This document shows, piece by piece, positions 1 to 55,980 of a stretch of DNA of 55,980 nucleotides (position 1 is the stretch's first letter; every line of letters starts with the position of its first letter). Source of the DNA: Bacteroidaceae bacterium (GTDB lineage: Bacteria; Bacteroidota; Bacteroidia; Bacteroidales; Bacteroidaceae); the NCBI GenBank assembly GCA_902362595.1, contig CABIXF010000025.1, positions 1 through 55,980 on the forward strand, in the 5' to 3' direction. The notes under the pieces were generated by a model. That model was not told the DNA's origin. It saw only the letters and a list, made by a program, of their open reading frames with translations, and searched no databases. The translations under genes were made by a program, and so were the position numbers.

Positions 1-68
1 TCATCTATTCTTTGTGGGAAAAGGACGATTTGATTGGGATTGTAAGAACGAAAATGTATCTTTGCCAT
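1..68 (-). CDS. IS1182-type transposase, N-terminal fragment cut by the left edge
   Basis: Read on the minus strand from the ATG at 68-66, this encodes MAKIHFRSYNPNQIVLFPQR and then runs off the window. The start resembles N-termini of IS1182-family DDE transposases of Bacteroidales. The identity is supported by the right end of the window, where the same protein continues on the plus strand with the family-like segment HPRMMLKAVLYAYMNNIYS. Positions 1-42 are a perfect inverted copy of 55774-55815. A TAnnTTTG-like box (TATCTTTA on the minus strand, 93-86) lies just upstream. Only about 22 codons are visible, so whether the element is intact outside the window is unknown. Confidence 0.75.
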   Translation of the reverse strand, partial: MAKIHFRSYNPNQIVLFPQRID

Positions 69-83
69 ATTACTTTGCTTATG

Positions 84-106
84 CCTAAAGATACAAAATC
101 TTTAGG
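84..106. repeat. Perfect palindrome upstream of the transposase start
   Basis: CCTAAAGAT, a five-base spacer ACAAA, then ATCTTTAGG: a perfect 9-bp inverted repeat 16 bp upstream of the transposase ATG. On the minus strand its proximal arm contains TATCTTTA, one base off the Bacteroidetes -7 consensus. It could therefore overlap the transposase promoter, act as a repressor site, or form a hairpin at the IS end. The exact IS terminus cannot be fixed from one copy. Confidence 0.6.
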
Positions 107-111
107 TAATA

Positions 112-145
112 ACAACGCCTCGGCTTGGGAAAGTCGGGGCGTTGT
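112..145. repeat. 15-bp stem, GGGA-loop hairpin near the IS end
   Basis: ACAACGCC (112-119) pairs with GGCGTTGT (138-145). The stem continues through a T120/G137 wobble and CGGCTT (121-126) with AAGTCG (131-136), closed by a four-base loop (127-130). No T-tract follows on either strand, so this is not a standard intrinsic terminator. It may be a subterminal IS structure that blocks read-through or translation from outside, or an unrelated intergenic hairpin. Confidence 0.6.
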
Positions 146-146
146 C

Positions 147-184
147 ATAAAAAAAGAGGGTATGCTTTTTGACACACCCTCTTT
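147..184 (-). terminator. Intrinsic terminator of the thrE-like gene
   Basis: On the minus strand AAAGAGGGT (184-176) and ACCCTCTTT (161-153) form a 9-bp stem around a 14-base loop, followed at once by more T residues. It lies 55 bp past the stop of the exporter gene that ends at 239, in the right orientation for it. Confidence 0.85.
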
Positions 185-238
185 GTTGTCAGAAGCCTCC
201 CGGCTCCTTTTATAGAATAAGATGAACGAACTTTTCAA

Positions 239-1624
239 TTACCATTCCACAAACTTACCACGTGCGCGACGTTCTTTCAATATCGCAGCCAAACGCTTAT
301 TCTTGGATGCCGCAATAAAACGACGACCAAAAATATTAGGAATAGCAACCCCCAAGGCAATGCACATAATAACTAAACCAGAATTCACTCCACTCTCAAT
401 GGCTTTCATCAATGGAGTAACCTGATCGATGGATTGTACATTCATATTTATCAATCCAAACAGCATACGATACATCAGTACCCCCGGAATCATCGGAATA
501 ACCGACGGAATGGTCAGCACGTGATTCGGCACATGGAACCAGTGTACGGCCTTGATGGCAATCAGGCTGACGAGTACAGAGCCGGAAAAGGAACCGATAA
601 CAAGTCCCATGTCCAAACCGATATTATTGGTACTCGGTCCCAAATTTACAAAATTTCGGGTACAAACCGCAATGATACCTCCAATGGCTACCACCCACAA
701 CAGGCGACGCTGGATATTGAATATCATCGAGAAGCCCATGGCCGAAATAGCCGCTGCAATGGCATATTCCCAATATTTATGATGAGGAACCATACTGATG
801 GTAGGGAAGAAATTATCGATATGGCAGAGCTTCACCGCAAACGCGATACCGAATGCCATGGCCGCCACCATCAAAAGGGTGTTCACCGCCCGTACAATAC
901 CTACCTGAATGTAATTGTCGAGCATATCGTCCACAAAATTAATCAAAGGAACACCCGGCACAATAAAGAGCGCACAAGCCAGCAACGGATGCCAGGGAGT
1001 AGACGTCCATTCAGCCGGCAACAAAGTAGAAGCCCAAGCAATGATGGTAGCCACAAAGGCAGAAATGGCGATACCCATATAGTGGTTCAAACCAGATTCA
1101 TTACATATCTGACGAAGACGCATACCCAATATAGCCGCGATGGAAGCATACAGGAATGCCATCCAGTCACAACCGAACTGAATACAGAATCCGCCACACG
1201 CAAAACCTGCACCGACAGCCACCTGCCAGGGAGTGTAATTACGTTTCTTCTTACGAATATTCTCCAGTTCTTCTTCATACTGGTCCAGCGTGTAATCCTG
1301 CTCAATGGCACGCCATGAAAGTTTGCTCACCTCCGAAATGGCCGTCATATTCACACCGTGACCTTCAATCCGCTGAAACTTGGTGAAAGAATAATCTCCG
1401 TCACTCACATTCACCATCAGCATCGTAAAACTGACATTGATATGGAGCTTCTCTTCAGGGATGCCAAGGTAAGCAGCCGTACGTTTCATGTTTCTTACAA
1501 TACGGTTCGTATCGGCCAGACTCTCTACCAATAATTTACCCGTACGCAACAATAAATCCACTCTACGATGCAGCAACTGATCGTGAGCCTTTACAGTCGT
1601 CTCTAAATGTTCCTCTAATATCAT
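239..1624 (-). CDS. Threonine/serine exporter family protein (fused ThrE)
   Basis: A 461-residue inner-membrane protein of the ThrE family, which exports threonine and serine by proton antiport in Corynebacterium. The soluble N-terminal part (about 1-130) precedes roughly ten hydrophobic segments (about 135-440). This matches a single-chain fusion of the ThrE (DUF1212) and ThrE_2 (DUF3815) halves, which are separate genes in many bacteria. The C-terminus is basic and cytoplasmic-looking. It has its own minus-strand -7 box (TAACTTTG at 1649-1656) and terminator (147-184), so it appears monocistronic, divergent from the gene at 1709. The family is confident; the substrate is inferred. Confidence 0.88.
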   Translation of the reverse strand: MILEEHLETTVKAHDQLLHRRVDLLLRTGKLLVESLADTNRIVRNMKRTAAYLGIPEEKLHINVSFTMLMVNVSDGDYSFTKFQRIEGHGVNMTAISEVSKLSWRAIEQDYTLDQYEEELENIRKKKRNYTPWQVAVGAGFACGGFCIQFGCDWMAFLYASIAAILGMRLRQICNESGLNHYMGIAISAFVATIIAWASTLLPAEWTSTPWHPLLACALFIVPGVPLINFVDDMLDNYIQVGIVRAVNTLLMVAAMAFGIAFAVKLCHIDNFFPTISMVPHHKYWEYAIAAAISAMGFSMIFNIQRRLLWVVAIGGIIAVCTRNFVNLGPSTNNIGLDMGLVIGSFSGSVLVSLIAIKAVHWFHVPNHVLTIPSVIPMIPGVLMYRMLFGLINMNVQSIDQVTPLMKAIESGVNSGLVIMCIALGVAIPNIFGRRFIAASKNKRLAAILKERRARGKFVEW

Positions 1625-1648
1625 TTTGTTTAAAGATTATTTCGGGCG

Positions 1649-1656
1649 CAAAGTTA
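1649..1656 (-). promoter_or_regulatory. -7 promoter element for the thrE-like gene
   Basis: TAACTTTG on the minus strand matches the Bacteroidetes TAnnTTTG consensus. It is 24 bp upstream of the ATG at 1624 and diverges from the promoter of the gene at 1709. Confidence 0.65.
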
Positions 1657-1678
1657 CGAAAAATATCAATTCTATTCG

Positions 1679-1686
1679 TACCTTTG
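1679..1686 (+). promoter_or_regulatory. -7 promoter element for the YgbA-like gene
   Basis: TACCTTTG matches TAnnTTTG and lies 22 bp before the ATG at 1709. A start near 1692 would give a leader of under 20 nt that includes the minimal reading frame at 1701-1712. Confidence 0.65.
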
Positions 1687-1708
1687 TAAATCGAAGTTCC
1701 ATGTTAAT

Positions 1709-2014
1709 ATGAATAAACTTTCACGGAGAGAAGAAGAGAAACAGACCGTAGAACAGATGATTCGCTTCTATTGCAGACATAAAGAAGGGAATACTACCCT
1801 CTGCAAAGACTGCAAAGAGCTATTGGAGTATGCCCACCAGAGATTGTCGCATTGTCCTTTCGGGGAACAGAAGAAAACTTGCCGGCAATGCCCTGTCCAC
1901 TGCTACCGCCCGCAAATGAAACAGAAAATAAAGGAAGTCATGCGATACGCAGGTCCCCGCATGCTTTGGCATCACCCAATCTGGACCCTCAAACATTTGT
2001 GGAGAGAGCGGTGA
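1709..2014 (+). CDS. YgbA-type (nitrous oxide-stimulated promoter) family protein
   Basis: A small soluble 101-residue protein rich in paired cysteines: CKDC near residue 34, CPFG, CRQC and CP-HC near 65-72. This pattern and the basic C-terminal half (RPQMKQKIKEVMRYAGPRM) match the YgbA_NO family, named from the NO/NsrR-responsive E. coli gene. The cysteines suggest metal or Fe-S binding; no enzymatic role is established. It has its own -7 box at 1679-1686 and a terminator directly after the stop, so it is a single-gene unit between the exporter and the RND operon. The preceding ATG at 1701 opens only a three-codon frame whose TGA overlaps this start. Confidence 0.85.
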   Translation: MNKLSRREEEKQTVEQMIRFYCRHKEGNTTLCKDCKELLEYAHQRLSHCPFGEQKKTCRQCPVHCYRPQMKQKIKEVMRYAGPRMLWHHPIWTLKHLWRER

Positions 2015-2038
2015 CCACACCCAATGTGTGGATTTTTT
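2015..2038 (+). terminator. Intrinsic terminator after the YgbA-like gene
   Basis: CCACAC (2015-2020), loop CCAAT, GTGTGG (2026-2031), then ATTTTTT. The stem starts on the base right after the stop codon, separating this gene from the efflux operon. Confidence 0.85.
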
Positions 2039-2123
2039 CCACAATAATCTGTAAAATTCCCCAATACTTCCTTATCAGAAAGGGAAGGGAGTCTACTGAT
2101 TTTCAGCTTATAAAACATTTTTG

Positions 2124-2131
2124 TAACTTTG
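2124..2131 (+). promoter_or_regulatory. -7 promoter element of the RND efflux operon
   Basis: TAACTTTG is a full match to TAnnTTTG. Transcription would start near 2138, about 55 bp before the ATG at 2194. No regulator gene is adjacent, so any regulation is encoded elsewhere. Confidence 0.65.
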
Positions 2132-2193
2132 GCACGAATCTTGTCGGCCATTTTAGAGATAATGGCATCTAAAACTATAAAAAAATTGAACTT

Positions 2194-3390
2194 ATGAAAC
2201 GCTTTTTGACTAGGAAAGAATTAAAGGTAAAAAGAAAGGAAATGATTTACATGGTTATTGGCATCGCAGTCATTTTATCCATCTATTTTATTTTTACCCG
2301 AGAAAAGAAACCCGTAGCTGAAATCCCTGTTGTTTCCGTCATGCCTGCCAGCCGGCAGAACGTACAAATATTCGGTGAATATGTAGGACGAGTCCGTGCG
2401 CAGCAGTTTGTGGAAGTACGTGCACGTGTAGAAGGATTTCTGGAACAGATGCTGTTTGAAGAGGGTACCTCAGTCAAGCGGAATCAGGTATTGTTCATCA
2501 TCAACCAAGACCAATATCGCGCCAAAGCAGACAAAGTACGCGCCCAGCTGAAGAAAGATGAAGCACAGGCACAGAAAGCCAAACGTGACCTGGAGCGTAT
2601 CCGCCCGCTTTACGAACAGAACGCAGCCAGCCAACTGGACCTGGACAATGCGGTAGCAGCGTATGAGACAGCCGTCGCCAGTGTAGGAATGAGTAAGGCC
2701 GACTTGGAACAGGCCGAACAGGAACTGGGCTACACAGTGGTACGCTCCCCTATCTCCGGACAAATCAGTGAACGTCACGTCGATTTGGGTACATTAGTCG
2801 GCAGCAGCGGAAAATCCCTGTTGGCTACCATCGTAAAGAGCGATACCATCCTCGTAGACTTCAGCATGACCGCACTTGATTACCTGAAAAGCAAGGAAAG
2901 AAACGTGACTTTCGGACAGAAAGATTCTACCCGTTCTTGGCAGCCCACCGTCACCATCACCTTGCCGGACAACAGCGTCTATGAACACAAAGGACTGGTA
3001 GACTTTGCCGCTCCTCAGGTAAACCCGAAAACAGGAACTTTCTCCGTACGTGCCGAACTGGCCAATCCGGACCATGTATTACTGCCGGGACAGTTCACCA
3101 AAGTAAAAGTGTTGCTCGACGTACGTGAAAATGCCACCGTCGTTCCCCAAAAAGCCCTGATTATTGAAAAGGGAGGAGCCCATATTTTCGTCATGCGGAA
3201 AGACTCGACCGTGGAAAGACGTTTCATCGAGCTTGGCCCTGAATTCGGAAACGACGTGGTAGTGGAACGTGGATTGTCTGCCGGAGAAATGATTGTGTAC
3301 GAAGGTTTCCACAAACTGGCTCCGGGAATGAAGGTCCGTGTGCAAGACCCCGCCCAACTTGAAAACGAAGCGAAAAAAGAGGAAGAATAA
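2194..3390 (+). CDS. RND efflux periplasmic adaptor (AcrA/MexA type)
   Basis: A 398-residue membrane-fusion protein that bridges the inner-membrane pump and the outer-membrane channel. An N-terminal basic stretch and one membrane helix (about 17-36) anchor it; there is no lipobox, unlike E. coli AcrA. The split biotinyl-lipoyl domain is visible as RVEGFLEQMLFEEGTSVKR (about 74-92) and VVRSPISGQISERHVDLG (about 181-198), flanking a helical hairpin rich in Lys, Glu and Ala. The beta-barrel and membrane-proximal domains follow, and the last 20 residues are charged. It is the first gene of a three-gene operon, 21 bp before the pump. The substrate is unknown. Confidence 0.95.
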   Translation: MKRFLTRKELKVKRKEMIYMVIGIAVILSIYFIFTREKKPVAEIPVVSVMPASRQNVQIFGEYVGRVRAQQFVEVRARVEGFLEQMLFEEGTSVKRNQVLFIINQDQYRAKADKVRAQLKKDEAQAQKAKRDLERIRPLYEQNAASQLDLDNAVAAYETAVASVGMSKADLEQAEQELGYTVVRSPISGQISERHVDLGTLVGSSGKSLLATIVKSDTILVDFSMTALDYLKSKERNVTFGQKDSTRSWQPTVTITLPDNSVYEHKGLVDFAAPQVNPKTGTFSVRAELANPDHVLLPGQFTKVKVLLDVRENATVVPQKALIIEKGGAHIFVMRKDSTVERRFIELGPEFGNDVVVERGLSAGEMIVYEGFHKLAPGMKVRVQDPAQLENEAKKEEE

Positions 3391-3411
3391 TCCACCTAAA
3401 CGAAATTACGC

Positions 3412-6400
3412 ATGAAAGTCAGCTTTTTCATTGACAGGCCCGTATTCTCGGCCGTCATCTCCATATTGATTGTAATCGTAGGTATCATTGGCCTGATGAT
3501 GCTGCCTATCGACCAGTACCCGCAGATTACTCCCCCCGTAGTCAAAATCAGTGCTTCCTATCCGGGAGCCAGTGCCGTGACCGTATCGCAGGCAGTAGCT
3601 ACCCCTATCGAACAGGAACTCAACGGAACACCGGGCATGCTTTACATGGAATCCAGCAGTTCCAACTCCGGAGGTTTCTCTGCCACAGTTACTTTCGACA
3701 TCTCTGCCGACCCAGACTTGGCAGCCGTGGAAATCCAGAACCGTATCAAACTGGCGGAATCCCGACTGCCCGCAGAAGTGATTCAGAATGGTATTTCGGT
3801 GGAGAAGCAGGCTCCAAGCCAGCTGATGACTCTCTGCTTGACTTCCAACGACCCGAAGTTTGACGAAATCTACCTGAGTAACTTCGCCACGTTGAACGTA
3901 CTTGATTTGCTCCGCCGTATTCCGGGAGTAGGACGTATTTCCAATATCGGTAGCCGTTACTATGCCATGCAAATCTGGGTAGACCCTGCCAAGCTGGCCA
4001 ACTTCGGACTTACCGTACAGGATGTGCAGAATGCCCTGAAAGACCAGAACCGTGAATCGGCCGCCGGTGTGCTCGGACAGCAACCCATGAACGGAGTGGA
4101 CATCACCGTTCCCATCACAGCACAAGGACGTTTGTCATCGGCCTCCCAGTTTGAGGAAATCGTGCTGCGTGCCAATCCGGACGGCTCACTCATCCGTATG
4201 CGCGATGTGGCCCGTGTGTCTTTGGAAGCTTCTTCCTACAGCACGGAAAGTGGTATCAACGGCGGAAACGCAGCCATTCTGGGTATTTACATGCTTCCGG
4301 GAGCCAACGCCATGGAGGTGGCCCAGAGCGTGAAAGACGCCATGAAAGAAATCAGCAAGAGTTTCCCGGAAGGAATGGAATACAACTTCCCGTTCGACAT
4401 GACGGATTATATCTCGGAATCCATACACGAAGTGTACAAAACGCTGTTCGAGGCCTTGTTCCTGGTGATTGTCGTGGTATTCCTTTCTTTGCAGAACTGG
4501 CGTGCCACACTGATTCCGGTAGTAGCCGTACCGATTTCTTTGATTGGTACTTTCGGCTTCATGCTGATATTCGGTTTCTCGCTCAACATCCTGACCTTGC
4601 TGGGACTGGTACTTGCCATCGGTATTGTGGTGGACGATGCCATCGTGGTAGTGGAAAACGTGGAGCGTATTATGGATGAAGAAAAACTCAGCCCGTATGA
4701 AGCTACCAAGAAAGCCATGGAGGGACTGGTGGGTGCCATCATCGCCACCTCATTGGTACTGGCTGCCGTATTCGTTCCGGTTAGCTTCCTTTCCGGTATC
4801 ACCGGACAGCTGTACCGTCAATTTACGGTCACCATTGTGGTTTCAGTGCTTCTTTCTACGGTAGTAGCCTTGACGTTGAGTCCGGTAATGTGTTCACTCA
4901 TCCTGCGCCCGGTTGATCCGAACAAACCCAAGAACAGAGTGTTCCACTTCATCAACAAATGGCTGGCCATCGGAAACAACAAATACATTGTCTATATCAA
5001 GCGTGTCATCAAGAATCCGCGCCGTGTAATGGTCGGTTTCGGAATGGTATTGATTTTCATCTATATGTTCCACCGGTTGGTGCCCACCAGCTTCCTTCCG
5101 GTTGAAGACCAAGGTTATTTCACCGTGGAACTGGAGCTTCCGGAAACCGCCACTTTGGAAAGGACCCGCGCTGTGACCGACCGGGCTGTAGATTTCATCA
5201 TGAAGGATCCGGCCGTGGAATACGTACAGAACGTAACTGGTAGCAGCCCACGTGTAGGAACCAGTCAGGCCAGAAGCCAGCTGACCGTCATCCTGAAGGA
5301 ATGGAAAGAACGTGACAATACGACTATTGACGAAGTGATGGACAGAATACAGAAAGAACTGGAGACTTATCCAGAAAGTAAGGTCTACCTTTCTACGCCT
5401 CCGGTCATTCCGGGTCTGGGTACGGCCGGCGGTTTCGAGATGCAGCTGGAAGCTCGTGGTGACGCCACTTACGACGACCTGGTACGGGCTACCGATACCT
5501 TGATGTATTATGCCTCCCAACGAAAAGAGATTACAGGACTTTCTTCCTCTCTGCAGGCTGAGATTCCTCAGCTCTACTTCGATGTAGACCGGGATAAAGT
5601 AAAACTCTCTGGAGTGCCGATGGCGGATGTGTTCTCAACCATGAAAGCATACACTGGTTCAGTATATGTGAACGACTTCAACATGTTCAACCGCATCTAC
5701 CGTGTGTACATTCAGGCAGAAGCGCCTTACCGCCGTGAACGTGACAACATCGGCTTGTTCTTCGTACGCGGTTCGGACGGCAACATGATTCCGCTGACAG
5801 CTTTGGGCAACACGGATTATACTACCGGACCAGGAAGCATCAAACGTTTCAACATGTTCAATACTTCCATCATTCGAGGTACTACCGCCAACGGGGCCAG
5901 TTCCGGACAGGTGATGGAACTGTTGGAACAGATTGCCCGTGAAAAACTGCCCGAAAACATCGGAGTGGAATGGAGTGGTCTTTCCTACCAGGAAAAGCAG
6001 GCTGGCGGACAAACCGGACTTATACTGGCACTGGTATTCCTGTTCGTATTCCTGTTCCTGGCTGCCCTTTATGAAAGCTGGACCGTCCCCATTGCCGTAT
6101 TGATTTCACTTCCGGTAGCCGTGTTGGGAGCCTATGCAGGTATTACCCTCTGCGGATTGGAAAACGATACCTACTTCCAGATTGGTCTGGTTATGTTGAT
6201 TGGTCTGGCCGCCAAGAACGCCATCCTGATTGTAGAATTCGCCAAGGACGAGGTGGACAAGGGACGCGACATCGTAGAATCGGCTCTCCATGCAGCCAGC
6301 CTGCGTTTCCGTCCGATTCTGATGACCTCACTGGCCTTTATCCTCGGTATGCTTCCGATGGTGCTTGCCACCGGGCCGGGTTCTGCCAGCCGACAGGCCA

Positions 6401-6516
6401 TCGGTACAGGTGTCTTCTTTGGAATGATTGTGGCAGTTACCGTAGGTATCCTGCTCGTACCGTTCTTCTTTGTAATGATTTACAAAGCCACTCATAAAAT
6501 GAAAGTGAAAAAGTAA
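3412..6516 (+). CDS. RND multidrug efflux pump, HAE1 (AcrB/MexB) type
   Basis: A 1034-residue inner-membrane proton antiporter with the standard RND layout: helix 1 (about 9-28), a large periplasmic loop, helices 2-6, a second loop, helices 8-12. The proton-relay acidic pair is present as Asp408-Asp409 in GIVVDDAIVVVENVER. The helix-6 region (FVPVSFLSGITGQLYRQF) and the C-terminal GLAAKNAILIVEFAKD are intact. The length is typical of full pumps, and no frameshift is seen. It lies 21 bp after the adaptor and 17 bp before the outer-membrane channel gene. It probably expels hydrophobic drugs, bile acids or detergents; the specific substrate is inference. Confidence 0.97.
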   Translation: MKVSFFIDRPVFSAVISILIVIVGIIGLMMLPIDQYPQITPPVVKISASYPGASAVTVSQAVATPIEQELNGTPGMLYMESSSSNSGGFSATVTFDISADPDLAAVEIQNRIKLAESRLPAEVIQNGISVEKQAPSQLMTLCLTSNDPKFDEIYLSNFATLNVLDLLRRIPGVGRISNIGSRYYAMQIWVDPAKLANFGLTVQDVQNALKDQNRESAAGVLGQQPMNGVDITVPITAQGRLSSASQFEEIVLRANPDGSLIRMRDVARVSLEASSYSTESGINGGNAAILGIYMLPGANAMEVAQSVKDAMKEISKSFPEGMEYNFPFDMTDYISESIHEVYKTLFEALFLVIVVVFLSLQNWRATLIPVVAVPISLIGTFGFMLIFGFSLNILTLLGLVLAIGIVVDDAIVVVENVERIMDEEKLSPYEATKKAMEGLVGAIIATSLVLAAVFVPVSFLSGITGQLYRQFTVTIVVSVLLSTVVALTLSPVMCSLILRPVDPNKPKNRVFHFINKWLAIGNNKYIVYIKRVIKNPRRVMVGFGMVLIFIYMFHRLVPTSFLPVEDQGYFTVELELPETATLERTRAVTDRAVDFIMKDPAVEYVQNVTGSSPRVGTSQARSQLTVILKEWKERDNTTIDEVMDRIQKELETYPESKVYLSTPPVIPGLGTAGGFEMQLEARGDATYDDLVRATDTLMYYASQRKEITGLSSSLQAEIPQLYFDVDRDKVKLSGVPMADVFSTMKAYTGSVYVNDFNMFNRIYRVYIQAEAPYRRERDNIGLFFVRGSDGNMIPLTALGNTDYTTGPGSIKRFNMFNTSIIRGTTANGASSGQVMELLEQIAREKLPENIGVEWSGLSYQEKQAGGQTGLILALVFLFVFLFLAALYESWTVPIAVLISLPVAVLGAYAGITLCGLENDTYFQIGLVMLIGLAAKNAILIVEFAKDEVDKGRDIVESALHAASLRFRPILMTSLAFILGMLPMVLATGPGSASRQAIGTGVFFGMIVAVTVGILLVPFFFVMIYKATHKMKVKK

Positions 6517-6533
6517 ACTTACAGATGTAACTT

Positions 6534-7919
6534 ATGAAACCGACTAACAAATTATACCGCCTTTTACTCATTTCCGTAGCAGCCCTTCTGATGGGGGGCT
6601 GCAAAATCGGGAAACAATATACCCGCCCCAAAATGGAACTGCCTGTCACCCTTGACAGCACCAGCGTAGACTCCACATCCATCGGTGACTATCCCTGGGA
6701 ACAGATGTACACCGATACCATCCTCCAACAGCTCATCCAGAAGACGCTGGACTACAACAAGGATATGCTGATTGCAGCTGCCAGGGTCAAGGAATTGGCT
6801 GCCATGAAACGGATTGATTATGCCAACCTCTTCCCTCAGTTAGGATTGAAGCTCTATGCAGAAGAAGAAGGGGAAGACTATGGGGGAAACAACTATAAAA
6901 AAGACAACCAGTACGATATCAAACTGGGAATCACATGGGAAATTGACCTGTGGGGTAACCTGCGTTGGGCAAAAGACAAGAGCATGGCCGAATTTATGGG
7001 TTCCATCGAGAACCAACGGGCCCTCCGAATGAGCCTGGTAGCACAAGTAGCACAGTCTTATTTCGAACTGGTAGCCCTCGACAACGAACTTTCTATCGTG
7101 AGAAAGACCGTAGATGCCCGCCGGGAAAGCTTGCACCTGGCACGTATCCGCTACGAAGGCGGATTGACTTCCGAAACTGCTTATCGGCAGGCTCAAGTGG
7201 AATTGGCCCGTACGGCAACCCTCGTCCCCGACCTGGAACGGAAAATCACGTTGAAACAGAATGAGATTACATTTCTGGCAGGAGAATATCCTCATGAAAT
7301 CAAGCGGGCCACCTTGCCGGAAGATGTCGTTCATTCCGCTTCACTTCCCGTAGGACTTCCTTCTTCCTTGCTGGAACGCCGACCGGATGTACGCCAAGCT
7401 GAACAGGCCGTTATTGCAGCCAATGCTGCAGTGGGAATTGCCTTTACCAACATGTTCCCCAAACTGACCTTGACGGCCACTCACGGTTCTGAAAATGAAG
7501 ATCTTTCACACATCTTCAAGTCACCTCACTACCTGTTGGCCGGAACCATCCTCCAGCCTCTTTTTGCCATGGGCAAAAACCGCGCTATCCTGAAAGCCAA
7601 GAGAGCAGCGTGCGAACAAGCTGCATACGCATACGAAAAAGCCGTATTGAACGCTTTCAAAGATGCCTACAATGCCATTGCAGAATATAATAAGGTGAAA
7701 GAAATCTACGAAACCCGCCTGCGCTTGGAACAGTCGTCCAAAATCACACTGGATCTGGCCCAGCTGCAATACATCAATGGAGTCATCGGATACATGGATT
7801 TGCTGGATGCACAGCGTGGATACCTGGATGCACAAATCAGCCTGAGCAACGCCGTACGTGACAAACAGATTACGCTGGTCAACCTCTACAAAGCCTTGGG
7901 AGGCGGCTGGAAAGAATAA
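6534..7919 (+). CDS. Outer-membrane efflux channel, TolC/NodT lipoprotein type
   Basis: A 461-residue outer-membrane factor that completes the tripartite RND pump. The N-terminus is a lipoprotein signal peptide ending in LLMGGC, with the acylated Cys at residue 23. Two OEP repeats follow, with long helical stretches and the typical family segments GGLTSETAYRQAQVELA and LLERRPDVRQAEQAVIAANAAVG. The C-terminus has QYINGVIGYMDLLDAQRGYLDAQISL. It is last in the operon and ends just before a bidirectional terminator. The trimeric channel role follows from the family. Confidence 0.96.
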   Translation: MKPTNKLYRLLLISVAALLMGGCKIGKQYTRPKMELPVTLDSTSVDSTSIGDYPWEQMYTDTILQQLIQKTLDYNKDMLIAAARVKELAAMKRIDYANLFPQLGLKLYAEEEGEDYGGNNYKKDNQYDIKLGITWEIDLWGNLRWAKDKSMAEFMGSIENQRALRMSLVAQVAQSYFELVALDNELSIVRKTVDARRESLHLARIRYEGGLTSETAYRQAQVELARTATLVPDLERKITLKQNEITFLAGEYPHEIKRATLPEDVVHSASLPVGLPSSLLERRPDVRQAEQAVIAANAAVGIAFTNMFPKLTLTATHGSENEDLSHIFKSPHYLLAGTILQPLFAMGKNRAILKAKRAACEQAAYAYEKAVLNAFKDAYNAIAEYNKVKEIYETRLRLEQSSKITLDLAQLQYINGVIGYMDLLDAQRGYLDAQISLSNAVRDKQITLVNLYKALGGGWKE

Positions 7920-7935
7920 TCCTCATATAACACAT

Positions 7936-7986
7936 AAAAAAATGCGGAAACTGGAATCATCCCCCCAGCTTCCGCATTTTTTCTTT
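7936..7986. terminator. Bidirectional terminator between efflux operon and acetyltransferase
   Basis: AAAAAATGCGGAA and CTGG on one side pair with CCAG and TTCCGCATTTTTT on the other, with a short loop near 7955-7964. The A-run and T-run make it usable on both strands, and it sits between the convergent genes ending at 7919 and 7989. Confidence 0.88.
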
Positions 7987-7988
7987 AC

Positions 7989-8525
7989 TCATACGGATGT
8001 TACGCCATATACTTTCTCATATATCTCATCCCTGATGGATGCAAAACCGGCTGTAATATCATCTGTGCCCGCGTACATCAAAAACATGGGCAGACTTTCA
8101 CCACCTTTTCTATAAGGAGGCTGTACATAGTCTTTTTCACACAGCCGGAACCCGCATCGCTGATAAAAACCGATACGCCGTCGGCTCATTTCGTCCACCG
8201 GTTTCTCTACCTCTAGAACCAAGAGTCCCGGAAACTGATTCTGGAGTTCTTCCATAATCTTCCGGCCATATCCTTTGTTGCGCACCAACGGCGAAGTAGC
8301 CAGGTGCTCCACATAAGAGAAGCCATCCAATGTCCATACGGTTATAAACCCTATCTGAAGCGTATCCTCCGCAATCAGATAACAAGTAAACGCATCGTTA
8401 TGGTCTACATTGTCACGCTGGGGCTCATCCTCTCTCCGCTCCGATTCCGGGAAAGATTCATGCCACAGATTCTCTACAAACACATACGCCTGATCCGTCG
8501 TATGAAGGGAAATAAATTGAAGCAT
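7989..8525 (-). CDS. GNAT-family N-acetyltransferase
   Basis: A 178-residue GNAT protein. The fold signature is HLATSPLVRNKGYGRKIMEELQ, the acetyl-CoA binding motif A (R/Q-x-x-G-x-G/A), near residues 94-115. The downstream RRRIGFYQRCGFRLCE is motif B. The start at 8525 (MLQFISLH) was chosen over the longer frame to 8591 because the longer version would overlap the upstream peptidase gene by 46 bp and its extra N-terminus is not GNAT-like. The acceptor substrate is unknown. It follows the M64 peptidase by 20 bp on the same strand and may be cotranscribed. Confidence 0.85.
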   Translation of the reverse strand: MLQFISLHTTDQAYVFVENLWHESFPESERREDEPQRDNVDHNDAFTCYLIAEDTLQIGFITVWTLDGFSYVEHLATSPLVRNKGYGRKIMEELQNQFPGLLVLEVEKPVDEMSRRRIGFYQRCGFRLCEKDYVQPPYRKGGESLPMFLMYAGTDDITAGFASIRDEIYEKVYGVTSV

Positions 8526-8545
8526 ACCTATAAATTTAAAGATGA

Positions 8546-9832
8546 CTATTCCGTGTAAAAACGAATGGTACGTTCCAAAGAACGCTGACATACCGGACAG
8601 AACACCGGAGCTTCATTGATTTTCATCCGACATTCCGTAGTGGGACGATAAATTCCTTTTTTCGTATAACCGCCTCCTTCATACACACCGACTTTGGTAT
8701 AAATCAGCTTCTCGTCCGTCTGTGGTTTCGTCGGAATGGGAGTTCCCGGTTCTACCATGTCTTTCCACTTGTCCTCAAAGTGTACCAGTGTAGTGATATT
8801 CGGTTCCCACGGCTCCACACTGTAAGGATACAACGGACTCGGTGCCTCATCGTATGCATATTCGTCGGCCAAGCCTCCGAAGCTGTGTCCAAACTCATGC
8901 ACGACTACCGGGCGGAACATGGAATGATGCGCCGTAGTCAATGTATAGGAATTATAGATTCCTCCTCCCCCATACGTATCTGTATTGGCCAGGATGATGA
9001 TATGCTCATAAGGAATACCCGCCAGCCAGTTGTGAATGGCTTTCACACTCCGTGTAGTCAGGTAACGGTCGGAATAGAAGGTATCAAAATGCGAGCTGAC
9101 TGCCGTGGTCTTCCACTCATTGTTTCGCGGAATGCTGACCCCGCTGTCTTTCGACTCACTGAAAACAGCCACAATATTAAACCGGTCTTTCAGTTTCTTG
9201 AACGGTTCATGATCGAACAAAGACTCGCAGGCTATCTCGGCATCCTTGTAGAACAATTCTTCATCCTTTGCCGAATAACCCTCCGCCATAATGGCCACAT
9301 CGATACATTTCTCTGAAGAACCACCTTTCCATAAATAACGGTGAGGCGTCAAATTACCTGTGCCCCGCTGGTGAATCAGAATATCCTTTGGATTGACCTC
9401 GTGTGTCAAGGTCGCACTGGGCTTTTGGTACACATCTTTCAAAGTCACGGTAATCTCGGCCGGCTGTTTGGGATAAGGCACCAAGAACGTATTCTCAAAT
9501 CCGCGAGTCACGACCTTGGCTTCCTGCTCTCCAAGCCATTCCTGAAACAGACTGGAAAAAGAAGTCCGGTAAATAACCTTTCCCGTGGCCTTGTCTTTCA
9601 TGGTGATTTCGCCATTTCCCGCCAACGGAAGTTCTGACAAATGTGTATGTCGGCCCGCCCACTGAGGAAGCGAAGACAACTCATCCAAGCAGATATCCTG
9701 CTTGTCGGCATTCCCCATAAATATATAATCCAACCGAAGGGTTTTATCAATAAAATAATCATCGAAATTCTGTGCGAAAGCATTTCCGCAAAGTGACAAT
9801 CCAAGTGTGAGAATCCATAGTGTCTTTTTCAT
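8546..9832 (-). CDS. Secreted M64-family metallopeptidase (IgA-peptidase-like)
   Basis: A 428-residue secreted zinc peptidase. A signal peptide ends at about residue 20 (CGNAFA-QN). An N-terminal beta domain spans about 20-170 and an M64 catalytic domain about 175-425. The zinc motif is HEFGHSFGGLADEY, with His312, Glu313, His316 and the family's third ligand Asp323. Cysteines sit in the C-terminal FCPVCQRS. M64 was named from a Clostridium ramosum IgA peptidase; Bacteroides homologues are common, but IgA cleavage is not shown for them. A minus-strand -7 box lies at 9852-9859. Confidence 0.92.
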   Translation of the reverse strand: MKKTLWILTLGLSLCGNAFAQNFDDYFIDKTLRLDYIFMGNADKQDICLDELSSLPQWAGRHTHLSELPLAGNGEITMKDKATGKVIYRTSFSSLFQEWLGEQEAKVVTRGFENTFLVPYPKQPAEITVTLKDVYQKPSATLTHEVNPKDILIHQRGTGNLTPHRYLWKGGSSEKCIDVAIMAEGYSAKDEELFYKDAEIACESLFDHEPFKKLKDRFNIVAVFSESKDSGVSIPRNNEWKTTAVSSHFDTFYSDRYLTTRSVKAIHNWLAGIPYEHIIILANTDTYGGGGIYNSYTLTTAHHSMFRPVVVHEFGHSFGGLADEYAYDEAPSPLYPYSVEPWEPNITTLVHFEDKWKDMVEPGTPIPTKPQTDEKLIYTKVGVYEGGGYTKKGIYRPTTECRMKINEAPVFCPVCQRSLERTIRFYTE

Positions 9833-9851
9833 ATATCTTCAATTTTTCCCA

Positions 9852-9859
9852 CAAAAATA
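9852..9859 (-). promoter_or_regulatory. -7 promoter element for the M64 peptidase
   Basis: TATTTTTG on the minus strand matches TAnnTTTG, 20 bp upstream of the ATG at 9832. The terminator of the upstream receptor operon lies just before it. Confidence 0.55.
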
Positions 9860-9912
9860 GCGATTTGTCTTATTTCACACAATTCTTGTAACAAGAAAGC
9901 GAGCTTTCATAC

Positions 9913-9945
9913 AAAAAAAGCGGTGCCTTGACAAAAGACACCGCT
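9913..9945 (-). terminator. Intrinsic terminator of the receptor operon
   Basis: On the minus strand AGCGGTGTCTT pairs with AAGGCACCGCT (one G-T pair) around a five-base loop, followed by seven T. It begins 24 bp after the receptor stop at 9969. Confidence 0.88.
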
Positions 9946-9968
9946 GAAAAGACTATTTTATCCGTTCA

Positions 9969-12275
9969 TCAATTGAAGAACTTGATGCCAATAAAGTAGG
10001 TACGAGGCTGAGTAGGACCATAGAAATACTTCGAATCACGCTTTCCTCCCTTGTCCAAATCTTTCTGGAACGCATTGAAGATGTTCTGTACCCCTCCGTT
10101 CAACTGCAACTTCAGATGATCGTTCAATACAAACGTATAGTTCAACTTCAGATTGAAGTCCATGAAATCGGGCGTGCGCTCCAAGCGGTCCTTTTCAATA
10201 TACCCTGCAAAGTGAGGCACAATCATCCGGCCTGTATAGACGCCCGAAAGAGAGAAATCAAAATTCTTACAGGGTGCAGAACTGAAGGTGAAATATCCGT
10301 AATAGTCCGGTGTACGCGGCATACGCTTGATGGCTGCCACATCTTCATCCTCACTCCATCTCACAGCCTCCGTATAACGGCTGCGCTGTACAGTAAAGCC
10401 TAACTGCAACTGGGCTTCCTTACCATGTGCAATCTTATAGTCAATATTGGCTCCATACACCCGGGCACCGTTTCCATTCCGGCGTTCCTGCACGGAAGTA
10501 CCTGAAACAGGATCTGTCCCTATACTTTCCAAATAGAACACATCATTCAAAGCCGTGTAAAACCCTTCTATAAGCAGGTTCGACTGGAAATGTCCAAAAT
10601 TGGCTGTCCAGTCAATCGATCCGCTGAAGCTGTTGGAATGTTCAGGCTTCAGGCCTTTGGCCAACCGGACTTCCATCGCTTCACCTCCCACGGCTGCCAC
10701 GTGCAAATCTTCATCGTAAGCCTGAGGGGCACGGAAACCTGTCGACCAAGTCAAACGTCCCTGAAGCTTGTCGGAAGGTTTCCAAAGCGCATTGACGCGC
10801 GGACTGAAAATCACCTTGTCTACCAAATTATGCTTGTCCAACCGGAATCCGGCCAGAATCGTGAAATAGTCCAGTTTCCATTCATTCTGCACAAATCCAC
10901 TGGCAATCTTGACATCCTGCCGCAAGTCACGCTGGTAACCCGTCATCACATCGTGCAAGGAATTATACTGATATTCCACTCCTCCCGTAAAAGTAGCCGG
11001 AGAAAACAGACAGTTATCCATATTGCCCACATACATGGCTCCTCCCACGGCTGTCAAGTCCTTAGTTTTTCCGTATGCATTCAAAGCCTCCTCTGCCCCA
11101 TAATAACTGTTGCGGTCGATATGCTGAGCCGAAGCATAGATAGAAAGTTTATGCTTGTATTCGTTGAAAAACACATCGTACGTCAAACCTCCACTGTTGA
11201 TGATGTGCTTGGTCTGCTCCGTGATGTCCGTTTCGTGCGGCTGCAAATCGAACTTATTACCGCCACGACGGAACTCGTTCGTCGTGTGATATTCCAGACT
11301 GATGCGGCTGAACTGAGTGGGACGATAATAAGCCCGCAACCCGAAAGTATTCATATTAAGTTTTCCCAATTCAGAGAACCCGTCTCCATCCGCATCATAC
11401 GGATTACGGTTACGGTACGACTGATACAGCGCAATACCGTACGAGTTATCGGACGAAACGAGTGAGGCATTGGCTCCCATGTATTGCTCCCATACCTTTC
11501 CGTTCAGGTTCGACATCGTAGAAGCCACCTGAAACGAATTGCGTACCGGATCTTTGGTAATGATGTTGATGGTACCTCCCACGGCATTGGCCCCGAACAA
11601 GGCAGAACCTCCGCCACGTACCACTTCCACCCGCTCAATCATGTTGGTCGGTATCTGTTCCAGTCCATACACCCCCGACAACGCACTCATCACCGGACGA
11701 CTGTTAATCAGAATCTGTGAATAAGGTCCCTCCAGCCCATTGATACGCACCTGAGGGAAACCGCAATTCTGACAATTGTTTTCTACCCGCAATCCCGACT
11801 GATAACTCAATGATTTAGCCAGGTTGGTCGAGTTGACAATCTCAAACAGTTTGTTGTTCATCACATTGACCACCACCGGAGCCACTTTCCGGCTGGTTTC
11901 ATTCCGGTTGGCCGAAACCACCACCTCATCCGTCATAATGGATTCTTCTTCCATGACAAAATGCATGTCGACCACGAAATCCTTGCTGACCGTCACCTTC
12001 TTTATCTGCGTGGCATAACCCATTATCTGCACCTTCACGGAATATTCTCCTTCCGGAACTTTCTTGAAACGGAAATAACCTTCTCCGTCTGTCACGGTAC
12101 CTTCACCGGTTTCCACTACCAACACGGCCGCATAAGGCAAACCTGCCTCCGAACCCTTTTCAATCACATGCCCCACAATGGCATTTCCCTCTTTGACGGG
12201 ACCTTCTGCGTAAGCATACGCATAGCTGACGAGAGTGCATACCACTCCCATCCACAAATTGATATATTTTTTCAT
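9969..12275 (-). CDS. TonB-dependent receptor with carboxypeptidase-regulatory-like N-domain
   Basis: A 768-residue outer-membrane receptor. After a signal peptide (about 1-23) comes a CarboxypepD_reg-like domain (about 31-115: IVGHVIEKGSEAGLPYAAVLV). The plug domain (about 130-240) has the segments QILINSRPV and GGGSALFGANAVGGTINI. A long beta-barrel ends in YFIGIKFFN. The plug carries an unusual CxxC in VENNCQNCGF (Cys168, Cys171), a feature of a receptor subgroup often assumed to take up metal or metal chelates. It is last in a minus-strand run behind a small His-rich membrane protein (49 bp gap) and a 5'-nucleotidase-type enzyme. Receptor identity is firm; a metal substrate is inference. 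Confidence 0.93.
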   Translation of the reverse strand: MKKYINLWMGVVCTLVSYAYAYAEGPVKEGNAIVGHVIEKGSEAGLPYAAVLVVETGEGTVTDGEGYFRFKKVPEGEYSVKVQIMGYATQIKKVTVSKDFVVDMHFVMEEESIMTDEVVVSANRNETSRKVAPVVVNVMNNKLFEIVNSTNLAKSLSYQSGLRVENNCQNCGFPQVRINGLEGPYSQILINSRPVMSALSGVYGLEQIPTNMIERVEVVRGGGSALFGANAVGGTINIITKDPVRNSFQVASTMSNLNGKVWEQYMGANASLVSSDNSYGIALYQSYRNRNPYDADGDGFSELGKLNMNTFGLRAYYRPTQFSRISLEYHTTNEFRRGGNKFDLQPHETDITEQTKHIINSGGLTYDVFFNEYKHKLSIYASAQHIDRNSYYGAEEALNAYGKTKDLTAVGGAMYVGNMDNCLFSPATFTGGVEYQYNSLHDVMTGYQRDLRQDVKIASGFVQNEWKLDYFTILAGFRLDKHNLVDKVIFSPRVNALWKPSDKLQGRLTWSTGFRAPQAYDEDLHVAAVGGEAMEVRLAKGLKPEHSNSFSGSIDWTANFGHFQSNLLIEGFYTALNDVFYLESIGTDPVSGTSVQERRNGNGARVYGANIDYKIAHGKEAQLQLGFTVQRSRYTEAVRWSEDEDVAAIKRMPRTPDYYGYFTFSSAPCKNFDFSLSGVYTGRMIVPHFAGYIEKDRLERTPDFMDFNLKLNYTFVLNDHLKLQLNGGVQNIFNAFQKDLDKGGKRDSKYFYGPTQPRTYFIGIKFFN

Positions 12276-12324
12276 TAATTGCTCCTAAAATATTCATACT
12301 AAGTTCTTCAAATCTCCAATAGAA

Positions 12325-12666
12325 CTATCGTATGGGAGGAGCACGGAGATAAATTCCTGCCGCATAAGAAGACACGACAGGAGAGATTTCCAGTTTTTCC
12401 ACCAATGAATAAAGCACATACAGATTCGGAAGTTCCAAGTCTGTCTGCCCTGCTTCCAGAGAGTGAAAACCGGAAAGAAAATGAAGGGCCAGCGCCTGGC
12501 CGGCATTATGAGAGTGGGATTTCGTAAAAGGATGCGAGTGCACAAGTATCACCCCGTTCACCACATGCACATGGGCAAACAGGGCCGTGGTGGCATAATA
12601 GGAGGCAAACAAGATTGCCAGTCCACATGCCACTGTCCGTAGATACCTGCGGAGACCTCTATACAT
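12325..12666 (-). CDS. Small His-rich membrane protein upstream of the receptor
   Basis: A 113-residue protein of no named function. A basic N-terminus is followed by one hydrophobic helix (about 12-31). Then comes a histidine cluster with alternating spacing: His32, 34, 43, 45, 51 and 53, and further His62 and 68. This resembles a metal-binding loop exposed just outside the inner membrane. The C-terminal half is predicted soluble and ends in LRAPPIR. It lies 24 bp after the phosphatase and 49 bp before the CxxC receptor. Metal capture or sensing for the receptor's cargo is a reasonable inference, unproven. Confidence 0.75.
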   Translation of the reverse strand: MYRGLRRYLRTVACGLAILFASYYATTALFAHVHVVNGVILVHSHPFTKSHSHNAGQALALHFLSGFHSLEAGQTDLELPNLYVLYSLVEKLEISPVVSSYAAGIYLRAPPIR

Positions 12667-12690
12667 TTCCCTATCGATTAATTATGAATA

Positions 12691-14439
12691 TTAATTTTTA
12701 TCAGTTCCAAACAAAAGCTTGTAATCGCGCCGTGCTGCCGGAACGGTCCATTCTTCCGGAATAAACTTCCACTGGTTCAGCGGCTTCGGATCCAGCACCT
12801 TAACTTCCTCAATCCGTTTCATCAAGTAATAACGCAAATCCTTATCGGTAGAGAAAATAATGCGCTTTGACAGTTCTGCTTTGGGAATACCCGCCCCTTT
12901 GGTCAGCAAATCACCTCCCCCGTTTCCACGGTAAGAATTGACTGCCACCTTGTATTGCTTATCCAAATCAAAAGGCTTTCCGTCGGCCATACGCTCGATG
13001 GTAATTCTTTCGCCACGCGGTTTAGTCACATCCACCGTATAAATAATGCCTGCCGCAGAATCAAAGTTGAAGCTGGGATTCCGGAAACGCCCGAATCCAT
13101 TGTCCTTCTCGTTCAGCAGCAACAAATGGTCATCAGCCGATTTCATCTGGTTCACCCAGAGATCGTACGACATTTCCAGGAAGTTCTTCACCTCTTTTCC
13201 GGAAAGCAACATGGTATACAGCATGTTCTCAAACTTATACAAGTTGAACATGTCGCTCACACAGATATCTCCTTTCTGGATTTCCGCATAAGCCGACAGC
13301 GGGGCACAGAAAGAAATATCTGCCCCGGTAATATCCAGCTGCAACTGATGAATCAGGTCGATAAAGGCAGAAGGACCAAAGAAGGCATCCTTCGAAGAAA
13401 TAGTATGTTCTATCCGTCCGATTTTCCGCGAAACAAAATTCAAGGTAGTCTCATACTGCTCCTGGAATGTATTCATGAAATCTGAATCCACTGCATACGC
13501 ATTCATATTCACCAGCTTACCTTCCACTTGTTTGGAGACCACTTTTCCATCCTGCTTCTGCACCGTAAAGGTTACCTCTGAAAGCACTTTTGCCGTATTG
13601 GCCGGGTCTATCAACAGCACAGAATCGCCTTTCACATTGGCCACCCTTTCATTCCAGCGGGTATGGTCATGTCCCATGAAAATCACGTCAAACCCTGGTA
13701 CGTTTTTAGCCACTTCGGCCGATTCATTTTCAATGGCATTGTCCAAACGGTTTCCTTCCGGTCCCGCATGGAACAAACCAATCAGGATGTCCGGATGTTC
13801 CTTTTCCTGGATTTCCTTTACCCATTTTTCCGCACAAGCCCTCATGCTTTCAAAACGCAACCCGCTCCACAGCTGTTCGGGCAGCCAGGAAGGTATGGCC
13901 GGAGTAATCATGCCGAGGATGGCAATCTTCACCCCGTCCCGTTCCATCACCTGATAAGGCTTCAGATACGGACGACCTGTCTTAACATCGATAATGTTGG
14001 CACCCAACACCGGAAACTCACACTGTTTCACCCAACGGTCGTACACGGCGTGCCCAGTTTCCACATCATGGTTACCCATGTTGCCCACATCGTAACGCAT
14101 ATAGTTCAACATGGCGGCGCATACATGCACCGAGGTAGTATCCATATAATTATAGTAATAGGCCACCGGCTGTCCCTGAAGAATATCACCGTTATCCATC
14201 AGGATGACATTCTGCCCGTATTGTTCCCGCTGCTCCTTCACGTAGGAAAACACACGAGCCAGGCTGCCCTTCATCTGTTTATTCTGAATAAAATCATAAG
14301 GAAAATAACAACCATGCACATCACTGGTTTCCAAAAATTTCAGTGTCACGGTCTGACTGTCGGCTGCACACAACTGCAAGTGACTCATGCCCCACAAAGT
14401 GATCAGGCTAATAATAAAATAGATTGGTCTAGTCTTCAT
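12691..14439 (-). CDS. Bifunctional metallophosphatase/5'-nucleotidase, secreted
   Basis: A 582-residue periplasmic or surface enzyme of the UshA/CpdB family, which hydrolyses nucleotides or 2',3'-cyclic nucleotides. Metal ligands are visible in ETSDVHGCY, DNGDILQGQP, GNMGNHDVETG and FMGHDHTRW. The C-terminal substrate-binding domain (about 340-545) includes VNSYRGNGGGDLL. The start at 14439 (MKTRPIYF) was preferred to 14451. It gives a cleaner signal peptide, and the -7 box at 14467-14474 would leave only about 10 nt of leader for the upstream ATG. First gene of the run that continues into the His-rich protein and the receptor. The true substrate cannot be told. Confidence 0.9.
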   Translation of the reverse strand: MKTRPIYFIISLITLWGMSHLQLCAADSQTVTLKFLETSDVHGCYFPYDFIQNKQMKGSLARVFSYVKEQREQYGQNVILMDNGDILQGQPVAYYYNYMDTTSVHVCAAMLNYMRYDVGNMGNHDVETGHAVYDRWVKQCEFPVLGANIIDVKTGRPYLKPYQVMERDGVKIAILGMITPAIPSWLPEQLWSGLRFESMRACAEKWVKEIQEKEHPDILIGLFHAGPEGNRLDNAIENESAEVAKNVPGFDVIFMGHDHTRWNERVANVKGDSVLLIDPANTAKVLSEVTFTVQKQDGKVVSKQVEGKLVNMNAYAVDSDFMNTFQEQYETTLNFVSRKIGRIEHTISSKDAFFGPSAFIDLIHQLQLDITGADISFCAPLSAYAEIQKGDICVSDMFNLYKFENMLYTMLLSGKEVKNFLEMSYDLWVNQMKSADDHLLLLNEKDNGFGRFRNPSFNFDSAAGIIYTVDVTKPRGERITIERMADGKPFDLDKQYKVAVNSYRGNGGGDLLTKGAGIPKAELSKRIIFSTDKDLRYYLMKRIEEVKVLDPKPLNQWKFIPEEWTVPAARRDYKLLFGTDKN

Positions 14440-14466
14440 TTTATCTGACATTGGTCATAACTGTTG

Positions 14467-14474
14467 CAAAGATA
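14467..14474 (-). promoter_or_regulatory. -7 promoter element for the 5'-nucleotidase/receptor run
   Basis: TATCTTTG on the minus strand is a full TAnnTTTG match. Transcription would start near 14461, supporting the downstream ATG at 14439. It diverges from the tex promoter at 14564. Confidence 0.65.
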
Positions 14475-14563
14475 CGAGAACTTCCCGATATTCCACCAGA
14501 ATACTTCCTAAAATACTAAAAAACGAAAGGCCGTTCCACACTACGATTTTCCCATTTTTTCAC

Positions 14564-14571
14564 TACTTTTG
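14564..14571 (+). promoter_or_regulatory. -7 promoter element for tex
   Basis: TACTTTTG matches TAnnTTTG, 28 bp upstream of the tex ATG at 14600. Confidence 0.65.
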
Positions 14572-14599
14572 CAAACAATATAACTCAACCACATTTTAC

Positions 14600-16738
14600 A
14601 TGGAAGATTTCAGTCGGATGATTGCCGCCGAGCTTAAACTGCCGGAACATCGCATCGCCCACACACTCAAGCTGCTCCAGGGAGGAGCTACCATTCCATT
14701 TATCAGCCGCTACCGGAAAGAAGCTACCGGAGGGTTGGATGAAGTACAGATAGGAGACATTCAAACAAGATATGAAAAACTGTGTGACCTGTCCAAGCGG
14801 AAAGAGACCGTACTTTCCACCATTGAGGAACAAGGGAAACTGACACCGGAACTGAAAGCGCGCATCACCGCCTGCTGGAACGCGACTGAACTGGAAGACA
14901 TTTACCTTCCTTTCAAGCCCAAACGGAAAACCAGGGCAGAGGCCGCACGGGCCAAAGGACTGGAACCGCTGGCCCTGCTGCTGATGATGCAGAAAGAAAA
15001 CAACCTCAGCACCAAAGTGCGTACTTTTGTGAAAGGCGACGTGAGAGACGAGGAAGATGCCCTGAAAGGGGCCCGCGACATCCTGGCCGAACAAGTCAGT
15101 GAAGACGAACGTTCGCGCCACCTGATGCGCAACCAGTTCCAGCGACAGGCGATTATCCAAGCCAAAGTGGTGAAAGGAAAAGAATCGGAAGAAGCCTCCG
15201 CCAAGTACCGTGACTATTTTGATTTCAGTGAACCGCTCAAAAAATGCTCTTCCCATCGCCTGCTGGCGCTCCGCCGCGGAGAAGCAGAAGGCGTGTTGAA
15301 GGTGTCCATCTTCCCGGAAGACGAAGAAAGCTGCCACGACCGACTGCAAAGGCTATTCGTACGGACGAACAATGAATGTGGCCGTCAAGTGGAGGAAGCG
15401 GTATCCGATGCCTATAAACGGCTGCTGAAACCTGCCATCGAGACTGAATTTGCAGCCCTCAGCAAGGAAAAAGCCGACGAAGAGGCCATTCGTGTATTTG
15501 CAGAGAATCTCCGTCAGTTGCTGCTGGCCCCTCCGTTGGGACAAAAACGGGTCATGGGTATCGACCCCGGATTCCGTACCGGCTGCAAAGTGGTCTGTCT
15601 GGATGCCCAAGGTACACTTCTGCACAACGAAGCCATTTATCCCCACCCTCCCAAATCGGAATATGCACAGGCTGCACGCAAGCTCGTGAAACTGGTGGAA
15701 CAATATAAAATTGAAGCCATCGCCATTGGAAACGGTACGGCCAGCCGCGAAACGGAACAGTTTGTCACCAGTCAGCGCTACGACCGGGAAGCACAGGTAT
15801 TCGTGGTCAGTGAAGACGGAGCTTCCATTTATTCGGCGTCGAAAACAGCCCGCGAAGAATTTCCGAACTACGATGTCACAGTCCGTGGTGCCGTCTCCAT
15901 CGGCCGCCGCCTGATGGACCCGCTGGCCGAACTGGTCAAGATTGATGCCAAATCCATCGGAGTGGGACAGTACCAGCACGACGTAGACCAGACCAAACTG
16001 AAGGCGGCCCTCGACCATACAGTGGAAAGCTGTGTCAATCTGGTAGGTGTGAATGTCAATACGGCCAGCAAGCACTTGCTGACGTATGTGTCCGGTTTAG
16101 GCCCCACACTGGCACAGAACATCGTAGACTACCGCACGGCAAACGGCCCGTTCGAATCCCGCAAGCAACTGCTCAAGGTTCCGAGAATGGGAGCAAAGGC
16201 CTACGAACAGTGCGCCGGATTCCTCCGCATTCCACAGGCCCCCAACCCACTGGACAATTCGGCGGTACATCCGGAAAGCTACCCCATCGTGGAACAGATG
16301 GCAAAGGATTTGCATTGCAGTGTGAACGACCTGATGAAGGACAAGGAGCTGCACAGCAAAATTGACTTGAAGAAATACATCACCGATACCGTGGGCCTCC
16401 CTACCCTGACAGATATTCTTCAGGAACTGGACAAGCCCGGCCGAGACCCACGCCAGAAAATCCAGGTATTTGAATTCGACAAAAATGTACGCACGCTGGA
16501 CGACTTACAGGAAGGCATGGAACTGCCCGGCATCGTGACCAACATCACCAACTTCGGCTGTTTCGTCGATATCGGTATCAAGGAAAACGGGTTGGTGCAT
16601 GTTTCTCAACTGGCCGACCGTTTTGTCAGCGACCCGACCGAAGTGGTTCGCATCCACCAGCATGTACGGGTAAAAGTGCTGAGCATCGACCGTGAACGAA
16701 AACGCATCCAGCTCACCATGAAAGGATTAAACAAATAA
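14600..16738 (+). CDS. tex: Tex family RNA-binding transcription accessory protein
   Basis: A 712-residue cytoplasmic protein. An N-terminal helical domain (FISRYRKEATGGLDEVQI at about 34-51) is followed by a YqgF-like RNase H fold (VMGIDPGFRTGCKVVCLD at about 318-335). Next is a helix-hairpin-helix pair (VSGLGPTLAQNIVDYR), and a C-terminal S1 RNA-binding domain (about 636-710) contains GIVTNITNFGCFVDIGI. This is the standard Tex architecture, related to eukaryotic Spt6. Tex binds nucleic acid and affects transcription; the molecular role is not fully settled. nudC follows after 12 bp and a PBP after that, so the three are probably cotranscribed. Confidence 0.96.
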   Translation: MEDFSRMIAAELKLPEHRIAHTLKLLQGGATIPFISRYRKEATGGLDEVQIGDIQTRYEKLCDLSKRKETVLSTIEEQGKLTPELKARITACWNATELEDIYLPFKPKRKTRAEAARAKGLEPLALLLMMQKENNLSTKVRTFVKGDVRDEEDALKGARDILAEQVSEDERSRHLMRNQFQRQAIIQAKVVKGKESEEASAKYRDYFDFSEPLKKCSSHRLLALRRGEAEGVLKVSIFPEDEESCHDRLQRLFVRTNNECGRQVEEAVSDAYKRLLKPAIETEFAALSKEKADEEAIRVFAENLRQLLLAPPLGQKRVMGIDPGFRTGCKVVCLDAQGTLLHNEAIYPHPPKSEYAQAARKLVKLVEQYKIEAIAIGNGTASRETEQFVTSQRYDREAQVFVVSEDGASIYSASKTAREEFPNYDVTVRGAVSIGRRLMDPLAELVKIDAKSIGVGQYQHDVDQTKLKAALDHTVESCVNLVGVNVNTASKHLLTYVSGLGPTLAQNIVDYRTANGPFESRKQLLKVPRMGAKAYEQCAGFLRIPQAPNPLDNSAVHPESYPIVEQMAKDLHCSVNDLMKDKELHSKIDLKKYITDTVGLPTLTDILQELDKPGRDPRQKIQVFEFDKNVRTLDDLQEGMELPGIVTNITNFGCFVDIGIKENGLVHVSQLADRFVSDPTEVVRIHQHVRVKVLSIDRERKRIQLTMKGLNK

Positions 16739-16750
16739 GTACACAACAAC

Positions 16751-17548
16751 ATGAAACAAGATAATAAAGAACTGTGCGGCTGGTTTATTTTCTGTCAAGG
16801 CCAGCAGCTTTTGGTCGTAAAGGAAGGTGACAGGTTTCACATTCCTTATGCCACCGAACCTCCGGTAAGAGTCACTGCCGATACGACGATACATGCCATC
16901 GGAGAAATCCAGGGACACCCGGCCAAGGCGTACGCCCTCCCCCTTGAGGAGCTGAACGGAAAGGAGGATTCCTTTATTCCGACCGACTTACGGGCGTCTT
17001 ATGACATCCTCCCGCTGGAAGAATACCAGTGTGCCGGAAAGGCTTCCCAAATATTGACCTGGGACAAACAAAGCCGTTTCTGTCCGGCCTGCGGTACGCC
17101 CACGGAACAGACAGGGCCCATCACCAAACGCTGTCCTCACTGCGGACTGGAAATCTATCCGCGCATCTCTCCGGCTGTCATCGTACTGATTAAGAAAGGA
17201 GACAGCATATTGTTGGTTCACGCCCGTAATTTCCGGGGTACATTCAAAGGCCTGGTGGCCGGTTTTCTGGAACCGGGAGAAACCCTGGAAGAATGCGTTC
17301 TCCGCGAAGTGAGGGAAGAAACAGGCATCCGCATCAAGAACCTGACCTATTTCGGCAGTCAGCCCTGGCCTTACCCCAGCGGCATCATGGTAGGCTATTA
17401 TGCGGAATATGAGAGCGGCACCATCAAACTGCAAGACGAAGAGTTAAGTGCAGGCGACTTCTACAGCCGCGACCACCTGCCCGAAATACCCAAGAAACTG
17501 AGCATTGCCCGAAAACTGATTGATGCATGGTTAAACAACGAAATATGA
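16751..17548 (+). CDS. nudC: NAD(+)/NADH diphosphatase (NudC type Nudix hydrolase)
   Basis: A 265-residue Nudix enzyme that cleaves NADH and NAD+ to nicotinamide mononucleotide and AMP; E. coli NudC also removes NAD caps from RNA. The N-terminal NUDIX-like domain precedes a zinc ribbon (Cys111, Cys114 in FCPACG and a second pair in CPHCG). The Nudix box starts at Gly171: GFLEPGETLEE ... REVREETGI. The family-specific SQPWPYPSGIM motif follows, which separates NudC from other Nudix proteins. Its stop overlaps the start of the next gene in ATGA, indicating translational coupling to the PBP. Confidence 0.95.
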   Translation: MKQDNKELCGWFIFCQGQQLLVVKEGDRFHIPYATEPPVRVTADTTIHAIGEIQGHPAKAYALPLEELNGKEDSFIPTDLRASYDILPLEEYQCAGKASQILTWDKQSRFCPACGTPTEQTGPITKRCPHCGLEIYPRISPAVIVLIKKGDSILLVHARNFRGTFKGLVAGFLEPGETLEECVLREVREETGIRIKNLTYFGSQPWPYPSGIMVGYYAEYESGTIKLQDEELSAGDFYSRDHLPEIPKKLSIARKLIDAWLNNEI

Positions 17549-19947
17549 AAAAATACATCCTTTACCTTACTCAATTCTTAGGAAAAACAGTCCACCGCAT
17601 TCTCAAGGCGGGAAAACAAGCCATCCAATGGTATACACGTACTTTCCGTAAATTGCCGTGGTATGGACGTACCGGCATGGCCATCCTGACAGGTATCTGT
17701 TCGCTGATTATGCTGCTGATTATGATTGACCTCAATTTCCTGTGGCTGTTCGGCAAATCACCCAGCATGTTCAACATCAAGGAACCGATACAGCACATTG
17801 CGTCGGAAATCTACAGTGCCGACGGGAAGCTGATTGGAAAATTCTATTCAGAGAACCGTACACCGGTGGAATACAAAGATATCTCTTCCATTCTGGTCAA
17901 GACACTGGTCTATACGGAAGACGAACGTTTCTACAAGCATTTCGGTATCGACTTCGAAGGAGTCTTCGCAGCCGCAAAAGACTATATTGCCCACGGGGAA
18001 GCGCGAGGTGCCAGCACCATCACCCAGCAGCTGGTGAAAAACCTGTTCAAAGTCCGCTCACAGTATTCTACAGGACTTTTGGGCTATATCCCCGGCGTAA
18101 AACTGCTCATCATGAAAGCCAAGGAATGGGTCACTGCCGTCAAGATTGAGATGCTGTACAGCAAGGAAGACATCCTGACCATGTATTTCAATACCGTGGA
18201 CTTCGGCAGCAACGCTTTCGGTATCAAAACGGCCTGCCATACCTATTTTAATACCACACCCGACAAAATCACCGTGGAACAAGCGGCGACCCTAATTGGA
18301 TTGCTGAAAGCCACCACTTATTACAACCCCCGTATCAATCCGAAAAACAGTCTTTCGCGACGGAATGTGGTGTTGGGCAAACTGTACGAACACCATTTTC
18401 TGAACAAACACCAGCTTGACTCTATCCGGCAGTTGCCCACAATCTTGAAATTCCGGCAGGAAAGCTACAACACCGGACTGGCTCTCTACTTCCGCGAAGC
18501 TGTGGCCAACGAACTGAAAAGCTGGTGCAAGGAGAATGACATCGACCTATATGGAGACGGACTGAAAATCTATACCACCATCGACAGCCGGATGCAGCGT
18601 TATGCGGAAGAGGCCGTCGACCGGCAGATGCAGGAAGTACAGAAAAAATTCGATGCGCACTGGGGCACACAAGCTCCATGGAGAGACCGAAGCGGGGAAG
18701 AAATTCCACACTTTATCGAGGATTTGGCCGAAAAGACACCGGCCTACCAATATCTGTCGCACAAATACGGCAGCCAGACCGACTCCATTTTCTATTACCT
18801 GAACCAGCCTCATCGTTGCAAGGTGTTCGACTACCAACTGGGACAAAAGGATACGACCTTTAGCACCATGGACTCCATCCGCTACATGGAACGCTTCATG
18901 CACTGCGGTTTCGTGGCCATCGCCCCGCATACCGGAGAAGTAAAAGCCTGGGTAGGCGACATCAATTTCCAATCATGGAAATACGACAAGGTGCTTTCCC
19001 GACGCCAACCGGGTTCCACCTTCAAATTGTTTGTCTATACAGAGGCTATGAACCAGGGACTTTCCCCCTGCGATTTACGCGTAGACGAAAACATACCGTG
19101 GGAAGTGGAAGAAAACGGAGAGAAGAAACTCTGGATGCCGCACAATGCCAACGGAGGTGCCACACTCGATACCATGTCGCTGAAAATGGCGTTTGCCCAG
19201 TCGGTTAATACCATCGCGGCCAATGTGGCTCACGAAGTGGGTATTCATCAAATAGCCACTACTGCCCGCAAAATGGGTATCCGCACCCAACTGGAAGAGA
19301 CTCCAGCACTGAGTCTGGGCGCTTCCGATGTGTCGCTGCTGGAACTGGTTTCTGCTTATGGCACGGTAGTCAACGACGGAGAAGCCATCCGCCCGATACT
19401 CATCACCCGGGTGGAAGACAAAGACGGACACGTCATTTACGAAGAAGAACCGGAAAAAACGCAGGCTATCCCCTACGCCAGTGCTTACCTCATGCAACAG
19501 ATGCTGAGAGGAGGACTGACTTGTCCGAGAGGTACTTCACAGGCTCTCTGGCGTTTCCGTATCTTTGACAAAGGGACGGAATTCGGCGGGAAGACCGGTA
19601 CTTCGTCCAACCACTCCGATGCCTGGTTCGTGGGCGTCAGCCCCAACTTGGTGGGAGGTGCCTGGGTAGGCGGAGAATACCGCAGCATCCATTTCCGCAC
19701 AGGAGAACTGGGACAAGGCAGCCGCACGGCACTTCCGGTGTTCGGCTACTTCATGGAAAAAGTGTTGGCCGACCCCAAGCTGGCCCCACTCTATGTAGCA
19801 AAGTTCCCGCAACCGAAAGAAAAACTAGACCGCTCGTGGGACTGCAACGATTATTATCCACATTATAGCGACAGTGATTCCATCTACATAGCCTTGAGAG
19901 ATTCCCTGCGGTTTGAAACGGAAGAGGATTTGTCAACAAGCGAATAG
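17545..19947 (+). CDS. Class A penicillin-binding protein 1A (transglycosylase/transpeptidase)
   Basis: An 800-residue bifunctional peptidoglycan synthase anchored by one helix (about 46-66). The GT51 domain (about 85-270) has the catalytic Glu125 in TEDERFYKHFG, then GASTITQQLVKNLF and YFNTVDFGSNAFG. The transpeptidase domain has the acyl-serine Ser491 in STFK, SVN at 553-555 and KTGT at 683-686. The ATG at 17545 was chosen because it overlaps the nudC stop (ATGA); an in-frame ATG at 17527 would lie inside nudC. The last 45 residues are acidic. Location is the periplasmic side of the inner membrane. Confidence 0.95.
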   Translation: MKKYILYLTQFLGKTVHRILKAGKQAIQWYTRTFRKLPWYGRTGMAILTGICSLIMLLIMIDLNFLWLFGKSPSMFNIKEPIQHIASEIYSADGKLIGKFYSENRTPVEYKDISSILVKTLVYTEDERFYKHFGIDFEGVFAAAKDYIAHGEARGASTITQQLVKNLFKVRSQYSTGLLGYIPGVKLLIMKAKEWVTAVKIEMLYSKEDILTMYFNTVDFGSNAFGIKTACHTYFNTTPDKITVEQAATLIGLLKATTYYNPRINPKNSLSRRNVVLGKLYEHHFLNKHQLDSIRQLPTILKFRQESYNTGLALYFREAVANELKSWCKENDIDLYGDGLKIYTTIDSRMQRYAEEAVDRQMQEVQKKFDAHWGTQAPWRDRSGEEIPHFIEDLAEKTPAYQYLSHKYGSQTDSIFYYLNQPHRCKVFDYQLGQKDTTFSTMDSIRYMERFMHCGFVAIAPHTGEVKAWVGDINFQSWKYDKVLSRRQPGSTFKLFVYTEAMNQGLSPCDLRVDENIPWEVEENGEKKLWMPHNANGGATLDTMSLKMAFAQSVNTIAANVAHEVGIHQIATTARKMGIRTQLEETPALSLGASDVSLLELVSAYGTVVNDGEAIRPILITRVEDKDGHVIYEEEPEKTQAIPYASAYLMQQMLRGGLTCPRGTSQALWRFRIFDKGTEFGGKTGTSSNHSDAWFVGVSPNLVGGAWVGGEYRSIHFRTGELGQGSRTALPVFGYFMEKVLADPKLAPLYVAKFPQPKEKLDRSWDCNDYYPHYSDSDSIYIALRDSLRFETEEDLSTSE

Positions 19948-19986
19948 CACACTAATAATCAACGAATTACAACTTACCCAAAAACA

Positions 19987-20036
19987 TAAGTGCGTTTAAT
20001 CGAAAACACTTCGATATCTTACCTGAAACGCACTTA
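19987..20036. repeat. Nested hairpin without T-tract, before the pgk leader
   Basis: TAAGTGCGTTT (19987-19997) pairs perfectly with AAACGCACTTA (20026-20036), and ATCGA/TCGAT (19999-20003, 20011-20015) forms an inner stem. The arm AAACGCA recurs in the next hairpin (20048-20054), so the four arms could pair in alternative ways. Confidence 0.6.
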
Positions 20037-20047
20037 CGCTTGACTTG

Positions 20048-20088
20048 AAACGCAAGTACATTTTTCACAAGACGTACTTGCGTTTTTT
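20048..20088 (+). terminator. Intrinsic terminator downstream of the PBP gene
   Basis: AAACGCAAGTAC (20048-20059) pairs with GTACTTGCGTTT (20074-20085) in a perfect 12-bp stem followed by further T (to 20088). It ends the tex-nudC-PBP unit about 100 bp past the PBP stop, after the nested hairpin. Confidence 0.85.
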
Positions 20089-20158
20089 AACGACCTACAA
20101 AACAGCCTTTAAGTATGCAAAAATCCACCCCTTATTCTTTCTTTTTTATTTTTTTTCT

Positions 20159-20166
20159 TACCTTTG
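20159..20166 (+). promoter_or_regulatory. -7 promoter element for pgk, in a T-rich upstream tract
   Basis: TACCTTTG is a full TAnnTTTG match, preceded by a long pyrimidine/T tract (20131-20158). The predicted leader of about 60 nt contains a small hairpin, CATCCT/AGGATG, around 20173-20190. This fits a strong housekeeping promoter. Confidence 0.7.
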
Positions 20167-20232
20167 CGGTGCATCCTTTCAAGAGGATGTCTGTAACAAC
20201 AGAAACACTTTAAACAAAAAATATTAGAGATT

Positions 20233-21489
20233 ATGATGACTATTGACAAATTCAACTTTGCCGGAAAAAAGGCAATCGTTCGTGTGGACTTCAATGTACC
20301 TTTGAACGAAGAAGGTAAAATTACTGACGATACTCGTATCCGTGGTGCACTGCCTACTTTGAAGAAAATCTTGGCAGACGGTGGCGCTTTGATTATCATG
20401 TCACACATGGGTAAGCCCAAAGGCAAAGTAAACGCTAAATATTCTTTGAGCCAGATTGTAGACGCTGTAGCTGCTGCACTGGGTACTCCGGTGAAATTTG
20501 CTCCGGACTGCGCAAAAGCTCAGGACGCTGCTGCTGCACTGAAACCGGGTGAAGTGCTGTTGCTGGAAAACCTGCGTTTCTATCCTGAAGAAGAAGGTAA
20601 ACCTGTAGGCATCGAAAAAGAAGATCCTGCATACGAAGATGCAAAGAAAGAAATGAAAGCTCGTCAGAAAGAATTCGCCAAGACTCTGGCTTCTTACGCT
20701 GACTGCTATGTAATGGATGCATTCGGTACTGCTCACCGTAAACATGCTTCTACAGCTGTTATCGCTGACTACTTCGATGCAGACCACAAGATGCTGGGTT
20801 ACCTGATGGAAAAAGAAGTAAAAGCTGTTGACAACGTATTGAAAGACATCAAACGTCCGTTCACTGCCATCATGGGTGGTTCTAAGGTATCTACTAAAAT
20901 CGGTATCATCGAAAACTTGATGGACAAGGTAGACAACCTGATTCTCTGCGGTGGTATGGCATTTACTTTTGCTAAAGCTCAGGGCGGTAAAATCGGTAAC
21001 TCATTAGTAGAAGATGACAAGCTGGATCTGGCTTTGGACATCATCGCAAAAGCAAAAGCAAAAGGTGTAAACTTGGTTCTGGGTTGCGACTGTATCGCTG
21101 CCGACAAGTTTGCTAACGACGCCAACACTCAGGTTTGTGACGACAAGAACATTCCTGACGGATGGATGGGTTTGGATGCAGGTCCTAAAACTCGCGAAGA
21201 ATTCAAACAGGCAATCAAAGGCGCTAAGACTATCCTGTGGAACGGTCCTGCCGGTGTATTCGAATTCGACAACTTCGCCGGTGGTTCTAAGGCAATCGCT
21301 GAAGCTATCGCTGAAGCAACTAAAGAAGGCGCCTTCTCACTGATTGGTGGTGGTGACTCTGTAGCTTGCATCAACAAATTCGGTATGGCCGATCAGGTTT
21401 CTTACATCTCTACAGGTGGTGGTGCTTTGCTGGAAGCTATCGAAGGTAAAGTTCTTCCGGGTATCGCTGCAATCCGCGGTGACAAATAA
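20233..21489 (+). CDS. pgk: Phosphoglycerate kinase
   Basis: A 418-residue glycolytic kinase converting 1,3-bisphosphoglycerate and ADP to 3-phosphoglycerate and ATP. It shows the N-terminal signature [15 protein letters not shown], the substrate-binding [19 protein letters not shown] and the nucleotide-binding GGGDSVAC near the C-terminus. Full length for the family. Two ATG codons are adjacent (20233 and 20236); the first is used here. Codon use differs visibly from its neighbours, with many GGT, GCT and AAA/GAA codons, as expected of a highly expressed gene. It has its own promoter and terminator. Confidence 0.98.
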
Positions 21490-21516
21490 AGATTGTTCTT
21501 TATAACAAATACTCTC

Positions 21517-21550
21517 AAAAAGGCATGACTTGCAGAAGTCATGCCTTTTT
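21517..21550 (+). terminator. Strong intrinsic terminator of pgk
   Basis: AAAAAGGCATGACTT, loop GCAG, AAGTCATGCCTTTTT: a perfect 15-bp stem starting 27 bp past the pgk stop. Confidence 0.95.
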
Positions 21551-21630
21551 ATTTTCCCAATTAAAGCCTCCGTATTATTTTGATAAGAAATTGTTTTTTG
21601 CGACATTTGCAAACACTCAACAAAAGTATT

Positions 21631-24600
21631 ATGCATAAATACCTTTATACCCTCTGTCTGATTTTAGCTGTCACTTTTACCCCACTGGAGGCACAAATAT
21701 TTCAATACATAGGTATTGATGACGGACTTAGCAGTCGAAGAGTTCTTTCTCTTCAACAAAGCAATCATGATTATATTTGGATTCTTACGCATAAAGGAGT
21801 GGACCGTTACAACGGAAAGCAATTCACTCACTATCCTCTTATCAAAAATGGAACGGCTGTAAGCTGTTTCCCCAACCTGAACACACTGAAAACGGACAAA
21901 GAACAGAAATTATGGGAAATAGGAAAAGACGGACTGGTCTTTAACTTCAACGAAGCCAAAGATTCTTTCCAACTGATATTTGACTTGCATGCACATTTTT
22001 CCGACACGAAAGACAAACCAATCACTTGTATTTACCTGGACGAAGAAAAAAATATATGGTTCTGCATTGAAAACACCCAATATATATACAACGGAGAGAC
22101 AAAAGAAACCTTCAAGATAAGCCAGAAGATTCCGGGGAAAGTGACCTGTATCACACAAGCACACGGAAACAAATACTATATCTCTACCGAACAAAATCTG
22201 TATACAGCCACTCTTCACCAAGGAAAACTGGAGAATGTGCAAAAAATACGTATCGCACCTATCCACATTATTGATTACATATACTACCATAAGCCAACTA
22301 ACAAACTGATTGTAAATGCTTTGCTTGACAAGCTGTTTATTTACACTCCTACTACAGGCGAACTGACCGATCTGGGAAAACACCTGAAAGATATTGGAGT
22401 GAACACGATTATTCCTAACCGGAAAAATTGTGACGAAGTATTTATCGCAACCGATGGCGACGGAGTCTACAAATTGAATATCACCAAAAAAGAACTCTCC
22501 CACTTTCTGCAAGAAGACAATGAGAGCCTGAACAAAATGAATGGAAGTATCATCAAGGATATCTACATGGACCGTACCAACAGAATATGGAACGTGATTT
22601 ATCCTATTGGAATTACTATCTACTCTGAAAGATATCCGCAATATGAATGGTTCAAGTATGCACCCAATAATCCCAACACATTGCCTAACGATTGTATCAA
22701 TGGAATCATGGAAGATTCGGAAGGCGATATATGGTATGCCACCAGCAACGGAGTCAGCTGTTTTGACACAAGTGAAAAAAAATGGAGAAACTATTGTACC
22801 ACAAAGGAACTTCCCCAATATGAAAATCATATATTCCTATCGCTCTGTGAAATAAAGCCTGGAGTTATCCTGGCGGGAGGTTACATGTCCGGAATCTTCC
22901 GAATAGAAAAGAAAACAGGAAGCGTCACCTTCCACCAGCAAGGGAAATCACAGGAAAGAGAAGCTCCTGATAAGTATATCCGTGGAATCATTAAAGACAG
23001 AAATGAAGTTATCTGGAGCGGTGGATTTTACAGCTTGAAAAGTTTTGATACCACCACATTCGAAAAAAAAGAATACAACATTGCCTACCCGATTACTTTC
23101 CTGCTGGAAAGAAACACACATTCATTATGGATAGGAACAATCCATGGATTGTATGTATTCGACAAAAAGAAAGAAAAACTTTATCCTTACAAGGAAAAAG
23201 AGGAAATTGGCTGTGTGAATGCTATTTACAACACTTCAGACGGCAAGAAGACGTATGTGGCAACCTATGGAAACGGTTTGTTCATCATAGACAACGAAAC
23301 CAAAGAGATTACACACTGTGTAGCCAATAACAGCGGACTGCAGACCAACAATATTTACAGCATCGTACCAGATAAGAATGAGAACCTGTTTCTAGGTACT
23401 GAAAATGGGCTTTCACTTTATAACAGAAAAGAACACACGTTCACCAACTGGACCCGAGAACAAGGACTCCAGGCTGCCAATTTCAACTCTACAGCGGGAA
23501 TTCACACACGTGACGGCCATCTTATTTTCGGTAGTAATGAAGGAATCATAATCTTGTCGGACAACCTGGAACTACCCTCCAGCTTCTCCAGCCACATGGT
23601 GTTCTCCAATCTGAACATCATGTATCACCCTGTACATCCAATGGAAAAGAACTCTCCTCTGACCAAAGTATTGGATGAGACCAACTTTATCCAGCTAAAA
23701 TATGACCAAAATACTTTCTCCATGGAAGTATCCTCCATCAACTTCGATAATCCTTCGAGCATTCTTTACAGTTGGAAACTGGAAGGATTCTACGACCAGT
23801 GGACTCCTCCAACGGATAACGGAACCATACGTTACACCAATCTTTCGCCAGGAAACTACACCTTGAAAATACGCTCCATTTTGCTCGACAACCACCAAGT
23901 TCTCGAAGAAAGGGAGATACAGATCTTGGTTGAACGTCCCTTCTGGCTTACATTCTGGGCCTTCCTTATTTATGCCATGCTGATCATCGGAGCGGCCTAC
24001 ACATTCCTGCGATACCAAATTATCAAACGGGAACGAAAAACATCGGAAGAGAAAATCAATTTCTTCACGCATGCAGCACACGATATCCGTACGCCGCTTA
24101 CCATGATAAAAGCTCCTCTTGGAGAGATTATGGAAAAAGAAAAACTAAGCGAAAACGGACAGAAAAATATCCGACTGGCCATGGAAAGTACAGAAAACCT
24201 GGCAGAACTGGCCAATAACCTGATAAACTTCCAAAAAGAAGAGTTGTATTCCTCACAAACGATTGTGACAGAACACGAACTGAACCATTATTTAAGCAGC
24301 TACCTGCATCAGTTTGAAAGCTTCGCCCAACAAAAAGGGGTCGAGCTTACCTACAAAAGTACATTCGAATCTCTTCCCGTCTGGATTGATGTGAGTAAAA
24401 TGGACTCTATCCTGCGGAACCTGCTGTCCAATGCGCTAAAATACACCCCACAAGGAGGAAGTGTATCCCTGAAAGCAGACACCAACAAGAATACATGGAT
24501 GCTTACCATTACTGATACAGGCATCGGAATGAGTAAAGAAGACCAGAAGAAACTGTTCAAATATTTATTCCGGGGCTACAATGCCGCCAATCAGACAAAC

Positions 24601-25614
24601 ACAGGATGCGGTATCGGAATGTTACTGACCTACCGTTTGATTGAAAACCACGAAGGAAAGATTTCTTTCAACAGCACCGAAAACGTAGGAACAAGTTTTC
24701 AACTGAGTTTCCCCATCCGCAGCAAGAACTATCAGTACAAGAAAGAAGACAAACAATCCACAAATACTCTCCATCCAACCATGGAGGGAAAAAAGGCAAG
24801 TAATACAATCCCCGGATTTGAAGTTACCGCTTCATCACAATCCGATGAACAGAGACCTTTGATTTTAGTAGTGGAAGACAATGTATCGCTACGCTCGTTT
24901 ATCTTGCAAAGCCTGTCGGATATTTACCGCACAGAAGGGGTAGGCAATGGAAGAGAAGCACTTGATTTTGTCCAAGAGAAACAGCCCGATCTAATTCTTT
25001 CGGACATCATGATGCCAGTAATGGACGGAAGAGAAATGTGTCTGTACCTGAAAAGCCACATGGAAACCAGTCATATCCCCATCATCCTGCTTACAGCTTT
25101 GGGAGACAAGGAGCATATCTTGGAGGGACTGGAAATCAAAGCCGACCAATATCTGGTGAAACCTTTTGACATACATATCCTGAAGGCTACCATCCACACG
25201 TTAATCGAGAACCGCAAAATGCTGCGTAACCGATTTAAATCCGCAGTTACAGCCCTTCCGGAAGAAGCTGCTCCTATTGAACTACCTAGCAGTCTGGACG
25301 ATGAATTTATCCAAAAGGTTACAGAACTGGTTAAAGAAGGATTGGGAAAAAATTTCAACGTAGATACCTTGTGCGCTTCTGTCAACATGAGCCGTACCAG
25401 TTTCTATAATAAAATCAAAGCCCTGACAGGTATTGCTCCTGCCGAATTTATCCGGAATATCCGCATGCAGGAAGCAGCATTGATGTTAAAAAGCCAACGT
25501 TATACAGTAGCTGAAGTATCAGACAAGATGGGATTTGCCGATCCTAAATATTTTACAGATACCTTCAAAAAATTTTATGGGGTCCCACCCAGTACATACA
25601 TGAAGAAAAATTAA
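21631..25614 (+). CDS. Hybrid two-component system sensor/regulator (HTCS)
   Basis: A 1327-residue one-protein signalling system. A signal peptide (about 1-21) precedes a periplasmic sensor of beta-propeller (reg_prop) repeats and a Y_Y_Y domain (about 690-765). One membrane helix lies at about 770-792. The histidine kinase has His817 in HDIRTPL, the N-box NLLSNALKY near 931 and the G-boxes DTGIGMS and GCGIGM. The receiver has Asp1125 in LILSDIMMPVMDG, and an AraC-type HTH (about 1230-1325) ends the protein. The start at 21631 (MHKYLYTL) gives the signal peptide; the frame opens earlier at 21580. HTCS proteins usually sit beside susC/susD polysaccharide loci; none is here, and two chromate-type transporters follow after 11 bp. 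Confidence 0.95.
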   Translation: MHKYLYTLCLILAVTFTPLEAQIFQYIGIDDGLSSRRVLSLQQSNHDYIWILTHKGVDRYNGKQFTHYPLIKNGTAVSCFPNLNTLKTDKEQKLWEIGKDGLVFNFNEAKDSFQLIFDLHAHFSDTKDKPITCIYLDEEKNIWFCIENTQYIYNGETKETFKISQKIPGKVTCITQAHGNKYYISTEQNLYTATLHQGKLENVQKIRIAPIHIIDYIYYHKPTNKLIVNALLDKLFIYTPTTGELTDLGKHLKDIGVNTIIPNRKNCDEVFIATDGDGVYKLNITKKELSHFLQEDNESLNKMNGSIIKDIYMDRTNRIWNVIYPIGITIYSERYPQYEWFKYAPNNPNTLPNDCINGIMEDSEGDIWYATSNGVSCFDTSEKKWRNYCTTKELPQYENHIFLSLCEIKPGVILAGGYMSGIFRIEKKTGSVTFHQQGKSQEREAPDKYIRGIIKDRNEVIWSGGFYSLKSFDTTTFEKKEYNIAYPITFLLERNTHSLWIGTIHGLYVFDKKKEKLYPYKEKEEIGCVNAIYNTSDGKKTYVATYGNGLFIIDNETKEITHCVANNSGLQTNNIYSIVPDKNENLFLGTENGLSLYNRKEHTFTNWTREQGLQAANFNSTAGIHTRDGHLIFGSNEGIIILSDNLELPSSFSSHMVFSNLNIMYHPVHPMEKNSPLTKVLDETNFIQLKYDQNTFSMEVSSINFDNPSSILYSWKLEGFYDQWTPPTDNGTIRYTNLSPGNYTLKIRSILLDNHQVLEEREIQILVERPFWLTFWAFLIYAMLIIGAAYTFLRYQIIKRERKTSEEKINFFTHAAHDIRTPLTMIKAPLGEIMEKEKLSENGQKNIRLAMESTENLAELANNLINFQKEELYSSQTIVTEHELNHYLSSYLHQFESFAQQKGVELTYKSTFESLPVWIDVSKMDSILRNLLSNALKYTPQGGSVSLKADTNKNTWMLTITDTGIGMSKEDQKKLFKYLFRGYNAANQTNTGCGIGMLLTYRLIENHEGKISFNSTENVGTSFQLSFPIRSKNYQYKKEDKQSTNTLHPTMEGKKASNTIPGFEVTASSQSDEQRPLILVVEDNVSLRSFILQSLSDIYRTEGVGNGREALDFVQEKQPDLILSDIMMPVMDGREMCLYLKSHMETSHIPIILLTALGDKEHILEGLEIKADQYLVKPFDIHILKATIHTLIENRKMLRNRFKSAVTALPEEAAPIELPSSLDDEFIQKVTELVKEGLGKNFNVDTLCASVNMSRTSFYNKIKALTGIAPAEFIRNIRMQEAALMLKSQRYTVAEVSDKMGFADPKYFTDTFKKFYGVPPSTYMKKN

Positions 25615-25625
25615 AAACGAACAAT

Positions 25626-26168
25626 ATGAATTTTTATTTAAAATCATTTCTCATCTTTTTCCGTATCGGGATTTTCACCATTGGAGGAGGATACGCCATG
25701 GTACCGCTGATTGAGGCCGACCTGGTAGACAAACGAAAATGGGTAAGCAAAGAAGACTTCCTGGACTTAATGGCCTTGGCACAAACTGTACCGGGAATTT
25801 TTGCGGTCAACATCGCTATCTTCATCGGGTATAAACTGAAAGGATTTTGGGGAGCCTTCTGGATGGCACTAGGTACCATTCTCCCGTCATTCTTCATCAT
25901 CTTGGCCATTGCTCTCTTCTTCCGCCAATTCCAACATGTAGAAACCGTAGAACACATTTTTAAGGGAATTCGTCCAGCCGTAGTAGCCTTGATTGCCGCT
26001 CCCACTTTCAAGATGGCCAAATCAGCGCGCATTAACCGCTACAATGCCTGGATTCCAGTGGCCTCCGCATTGCTGATATGGCTCATCGGCTTTTCACCTA
26101 TCTATGTCATTATCCTCAGCGGAGTAGGAGGATACCTTTACGGACGCTACCAAAAAAGATATAACTAA
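25626..26168 (+). CDS. Half-size chromate-type transporter (CHR domain), first of a pair
   Basis: A 180-residue membrane protein with one CHR domain. The family signature FFRIGIFTIGGGYAMVPLIE lies at about 11-30 and VPGIFAVNIAIFIGYKLKG at about 56-74, with some five or six hydrophobic segments. Half-size CHR proteins work as pairs, equivalent to one full-length ChrA. ChrA exports chromate, but many CHR proteins have unknown anion substrates. It begins 11 bp after the HTCS gene and lies 17 bp before its partner, which suggests cotranscription. Confidence 0.9.
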   Translation: MNFYLKSFLIFFRIGIFTIGGGYAMVPLIEADLVDKRKWVSKEDFLDLMALAQTVPGIFAVNIAIFIGYKLKGFWGAFWMALGTILPSFFIILAIALFFRQFQHVETVEHIFKGIRPAVVALIAAPTFKMAKSARINRYNAWIPVASALLIWLIGFSPIYVIILSGVGGYLYGRYQKRYN

Positions 26169-26185
26169 TACATAAAATAAGATAT

Positions 26186-26755
26186 ATGGCTTTATTACTA
26201 TTAAAACTATTCTATACGTTCTTTAAAATAGGCTTATTCGGATTTGGAGGAGGATATGCCATGATTTCCATGATACAAGGAGAAGTGGTAACTCGCTACG
26301 GGTGGCTCAGTTCTTCCGACTTTACCGACATCATCGCCATCAGCCAGATGACCCCTGGTCCTATCGGTATCAATTCGGCAACCTACGTGGGATATACCGC
26401 CATGGTCAACGCCGGCTACTCACATAGTATAGGTATTTTAGGATCTACGATAGCCACCATTTCCGTGGTGCTTCCCTCATTTATTCTGATGGTTTTCATC
26501 AGCCGTTTTTTTCTAAAATATCAACGCCACCCAGCAGTAGAAGCTGTATTTCAAGGACTCCGCCCAGGAGTAGTCGGTCTGCTGGCTGCCGCTGCATTGG
26601 TACTGATGAATGGAGAGAACTTCGGAACAGATACCTACCAGATTGTGATAAGTATTCTGCTCTTCCTTGCGGCATTTATCGCTTCTCACCGATATAAAGT
26701 CAATCCAATTCTACTGATTGTATGCAGCGGCATTGCAGGGTATTTTTTATACTAA
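26186..26755 (+). CDS. Half-size chromate-type transporter (CHR domain), second of a pair
   Basis: A 189-residue partner of the preceding gene. It carries the matching signature FFKIGLFGFGGGYAMISMIQ (about 11-30) and ISQMTPGPIGINSATYVGY (about 52-70). The two halves differ enough to act as the N- and C-terminal halves of a heterodimer with opposite membrane orientation, as known for paired short CHR proteins. Its stop is only 3 bp from the stop of the convergent ParB-like gene, and no terminator separates them. Chromate export is a family inference only. Confidence 0.9.
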   Translation: MALLLLKLFYTFFKIGLFGFGGGYAMISMIQGEVVTRYGWLSSSDFTDIIAISQMTPGPIGINSATYVGYTAMVNAGYSHSIGILGSTIATISVVLPSFILMVFISRFFLKYQRHPAVEAVFQGLRPGVVGLLAAAALVLMNGENFGTDTYQIVISILLFLAAFIASHRYKVNPILLIVCSGIAGYFLY

Positions 26756-26758
26756 ACT

Positions 26759-27304
26759 TTATTCATCCTCATTCTCCGGCAAAATAGACTGGGGAGTGGG
26801 GATGGAAAAATCATGGTCGGCAAACAAAGAAGCCAAACCGGAAATCTGTTTCAGACGAAGCAGTTCATCCTTGTCCATACCAATGTTCTTCATTATCCAT
26901 TTATCCGACATACCGGCACGAGTCAGTTCAGCCACAATATGTGTCATAAGCCCTATATCGTGTGAACCACGGGCACGATTATGGCGGATAGTAGATCCCA
27001 TGCGATGAGACAAATCTTTGTTGATCACCACAATCGGCAGCATCCCTTTTTCTCGCTCATAAATACGCTTGGAAGTTTTCAATACCTGATAACGGTGAAA
27101 ACCATCCACAATGATGTATTTGTCATTCTCCTTGTCATAATAGCATACACAAGGCATGGTAAACCCATCCTCCCAAATGGACAATTCCAACAATTTCATC
27201 TCGGGAGGTGCCACCACGTTCGGATTGTAATCATTGGCACACACCTTTTCAACCGGTACAGCTTTCACGTGGTATACCGGACTTTTCTCTTCTTTTACGT
27301 CCAT
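26759..27304 (-). CDS. ParB-like nuclease-fold protein (IbrB-like)
   Basis: A 181-residue protein with a ParB N-terminal-like domain: VPVEKVCANDYNPN (about 17-30) and the conserved IIVDGFHRYQVL (about 64-75) with the GxHR-type motif. A helical HTH-like segment follows (MSDKWIMKNIGMDKDELLRL). The C-terminus (LFADHDFSIP) matches IbrB, the partner of IbrA in E. coli, originally linked to expression of immunoglobulin-binding genes. It is last of a three-gene cassette, with its start overlapping the PAPS-reductase-like gene by 10 bp. The biochemical activity is unknown; ParB/sulfiredoxin folds can bind nucleotides or act as CTPases or nucleases. Confidence 0.85.
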   Translation of the reverse strand: MDVKEEKSPVYHVKAVPVEKVCANDYNPNVVAPPEMKLLELSIWEDGFTMPCVCYYDKENDKYIIVDGFHRYQVLKTSKRIYEREKGMLPIVVINKDLSHRMGSTIRHNRARGSHDIGLMTHIVAELTRAGMSDKWIMKNIGMDKDELLRLKQISGLASLFADHDFSIPTPQSILPENEDE

Positions 27305-28593
27305 ATCTTTTTATATTGTTGTAAAATATAATCTTTCATTTTCTTTTCTTCCTTGCTTACAGCAAATCCCATGTATTTGCACGCATAATCATTTCGAAGA
27401 ATGCAAAGGCACATTCGTTTGTAGGTTGGAATTTCCCGAAATTCTGCAATATCGATGTCATCCAGATATTCCATCATCACCGGACGCTTCGTTGTTTTAT
27501 AATTACTTTTGCCACGAACCGTTATCGGAATTTTCATTTCTTCCAGTTTGGCAATGGTTTCATCGCTCAAGCATCCTCCCTTGGTTCTCCAAAACTTGAT
27601 ACTTGTATGCAACTTACTCAAATATCCTCTACGGGTTTCTTCCGGAAGCGTGGAAAGCAGAAACTCCATAAACGACTTCCACGTATGTCCTTCCGGTAAT
27701 TTGATCCCTCCATGCCCCATGGCCCGCGTTCCACCATATAATGCAGAAAAATTCACTCCGTTTACACGCCCTATCATCTTACCCCAAGTGTCAGGCTCAA
27801 TGACTTTATACAAGCGTAAACTTTCGATTGCTTCGCTAATAAACGGACTGGCCACACGTTGTCGTTCCAGACTGACTCCTGCATAATAATACAAATCATA
27901 TAAGCGGTTATAATCCCATCCAAACTTTCCATTTGCCGTCCAGACGTCCGTGGTCTTCCAATCGTAAATGGGATAAAGATTATATACATCATTCGCAATC
28001 CTGGAACTCCATTGGTATTTATGATAAAGTTGCTGCTTCAACCCTCCATAAATTGTACGCCAACGATTGTAACTTTCCTGTGTGCGGATACCCACCAAAC
28101 AAGCCGTACGCACTGCCTTTTTCTTTTCATGCAACCATGCGGCAAAGCGTAACTGGAATTCATAATCCCACATATTGTCATGAAAAAAAGGAAAATCATC
28201 GGCTTTCATCACTCCGTCGGGCATCTCGCGAACCCAAATATCCTGTAATTTCTCATCCCACGGACGCCAATAATGCTGATACATGGATGTACAAGTCCTC
28301 ACCTTAAAAGGCACACAAATCCGATATACCTCAAGTATATCCTTATTCTGTTCCAACATCCGGTTAACAAACTCAATCGTATGGACATACTGCACCTCAT
28401 AATCCATAAAGAATACACCAAGCTTGATGTTCAATTGGTGTCTACGAATATAGTCTATACACAGATTAAGCAACACCCCACTATCCTTTCCCCCAGAAAA
28501 TGACACATAGACATTATCAAATTCCTTAAATAAAACTGATAAGCGCTCCTGAGCTAACTCATACACATTTTTCCCATTTTCAGTTTTTTTCAT
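27295..28593 (-). CDS. PAPS-reductase/PP-loop family protein (IbrA-like, DUF3440)
   Basis: A 432-residue soluble protein with an N-terminal PP-loop ATPase domain: SFSGGKDSGVLLNL, the pyrophosphate-binding SGGKDS at 33-38. Family segments follow: DYEVQYVHTIEFVNRM, YQHYWRPWDEK and VGIRTQESYNRWR. A DUF3440 C-terminal part (about 260-415) contains KTTKRPVMMEYLDDIDIAEFREIPTYKRMC. This matches IbrA. The family resembles DndC, the sulfur-transfer ATPase of DNA phosphorothioation, and sulfate assimilation enzymes, but no sulfate genes are adjacent. It overlaps its neighbours by 14 and 10 bp, so the three products are likely made together. Confidence 0.9.
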   Translation of the reverse strand: MKKTENGKNVYELAQERLSVLFKEFDNVYVSFSGGKDSGVLLNLCIDYIRRHQLNIKLGVFFMDYEVQYVHTIEFVNRMLEQNKDILEVYRICVPFKVRTCTSMYQHYWRPWDEKLQDIWVREMPDGVMKADDFPFFHDNMWDYEFQLRFAAWLHEKKKAVRTACLVGIRTQESYNRWRTIYGGLKQQLYHKYQWSSRIANDVYNLYPIYDWKTTDVWTANGKFGWDYNRLYDLYYYAGVSLERQRVASPFISEAIESLRLYKVIEPDTWGKMIGRVNGVNFSALYGGTRAMGHGGIKLPEGHTWKSFMEFLLSTLPEETRRGYLSKLHTSIKFWRTKGGCLSDETIAKLEEMKIPITVRGKSNYKTTKRPVMMEYLDDIDIAEFREIPTYKRMCLCILRNDYACKYMGFAVSKEEKKMKDYILQQYKKIWT

Positions 28594-28987
28594 TCTTCAT
28601 TCTCATTTTAAGATAGGTACTCCACATACGTTCTATTTCAAAATTCTGAACCGAGAAAAACGATTCATGAATTTTCTGCACCACGGCTTCCAATATCTTA
28701 TTCGTATCTTGAAATTCGTCTATCACAGCTTCCAGCAAACCCGCAAACACCGACTCATCATCATTCTCCACATAATAATTGTTGATGACAATTGTTTTTT
28801 TTCGCACTTCTACAGGAAAAAAGCCCAACACTTTTTTTTCGTAAAAAGCCACAAACCAAATAAATGACTCACTGGTCTTAAACGGATAGTTATGATTGTA
28901 TTTGAGGATGTCTGGATTCATCACCAAAGGAGCTACACATTTATACAGTTCTTGAGATGTACCTGCCATTTTTATTACCTTCAACAT
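28580..28987 (-). CDS. Small protein heading the ParB/PAPS-reductase-like cassette (possible GNAT fold)
   Basis: A 135-residue protein not assigned to a named family by eye. SFIWFVAFYEKKVLGFFPVE followed by a strand (KTIVINNYYV) and a helix (VFAGLLEAVIDEFQ) is reminiscent of a GNAT acetyltransferase core without a clear acetyl-CoA motif. The C-terminus is rich in Lys, Met and Arg. An alternative start is the ATG at 28969 (MAGTSQEL). It overlaps the PP-loop gene by 14 bp and has a -7 box at 29016-29023, so it is the first gene of the cassette. Confidence 0.75.
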   Translation of the reverse strand: MLKVIKMAGTSQELYKCVAPLVMNPDILKYNHNYPFKTSESFIWFVAFYEKKVLGFFPVEVRKKTIVINNYYVENDDESVFAGLLEAVIDEFQDTNKILEAVVQKIHESFFSVQNFEIERMWSTYLKMRMKNEKN

Positions 28988-29015
28988 AAATGCCTAGTTT
29001 AAAAATAAGTCCTAG

Positions 29016-29023
29016 CAAAAATA
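29016..29023 (-). promoter_or_regulatory. -7 promoter element for the ParB/PAPS-reductase-like cassette
   Basis: TATTTTTG on the minus strand matches TAnnTTTG, 28 bp upstream of the ATG at 28987. It lies in the 68-bp gap after the corrinoid operon, so the cassette probably has independent transcription. Confidence 0.6.
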
Positions 29024-29055
29024 GAAAATTCTTTCAGAAATTCTCTCCCGAACAA

Positions 29056-30069
29056 TTATATATTTTCCAACAAGTCTTTAAAGGAAGTATAACAAACTGT
29101 TTGTCCACAGACTTCTGTATAGGAAAGGCTATCGGGAGAAATGATTTCCAACAATGGAAGTTTTTGCCCTGCAGGTGATGTATCCAAACAGAAATAATGA
29201 TGCCGGTTCAGTGCATTCTGTGCCCAATGCCGCAGTATCTCATCGGCGGCCCTCAATACGATAAATTTCTCCCCCGACACTTCGGGAGAAAAACCTCCAT
29301 GCATCAAATCAAACTTGATGTGCGGACGCTCACAGAACAAAGTATCCATCCGGTTGCCCAATATCAGATCTTCCGTCACGCCACACTCCAATCCACCCGA
29401 CGAGGAAAGAAGCCACAGGCGGTCGGCCAGCACAAGCGCCTGCTCAATGTCGTGCGTGGATAAAAGAATGGCTCTGTTTTCTTCCACAGCCAGCCGATGC
29501 AAAAGATTCATGATTTCAATCCGACTCACCACATCCAGGAAAGCCGTCGGCTCATCCAACAGAATCAACGGACATTCCTGTACCAGCGCTTTGGCTATCA
29601 TCACTTTCTGCCGCTCTCCATCCGAAAGTTCCGCCATGTAACACCGGGCCTTATGCGCAATCTCCACTGCCTGAAGCGCGTGCTCCACCAGCTGTTTGTC
29701 CTTTCTATCCAACCGCCCGAAAAATCCCGTATAAGGCTGACGCCCCAAGGCCACAAGTTCATAAACTGTAAGTCCTCCGGCCTGTGTGCGGTCGGTCAAT
29801 ACCACTCCGATGGTTCTCGACAGTTCCCGTTCGGAATAGTCCGACAAATCACGCCCTAACAACCTCAACCCACCCGACAAGGAAGGCTGGGCAGCAGCCA
29901 ATGTGCGGAGCAGAGTTGATTTTCCAGCCCCGTTGGCCCCTAACAGACAGGTCAATTCTCCACGGAAAAGCTGAAAGTTCAACCCGGCATGCACTTCTGT
30001 CCGCTTCTTTCCCACCTGATACCCAATGGTCAGGTTTTCTCCCTCTACTACAATTTCCGATTGCCTCAT
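29056..30069 (-). CDS. btuD: Corrinoid ABC transporter ATP-binding protein (BtuD type)
   Basis: A 337-residue ATPase of the FecE/BtuD/HmuV group. The Walker A is GANGAGKST (44-52), the signature LSDGERQK, the Walker B LILLDEPTAFLD, and the H-loop STHDIEQA. Beyond the roughly 255-residue core there is an extension of about 80 residues ending in FKDLLENI, common in Bacteroidetes homologues and of unknown use. It is the last gene of the riboswitch-controlled operon, sharing one base with the permease gene. Corrinoid as substrate comes from the riboswitch and the btuB/btuG context; by sequence alone heme or ferric siderophore would be possible. Confidence 0.92.
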   Translation of the reverse strand: MRQSEIVVEGENLTIGYQVGKKRTEVHAGLNFQLFRGELTCLLGANGAGKSTLLRTLAAAQPSLSGGLRLLGRDLSDYSERELSRTIGVVLTDRTQAGGLTVYELVALGRQPYTGFFGRLDRKDKQLVEHALQAVEIAHKARCYMAELSDGERQKVMIAKALVQECPLILLDEPTAFLDVVSRIEIMNLLHRLAVEENRAILLSTHDIEQALVLADRLWLLSSSGGLECGVTEDLILGNRMDTLFCERPHIKFDLMHGGFSPEVSGEKFIVLRAADEILRHWAQNALNRHHYFCLDTSPAGQKLPLLEIISPDSLSYTEVCGQTVCYTSFKDLLENI

Positions 30070-31109
30070 CAGTTAAAATATTGGATTCGACGTTGGTTTA
30101 TAATGACATAAATAATAACCGGAGCCCCCAGAATAGGTGTGACCGCATTCAAAGGAATGACTCCCGATTCGCCCGGAAGCACACAAAGCAAATTGCACAA
30201 CAAAGCCAAAGCCCCACCGGAAAGCAAGGTGACCGGCATCAAGGAGTTATGATTGGAGGTGCCCAGCATCAGACGTGCCAAATGAGGAACGGCCAGCCCG
30301 ATAAAAGCCACAGGGCCACAAAAAGACGTGGTTACGGCGGTCAACAATCCTGTGGCGAGTAACAGCCAATTACGTACCCGACGGATATTTATGCCCAGAT
30401 TCTCGGCATAACGCGGCCCCAAAAGCAAGGCATTCAACGGTTTGATTAACAAAACCGCCGCCACCAGTCCGACCAAAGTCAGCAGCGAAAAAGCAGGGAG
30501 CTGCTCCAAGGAAACACCTCCGAAATTTCCCATTCCCCACACCATATACGATTGCACCCCTTCTGCCGTAGCAAAGAAATTCAACAGTGAAATCAGGGAC
30601 GAGGCAATATAACCAATCATGATGCCGGCAATAAGCAACATGATGTTACTTTTAATCAAAGAAGACAAAAACAGAATCAGGAACAACACCGCCACAGCCC
30701 CCAGAAAGGCTCCCAGGATGACTGAAAAGAAACCGGAAAGCGTAAACACGCCCGTCGCAACAGTACCTCCTCCGGCCAGCATCACCAACGCCACTCCCAG
30801 ACTGGCTCCTGAACTGATTCCCAGGATAGAGGAATCGGCCAACGGGTTGCTGAACACCGTCTGTAACATCAGTCCGGAGGCCGAGAGTGCCGCCCCACAG
30901 AGCAAGGCCGTCACACACTGTGGAAAACGTGACTCCCATACAATGTAAGTCCAACTGGCTTTCGCTGCCTCTTCTCCTCCCAAAATGCGCACCACTTCCC
31001 GTGCCGGTATATCCACCGAACCTAGAAACAAATTGGCCGCCACCAAAAGAACAATCAGGAAGGCCAGACTGATAAATACCACATAATTCTTTTTGTCCGA
31101 AACTATCAT
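30069..31109 (-). CDS. btuC: Corrinoid ABC transporter permease (BtuC type, FecCD family)
   Basis: A 346-residue inner-membrane permease with about ten helices. Typical FecCD segments are present: LTALLCGAALSASGLMLQTVFSNPLA (split over about 61-86, containing the conserved G-x-x-L-Q-x-x-x-x-N-P-L-A), GISSGASLGV, and GPVAFIGLAVPHLARLM in the C-terminal third. It overlaps the substrate-binding protein gene by 4 bp (ATGA type) and abuts the ATPase gene. It forms a homodimer in known relatives. The corrinoid role is assigned from operon context. Confidence 0.93.
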   Translation of the reverse strand: MIVSDKKNYVVFISLAFLIVLLVAANLFLGSVDIPAREVVRILGGEEAAKASWTYIVWESRFPQCVTALLCGAALSASGLMLQTVFSNPLADSSILGISSGASLGVALVMLAGGGTVATGVFTLSGFFSVILGAFLGAVAVLFLILFLSSLIKSNIMLLIAGIMIGYIASSLISLLNFFATAEGVQSYMVWGMGNFGGVSLEQLPAFSLLTLVGLVAAVLLIKPLNALLLGPRYAENLGINIRRVRNWLLLATGLLTAVTTSFCGPVAFIGLAVPHLARLMLGTSNHNSLMPVTLLSGGALALLCNLLCVLPGESGVIPLNAVTPILGAPVIIYVIINQRRIQYFN

Positions 31110-32251
31110 TCCGCTAATTTACTAAAATATTTCGGTTCATATCCCTCCAGCAATTCCGGATGGAAGATTTTTACCATATCTTTCAACAAGACCTCGGGAT
31201 GAAAAGGCGATTCTTCGTAGAACGGAATCCGATGAGTGTTACATCCGTAAATCCGACGTTCCCGAAATGCCTTGAAGCGGGCATACAACGAATAGTCTTT
31301 CTGCAATTCCCGATAAGTTTTGTCGTGCGACTGGTTGTACTTTATCAGCCAGAAATCTGCATTTTCTCCTTTGTCGAACACTGTTTCAAAAGCCATGGGC
31401 ACCGAACCACTGTTCGGCAATGCAGCAAAGACATAGGCTGCCCCGGCATCCGCATACAAACATCCCGTCGTGCTCTGCCCACCGGCGATATACCAGGCAG
31501 AACCGTATTTCAAGTCACTCAATACCGTAGGATGAAAGGTTGCTTTGGCAGCCAAAGCCTTCACCGCCAAGTATTCCTTTTCTATCTGTGCAAAAAGGGA
31601 ATCACCTTTCTGCGCCTGCCCCACCAGCAAGCCATAAAAGCGCAGCCATTCGGCACGGCCCAACGGAGAAGTCTCCATATAGTCCGCACATTCTATCACA
31701 GGCACGCCCAGCTTCCCTACCCGTCCGTAACCGCCACTGTTTTCAAACGGAGAAAGCAGGATGGCATCCGGATGCAGGTCAATGATTTTTTCGATATCCG
31801 GATTCATACTGTTTCCACAGTCTACCACTGTACCCTTCCGGCATCCGTCCTGTATTTCCGGCATCTTGAAATATTCCAGGTTGCAGACGCCCTTGATACT
31901 CTTTTCGCAACCCAGCTCCTTCAGCACACTTCCATGTACCACCGAATAAACTACTGCCTGTCCCAAAGGCACACGCACCACGGTACCTTCCGGCAGATTT
32001 TCCGGCACCGGCCGTGTCTTGTCCGTCAGCAGGTAGGTATGCAGCGTTTTCAGCGTATCCCATGGATTACGGATAGAAACCATCGTATAATCCGGAAACT
32101 TCACCACCGACAAGTTGGTGGCATACTTCATTTTCAGGGTATCTCCTCCCTCCTGAACAGAAGAAGTCTTGCTTCCTCCGCCACAGGCAAAGAGAAGCAA
32201 GACTAAAGTTACTATATGGGCAGATAGTAAGATTTGTTTCATAAAACTCAA
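31106..32251 (-). CDS. btuF: Corrinoid-binding lipoprotein of the ABC transporter (BtuF type)
   Basis: A 381-residue substrate-binding protein of the TroA/FecB fold. A lipobox ends in LLFACGGG, with the acylated Cys at 23. The N-lobe includes VDCGNSMNPDIEKIIDLHPDAILLSPFEN and the C-lobe VLSDLKYGSAWYIAGGQSTTGCLYADAGAAYVFA. It is longer than E. coli BtuF (266 residues) because of an N-terminal region of about 90 residues, as in Bacteroidetes relatives. It overlaps both neighbours by 4 bp. The lipid anchor probably holds it at the periplasmic side, handing corrinoid from BtuB to BtuC. Confidence 0.9.
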   Translation of the reverse strand: MSFMKQILLSAHIVTLVLLLFACGGGSKTSSVQEGGDTLKMKYATNLSVVKFPDYTMVSIRNPWDTLKTLHTYLLTDKTRPVPENLPEGTVVRVPLGQAVVYSVVHGSVLKELGCEKSIKGVCNLEYFKMPEIQDGCRKGTVVDCGNSMNPDIEKIIDLHPDAILLSPFENSGGYGRVGKLGVPVIECADYMETSPLGRAEWLRFYGLLVGQAQKGDSLFAQIEKEYLAVKALAAKATFHPTVLSDLKYGSAWYIAGGQSTTGCLYADAGAAYVFAALPNSGSVPMAFETVFDKGENADFWLIKYNQSHDKTYRELQKDYSLYARFKAFRERRIYGCNTHRIPFYEESPFHPEVLLKDMVKIFHPELLEGYEPKYFSKLAE

Positions 32252-33363
32252 TCAATAAAAACGATGGTTTTCGGGTTCTGGCCGCCGCAATCAAACTTTT
32301 CGATAAAATTTCCGTTACGGTCAAAGCGGTACATCGTACCATCTGAATTTGAATAGAAAGTCACGCCAATGTAAATGTCTCCATTCTCGTCGTCCACACT
32401 CATCATATACACACTTGAAGTGGCTAGTTCAGCGGGTGCATTTTTCAAAAAAGAAGACGAATTGACAGTAGCCGTCTTCACATCATAAGAGAAGAAAGTA
32501 TTGGTCGTGCTCGTATGGGGCCAATTCGAATAATCCGTTTCCGAATTTACGAAATAGACCATATCATCGCCTACGGTCATATTGGTAGCCACTCCCAATG
32601 AAGTGGATTTATAATTGTCTTTCGGATCAATCATCTGAGCAGAATATCCCTTGTCAGCATAATTTCCCCAAGAAATCAGAAAAATCTTTCCATCCTCTTC
32701 CAACACCTGATTCGGATTGATATCTACTGTCAACGTAGTTTCCAATTGCATGGTAGCCTCATTGATGACAAACAAATCTGTATGATACTGATATCCTGCA
32801 TCATTCTTAGTATAGGAATTAGCTACATACAGCTTGCCGTCACATTCTGCAATACCTTCCAGATTAGCTCCTCCCTTGAATGTAGCCACAACTTGTAAAG
32901 TATTTGCATCCAGTTTCGTAACCTGTCCACCATATTGTGTCATATAAATGTAGCCATTTTCAGCTGCCAGGTAACGAGGATCACCTTCCGAGGCAGGAAT
33001 CTCATAACGCTGCTTTTCCACTCCAGCCGTATTCATTCGAATCAGGTACCTGGAACCGGAAATGATAGCATAAAGGTCATTGTTATATTCAATCATGGTC
33101 TGACCGGTATCCCCTAACTTAGCCTGATTCTGCGTATAAAAAATATCCTTGATAAAATCGGCATCCTTATCCGGTGCATAAAAAGACAAGGTCGCGTTAT
33201 TCGCCCCCTGCGTTCCTTCGTTCAAAATAAATGCCCGGTGTGCAGGAAGGGTTACTTGTGAGCCACTGTCATCAAATAACTCCTCATCTTCACTACAAGC
33301 TGCCAATGAAGCCCCCAATGCCACCGTGCAGCACAAACTGAAAAATAACTTTCTAAATTGCAT
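32248..33363 (-). CDS. btuG: Surface beta-propeller corrinoid-binding lipoprotein (BtuG-like, DUF5074/YncE type)
   Basis: A 371-residue lipoprotein whose signal peptide ends in SLAAC (Cys23), followed by the acidic stretch SEDEELFDD. Such acidic residues right after the Cys are a Bacteroides surface-export signal. The rest is a YncE-like beta-propeller with repeated blade motifs (ILNEGTQGANNATLSFY, YLAAENGYIYMTQYGGQVTKLD, LEGIAECDGKLYVANSY). BtuG of Bacteroides thetaiotaomicron is such a propeller, binding corrinoid very tightly on top of BtuB. Here it sits directly after btuB in a cobalamin riboswitch operon, overlapping btuF by 4 bp, which supports the same role. Confidence 0.88.
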   Translation of the reverse strand: MQFRKLFFSLCCTVALGASLAACSEDEELFDDSGSQVTLPAHRAFILNEGTQGANNATLSFYAPDKDADFIKDIFYTQNQAKLGDTGQTMIEYNNDLYAIISGSRYLIRMNTAGVEKQRYEIPASEGDPRYLAAENGYIYMTQYGGQVTKLDANTLQVVATFKGGANLEGIAECDGKLYVANSYTKNDAGYQYHTDLFVINEATMQLETTLTVDINPNQVLEEDGKIFLISWGNYADKGYSAQMIDPKDNYKSTSLGVATNMTVGDDMVYFVNSETDYSNWPHTSTTNTFFSYDVKTATVNSSSFLKNAPAELATSSVYMMSVDDENGDIYIGVTFYSNSDGTMYRFDRNGNFIEKFDCGGQNPKTIVFID

Positions 33364-33375
33364 AATTATTTAAAA

Positions 33376-35415
33376 TTAAAAATGAATAGCAGCTGTCAGT
33401 TTCCATGAACGTCCCGGCATCGGATAATACTTTATCACCTCGTATTGCTCATTCATGAAATTAATCAAATCGGCCTGCAATCTCAGCCTACATGTAGAGA
33501 ATGAAAACTGCCGGGAAAGCGTCAACGTCTGCTCCACATAGCCTTCAATTTCATTTTCCGGAATATTCTGTGAGAAATAATATCTTTTTCCAACTCCAAT
33601 CACACTATACCCCAGTTTCACCCAAGGAGTCTCCAAAATCACGGAACCATTGCCATTGTGTTCCGGCGTGTAAGGCAACTGGTCTTTGTAGCTCTTGGAA
33701 GTCGGGTCTGTCAAATCAATCGCTTTCTGCCAGGTATAACTGCCCGACACATCGGCTCTGAATCCACTTCCCAACGGAATTCCCATGGAAAGCGTGACAT
33801 CCGCTCCCCATACATGCGCTTTTCCATAATTGGCCATCTTCCATACATAAGTGGAAGGAAAAGCCACAATCTTGTCTGTCACCTGATTGAAATAGACATC
33901 TCCCGTAAATGTCAGATAATCCCAAATTGCATTCTTTTTCGCTCCCCATGTCACGCCCACATTATATTCCTTGGCTTTTTCCGGACGAAGGGAACGGTTT
34001 CCCAGCCGATAATAATACAAGTCATTGAAGGTCGGCGTACGGAATGTACTTTTATACATCGCACGCAGAAAAAAATCCTGCTCGCTGAAAGGCTTCCAAT
34101 TCACCGAAAAAGAAGGAGACAGTTTCTTCAGATCCGCGGGTTTTTCTCCACTCTCTACATGCTCATTGAGGTAGGTGTTGACTAAGGAAGCATCCATCTG
34201 TACGCTCCCCCATTGATAACGGGCATGCAAGGCTGTCAGCGAAGTCAGACGGGTAGGAAACGGGCAATCCGGCAGATTACTATCGAGGGTATTCACCGCC
34301 AAATCCTGTGCCAATGACAAGGAAAAGCCTGCGAAGAGCTGATACAAAACCGCTCCCGATACATAATATTCATGCTGGGTATAATGGTCGGTAGACACCC
34401 CTCCCTCATACTGTACTCCCTTATCCTGGTATTTGTTCCACGCATAATTGTATTTTGCCTGCACCTGCAACGACCATTTCTCGGAAATCTTGTCCTGATA
34501 CTTGGCCTGCACAAACGCATTCTTGTCCCACAAGCGTTCATTCGAAACCGGGTTATAGAAAATCACAGCCCCCGGAAGTCCTCGTTCCGATTGGTAATAA
34601 TAAGCCTTGACACTCAGTTTCTGATTCTCCTGGAAGTCATGAAACAAGTTCCACTCCGTGTGCCAGGAATTTACCTCTGAATTGCTTCTTTTTTCAGTCT
34701 GCGTATATTTCCCGTTTTTCAACAGAAAAGGATACTGTCCGTCCGACCGTAAATAATCCCCGTCGACCGACAATACCGTCCGCTTACCCAACTGCTGTCC
34801 ATAACGAAAATAAGGATTGACCAGCCCGAAAGAGCCTCCCTTTGCCTGAAACAGCAACTGCCATTTCCGGTCTCCCAGAAACTCCGGACGCGAAGTCTCT
34901 ATGTTCAATACACCAGCCGACGCATACAACCGGGCCGATTGAAGCATATCTTCATTCTGCCCTACGCTCAACGACAAAGACTGTACATTATCCAACGAAA
35001 AACGTCCGATATCTATCTGTCCCGCCTGACAGTTACTGACAGCCACCCCATCATAGCTGATGGCCGTATGGGCCGCTCCCATGTTACGGACAGAAACCGT
35101 TTTCAGTCCTCCCGTACCCCCATAATCACGCACATCCGTTCCCGCAAAGCGACGGACCGCATCGGCCATGTTCTGGATTCCCAAATCGTCCATTATGTCT
35201 TTTCCCAAACGTTGTACCGGAACCACGGAGGAGATTTTATTCGTCGCCCTCCGTACACTCACCGTCACATCCGGAATCTGATGCACTTTTCCCGTAATGC
35301 TGTCCGAATCGGTCTGTTGCGCAAAAACACTGCCCTCTCCTGCAAGGACACACAGACACACGAGTATAAAAAAACGATAGCCGACTACAAAGGCCGGTTC
35401 ATTCCATCTTTTCAT
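33376..35415 (-). CDS. btuB: TonB-dependent corrinoid (vitamin B12) receptor, BtuB type
   Basis: A 679-residue outer-membrane receptor. The signal peptide ends near residue 28 (EGSVFA-QQ), the TonB box region follows, and the plug spans about 45-160 (MADAVRRFAGTDVRDYGG, TAISYDGVAVSN). The 22-strand barrel ends in WKLTAAIHF with the C-terminal Phe typical of outer-membrane proteins. The frame is open upstream to 35622 but runs through the riboswitch, so the ATG at 35415 (MKRWNEPAF) is the start. First gene of btuB-btuG-btuF-btuC-btuD. There is no carboxypeptidase-like N-domain, in contrast to the receptor at 9969. Confidence 0.94.
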   Translation of the reverse strand: MKRWNEPAFVVGYRFFILVCLCVLAGEGSVFAQQTDSDSITGKVHQIPDVTVSVRRATNKISSVVPVQRLGKDIMDDLGIQNMADAVRRFAGTDVRDYGGTGGLKTVSVRNMGAAHTAISYDGVAVSNCQAGQIDIGRFSLDNVQSLSLSVGQNEDMLQSARLYASAGVLNIETSRPEFLGDRKWQLLFQAKGGSFGLVNPYFRYGQQLGKRTVLSVDGDYLRSDGQYPFLLKNGKYTQTEKRSNSEVNSWHTEWNLFHDFQENQKLSVKAYYYQSERGLPGAVIFYNPVSNERLWDKNAFVQAKYQDKISEKWSLQVQAKYNYAWNKYQDKGVQYEGGVSTDHYTQHEYYVSGAVLYQLFAGFSLSLAQDLAVNTLDSNLPDCPFPTRLTSLTALHARYQWGSVQMDASLVNTYLNEHVESGEKPADLKKLSPSFSVNWKPFSEQDFFLRAMYKSTFRTPTFNDLYYYRLGNRSLRPEKAKEYNVGVTWGAKKNAIWDYLTFTGDVYFNQVTDKIVAFPSTYVWKMANYGKAHVWGADVTLSMGIPLGSGFRADVSGSYTWQKAIDLTDPTSKSYKDQLPYTPEHNGNGSVILETPWVKLGYSVIGVGKRYYFSQNIPENEIEGYVEQTLTLSRQFSFSTCRLRLQADLINFMNEQYEVIKYYPMPGRSWKLTAAIHF

Positions 35416-35493
35416 CCAAAATTCTAATTGTAATTCTACATTACGCACGTTCTTGCCATCCTTTCCTCGAGAATGCAAGCATGACTTTGTTTT

Positions 35494-35660
35494 GCAGGTC
35501 TTCTGACTTACTCCCGTTTGTCTTGCCTTCCCATCTTTCATTGAAAGACAGTGGCCTGGTAGTCGGTAGACAAACGTCGAAACGCTGGAGTTCACAGCAG
35601 CGGGACTGTCCGGGATTTTCACCCGATTCCCTTTTCATCCGTGATTTCGCCAAACGGAAA
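35494..35660 (-). ncRNA. Cobalamin (AdoCbl-type) riboswitch
   Basis: On the minus strand the leader contains the core GGTGAAAATCCCGGACAG, then GTCCCGCTGCTGTGAA, and the B12 box GCCACTG (35555-35549). The closing segment is GGGAAGGC and AAGTCAGAAGACCTGC (ending at 35494). These are the conserved class-I cobalamin riboswitch elements. It starts about 15 nt after the predicted transcription start (-7 box 35682-35689) and ends 79 bp before the btuB ATG. It should switch off the uptake operon when cobalamin is abundant. No T-tailed terminator was seen in the 79-bp gap, so translational control is more likely. Confidence 0.95.
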
Positions 35661-35681
35661 TCCAAACGGAACAAAACATTG

Positions 35682-35689
35682 CAAATATA
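35682..35689 (-). promoter_or_regulatory. -7 promoter element of the riboswitch/btu operon
   Basis: TATATTTG on the minus strand matches TAnnTTTG and lies just upstream of the riboswitch 5' end, as needed for a leader that contains the whole aptamer. Confidence 0.7.
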
Positions 35690-35828
35690 CGGTTTTCTTG
35701 AAAAACAAGAATAAATTTCTACAAAATTATAGGACAATCCTTTTCTTCCTTACACATTCTTTGAAACTCCCTCAGATATTCTTCAAAACACTTCCATAAA
35801 TTCTCTGTTCCACTGTTTGGTTTTTGTA

Positions 35829-35885
35829 TTTCACACTGTGAAATATATATCCCACACTGTGGTTTTTATATCCCACACTGTGGGA
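35829..35885. repeat. Three palindromic CACACTGTG repeats on a 21-bp period
   Basis: CACACTGTG occurs at 35832-35840, 35853-35861 and 35874-35882, exactly 21 bp apart. Each core is a palindrome: TTTCACACTGTGAAA for the first, TCCCACACTGTGGTT for the second, TCCCACACTGTGGGA for the third. A weaker copy (CCACTGTTTGG) lies near 35810-35820. The array is in the 652-bp gap between btuB and the antiporter gene, about 140-190 bp upstream of either predicted transcription start. Phasing at two helical turns suggests an iterated protein-binding site. Translated, it gives a seven-residue repeat, but the short frames on both strands have no other protein-like feature. Confidence 0.8.
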
Positions 35886-36009
35886 CAGAGAAAATATCCA
35901 GTAATTTCCATTTTTACACAAGGATGTCTGAAAAAAATGATAAGGACGAACCAAAATAAAAAATCCACAAAAATTTTCATGAAAAGCCCTTATCTACAAA
36001 ACATTTTCT

Positions 36010-36017
36010 TACCTTCG
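36010..36017 (+). promoter_or_regulatory. Probable -7 element for the antiporter gene
   Basis: TACCTTCG differs by one base from TAnnTTTG and lies 50 bp upstream of the ATG at 36068. No better match is present in the gap. Confidence 0.4.
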
Positions 36018-36067
36018 GACATTAATATTTACACAAACCTTTACTTTTATTAATCACTTAAGGCATT

Positions 36068-37528
36068 ATGATTTTTACGGCAGAAAATATTTTGATGATT
36101 GGGTCAATCCTGATTTTTTCCAGTATTCTTATCAGCAAGACCGGATACCGGTTTGGAATCCCTACCCTCTTACTCTTTCTGGTGGTGGGAATGCTTTTCG
36201 GAAGCGACGGATTGGGATTGCAGTTCAACAGTGCTTCGGATGCACAGTTTATTGGTATGATGGCATTGAGCATCATCCTTTTTTCCGGAGGTATGGACAC
36301 GAAATACGGCGACATCAAGCCGGTACTCACTCCGGGAATTGTTCTGTCGACTGCCGGCGTCCTGCTCACCACCTTGCTGACTGGTGTGTTCATCTTTTAT
36401 ATTTCCGACTGGAACCAGACCAACATCGAGCTGACCTTGCTCACATCCCTGCTGCTGGCCGCCACCATGTCGTCTACCGACTCGGCGTCTGTGTTCAACC
36501 TGCTCCGTTCGCAGCGGATGAACCTGAAGCAGCATCTCCGCCCGATGCTGGAATTGGAAAGTGGAAGTAACGACCCGATGGCCTACATGCTGACCATCGT
36601 ACTGATACAAGTCATCTCCAGCGGAAGCCATCCCGACTTTCTGCTCATCACGAAAGATTTGCTGGTACAGTTCTTTTTCGGAGGGGTCATCGGTTATGCC
36701 ATGGGACGCTTCAGCGTATGGCTCATCAACCGCATCAACCTGTCGAACAGTTCTCTCTACTCCATCCTTCTGCTCAGTCTGGTCTTCATCACCTTTACCA
36801 TTACCGACCAGCTGAAGGGAAATGCCTACCTGGCTGTGTACATCATGGGCGTGATTCTGGGAAACACCAAACTGGCTTTCCGGAAAGAAATCAATACGTT
36901 CATGAGTGGACTGACCTGGCTCTTCCAGATTATCATGTTCCTCACGTTGGGATTGCTGGTCAACCCGCACGAAATGCTCGACCTGGCCGCAGTGGCCTTG
37001 CTGATTGGTGCCTTCATGATTATCGTGGCACGTCCGCTCAGCGTATTCCTCTGCCTGCTTCCATTCCGGAACATCACCGCCAAAGGCAAATTGTTTGTCT
37101 CATGGGTCGGGTTGAGAGGAGCTACCCCCATCATTTTCGCCACCTACCCCGTACTGGCCGAAATCGAGGGTTCCCAACAGCTGTTCAACATTGTCTTTTT
37201 CATCACCCTCGTGTCACTGGTCATTCAGGGAATGACCATCACGAAGGCCGCCAAACTGCTACACTTAGACTTGCCGGCTCCCAAGGAAGGCAATGAATTT
37301 GGAGTGGAACTGCCAGACGAAATCGACACCCGCCTGAACGACCTCACCCTGACACCGGAAATGCTGGCCACCCAGAACAAGCTGGCCGACATGCAGATTC
37401 CGAAAGGTACGCTGGTCATGCTGGTGAAACGCGGCAGTGAGTTTCTCATCCCCAACGGGCAAATGGAACTGAAGCCGGGAGACAAGCTGCTGCTCATTTC
37501 CGAAAACGAACACAAGCCGGCTGATTAA
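36068..37528 (+). CDS. CPA1 potassium/proton antiporter with RCK_C domain (NhaP2/CvrA type)
   Basis: A 486-residue cation/proton antiporter. About twelve or thirteen hydrophobic segments fill residues 5-390, including LFSGGMDTKYGDIKP, MSSTDSASVFNLLRSQ and LELESGSNDPMAYMLT, the ion-site region of CPA1 proteins. WVGLRGATPIIFATYPVLAE lies near the end of the membrane part. A cytoplasmic TrkA-C (RCK_C) domain (about 405-486) ends in GDKLLLISENEHK, which in relatives senses ligand or nucleotide. NhaP2 of Vibrio exports K+; the ion here is inferred. Its TAA and the stop of the convergent ppk overlap in the palindrome TTAA. Confidence 0.9.
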   Translation: MIFTAENILMIGSILIFSSILISKTGYRFGIPTLLLFLVVGMLFGSDGLGLQFNSASDAQFIGMMALSIILFSGGMDTKYGDIKPVLTPGIVLSTAGVLLTTLLTGVFIFYISDWNQTNIELTLLTSLLLAATMSSTDSASVFNLLRSQRMNLKQHLRPMLELESGSNDPMAYMLTIVLIQVISSGSHPDFLLITKDLLVQFFFGGVIGYAMGRFSVWLINRINLSNSSLYSILLLSLVFITFTITDQLKGNAYLAVYIMGVILGNTKLAFRKEINTFMSGLTWLFQIIMFLTLGLLVNPHEMLDLAAVALLIGAFMIIVARPLSVFLCLLPFRNITAKGKLFVSWVGLRGATPIIFATYPVLAEIEGSQQLFNIVFFITLVSLVIQGMTITKAAKLLHLDLPAPKEGNEFGVELPDEIDTRLNDLTLTPEMLATQNKLADMQIPKGTLVMLVKRGSEFLIPNGQMELKPGDKLLLISENEHKPAD

Positions 37529-39582
37529 TCCTCAGCCAGCTTGCGTTTCAAGTATTCATAAAAATCATATTGTGCCCGCACGTCGTCATTCCCCGGTTTC
37601 CGTTTAAAGACATTCTGCAAATGATTGTCCACCCAGCAAGCCTTCCGGTTGGCCGAAAGCTGCAGGTTCAGCATATCGGTCAGTTCCTGCCGGAGCTTCC
37701 CGTCCAAAATGGGAGTGACCGCCTCGATGCGGCGATACAAATTGCGACGCATCCAGTCGGGTGAACCGATAAACACCTTTGGGTCGCCCCCGTTACCGAA
37801 ATACCACACACGGGCATGCTCCAGAAACGTATCCACGATGCGGGTGACCCGAATATTCCGACTGAACGACTCTCCGGGCACCAGACAACAAATTCCTCGA
37901 ACAATCAAGTCAATCTGTACCCCCGCCTCACTGGCCCGATACAGTTCGTCAATCATGGCCGTATCCTGTAGGGCGTTCATCTTCAAGATGATTCGCCCAG
38001 GCTTTCCTTTATGCACTAAATTGATTTCTTTTTGAATCAACTGTTTAAGTTCCGGCAACAAGTTAAAGCGGGCAATCAGCAGACGTTTGAAATGAGGTTC
38101 CTTCAGCTCTTTTCTCAACACACGGAACAAGGTATACATGTCCTCCACAATCTGCTTGTTGCACGTGTACAAGGCAATATCCGCATAAATTTTCGCGGTT
38201 TTCTCGTTGAAGTTCCCCGTACTGACATACGCATAGCTTCGCAAACGTTCTCCCTTGTCGTTCTCCCGAAGCACCAACGCCACCTTCGCGTGTACCTTCA
38301 ACCCCGGGATGCTGAAAATGATGTCAATCCCCGCCTTCCGCATCAGCTCTGCGGTTGCCAGATTATTCTCTTCATCAAAACGGGCCTTCAATTCCACGAA
38401 CACCGTGACATGCTTTCCGTTCCGGGCGGCTGCAATCAAGGCATTGATTACCTCCGAATGTTCTGCCACCCGATACTGCGTAATCATGATTTCCCGGCAG
38501 AACGGGTCACGTACGGCCTCATACAGGAAACGAATAAAATGTTCAAAACCATGATAAGGATAATAAAGCAGCATGTCGCGTTTAGCTATCCGTCGGTACA
38601 TGAAATGCTTTTCGTTCATCCCTGGCAAACACATCGGCTGCGGCTTGACCATCTGTGGGATAGCCGGATTCGGGTTCGGCAGGAAGGACAGGTTTTCCAG
38701 ATTCAAATGCTTGTCGCCCGGCACGAGTTCCTCCCGGTTGATGCCCAACGCTTTTACCAGTGCCTCCAAAAAATCTACCGGCATTTTCCGGTCGTACACA
38801 AAACGACAAATTGCTCCAATCTTCCGCTTCTTCACTTTCTCCTTCAGTTTTTCTACCATGCATTCTGCCGGCACATCATCTACAAACACATCGGCATCCC
38901 GCGAAATCTTGCAACAATAGCTGCATTCTACGTCGTACCCCACAAACATCTCTTGCAAGTTCGCTTTGATGATATCCTCCAGAAACATCAGATAATAGTT
39001 CCCCTCATGAAAAGGTAATTCCACAAAACGGGGCACCTTGCTATACGGCATCTTGATAAGATAATATTCCGAGTTATCCGCCCCGATTTTCCGGACTTTC
39101 ACCGCCAGATACAAGCGCTTGTCACGCAAAAAGAAACGAACATTCTCCGGTTCTATTTTCATCGGTTGAAGATAAGGAAAAACTTCTTCGATAAAAAAAC
39201 GGTGCACAAACTCCTTGTGGAAATCCTCTACCTCATTTTTACTCTGATAAAAGACGACATGGTTCCGCCGCAGTTCGGGAAGTATCTTTTGCTCATAAAT
39301 ACGTACACGATCCTCCAGCTGGTGGTTCACCACTTCCGTAATCCGCTGAATCAAGGCATGAGCCTCTCCTACCGTCATGTCTTCACTCTTTCCTCCAGAA
39401 GCTACGGCCTTGTGTTCCGCCACACGCACCTGATAAAATTCTTCTAAATTGGATGAGTAAATGGCTATAAAATTAATTCTTTCATACAAAGGAAGAGTAT
39501 CGTCATCCGCTTCCAACAATACACGATGATTGAACGACAACCAGCTGATGTCGCGATTAAAATATTTATAGTGGCTTTCCAT
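37525..39582 (-). CDS. ppk1: Polyphosphate kinase 1
   Basis: A 685-residue kinase that reversibly makes polyphosphate from ATP. The N-domain begins FNRDISWLSFNHRVLLEA, a clear family start; the ATG at 39582 (MESHYKYF) is used because residues encoded upstream up to 39636 overlap the promoter region and are not conserved-looking. The C-terminal phospholipase-D-like domains carry the two catalytic His segments: GLKVHAKVALV and the later RARVWYFGNG region. ELKARFDEENN and YVSTGNFNEKTAKIY are also family motifs. Full length. It is convergent with the antiporter gene and divergent from a phosphodiesterase gene. Confidence 0.95.
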   Translation of the reverse strand: MESHYKYFNRDISWLSFNHRVLLEADDDTLPLYERINFIAIYSSNLEEFYQVRVAEHKAVASGGKSEDMTVGEAHALIQRITEVVNHQLEDRVRIYEQKILPELRRNHVVFYQSKNEVEDFHKEFVHRFFIEEVFPYLQPMKIEPENVRFFLRDKRLYLAVKVRKIGADNSEYYLIKMPYSKVPRFVELPFHEGNYYLMFLEDIIKANLQEMFVGYDVECSYCCKISRDADVFVDDVPAECMVEKLKEKVKKRKIGAICRFVYDRKMPVDFLEALVKALGINREELVPGDKHLNLENLSFLPNPNPAIPQMVKPQPMCLPGMNEKHFMYRRIAKRDMLLYYPYHGFEHFIRFLYEAVRDPFCREIMITQYRVAEHSEVINALIAAARNGKHVTVFVELKARFDEENNLATAELMRKAGIDIIFSIPGLKVHAKVALVLRENDKGERLRSYAYVSTGNFNEKTAKIYADIALYTCNKQIVEDMYTLFRVLRKELKEPHFKRLLIARFNLLPELKQLIQKEINLVHKGKPGRIILKMNALQDTAMIDELYRASEAGVQIDLIVRGICCLVPGESFSRNIRVTRIVDTFLEHARVWYFGNGGDPKVFIGSPDWMRRNLYRRIEAVTPILDGKLRQELTDMLNLQLSANRKACWVDNHLQNVFKRKPGNDDVRAQYDFYEYLKRKLAED

Positions 39583-39605
39583 AATAGAATTCTTCAAGGT
39601 TTGGT

Positions 39606-39622
39606 CAAATGTACTATCTTTG
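39606..39622. promoter_or_regulatory. Back-to-back -7 elements for ppk1 and the phosphodiesterase gene
   Basis: TACATTTG on the minus strand (39606-39613) and TATCTTTG on the plus strand (39615-39622) are one base apart. Each matches TAnnTTTG and each is 22-24 bp from its start codon. Their polymerase footprints must overlap, so the two promoters are likely to exclude one another. Confidence 0.6.
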
Positions 39623-39643
39623 TCGGACAAAAACAACAGAAAA

Positions 39644-40135
39644 ATGAAAAGAATAGGACTTCTGTCCGATACCCATGGCTATTGGGACGAACGTTACCTG
39701 AAATATTTTGACACCTGCGATGAAATATGGCATGCCGGAGACATCGGCTCACAAGAAGTGGCCGACCGGTTGGCCGCCTTCCGCCCCCTCCGGGCCGTAT
39801 ATGGAAATATCGACGGTCAGGACATGCGTCTCCGTTTTCCGGAAATCAACCGCTTCCAACTAGAAGGAGCCGACGTACTGATGAAACATATTGGGGGATA
39901 TCCGGGGAAGTACGACCCTTCCGTCCGGCAGATTCTCGCCACGCAACCCCCGCAACTGTTTATCAGCGGACACTCCCACATCCTAAAAGTAAAATATGAC
40001 CCTCACCTGCACCTGTTGCACATCAATCCGGGAGCTGCTGGAAAATATGGTTTCCATCAAGTACGTACACTGATACGTTTCTCCATCACAGAGGGAAGTT
40101 TCTCCAATTTAGAAGTAATAGAATTAAATGATTAA
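39644..40135 (+). CDS. YfcE/MJ0936-type metallophosphoesterase
   Basis: A 163-residue calcineurin-like phosphodiesterase. Metal-binding motifs are visible in order: LSDTHGYWD, HAGDIGSQEVAD, VYGNIDGQD and FISGHSHILK, with the final LLHINPGAAG. This is the YfcE/MJ0936 group, which acts on phosphodiesters in vitro with unknown natural substrate. The start at 39644 (MKRIGLLSD) directly precedes the first strand; an upstream ATG at 39620 overlaps the -7 box and is rejected. Confidence 0.9.
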   Translation: MKRIGLLSDTHGYWDERYLKYFDTCDEIWHAGDIGSQEVADRLAAFRPLRAVYGNIDGQDMRLRFPEINRFQLEGADVLMKHIGGYPGKYDPSVRQILATQPPQLFISGHSHILKVKYDPHLHLLHINPGAAGKYGFHQVRTLIRFSITEGSFSNLEVIELND

Positions 40136-40199
40136 AGCAAAAAAATCTTGTTGCATTCGAAAATCTTTCCGAAATTTGCAGCAAAAATAGAAACCATAT

Positions 40200-41339
40200 A
40201 TGAAAACATATTTAGTTACGGGAGCTGCCGGATTCATTGGGGCTAATTACATAAAATACATCCTGGCCAAGCACGACGACATCAAAATCATCATACTTGA
40301 CGCCTTAACGTATGCAGGAAACCTGGAAACAATTTCCCACGATATCGACAATGAACGCTGCTTCTTTGTAAAAGGCAATATTTGCGACCGCAACCTGGCC
40401 GACCAGTTATTTGCCGATTACAAATTTGACTACATCGTAAACTTTGCCGCCGAAAGTCACGTAGACCGCAGCATCGAAAATCCACAACTCTTTTTACAGA
40501 CAAACATTCTAGGCACACAGAACCTACTGGATGCTGCCCGCCGTGCATGGGTGACGGGAAAGGATGAAAACGGTTATCCCACCTGGAGAAAGGGAGTGCG
40601 TTTCCACCAAGTTTCGACCGATGAAGTATATGGTTCCTTAGGACCGGAAGGCTATTTCACAGAAGAAACTCCTCTTTGCCCACACAGCCCATACAGTGCT
40701 TCCAAAACCAGTGCCGACTTAATTGTCATGGCTTATCGGGATACTTACAAGATGCCGGTGACCATCAGCCGCTGTTCCAACAACTACGGCCCGTATCATT
40801 TCCCGGAAAAACTGATTCCACTGATCATCAAGAACATTCTGGAAGGGAAAAGACTTCCCGTATATGGCAACGGAACCAATGTGCGCGACTGGCTGTATGT
40901 GGAAGACCACTGCAAGGCCATCGATATGATTATCAACAAAGGTAAAGACGGAGAAATCTACAATGTAGGCGGACACAACGAGAAACAGAATATCGAAATT
41001 GTCAAACTGACCATCGCTACCATTCATCGGATAATGACCGAGCAACCCGAATACCGGAACGTGCTCAAAAAGAAGGAAATGACTGCCGACGGACAAATCA
41101 GCATTGACTGGATCAACGATTCACTGATTACCTTTGTCAAAGACCGCTTGGGACACGACCAACGTTACGCCATCGACCCAACCAAGATTACCCGTGAATT
41201 GGGATGGACACCCGAAACCAAGTTTGAAGACGGTATCGTCAAAACCATCAAATGGTATCTTGACCATCAGGCATGGGTGAAGAATGTTACCAGCGGAGAA
41301 TACCAGAATTACTACGACAACATGTACAAGAATCGCTGA
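40200..41339 (+). CDS. rfbB: dTDP-glucose 4,6-dehydratase
   Basis: A 379-residue short-chain dehydrogenase-like enzyme that converts dTDP-glucose to dTDP-4-keto-6-deoxyglucose, a step toward dTDP-rhamnose and other deoxysugars. It has the N-terminal Rossmann motif TGAAGFIGANY (7-17), FAAESHVDRSIENP, the catalytic STDEVYG and YSASK, and SRCSNNYGPYHFPEKLIPL. The length is slightly above the usual 350-360. The companion genes rfbA, rfbC and rfbD are not in the window, so this is a stand-alone copy. A possible -7 (GAAATTTG, 40171-40178) lies 21 bp upstream. Confidence 0.95.
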   Translation: MKTYLVTGAAGFIGANYIKYILAKHDDIKIIILDALTYAGNLETISHDIDNERCFFVKGNICDRNLADQLFADYKFDYIVNFAAESHVDRSIENPQLFLQTNILGTQNLLDAARRAWVTGKDENGYPTWRKGVRFHQVSTDEVYGSLGPEGYFTEETPLCPHSPYSASKTSADLIVMAYRDTYKMPVTISRCSNNYGPYHFPEKLIPLIIKNILEGKRLPVYGNGTNVRDWLYVEDHCKAIDMIINKGKDGEIYNVGGHNEKQNIEIVKLTIATIHRIMTEQPEYRNVLKKKEMTADGQISIDWINDSLITFVKDRLGHDQRYAIDPTKITRELGWTPETKFEDGIVKTIKWYLDHQAWVKNVTSGEYQNYYDNMYKNR

Positions 41340-41365
41340 AAAGCAATTTCTTTATCACTTCATAG

Positions 41366-41405
41366 AATGTCATTCCAGAAAGCAGTTTCCAGAATGACAT
41401 TTTTT
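41366..41405 (+). terminator. Intrinsic terminator after rfbB
   Basis: AATGTCATTC (41366-41375) pairs with GAATGACATT (41392-41401), followed by TTTT. It begins 26 bp past the rfbB stop. Confidence 0.85.
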
Positions 41406-41482
41406 ATTTCCCTTTATTTGTTTTCATTTTATCTATGCATACAAATAAAACAAAATCATTTTGATAAGTTATTTCACATTTC

Positions 41483-41519
41483 GCTTGCATATTTACAAAA
41501 TACACCTATCTTTGCAAGC
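41483..41519 (+). promoter_or_regulatory. asnA promoter with -7 box inside an inverted repeat
   Basis: TATCTTTG (41507-41514) is a full TAnnTTTG match, 32 bp before the asnA ATG. GCTTGCA (about 41483-41489) and its reverse complement TGCAAGC (about 41513-41519) flank it, so the right arm overlaps the -7 box. A dimeric repressor binding both arms would block the promoter. Confidence 0.6.
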
Positions 41520-41546
41520 AAAACAAACAATTAAAGAAATAAACAA

Positions 41547-42587
41547 ATGAGTTACCTTATAAAACCTGTCGGCTACAAGCCGTTGCTTGACATGAAGCAA
41601 ACCGAACTGGGTATCAAGCAGATTAAAGAATTTTTCCAGCAGAACCTTTCTTCCGAACTTCGCTTGCGGCGTGTAACCGCTCCATTGTTTGTTCTGAAAG
41701 GAATGGGTATCAACGACGACTTGAACGGTACGGAACGTCCGGTCACCTTCCCGATAAAAGACTTGGGCGACCAGCAGGCAGAAGTGGTTCATTCACTGGC
41801 CAAATGGAAGCGACTGACTTTGGCCGACTACCAGATTGAACCGGGCTACGGTATCTATACCGACATGAACGCGATTCGTGCCGACGAGGAACTGGGTAAC
41901 ATCCACTCCCTGTATGTAGACCAGTGGGATTGGGAAAGGGTCATCACGCCGGAACAGCGGACAGTAGATTTCCTGAAAAGCATCGTGACCCGCATCTATG
42001 CGGCCATGCGACGCACGGAATACATGATTTGTGAAATGTATCCGCAAATCAAATCCTTCCTGCCGCACGACGTGCATTTCATCCACTCTGAAGATTTGCT
42101 GCAGATGTACCCCGACAAGACCGCCAAGGAGCGTGAGAACCTGATTACCGAACGTTTCGGGGCTGTATTCATCATCGGTATCGGCAACAAGCTGAGCAAC
42201 GGACAACCGCACGACCTGCGCGCTCCCGACTATGACGACTACACCACCATCGACCCGAAGACCGGACTGCCGGGACTGAACGGAGACTTGCTGGTATGGA
42301 ACGACGTACTACAGCGCGCTTTCGAAATTTCTTCCATGGGTATCCGTGTGGACAAAGCTGCCATGCTCAAGCAACTGGAACTGGCCGGAAAAGAAGAACG
42401 TACCAAACTTTATTTCCACCAGCGCCTGCTGAACGATACATTGCCGCTCACCATCGGAGGAGGTATCGGACAGTCACGTCTGTGCATGCTTTACCTGAAA
42501 AAAGCCCACATCGGAGAAATTCAAGCCAGCATCTGGCCGGAAGAGATGCGCAAAGAATGCGCGGAACTGGGCATGCAGCTTATCTGA
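41547..42587 (+). CDS. asnA: Aspartate-ammonia ligase (asparagine synthetase A)
   Basis: A 346-residue AsnA-type enzyme making asparagine from aspartate, ammonia and ATP, with an aminoacyl-tRNA synthetase class II fold. Family segments are YKPLLDMKQTELGIKQIKEFF, VTAPLFV, LNGTERPVTFPIKD, HSLAKWKR, IHSLYVDQWDWE and the C-terminal GGGIGQSRLCMLYLKKAHIGEIQAS (the ATP site, positions about 303-328). Full length, cytoplasmic. Monocistronic, with its own promoter and a terminator shared with the convergent ung. Confidence 0.97.
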   Translation: MSYLIKPVGYKPLLDMKQTELGIKQIKEFFQQNLSSELRLRRVTAPLFVLKGMGINDDLNGTERPVTFPIKDLGDQQAEVVHSLAKWKRLTLADYQIEPGYGIYTDMNAIRADEELGNIHSLYVDQWDWERVITPEQRTVDFLKSIVTRIYAAMRRTEYMICEMYPQIKSFLPHDVHFIHSEDLLQMYPDKTAKERENLITERFGAVFIIGIGNKLSNGQPHDLRAPDYDDYTTIDPKTGLPGLNGDLLVWNDVLQRAFEISSMGIRVDKAAMLKQLELAGKEERTKLYFHQRLLNDTLPLTIGGGIGQSRLCMLYLKKAHIGEIQASIWPEEMRKECAELGMQLI

Positions 42588-42607
42588 TACAAACACACAC
42601 TATTATA

Positions 42608-42663
42608 ACCATCCCCTTGTTTCCACTCCACGGAGAGCAGAAGCAAGGGGATTCATTTTTTCA
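42608..42663. terminator. Terminator between asnA and ung
   Basis: ATCCCCTTG pairs with CAAGGGGAT across an 18-base loop, followed by TCATTTTTTC on the plus strand. The A-rich flank is weaker for the minus strand, so it chiefly serves asnA. Confidence 0.75.
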
Positions 42664-42685
42664 GAAAAAGCCGTTCGGACTGTTT

Positions 42686-43348
42686 CTACCAATTGATGGG
42701 TGTCTCGCCATGAGCCACCAGATACTCATTGGTACGGCTGAAATGCTTGTTGCCAAAGAACCCGTTGTAGGCCGACAAAGGCGAAGGATGTACGGAAGTC
42801 AACACCAGATGCTTGTTGCGGTCAATAAAAGCTCCCTTCTTCTGGGCATAAGAACCCCACAAGATAAATACCAGATGTTCTTTCTGCTCGGCCAGTGCCC
42901 GAATGGCCGCATCCGTAAACTCTTCCCACCCTCTCCGCTGATGGGAACCCGCCTGATGCGCCCGTACCGTCAACGTAGCGTTCAACAGCAGTACCCCCTG
43001 CTCTGCCCACCGGGTCAGATTCCCGCTCGCAGGCATCGGAGTGCCCAAATCGTCATGAATCTCCTTGAATATATTCTGCAAAGAAGGCGGAAACGGTACC
43101 CCATCGTTGACCGAAAAGCACAACCCATGCGCCTGTCCCGGTCCGTGATACGGGTCCTGCCCGATAATCACCACCTTCACCTTATCAAAAGGGCAAAGAT
43201 TGAACGCATTGAAAATCAGCCGTCCGGGAGGATATACCGTGGTCTGCTTGTATTCCTGGCGGACAAAATCCGTCAACCGGACAAAATAATCCTTTTCAAA
43301 CTCTGAGGCCAACGCCTTTTTCCATCCTTCTTCTATCTGTACATTCAT
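42686..43348 (-). CDS. ung: Uracil-DNA glycosylase (family 1)
   Basis: A 220-residue DNA repair enzyme that removes uracil from DNA. The water-activating motif [13 protein letters not shown] has catalytic Asp65, and the DNA-loop motif [11 protein letters not shown] lies near 188-198. [15 protein letters not shown] and [11 protein letters not shown] are also family-typical. Length is standard. It is the last gene of a minus-strand run, 18 bp after metH. Confidence 0.97.
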
Positions 43349-43366
43349 ACTATCCTGATTAAATGA

Positions 43367-46132
43367 TTAATCCCAAAGATTCAACTTGTTTTTCTTCGCT
43401 TCTTCCAGTGACACCGTCTTCACCACTTTCTGCTTGTTCTTGTCACGCAAAGCCTGATACTCCTCGTTCAACGCCTCTACAAAAGCCGGACGCTGTTCCG
43501 GATTCAGCAGTTTGGCAGCCACCAGCGCATTCTGCGAAGCATCTTTCATGTACACCACCGGCGCGTGATATACGGGCGCAATCTTCAAAGCCGTGTGCAA
43601 TTTCGAGGTGGTTGCCCCTCCAATCATCACCGGCACATCCACTCCCGCACGCTGCAGTTCCGTCACCACATGCACCATTTCCTCCAATGAAGGTGTAATC
43701 AGTCCGCTCAACCCTACGATATCCACTTTTTCCCGGATGGCCGTCTCCACAATTGTCTCTGCCGGTACCATCACACCCAAGTCGATAATCTCATAGTTGT
43801 TGCACGCCATGACCACCGATACGATGTTCTTTCCGATGTCGTGCACGTCGCCCTTCACCGTGGCCACCAGCACCTTTCCGGCACTGCGGGCACCCTCCTC
43901 CTTTTCCGCCTCGATATAAGGCTGGAGAATGGCTACGGCCTTCTTCATGGTACGCGCCGTTTTGACTACCTGCGGCAAGAACATCTTACCCGAACCGAAC
44001 AAATCGCCCACATGGTTCATGCCCGCCATCAGCGGACCTTCAATGATGCTCACTGCATTCGGGTAACGGGAAAGCGCTTCCTGCAAGTCCTCTTCCAGAT
44101 AGTCTGAAAGTCCTTTCACCAATGCATACTGCAACCGTTCTTCCACCGTGGTATCTTTACGCCACAGCAACTGAGCCTCATGTCCTTCCTGCGAAGCCGT
44201 TCCTTCCTTTTCCCGCTTCAGCCGTTCCGCCGTTTCAATCAGCCGTTCCGCCGCATCGGACCGGCGGTTCAACACCACATCTTCAATCCGTTCCAGGATA
44301 TCCTGCGGAATGTCCGTATAAAGCACGGAAGTGGCCGGATTCACAATGCCCATATCCATACCCTGCTGAATGGCATGATAGAGGAACACCGCATGCATGG
44401 CCTCACGGATATAATTGTTGCCGCGGAAAGAGAACGACAAGTTGCTCACTCCTCCGCTCACATGTGCTCCCGGCAGATGCTTGCGTATCCATCCGGTAGC
44501 CTGAATGAAATCGACCGCGTAATTGTTGTGTTCTTCGATACCCGTAGCCACGGCCAGCACGTTGGGGTCGAAAATAATATCGTGTGGATTAAATCCTACC
44601 TTGTCCACCAGAATACGGTAAGCCCGTTCACAGACCTCAATCTTGCGGCTGAAGGTATCGGCCTGCCCCTTCTCGTCGAAAGCCATGACAATGACAGCCG
44701 CCCCGAGCTCTTTTACCTCACGGGCATGTGCCACAAACACGTCCTCCCCTTCCTTCAAGGAGATGGAGTTGACAATGCATTTACCCTGCACACACTTCAG
44801 TCCCGCACGAATCACTTCCCATTTGGAAGAGTCAATCATGAGGGGCACACGGGCGATTTCCGGTTCCGAAGCCACCAGGTTCAGGAAGGTGGTCATCTCT
44901 TCTGCCGCATCCAGCAGTCCGTCGTCCATATTGACATCGAGAATCAATGCCCCGTCTTCCACCTGCTTGCGGGCGATGGACAAAGCCTCCTCGTATTTCT
45001 TCTCGTTGATGAGCCGGAGGAACTTCCGCGAACCTGCCACGTTGCAGCGTTCCCCCACATTCACGAAATTGATTTCGGGTGACACTTCCAGCAGTTCCAG
45101 TCCCGACAGCCACATATACTTGTGCGGCTGCACCGGCACACGAGGCTGCACCCCCCGAATCAAATCCTGATATTTGGCTATATATTTTTCCGTGGTACCA
45201 CAACATCCACCAATGATGTTGACCAGTCCTTCGTCGATATATTCCTTCACCTCGGCCGCCATATCTTCCGGCGTCTGGTCATACTGTCCCAGTGTGTTCG
45301 GCAATCCGGCATTCGGATACGCACTGACATAATAAGGTGCACGGGCAGCCAGTCTTTCCAAAAAAGGCTTCAACTGACGGGCCCCGAACGAACAGTTCAG
45401 TCCGATAGAGAAAATATCCGCATGTTCCACTGAAGCCAGAAACGCATCCAGTGTCTGTCCCGACAACGTACGTCCACCCACATCCGATACCGTAACCGAC
45501 AGCATCAGAGGAACCTTCCGACCCGTTTTTTCCATCGAAAGTTCCGCCGCCCGAATCGCCGCCTTGGCATTCAGCGTATCGAAAATGGTTTCGATGAGCA
45601 AGGCATCCACCCCGCCTTCCAGCAAGGCTTCCATCTGCTCGCAATAAGCCTCCTGCAATTCATCGAAGGTCAATGCCCGGAAAGCCGGATTGTTCACATC
45701 CGGACTCATGGAGCACGTCTTGTTGGTCGGCCCCACAGACCCCGCCACAAAACGAGGCTTCTCCGGATTCAAAGCTGTAAACTCATCGGCTATCCGACGG
45801 GCCAAACGGGCAGCTGCCAGATTGATTTCCCGGCAATAGGCCTCCACATGATAGTCGGCCATCGACACCGAAGTGGCATTAAACGTATTGGTTTCAATAA
45901 TGTCGGCTCCCGCTTCAAGGTATTTCCGGTGAATGTCTTCTATCACCTCCGGACGCGTGAGGCACAGCAGGTCGTTGTTTCCTTTCAGCTGTCCCTTTGC
46001 CTCCTTGAAACGTTCCCCACGGAAATCCGCTTCCGACAAATTATATTGCTGTATCATCGTACCCATTGCCCCGTCGAGCACCAGGATACGTTCCCGTATC
46101 AGTTGTGGTATTGTCTTTGTCTGCATAGGCAT
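43367..46132 (-). CDS. metH: Cobalamin-dependent methionine synthase without activation domain
   Basis: A 921-residue enzyme that transfers methyl from methyltetrahydrofolate to homocysteine through cobalamin. Domains in order: homocysteine-binding barrel (about 1-330, zinc ligands in IIGGCCGTT and an earlier Cys), pterin-binding barrel (about 355-610, [16 protein letters not shown]), cap domain, and B12-binding domain (about 690-890). The axial ligand is His764 in [10 protein letters not shown]. The protein stops at KKNKLNLWD, so the C-terminal AdoMet-binding reactivation domain of E. coli MetH (about 300 residues) is absent and no remnant fits in the 18 bp before ung. It follows smpB by 22 bp. 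The corrinoid uptake operon in the same window would supply its cofactor. Confidence 0.95.
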
Positions 46133-46154
46133 GCCTACCCTTTAATCGTTTGGT

Positions 46155-46616
46155 TTAGCGTTTGAACATGCGGTCCATCATCCGCCGGTCTTCTTTCTCT
46201 TTCAATGTCTGACGTTTGTCATACTGTTTCTTACCCTTGGCCAGCGCAATGACCACCTTGGCCAGTCCACGCTCGTTGATATACATGCGGGTAGGCACAA
46301 TGGTAAAGCCCGGCTCCTCGGAGGTGCGCTGCAGTTTCCGCAGTTCCTTCTTGGTCAGCAGCAGCTTACGGTCGCGCCGCGCCGTATGGTTGTTGTACGA
46401 ACCGTAAAAATACTCGGCAATGTGCATGTTCTTCACCCACAGTTCCCCACGGGAGAAGAAGCAGAACGTATCTACCAGACTCGCCTTCCCTTGCCGGATG
46501 GACTTGATTTCCGTACCGGTCAGCACGATTCCTGCGGTGTACGTATCGATGAATTCATAATCGAACGATGCCCGCTTGTTCTTGATATTAATATTATTTG
46601 CAACTGGTCTCATCAA
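46155..46616 (-). CDS. smpB: SsrA-binding protein SmpB
   Basis: A 153-residue tmRNA partner in trans-translation, rescuing stalled ribosomes. Conserved segments are [29 protein letters not shown] (interrupted here for length; about 13-41), [12 protein letters not shown] and the C-terminal tail [25 protein letters not shown], which is helical and basic as needed in the decoding centre. Two ATG codons are adjacent at the start. It overlaps the upstream Yip1-like gene by 4 bp and precedes metH by 22 bp. The tmRNA gene is not in the window. Confidence 0.97.
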
Positions 46617-47182
46617 TTCAAAATTACAGACAATTTATTAAACACAGATTCTATCACTATCGGAGAAAGCAGAATCAAGATGGAAGCTACCACCGTATAC
46701 GACGTCAGCTTGCTTTCCGCAATACCTAAAAAGCGCCGTGCCCCTTCAAACACAACCAACACCGTATACAACTGCAATATCCAGTGCAGGATTTCAATGG
46801 AAACCAGTCCGTTCACTATGTCAAGCACAAACAAGACTGTCATGGAATACCCTACGAACACCTGCAGCTTATCTTTCGGAAGATATTTGTCAAACCACCT
46901 CCAACTGATTTTGTCGAGCAGGTATGCAGCCAGGAAAAAACCTCCAAACAAGGCCACGGCTACGGCACAGCAACGAGTCAGTGCCCATTGAAAAAATTCC
47001 GTACTGACATCACGTCCGATAAAGGTACCAATAAATTCCGATAAACCGCACAATCCGATCAACGGATAAACATATTCTGACATCATTCGGTTTCCTTCTC
47101 CTTCGGATGCCTCTTTTTCCCAAAAACGTCCGGGCGAAGAAAGCAAAAATGCCATTTTATGAAACAATTCTTTATAATTCAT
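46613..47182 (-). CDS. Yip1-domain membrane protein
   Basis: A 189-residue inner-membrane protein with about five helices. The N-terminus, [24 protein letters not shown], is the typical short cytoplasmic lead of bacterial Yip1-like proteins, followed by [19 protein letters not shown]. Function is unknown. It is the first gene of the Yip1-smpB-metH-ung run, with a 4-bp overlap with smpB and a -7 box (TAAATTTG on the minus strand, 47218-47225) 35 bp upstream. Confidence 0.82.
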
Positions 47183-47217
47183 TCTTAATTCTTTTCATTA
47201 TGCGACGAAACGAAATG

Positions 47218-47225
47218 CAAATTTA
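47218..47225 (-). promoter_or_regulatory. -7 promoter element of the Yip1-smpB-metH-ung operon
   Basis: TAAATTTG on the minus strand matches TAnnTTTG. The 334-bp gap 47183-47516 also contains the divergent promoter at 47478 and two direct copies of AATTTATGTT (around 47427 and 47465). No gene or RNA was seen in it. Confidence 0.6.
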
Positions 47226-47477
47226 CAAAAAAGAATGAGATATGAGAAAGAGCCGAATATCTTTTCAAGCTATTTAAATGTCCCTTAAACAAGAGGCAAA
47301 AATAAAAGGGAAATCAATCCGACTGAAAAACACTTTCGCATCTGAAACAAAATGTCCGGGCGTTTTGCTCCAAGTTTTCTAAAGGCTTCCAATGTCATCA
47401 AGAATCGACTTTTAACGTTCCGAATAATTTATGTTAATTTCTTATCTCATCCCCTTCCTAAATCAATTTATGTTCTT

Positions 47478-47485
47478 TACTTTTG
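47478..47485 (+). promoter_or_regulatory. -7 promoter element of the activase/TetR operon
   Basis: TACTTTTG matches TAnnTTTG and lies 31 bp upstream of the ATG at 47517. Two AATTTATGTT copies just upstream are candidate sites for the TetR regulator encoded downstream, though they are not palindromic. Confidence 0.6.
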
Positions 47486-47516
47486 CGTTTGACAATAGTG
47501 TAAAACTTATAAAAAC

Positions 47517-50500
47517 ATGTATAAAATAGGGATTGACATGGGCTCTACCACAGTCAAAGTGGTAACCATCGATGAAAAAGGAAACCTCATATTTTCAAAA
47601 TACAAACGACATCATGCAAAAGCAAAAGAGACCGTAACAAATATCCTCCAAGAGCTGCTGAATAAAATCGGTGACGCAGATGTGTATCTTTGTCTCACCG
47701 GCTCAGTAGGTATGGGTTTGTCAGAACAATATTCATTGCCCTTTGTCCAAGAGGTTGTAGCAGCCACCAAAGCCATCCAGCAACATTATCCACAAATCAC
47801 TTCCATGATTGACATTGGTGGAGAAGATGCAAAAATCGTCTTCTTCACTCATGGCCAGCCTACTGATTTAAGAATGAACGGAAATTGTGCTGGAGGAACA
47901 GGAGCATTCATCGACCAAATGGCCGTAATTCTCGGCACAGATGTGGAAGAGCTGAACAAACTCGCGCTTAAGGCTACCCGCATATATCCGATAGCATCCC
48001 GATGCGGTGTATTTTGCAAGACAGATATCCAGAATCTGGTGGCTAGAAACGTAAGCAGAGAAGACATCGCTGCTTCCATCTTTCATGCTGTAGCCGTACA
48101 AACCGTAGTCACTCTAGCACATGGATGGGATATCAAAGCACCGGTTCTTTTCTGTGGTGGCCCGTTAACCTTTATTCCTGCCCTTCGAAAAGCTTTCATA
48201 GAATATCTTCACTTACAAGCAGAAGACATCGTGCTGCCTGAAAACGGCACTCTGCTACCTGCTTTGGGTGCAGCACTTTCATCTACACAAAAAGCTTCAA
48301 CATACAAACTTTCCCAATTGACAGACCAACTGCGTATCCCCGGATATTCCAATCGCTCATCACAAGGACTACCTCCGATTTTCTCCACAGCCGACGAGCA
48401 CAAAAAATGGGAAAACAGAATCTCCACACATCAATTAAAAGCAACTCACTGGAAATCAGGAATACAAGATGTTTACATTGGAATTGATTCCGGTTCCACC
48501 ACCACAAAGATTGTTGTAACTGACCCAGATGACCAAATACTGTTCACCTATTACCAACCCAACGGCGGACATGCCATCGAAACCGTATCCGAAGGACTGA
48601 ATTTACTGAAAACGCAATGTGAAGCACATCACACAACCCTCTGTATTAAAGGAAGCTGTTCCACCGGCTATGGGGAAGACCTGATCAAAGCGGCTTTCCA
48701 GTTAAATGCAGGAATCGTAGAAACTATTGCACATTACGTAGCTGCTCATTACCTGGACCCAGAGGTCTCATTCATTCTTGACATCGGTGGGCAAGACATG
48801 AAAGCCATCTTCGTTCATCAGGGAATCATCGACCGGATTGAAATCAACGAAGCCTGCTCTTCCGGATGCGGCTCTTTCATCGAGACATTTGCCCACACAC
48901 TGGGATATACAGCTCAAGAATTCTCACAGGCTGCCTGCCGTGCTTCCGAGCCCTGCGATTTAGGATCCAGATGTACTGTTTTTATGAACTCAAAAGTAAA
49001 ACAAGTCCTGCGGGAAGGCGCAACCATAGATGACATCGCAGCCGGACTGGCTTATTCCGTGATGAAAAACTGCCTGTATAAGGTCCTGAAATTAAAAGAT
49101 GCAGCCGAACTTGGCAACCACATTGTAGTACAAGGAGGAACCATGCGAAACGATGCCGTAGTACGTGCCCTGGAACGATTGACCGGAACAGAAGTCATCC
49201 GGTGTAACAAACCAGAACTGATGGGAGCTTTCGGTTGTGCTTTATATGCCCGCCGCCACAGCCAGACTTCACTCTCGCTAGAAGATATTCTTTCAAAAGC
49301 CCATTATACGACTCACACCCTGCATTGCAAAGGATGCGACAACCACTGCCAAGTGTTCCGCTATCGATTCGACAACGGAAAGAATTATTACTCTGGTAAT
49401 CGATGTGAAAAAATTTTCACAAACGGTTCCAAGGAAGAAGCCGGTGAAAACGCATATCACTTCAAGAACCAGCAACTGTTTCAACGCACTCAGTTTGAAG
49501 TCCCGACTCCCCGAATGACCATCGGTATCCCCAGAAGCCTGAATATGTATGAGGATTTTCCTTTCTGGCACACTCTGTTCACGACATGTGGCATACGGGT
49601 CTTGCTATCTGGAAAGTCAGACTTTAAAGATTACGAACAGAATGCCCGGAAAGTCATGTCCGACAATATCTGCTTCCCAGCCAAACTGGTACATGCTCAT
49701 ATACAACAATTAATAGACCAAAAAGTAGACCGAATCTTCATGCCTTTCGTCATTTTCGAGAAGAAAGGCAATGAACAAAACAGCTACAACTGCCCCATCG
49801 TGACTGGATATGCAGAAGTTATCAAAAGTGTACAAAACATGGGAATCCCCATCGACTCGCCATCCATCTCCTTCAAAGAAAGAGATTTGCTATATACACA
49901 ATGTGCCTATTACCTGAAAGAACTGGGAGTGGAAGAATCCTGTATCCGAAAAGCCTTTGCTCAAGCAGAGCAAGCACAAGACAAATTCCAGCAGTCACTG
50001 ACCAAGTATAATCTGCAATTGCTGGAAAAAGCCCGGAAACAACATCATCCGATAATTCTTCTGGCCGGACGACCTTATCATACCGACATGCTGATTCAAC
50101 ATAAAATTTCCGATATACTGGCAGACATGGGAATCGATGTCATCACAGACGACATCGTACGTAACTTGCCTCAAGACATGAATCATACGCATTTTTTGGC
50201 ACAATGGTCTTATCCCAACCGGATTCTGAAAGCTGCACAATGGTGTGCTACACAAGGGACAGACGTGCAGTTCATCGAAATGACGTCTTTCGGATGCGGA
50301 CCTGATGCTTTTCTAACAGACGAAGTTCGCGACATACTGATTCGAAAAGGAAAGCCCTTCACCCTTCTCAAACTGGACGACATCAGCAACGTGGGCTCCA
50401 TGAAACTCCGTATCCGTTCACTGACAGAAAGTATGAAGCTCTTTCATGAAACTGAAATGGACAGAAAGGAAACACCTGTTTCCACGACTCCTGTAGTCAG

Positions 50501-51710
50501 TGAGAGTGACCTTCGTCACAAAAAAATTCTGTTGCCGTTCTTCACGCCATTCATTTCTCCACTAATTCCCGCCATCATGCATTTAGCCGGATACGACACG
50601 GAGAACCTGGCACTCAGTAATACGGAATCGTGTGAATGGGGATTGAAGTATGCCAACAATGAGGTATGCTATCCAGCTACCTTGATTGTGGGCGATGTCA
50701 TCAAAGCTTTCAAGAGCGGAAAATACAACCCGGAACAGACCATCGTCGCCATGACCCAAACCGGCGGGCAGTGTCGTGCCAGCAACTACCTGCCGCTCAT
50801 TCAGAAAGCATTGGAAGAAGCAGGCTATCCGTCCACCCCGGTCATATCATTGACTTTCGGACGTTCGATGGAAACCGGGCAGCCCGGTTTCAAGATAAAC
50901 TGGATAAAAATCTTGCCGGTAGCGCTCCGCAGTATTCTTTACAGTGACTGCATCGCTAAATTCTATTACGCGGCTGCCGTGCGTGAGAAGGAACCCGGAC
51001 AGGCTAAACTACTTCGGGATAAATACCTGAAGCAGGCCGAAAAACTGCTACTGGCCAGCCGGAGCAAAGAATTATGGAAGCTGATGTCGCAGGCCGCCGA
51101 AGAATTCAATTCCATTTCCCGCAACATCGACTGTCCCAAAGTGGGAGTGGTAGGAGAAATTTTCCTGAAATTCAACCCTTTCGCACAGAAAAACATCATT
51201 GAGTGGCTGACGGAACAGGGCATTGAAGTGGTACCTTCCGTCCTGACCGATTTCTTCATGCAAAACTTCGTCAACCGGAAAGCCCGGATAGAATCGCATA
51301 TTCAGAAAGAAACACTCCCCGTTTTCGTCTACAAGTCGGCCTACCTGCTGATCAAGAAACAGATTGAAAAAGCCAACCGGATTGGAAAGGAATTCCGCTA
51401 CTTCGTCCCCTTCAAGGACATCTTTGAAGAAGCAGAGGAAGCCCAGAAGGTTATCTCATTAAACGCTCAATTCGGCGAAGGCTGGCTGCTTCCGGCAGAA
51501 ATCATGTCGTATGCCCGCCAAGGAATCTACAATGTGGTCAGCCTGCAACCTTTTGGCTGTATTGCCAACCACATCGTATCGAAAGGCATAGAAAAACGTA
51601 TCAAACATTTCTACCCCGAAATGAACATCCTTTCCCTGGATTTTGACAGCGGAGTCAGTGACGTCAACGTTACCAACCGCCTGCTATTGTTCATTGACCA
51701 CTTAAAATAA
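47517..51710 (+). CDS. Giant 2-hydroxyacyl-CoA dehydratase activase-related Fe-S ATPase
   Basis: A 1397-residue cytoplasmic protein. Two BcrAD/BadFG ATPase domains are in tandem: IGIDMGSTTVKVVTID (4-19) with NGNCAGGTGAF (Cys124), and IGIDSGSTTTKIVVTD (about 322-337) with NEACSSGCGSF (Cys447). In 2-hydroxyacyl-CoA dehydratase activators this Cys region holds a 4Fe-4S cluster at the dimer interface. A CxxC-rich linker follows (HCKGCDNHCQVFRY, about 602-615). Next is a DUF2229-type domain (GIPRSLNMYEDFPFWHTLF, about 666-684), and a dehydratase-subunit-like part contains NNEVCYPATLIVGDV. The fused form is common in anaerobes, yet its reaction is unknown. The TetR gene follows after 8 bp. Confidence 0.9.
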   Translation: MYKIGIDMGSTTVKVVTIDEKGNLIFSKYKRHHAKAKETVTNILQELLNKIGDADVYLCLTGSVGMGLSEQYSLPFVQEVVAATKAIQQHYPQITSMIDIGGEDAKIVFFTHGQPTDLRMNGNCAGGTGAFIDQMAVILGTDVEELNKLALKATRIYPIASRCGVFCKTDIQNLVARNVSREDIAASIFHAVAVQTVVTLAHGWDIKAPVLFCGGPLTFIPALRKAFIEYLHLQAEDIVLPENGTLLPALGAALSSTQKASTYKLSQLTDQLRIPGYSNRSSQGLPPIFSTADEHKKWENRISTHQLKATHWKSGIQDVYIGIDSGSTTTKIVVTDPDDQILFTYYQPNGGHAIETVSEGLNLLKTQCEAHHTTLCIKGSCSTGYGEDLIKAAFQLNAGIVETIAHYVAAHYLDPEVSFILDIGGQDMKAIFVHQGIIDRIEINEACSSGCGSFIETFAHTLGYTAQEFSQAACRASEPCDLGSRCTVFMNSKVKQVLREGATIDDIAAGLAYSVMKNCLYKVLKLKDAAELGNHIVVQGGTMRNDAVVRALERLTGTEVIRCNKPELMGAFGCALYARRHSQTSLSLEDILSKAHYTTHTLHCKGCDNHCQVFRYRFDNGKNYYSGNRCEKIFTNGSKEEAGENAYHFKNQQLFQRTQFEVPTPRMTIGIPRSLNMYEDFPFWHTLFTTCGIRVLLSGKSDFKDYEQNARKVMSDNICFPAKLVHAHIQQLIDQKVDRIFMPFVIFEKKGNEQNSYNCPIVTGYAEVIKSVQNMGIPIDSPSISFKERDLLYTQCAYYLKELGVEESCIRKAFAQAEQAQDKFQQSLTKYNLQLLEKARKQHHPIILLAGRPYHTDMLIQHKISDILADMGIDVITDDIVRNLPQDMNHTHFLAQWSYPNRILKAAQWCATQGTDVQFIEMTSFGCGPDAFLTDEVRDILIRKGKPFTLLKLDDISNVGSMKLRIRSLTESMKLFHETEMDRKETPVSTTPVVSESDLRHKKILLPFFTPFISPLIPAIMHLAGYDTENLALSNTESCEWGLKYANNEVCYPATLIVGDVIKAFKSGKYNPEQTIVAMTQTGGQCRASNYLPLIQKALEEAGYPSTPVISLTFGRSMETGQPGFKINWIKILPVALRSILYSDCIAKFYYAAAVREKEPGQAKLLRDKYLKQAEKLLLASRSKELWKLMSQAAEEFNSISRNIDCPKVGVVGEIFLKFNPFAQKNIIEWLTEQGIEVVPSVLTDFFMQNFVNRKARIESHIQKETLPVFVYKSAYLLIKKQIEKANRIGKEFRYFVPFKDIFEEAEEAQKVISLNAQFGEGWLLPAEIMSYARQGIYNVVSLQPFGCIANHIVSKGIEKRIKHFYPEMNILSLDFDSGVSDVNVTNRLLLFIDHLK

Positions 51711-51718
51711 CGAATACC

Positions 51719-52342
51719 ATGACTGAAGAAAAAAAACTCAACCTAGAAAACAAAATTCTGCAAACTGCCAAATCCTTGTTCATGGAAAAAGGCTACTCTG
51801 ATACCAGCATGAGCGAGATTGCCGAACGAGTAGGCATCAATCGTCCGGGATTACATTATTATTTCAGAACAAAAGATAAAATGTTTCATGCTGTCTTCGG
51901 CATGATTATCCAATCCATCATCCCCCAGCTCCAAAACATCATACAACAAAAGGACCGGTCCTTTCCTGAACGGATTGAACAAGTAGTAGACGTGTATTAC
52001 CGCATGTGGCTGCAGAATCCTTATCTGCCATTGTTCGTAGTAAGGGAAATGCACCGCGACATGAACTTTATGCTTACAGCTTTCCAAAACTTAAACATAT
52101 CCCATTTCTTTGAAAATCTGAAAGACTGCCTACAGGAAGAGATGAACAGTGGAAAACTACGGAAAGTACCATCACGCATGGTTTTTTTCACATTCTACAG
52201 CGCACTGATATTTCCCTTTATTTCACGCAATCTGGTGAATACGACTATGCTGGATGAAGATGAAAACTTCGAAGATTTACTGACAGAATGGAAACCCTAC
52301 ATTGTCCGTCAGATGGTAAATCTCTTATGCATATCAGAATAA
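51719..52342 (+). CDS. TetR/AcrR family transcriptional regulator
   Basis: A 207-residue regulator. The N-terminal HTH is TAKSLFMEKGYSDTSMSEIAERVG-INRPGLHYYFRTKDKMFHAVF (about 16-61, standard TetR pattern), followed by an all-helical ligand domain. It begins 8 bp after the activase gene and is presumably cotranscribed; autoregulation of the operon is plausible but not shown. The ligand is unknown. It ends at a strong terminator. Confidence 0.92.
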   Translation: MTEEKKLNLENKILQTAKSLFMEKGYSDTSMSEIAERVGINRPGLHYYFRTKDKMFHAVFGMIIQSIIPQLQNIIQQKDRSFPERIEQVVDVYYRMWLQNPYLPLFVVREMHRDMNFMLTAFQNLNISHFFENLKDCLQEEMNSGKLRKVPSRMVFFTFYSALIFPFISRNLVNTTMLDEDENFEDLLTEWKPYIVRQMVNLLCISE

Positions 52343-52345
52343 GAA

Positions 52346-52393
52346 AAAGACTCTCTTTCACGTTGTTTTTCACCTTGCTGAAAGAGAGTCTTT
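52346..52393 (+). terminator. Intrinsic terminator of the activase/TetR operon
   Basis: AAAGACTCTCTTTC (52346-52359) pairs with GAAAGAGAGTCTTT (52380-52393), a perfect 14-bp stem, starting just after the TetR stop. Confidence 0.88.
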
Positions 52394-52433
52394 CTGCTTC
52401 ATTCATCTTGATGTGGTAATACTTCCAATACTT

Positions 52434-52855
52434 TCACCGCAACTTTCGAAGCTGCCTCAACCAACTGCACAAGTGCCAAACTCCCAATACCTCAAAGAAA
52501 AGGCCTGTCTGGAAATGGCATATTCCCCAATGAGTATTTCCAGTCCCTTTCAATGTCAGAAGCATAATTCCGGAAACCACGGTCAGCAAATACATAACAG
52601 AAAGAAAGCAGGTCACTTTACTGTGCCTTCCAAAACCTTTCCCCAAATTCCGATACCATCCCCAATGCGCTTTTATATGTATCCAAGAACATACTAAAAA
52701 CGACCAGGCACACAACAGATGCACAGCTGTCCATAACCGATTCCCTTGCTGTCACAGCCATGTCCGACGGCATGCATACTCAAGCCGCTAAGCAGTGTCA
52801 GCAGAAACAAACGCCTCAACGTAATGTCAGTGCGATAAAGCCACTTTCTATTCAT
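52434..52855 (-). pseudogene. Frameshifted DUF4405-like membrane protein
   Basis: Read from the ATG at 52855, the frame gives MNRKWLYRTDITLRRLFLLT and SGLSMHAVGHGCDSKG, then shifts. In the next frame the protein continues as NRLWTAVHLLCAWSFLVCSW, IHIKAHWGWYRNLGKGFGRH and ends at 52434 (LRQLRKLR). Joined, it resembles DUF4405 proteins, small cytochrome-b-like membrane proteins with conserved histidines. The break lies in a short run of C near 52740-52750, so one base appears lost or gained. Its ATG overlaps the stop of the ferredoxin remnant by 8 bp, showing a former operon. A sequencing error at the homopolymer is possible. Confidence 0.65.
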
Positions 52856-53251
52856 ATTCTTTCCTTTTTAAAATTGCCTGATGCCGACAAACCTTCATAC
52901 ATTTCAGACAACCGATACAACGGTCAGTATTCCTGATTACAGCATGCTTGTGCCACAACAGCTGAATTTTACCTATCACCTGCTCAGGGCATACTTTCAT
53001 GCAGTCAATACACCCTATACACCGATGAGCATCAAGCTGAGTGTATTCCGTCTGGTATCGCCTATGACTTTCTCTACATACAATCGAAGTAATTCTTTGA
53101 AGGCAATGGTATGCTCTATATACCGATGCAGGTTGTTTTGGAGAGGCAAATTCCCCCGCATGGCATAGCCCACAAGCTCCAGAATGGAAAGCGCAAGACG
53201 CTGAATAAATGATTTGAACATCTCTTTGTCTTTTTCTCTTTCAGCCAACAT
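52848..53251 (-). pseudogene. Frameshifted double-cluster ferredoxin-type protein
   Basis: From 53251 the frame encodes a helical segment (KEMFKSFIQRLALSILELVG, then LHRYIEHTIAFKELLRLYVE) that stops near 53015. Shifting frame near 53030-53050 continues as QLDAHRCIGCIDCMKVCPEQ and, after about 25 residues, DRCIGCLKCMKVCRHQAI, ending at a TAG at 52848. These are two CxxCxxCxxxC 4Fe-4S motifs, the second lacking the usual Pro after the last Cys. The N-terminus may also be missing. The protein was probably an electron carrier for the adjacent DUF4405-like membrane protein. Confidence 0.65.
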
Positions 53252-53320
53252 ACGGAATAACTACTCCATATCTCTCCGCAGTGAAACGGGCAACATAACG
53301 GTTTGAGAACTTAATATATA

Positions 53321-53695
53321 TTACCCAAAGACTCTTTTCTGAATTTCCTCCACAAACGTGCTGTCCACAAAGAGAACATAGGCTGACAGACCTGAAGAAT
53401 TTAGAAGTTCATATACCTGTCCAGGCTGTGTCATCATTACTGTCCCTGCGGTTATCTGATAAGTCTTAAAGTCAATACATATCTCATACTCACCAGCTTC
53501 CACAAAACCAAACATATAATAATCGTCCTGATGCGTATACGTCACAGGGGTATCTTGCGACACACCTGGCAAAAATCGGCGAAGATAAATTCCCATTTCC
53601 AAAAGATTGGAAACTTTATGCTGAGGTAACTTTGACACTTTTCTCCTAAAGATTAAATCTATTTCACGAACTTGTAAAAATACTAAATTCTTCAA
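53321..53695 (-). pseudogene. AraC-family regulator remnant, sensor domain only
   Basis: A 124-residue frame encoding only the N-terminal cupin-like arm of an AraC regulator (YTHQDDYYMFGFVEAGEYEI, ITAGTVMMTQPGQVYELLNS). It stops at VEEIQKRVFG, where full proteins continue for about 150 residues with two HTH motifs. No HTH is found in any frame of the following 70 bp before the ferredoxin remnant. It probably once regulated the ferredoxin/DUF4405 genes downstream. The 265 bp between 53696 and 53960 are AT-rich with nothing recognisable. Confidence 0.65.
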
Positions 53696-53960
53696 ATCTT
53701 CCCATTTTATTGAACCTTTTCCGCTCCTATTTGTTTTCTATACAATTACCATAAATATTTATATTTACTCACTACCCACAAACGAGAAAACTAGTTAAGA
53801 AAACTTACCTTGAAACCATTGCGTCTGAGCAAGCTATTCTTCCCCTATCAATACAATTACAATTTCAATAAACCTCCGTACACTATCTTACCAACAATGA
53901 GTAAATTATTCTCCAAAGATATAATAAAAAAAATTCATTAACCATACCTAAACAAACATC

Positions 53961-54833
53961 ATGAAAACAAACCAGATTTTACAACTGATACTTATCTGTA
54001 TCATTTTTCCCTTATCTGCATGCTCGGTCTCTCACACGCATGACGGAACCTACGAAGGTATACTGCCGGCTGCAGATTGTCCCGGCATTTACATCATGCT
54101 GACAATCGATGGAAACAAATACGAACTGCTGGAAAAGTATCTTACACGGCCTGAAACATTTGTCACTTATGGAGATATCAAACAACAAGGACAAACGCTT
54201 CATTTGGACAATCAAATGGAATTTACATGTGATTCCAATCACCTGTCATATAAAAATATAAGTTTAAGACAAGTTTCTACCCAAAACTCACTACCTGAGA
54301 TTTTCATCTCACAGTCACTCAAGGAAAACCAAAGCGGAGAAGATGCCCTTCTCAAAGTATACAGCCGGAAAGGAAAGCAGTTTGCTGATTTTTATTTCAG
54401 AGATAACAAATACAACTTGGAGGAGAGTTCACAAAATGATTCCATAAAAGAATATGCCGATGCAGGAAAACACATAAAGCTTTCTCTACCTGTACCACGG
54501 CTTTCTTCATTACAAGAACTGACTTTCAAGAATGATACTGCTGCATACACCTTTACCCTATTGACACCTTGCAACAATATCTACCGTATAACTGATGAAA
54601 AGGAGGAAAATGTTCTTCCAAACATATTGGACGTCATCTATTACAATGACGGACAACAGGCCTTTGTAAAACTGCTTCATTCCACGCTTTCAAACTGTTA
54701 TACACTACCTCAGACTGAAGCTTCCGCCAAGACGGCAATCTATACAGACGGACAAACAGAATGGCAACTTCTGAATCATCGCAATGCGGTATTGATTACC
54801 AATCATCAGAAATATGAATACATAGAAGAATAA
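53961..54833 (+). CDS. NlpE-like copper/envelope-stress lipoprotein
   Basis: A 290-residue lipoprotein; the signal peptide ends in FPLSAC (Cys21). Residues about 30-125 match the NlpE N-terminal domain: GTYEGILPAADCPGIYIMLTIDG, then a YELLEKYL strand and FVTYGDIKQQGQTLHLD. In E. coli NlpE senses surface contact and copper and activates Cpx. The NlpE motif usually reads LPCADC; here the first Cys is Ala, so the CxxC is lost. The remaining 160 residues are not recognised. A 38-residue membrane peptide follows after 36 bp. Confidence 0.8.
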   Translation: MKTNQILQLILICIIFPLSACSVSHTHDGTYEGILPAADCPGIYIMLTIDGNKYELLEKYLTRPETFVTYGDIKQQGQTLHLDNQMEFTCDSNHLSYKNISLRQVSTQNSLPEIFISQSLKENQSGEDALLKVYSRKGKQFADFYFRDNKYNLEESSQNDSIKEYADAGKHIKLSLPVPRLSSLQELTFKNDTAAYTFTLLTPCNNIYRITDEKEENVLPNILDVIYYNDGQQAFVKLLHSTLSNCYTLPQTEASAKTAIYTDGQTEWQLLNHRNAVLITNHQKYEYIEE

Positions 54834-54869
54834 ATAAAATAGAAATAATAAATCTAAACAACAAAGACT

Positions 54870-54986
54870 ATGATACAAATCATACTTGAATACCTAATCG
54901 TAAGCATTATTTGCTTTTTCTTTACCCTCATATCCATTTATCGGGCTCCCACAGATATTGAACTTTGGGGAAAAGAAACAGACTAA
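54870..54986 (+). CDS. 38-residue single-helix membrane peptide
   Basis: MIQIILEYLIVSIICFFFTL, then ISIYRAPTDIELWGKETD and a stop. Residues 4-23 form one hydrophobic helix and the last 15 are polar. It starts 36 bp after the NlpE-like gene and ends 31 bp before a terminator hairpin, which fits a two-gene transcript. No family was recognised. Small membrane peptides next to envelope-stress lipoproteins can be regulators; this is only suggestive. Confidence 0.5.
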   Translation: MIQIILEYLIVSIICFFFTLISIYRAPTDIELWGKETD

Positions 54987-55017
54987 ACCTGCCAGTAAGA
55001 ACGACTCAATTCATAAA

Positions 55018-55056
55018 TACCCCCAATAGTTTTACGTGTAACTTTGGGGGTAATTT
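55018..55056 (+). terminator. Probable terminator after the NlpE-like/peptide pair
   Basis: TACCCCCAA (55018-55026) pairs with TTGGGGGTA (55044-55052), a 9-bp GC-rich stem with a 17-base loop, followed by ATTTT. The remaining 180 bp up to 55240 is AT-rich with nothing recognised. Confidence 0.75.
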
Positions 55057-55240
55057 TACTTAATTTAATTGATATGAATTCAATGTAAATGAATAAAAAT
55101 CCTTGCTGACAGCTGAAATAAAACAAAGAATTCTTTACCCAAAAGTATCACAAAATTATTCTTACTCATTTCTATTTCATTCTTTTGGGGAGTGAAAAAT
55201 ATGGCTTTACACTTCCTCAAAACCCTTCATTCAGTATTCT

Positions 55241-55773
55241 TTACTGATTGTCCATATTCAACCGCGACATTTCCGTCTCGGCCGCACTCTGATTCTTCAT
55301 CTTCTTTTCCGTGCGGAAGCGATAAGTAATCGTGAAACCGACTTTTCGGGTTTCCTCCTTTCCGACACTGTGCATGATAATATCATTCAGACGGGCTGAA
55401 GCACGCGTATTGTTCTTATTGAAAATGTCGTAAGCATCCAATGAAAGTTGAAGCTTGTCTTTCAGGAACGATTTCTTCAAACTCAAGTTGAAGGAGGTAT
55501 AACTCTTCGCTTCGTACAACTGATAATAGCCTCTGGAACCATAATTAAAATCAGCAGACAACAGGAATCCGGAAGGAAGTGTGAAACTGTTGTTGAAGTT
55601 CACCATCACCAATGGACGCCCGGCTTTTAGGACACTTTCGTTCGGCCCCGGATAACTGAAGAAGGTCTTCATGCAGGTCAGCGTAAGCGAAGGCATCCAC
55701 CACTTCACTGGATATTGCATATTTACCATACCCGTCAGATTATGCATTTTATCAAAATTATCCATGCTGTTTC
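55241..55773 (-). pseudogene. Outer-membrane beta-barrel receptor, C-terminal fragment cut by an IS
   Basis: About 177 residues of the C-terminal barrel of a TonB-dependent-receptor-like protein (OMP_b-brl_3 type): YPVKWWMPSLTLTCMKTFFS, FTLPSGFLLSADFNYGSRGY, KKSFLKDKLQLSLDAYDIFN and KVGFTITYRFRTEKKMKN. The remaining several hundred residues, including signal peptide and plug, are missing because at 55774 the sequence becomes transposase DNA in the opposite orientation. The frame stays open into the transposase antisense strand but that part is not receptor. The gene is non-functional as seen here. Confidence 0.85.
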
Positions 55774-55980
55774 CAATCCCAATCAAATCGTCCTTTTCCC
55801 ACAAAGAATAGATGAGAATATTCCATCGGACGATCCTGTACGTATTCTGAATGCTATGGTTGACAATCTTGACCTTAGTTCGTTCCATAAATTGTATAAG
55901 GAGTTCGGCCGTTCTCCCTATCACCCACGAATGATGCTCAAAGCTGTTTTGTATGCCTATATGAACAATATCTATTCCTG
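55774..55980 (+). mobile_element. IS1182-type transposase, 5'-truncated, running off the right edge
   Basis: From 55775 the plus strand reads NPNQIVLFPQRIDENIPSDD, PVRILNAMVDNLDLSSFHKL, YKEFGRSPYHPRMMLKAVLY, AYMNNIYS to the edge. This is the N-terminal domain of an IS1182-family transposase. The first nine codons present at the left edge (MAKIHFRSY) are missing, and receptor DNA begins where codon 10 would start. The element therefore has no start codon of its own here, either a truncated IS or a rearrangement/assembly junction. Positions 55774-55815 are an exact inverted copy of 1-42. Confidence 0.85.

Follow-up and report, generated by a model that had tools for sequence, protein, structure and literature searches.

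A three-gene unit joining an IbrA-IbrB pair to a small GNAT-fold protein in gut Bacteroidales

Three genes, encoding a small GNAT-fold protein, an IbrA-like PP-loop protein and an IbrB-like ParB-type protein, form one fixed unit in gut Bacteroidales. They were studied in the window, a stretch of 55,980 nucleotides from a Bacteroidaceae bacterium (contig CABIXF010000025.1; Table 1). By sequence, the middle and last genes are an IbrA-IbrB pair, as borne out by the DUF3440 and PAPS_reduct domains of the former and by the ParB-like gene directly downstream. The small gene is kept beyond chance, since it is under purifying selection and holds a fixed place upstream of IbrA. It is possible, and is our tentatively preferred reading, that IbrA-IbrB and the small protein constitute an ATP-dependent module for nucleic-acid or nucleotide modification with exchangeable accessory subunits. 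A role of the cassette in nucleic-acid modification is plausible from phage context and fold, and a role in defence is not supported.

Table 1. Features of the three-gene cassette in the window
Feature	Position	Strand	Description
Small gene (135 aa)	28580..28987	-	GNAT-fold protein; strict acetyl-CoA loop motif absent; putative third subunit alongside IbrA and IbrB
IbrA-like gene (432 aa)	27295..28593	-	PP-loop (PAPS_reduct, PF01507) and DUF3440 (PF11922)
IbrB-like gene (181 aa)	26759..27304	-	ParB/sulfiredoxin-type by sequence; DGFHR and RHNxARGxH motifs
-7 box TATTTTTG	29016..29023	-	Belongs to a promoter of the cassette itself; lies in the 68-bp gap that follows the ABC ATPase gene upstream
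Small gene/IbrA overlap, 14 bp	28580..28593	-	Read from ORF coordinates
IbrA/IbrB overlap, 10 bp	27295..27304	-	Read from ORF coordinates

An earlier note on this DNA had described two gene overlaps, of 14 and 10 bp, and one shared -7 box. Both overlaps agree with the ORF coordinates and are kept in 71 (small gene/IbrA) and 70 (IbrA/IbrB) of 82 loci, repeat copies of some genomes being counted. The box TATTTTTG begins 36 bp upstream of the start of the small gene, and a TANNTTTG box is present 25-49 bp upstream of that gene in 13/13 loci (the window and 12 relatives), the background being 0.041 per 100 nt of strand over the whole window. In a family sample of 301 Bacteroidaceae genomes, the small gene was present in 43/45 DUF3440-bearing genomes and in 0/256 others (Fisher 4e-50, relatedness of the genomes being ignored), and full-length copies of its product occurred only in genomes with IbrA. 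In 31 of the 33 named Bacteroidales loci it is the gene immediately upstream of IbrA. DUF3440 itself is patchy, rising above the cut-off in 28/61 genomes of the genus, 45/301 of the family and 3/296 of the phylum. The three genes stay joined with or without the flanks seen in the window (12 loci with the ABC operon, 21 without), and in a Phocaeicola clade the unit keeps a fixed place next to this ABC-transporter operon. A genus-wide comparison of where the ABC ATPase and the chromate transporter lie revealed no clean empty site.

The small gene has dN/dS values of 0.13-0.18 in three pairs, indicating purifying selection; one IbrA pair in this comparison was saturated. Distance matrices from 63 loci were correlated for small protein and IbrA (r 0.80), small protein and IbrB (0.73) and IbrA and IbrB (0.82), with 0/2000 permutations as high, and shared descent alone could produce such values. 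The view of the earlier note that the small protein is a third component of the cassette is upheld. The small gene is indeed present at most homologous loci in Bacteroidaceae, but not across the IbrA-IbrB family as a whole: a small-like protein was detected in 7/97 phage, viral and plasmid loci.

The middle protein matches PF11922 (DUF3440) at 305.5 bits (cut-off 25) and PF01507 (PAPS_reduct) at 48.5 bits (cut-off 22.5) in Pfam; together with the phrog_2159 match of its partner (E 2.4e-76), these matches confirm the IbrA/IbrB identity proposed earlier. The SGGKDS loop occupies residues 33-38, as had been noted, and the motifs S[GN]GKDS and [IV]RxxESxxR are each found in 59/59 IbrA sequences. 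The ECxxH-type cysteine motif of PAPS reductase (pattern EC[AG]xH) occurs in 0/59, and no cysteine is invariant among the 59: the best columns are C405 (57/59), C93 (55/59) and C395 (54/59), and C93 is missing from both enteric copies. The NCBIfam cysH model scores 16.5 (cut-off 165.1). In the predicted structure, the N-terminal domain falls into the fold group of FAD synthase, CysD and PAPS/APS reductase. IbrA is set apart from CysH, CysD and FAD synthase by the extra DUF3440 domain and by having no ECxxH-type motif in those 59 sequences. CysD and FAD synthase are its top PDB profile matches, Foldseek ranks a PAPS reductase first, and the VIA rows are tied (FAD synthase 14.7, CysD 14.3, plant APS reductase 13.8); thus fold alone does not select adenylation. 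The DUF3440 model, of moderate confidence, found no fold match, which is not evidence for a new fold.

With regard to IbrB, the earlier note had recognised the ParB motif GFHRY. The residues are present, as DGFHRY at 67-72, but they represent the DGxHR form and not the usual ParB box (GERR in 0/45 sequences). DG[FY]HR and RHNxARGxH are found in 45/45 IbrB sequences. PDB profiles matched Noc (7e-06) and ParB (1e-04) and, weakly, SbnI (0.016), hypothetical protein 1vk1 (0.053) and free serine kinase (0.14), while NF053625 scored 15 (cut-off 380). Within the ParB/Srx fold, which also includes sulfiredoxin and the SerK/SbnI kinases, DGxHR is common to IbrB, SbnI (VIDGVHRY) and 1vk1 (VDGHHR); in contrast to SerK/SbnI, IbrB scores better to Noc and ParB and carries RHNxARGxH throughout. 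The catalytic glutamate of SerK is presumably Glu30, and in the 1vk1 alignment, the only one viewed, an Asn of IbrB lies near this place.

The small protein was suggested earlier to be GNAT-like, and a complete GNAT fold, the same as in ElaA, RimI and Gcn5, was indeed found by structure prediction and fold comparison; a Pfam scan allowing E values of up to 1 returned no GNAT family. Unlike those proteins, it is without the strict acetyl-CoA loop and has its own invariant residues (N31, Y34, P35, W44, N70 and Y71). The loop [RQ]xxGx[GA] occurs in 0/61 small proteins versus 19/30 control GNATs, a contrast that softens with size-matched controls (<230 aa; 11/20 ORFs). The small protein is acetyltransferase-shaped, and its usual acetyl-CoA site would appear to be gone. 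In the part of PMC12704722 consulted, a GTP-binding fusion is described in which a ParB fold is linked to an acetyltransferase-type domain; that is a single protein, with no PP-loop partner mentioned in that part, whereas here separate genes and a PP-loop IbrA are involved. A literature search, with most subscription journals outside its reach, found no paper describing the small gene.

Beyond Bacteroidales, the IbrA-IbrB pair is carried by Klebsiella and E. coli plasmids, by many phages and by E. coli K-12 (ybdNM); the E. coli control genome gave a PF11922 match. Both the ECOR-9 pair IbrA/IbrB and the K-12 pair YbdN/YbdM likewise combine a DUF3440 PP-loop protein with a ParB-like protein; in the sections of PMC9068703 available, YbdN is given as a DUF3440 protein and YbdM as ParB-like, and ybdNM is repressed by CitR. 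In contrast to the unit described here, the two enteric plasmid loci gave no small GNAT-fold gene in a six-frame scan. Phage modules (phrog_2302 and phrog_2159) share the two core proteins, with IbrA identity of up to ~70%, but mostly have another partner. A six-frame profile scan of 97 phage, viral and plasmid loci detected IbrB in 96 and a small-like protein in the seven mentioned above. Because the profile derives from Bacteroidales sequences, distant small-like proteins may escape it, and counts outside Bacteroidales are lower bounds; with this profile, none was seen in the enteric, streptococcal, mycobacterial and Pseudoalteromonas records examined. Pattern searching of viral sequences with the alignment of small proteins returned 0 loci and was thus insensitive to copies later found. 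The small-like protein follows IbrA in four loci (L179, L183, L193 and L194), precedes it in L185 and follows IbrB on a Streptomyces plasmid (L107). In L162, it precedes IbrA and is fused to a DUF3440-tail segment; this is single-case evidence, since the tail segment also starts unrelated phage proteins, and a protein search with the fusion found no second GNAT fusion.

Two other partners dominate among 94 phage loci. An SNF2-like helicase, so named from Pfam on two representatives, is present in 36 and lies directly upstream of IbrA in 31. An ectoine-synthase-like (EctC-like) cupin is present in 31; it immediately follows IbrA in 30 and is joined to IbrB as a fusion in 9, and all 31 cupins retain E58/Y86/H94, which we take to be the iron ligands of ectoine synthase. 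Other neighbours, drawn from 140 of 173 candidates, include DnaB, RecA, Rad52, YqaJ, DNA polymerase A and a C5-methylase, with one or two members each, and also lysozyme, integrase and sugar enzymes, so that the neighbourhood besides the helicase is diverse. Neither a ~140-aa phage protein (c3) nor any of three GNAT-like copies from phages obtained a family in a PHROG search.

In the preferred reading, the cassette would be one three-subunit enzyme unit of the mobile and phage-borne IbrA-IbrB family, its third subunit being constant in Bacteroidales. The linkage of small gene and DUF3440, the correlated distances and the small-like neighbours outside Bacteroidales argue for this. IbrA would belong to the FAD-synthase/CysD/PAPS-reductase group of PP-loop ATP pyrophosphatases and activate a substrate by adenylation and not by thiol reduction, as suggested by the missing ECxxH-type motif, by the lack of an invariant cysteine and by its top PDB profiles. 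IbrB, as a DGxHR-type nucleotide-binding protein of the ParB/sulfiredoxin fold, may carry out a second phosphoryl step, gate it, or recruit the pair to DNA. With its acetyl-CoA loop lost, the small protein would serve as a substrate-holding or adaptor subunit and not as an acetyltransferase, and the three would form a complex. The most likely target would be a nucleic acid, above all DNA, or a nucleotide; this we infer from the SNF2-like helicase, the other DNA-protein neighbours in phages, and the ParB-like proteins that, according to the excerpts used, accompany DNA modification in Dpd systems (PMC12839542) and phage CmoX systems (PMC12783734). Against it stand the softer loop contrast at similar size, a near-motif, RQ[KQ]GVF, retained by two distant phage copies of the small protein, the diverse phage neighbours, and the observation of E. 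coli YbdN/YbdM, as well as of the majority of phage pairs, without the small protein.

A fairly unlikely alternative is that IbrA-IbrB serves small-molecule metabolism, activating and phosphorylating or sulfur-modifying an amino-acid-like metabolite (siderophore- or osmolyte-like), the GNAT-fold protein or the phage cupin being the next enzyme. The EctC-like partner with its conserved residues speaks for this. The fixed site by the ABC-transporter operon and the siderophore genes that adjoin IbrA-IbrB in both enteric plasmids viewed would also suit metabolism, and IbrB shares DGxHR with SbnI, named a serine-kinase homologue in the portion of PMC12704722 seen. In PMC9068703, one table lists cys genes together with ybdN and ybdM, a possible sulfur link. 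On the other hand, 21/33 Bacteroidales loci have neither neighbour operon of the window and no recurring biosynthetic neighbour was found across Bacteroidales loci, the SNF2-like helicase is an ill-suited partner, and the strict CoA loop is missing from the small protein.

Partner exchange in phages suggests ATP-activated group transfer. In an extension of the preferred reading that we consider unlikely, IbrA-IbrB would be the fixed core of widespread nucleobase (DNA) tailoring machines that add or process an amino-acid-like group, with an accessory subunit swapped by host: phages would mostly use an SNF2-like translocase or EctC-like cupin, and gut Bacteroidales, a Streptomyces plasmid and scattered phages a GNAT fold holding another activated donor instead of acetyl-CoA. 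In the excerpts consulted, the literature names the pair only by fold or as a 'co-activator of prophage genes' and gives no reaction; the constant third subunit, having a recognisable fold, offers an experimental handle on it. It is advisable not to annotate the cassette genes as PAPS reductase, ParB or acetyltransferase.

It appears quite unlikely that the pair, with or without the small protein, helps to activate genes of prophages or mobile elements as a co-activator, with IbrB as the DNA-binding part. The name comes from E. coli ECOR-9, where IbrAB reportedly activates eib prophage genes (so the title of Sandt et al. 2002). IbrB is ParB-like with a conserved C-terminal stretch, and ParB-fold proteins such as VirB regulate genes, as stated in the passages of PMC12704722 seen. 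However, the PP-loop active site is kept in 59/59 IbrA sequences, which would be superfluous in a pure regulator.

Anti-phage defence by nucleic-acid modification, in the manner of Dnd or BREX-4, is improbable. The earlier note had compared IbrA with DndC and proposed a nucleic-acid modification or defence role, and DndC/DndB do have a like composition, a PP-loop protein of the PAPS-reductase branch with a ParB-superfamily protein. The parallel is weakened by the absence of the PAPS-reductase motif and of any invariant cysteine; DndC, in the portion of PMC10853773 consulted, has three cluster cysteines and a dyad. IbrA also scores only 19.8 against TIGR03183 (DndC; cut-off 290.4), and the unit has no DndA/D/E and no nuclease. 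The 25 families listed for each set of flank proteins included none of dndA/B/D/E. PADLOC 2.0.0 gave zero matches for IbrB and the small protein and only partial, weak PP-loop matches for IbrA (BrxP 3e-07, DndC 2.6e-05, SspD 0.0016). Its flank set comprised 139 of 150 listed flank proteins, its cassette set 120 proteins beside 10 cassettes, and its control set 134 of the 152 proteins encoded in 10 regions, at analyst-chosen coordinates, of those genomes. Among the 25 families listed for each set, no excess of defence families over the control regions was visible, the comparison being coarse and the proteins uncountable, and the defence-island setting was dropped on this ground. Single flank proteins match strongly (mad3 1.4e-58, PDC-S22 1e-131), but control regions are equally strong (DpdF 2e-141, RT_UG29, mREase_IV), and the most frequent flank matches among those listed are UvrD-like helicases. 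The patchy distribution and one Streptomyces plasmid copy beside type I-E cas genes would fit defence; the fixed position in a Phocaeicola clade and the carriage of the pair by phages do not.

It is very improbable that the small protein acts as a conventional acetyltransferase whose gene shares a transcript with IbrA-IbrB but whose function is separate: its GNAT fold is clear, 11/30 control GNATs also miss the strict CoA motif and two phage copies keep the near-motif, but full-length copies were confined to IbrA-bearing genomes among the 301, the gene mostly overlaps IbrA, the loop is lost in 61/61, and even distant copies lie beside IbrA-IbrB or, in L162, are fused.

IbrB in the window is flanked by IbrA on one side and by a chromate-transporter pair (PF02417) on the other, neither adjacent gene being a parA; the earlier statement that sulfate-assimilation neighbours are lacking holds for the adjacent genes examined but has to be qualified by this pair. 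It adjoins the cassette in the window and nine relatives and, in a different arrangement and subfamily, in L109. Since it lies elsewhere in most other cassette-bearing genomes checked, the partnership was judged incidental.

The small gene, IbrA, and IbrB form a single gene unit that has its own promoter, marked by one conserved box. As read in the earlier note, the three genes overlap in the window, by 14 bp between the small gene and IbrA and by 10 bp between IbrA and IbrB, and these overlaps are kept in 71/82 and 70/82 loci, respectively (repeat copies of some genomes counted). The shared −7 box proposed there was also recovered: TANNTTTG begins 25-49 bp 5′ of the small gene in 13/13 sequences (the window and 12 relatives), the background rate of this box across the window being 0.041 per 100 nt of strand. 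Among named genome loci, that of 'Bacteroides mediterraneensis' is nearest (95% in IbrA), which places the window in a Phocaeicola-type gut bacterium. IbrA matched DUF3440 strongly (305.5 bits) and PAPS_reduct in addition (Pfam). IbrB matched the phage ParB-like family phrog_2159 with an E-value of 2.4e-76; among Pfam models, it had no match with an E-value of 1 or lower. With regard to the small protein, nothing was detected above the Pfam cut-off or in NCBIfam or PADLOC, and its PHROG match was weak (E 0.057).

Coordinates of the cassette, its promoter box, and two partner families of viral loci
Feature	Position	Strand	Basis or setting
Small gene, 135 aa	28580-28987	minus	ORF
IbrA, 432 aa	27295-28593	minus	ORF; PAPS_reduct and DUF3440 matches
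IbrB, 181 aa	26759-27304	minus	ORF; phrog_2159 match
Promoter box TATTTTTG	29016-29023		in 68-bp gap after upstream ABC ATPase gene
Cupin	L106:5305-5697, L108:5296-6195, 29 more viral loci		between IbrA and IbrB or IbrB-fused
~140-aa family	e.g. L226:5742-6176		WExxxxGMW ... NRxAWxGxAAC ... TRxAW; beside IbrA-IbrB

In Bacteroidaceae, the small gene is obligate for the unit, which bears out its designation as a third component. It was located by BLAST (window protein as query) directly upstream of IbrA in 31/33 named loci; the other two are a lone IbrA (L029), whose genome has a complete cassette elsewhere (L052), and a 4.3-kb contig with ~1 kb before IbrA (L043). Among 301 genomes of the family, DUF3440 was detected in 45, the small gene in 43, and IbrB in 47. 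All 43 small-gene genomes fall among the 45 with DUF3440, and the gene occurred in 0/256 genomes without DUF3440. The two DUF3440 genomes lacking it (G379 and G476) have loci of phage type, in which an SNF2-like helicase lies upstream, the two surplus IbrB genomes have divergent IbrA-like genes, and one genome (G582) has an additional weak partial small-gene match elsewhere (E 8e-07). The distribution of DUF3440 is patchy not only in the family but also in the genus (28/61 genomes, one being a contig-edge fragment); in the phylum sample, 3/296 genomes were above the cut-off and 4 were found at E 1e-3.

The small gene is real, under selection, and faster-evolving, with dN/dS values of 0.13, 0.13, and 0.18 for three relatives. 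The corresponding values were 0.02-0.03 for IbrA (two pairs; the third saturated), 0.015-0.055 for IbrB, and 0.05-0.06 for the upstream ABC ATPase gene (two pairs). The protein distance matrices of the three cassette members correlate across 63 loci (r 0.80, 0.73, and 0.82), which shared descent alone could also yield.

The unit can both settle and travel: the three genes remain together and their surroundings vary. The cassette lies 3′ of the same ABC-transporter operon in the window and 12/33 loci, in nine of which a chromate-transporter pair is located on its other side. Neither operon was found at the other 21/33 loci (several of them short contigs), among which L044 gave an ABC-ATPase match of 28% only. 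Two differing arrangements of the chromate-transporter pair beside the cassette were seen (window 25626-26755 and L109:5276-6378); in most other cassette-bearing genomes checked, the pair is located elsewhere.

The PP-loop noticed in the earlier note is indeed kept, S[GN]GKDS being present in 59/59 aligned IbrA members, as is [IV]RxxESxxR. The reductase motif EC[AG]xH was found in 0/59, and no cysteine is invariant (C405 in 57/59, C93 in 55, and C395 in 54), C93 being missing from both enteric copies. Because of these missing cysteines, neither reduction nor Fe-S sulfur insertion would fit IbrA as well as adenylyl transfer. The best PDB profile matches were CysD (E 3e-4) and FAD synthase (4e-4), with PAPS reductase at 0.09; Foldseek placed PAPS reductase first, and VIA-align gave FAD synthase 14.7, CysD 14.3, and APS/PAPS reductases 13.8 to 12.3. 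With the top VIA-align rows tied, the fold does not choose among these functions for IbrA. Its DUF3440 half was predicted with moderate confidence and had no fold match. For IbrB, the ParB-like reading held in part: DG[FY]HR occurs in 45/45 members, together with RHNxARGxH, but GERR in 0/45. IbrB scored highest against Noc and ParB in PDB profiles, and motifs of the same type occur in SbnI (VIDGVHRY; E weak, 0.016) and 1vk1 (VDGHHR; E weak, 0.053). According to the accessible portion of a 2025 survey, ParB-type folds bind ATP, GTP, or CTP, and one ParB-fold/acetyltransferase fusion binds GTP (PMC12704722).

In phages, partners of the pair are exchanged. The viral sample comprised 97 loci from the viral collection and four phage-collection records, the larger scan covering the best 80 of 406 relatives. 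Partner counts are based on the 94 loci in which a complete IbrA ORF was identified. IbrB was present in 96/97 loci by six-frame translation (the 94 plus three plasmid loci), the exception being L160. An SNF2-like helicase, two representatives of which matched Pfam SNF2-rel_dom, occurs in 36/94 loci, directly upstream of IbrA in 31. A cupin of the ectoine-synthase family (PF06339 in two phages; PDB matches to L-ectoine synthase) occurs in 31/94 and retains E58, Y86, and H94 in 31/31; in 30 loci it comes immediately after IbrA, and in nine it is fused to IbrB. The two types coincide in one locus only (Fisher 2e-07). The ~140-aa protein was found in 34/94 loci, 19 with the cupin and 0 with the helicase; two members had neither a PHROG family nor a Pfam match above the cut-off. 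Other viral neighbours, with one or two members each, include replication, recombination, and methylase proteins, and also lysozyme, integrase, and sugar enzymes. As a side observation, phages use the ectoine-synthase enzyme fold away from osmolyte genes.

Outside Bacteroidales genomes, a complete cassette is present on a gut contig with bacterial neighbours (L109). In viral loci, a small-like gene lies directly after IbrA, the cupin's place in other phages (L193, L194, L183, and L179), or directly before it (L185), and L162 combines a GNAT-like domain and a DUF3440-tail segment in one protein before IbrA. In a Streptomyces plasmid (L107), it directly follows IbrB (E 1e-11). The cupin is absent from every viral locus with a small-like protein, which may be chance given the few loci. 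None of these proteins outside Bacteroidales genomes has the strict acetyl-CoA loop [RQ]xxGx[GA]; those of L193 and L194 retain a near form, RQ[KQ]GVF. Six-frame scans gave no small-like match in enteric plasmid loci (L104 and L105) or in phages of Streptococcus (L102), Mycobacterium (L108), and Pseudoalteromonas (L106). By tblastn, the window protein matched three plasmid records (Parabacteroides, Phocaeicola, and Bacteroides) and four faecal phage records.

It may be proposed that IbrA activates a substrate with ATP, that IbrB, which may bind DNA, would carry out or gate a second nucleotide-dependent step, and that the small protein might hold the substrate or partner. A nucleic-acid target, as previously suggested, is plausible because of the helicase partner, the phage setting, and the ParB-like proteins that DNA-modification systems include, as stated in the available parts of PMC12839542, PMC12783734, and PMC10853773. 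A serious alternative is that the IbrA-IbrB unit serves small-molecule metabolism, for which the ectoine-synthase cupin partner in phages, the SbnI-like motif of IbrB, and the siderophore neighbours in two enteric plasmids argue, as does one table shared by ybdN, ybdM, and cys genes in the accessible part of PMC9068703. Of the three roles, defence has the least support: PADLOC models are matched by single flank proteins (mad3 and PDC-S22), but also by single control-region proteins.

The IbrA/IbrB pair itself is already known. A 2002 article by Sandt reportedly, by its title, concerns activation of prophage eib genes by IbrA/IbrB. Such activation is the reported activity of the pair in the accessible portions of PMC4490671, PMC3401170, PMC8813620, and PMC6008420. 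The literature searched yielded no description of a GNAT-fold protein as constant partner, of the loss of its CoA loop, or of partner exchange in phages, and these features are apparently new.

Several single loci show further features. IbrA is solitary, with neither IbrB nor the small gene, in L029/L273 and in the viral-collection contig L160, and is broken into two ORFs in L035 and L089 (decay or assembly error). An extra lone IbrB (L115:17841-18365, genome G517) is located ~8 kb from a full cassette and adjoins a reverse-transcriptase-like fragment, as judged by eye. In L104 and L105, the pair directly adjoins siderophore genes (iro; iut/iuc). In L107 (1-7613), type I-E CRISPR genes adjoin the IbrA-IbrB copy, two uncharacterized genes (133 and 484 aa) lie upstream of IbrA, and the small-like gene follows IbrB. 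Two GNAT-like proteins flank IbrA in L185 (4088-4477 and 6001-6396), the second with an RRRGLS loop that resembles the acetyl-CoA motif. Homologues of the DUF3440 C-terminal tail, ~45-70 aa long, occur at L204:6649-6891 and L162:4341-4994 and in P0241 and P0242; the tail segment is a separate mobile domain, which stands alone or begins unrelated phage proteins.
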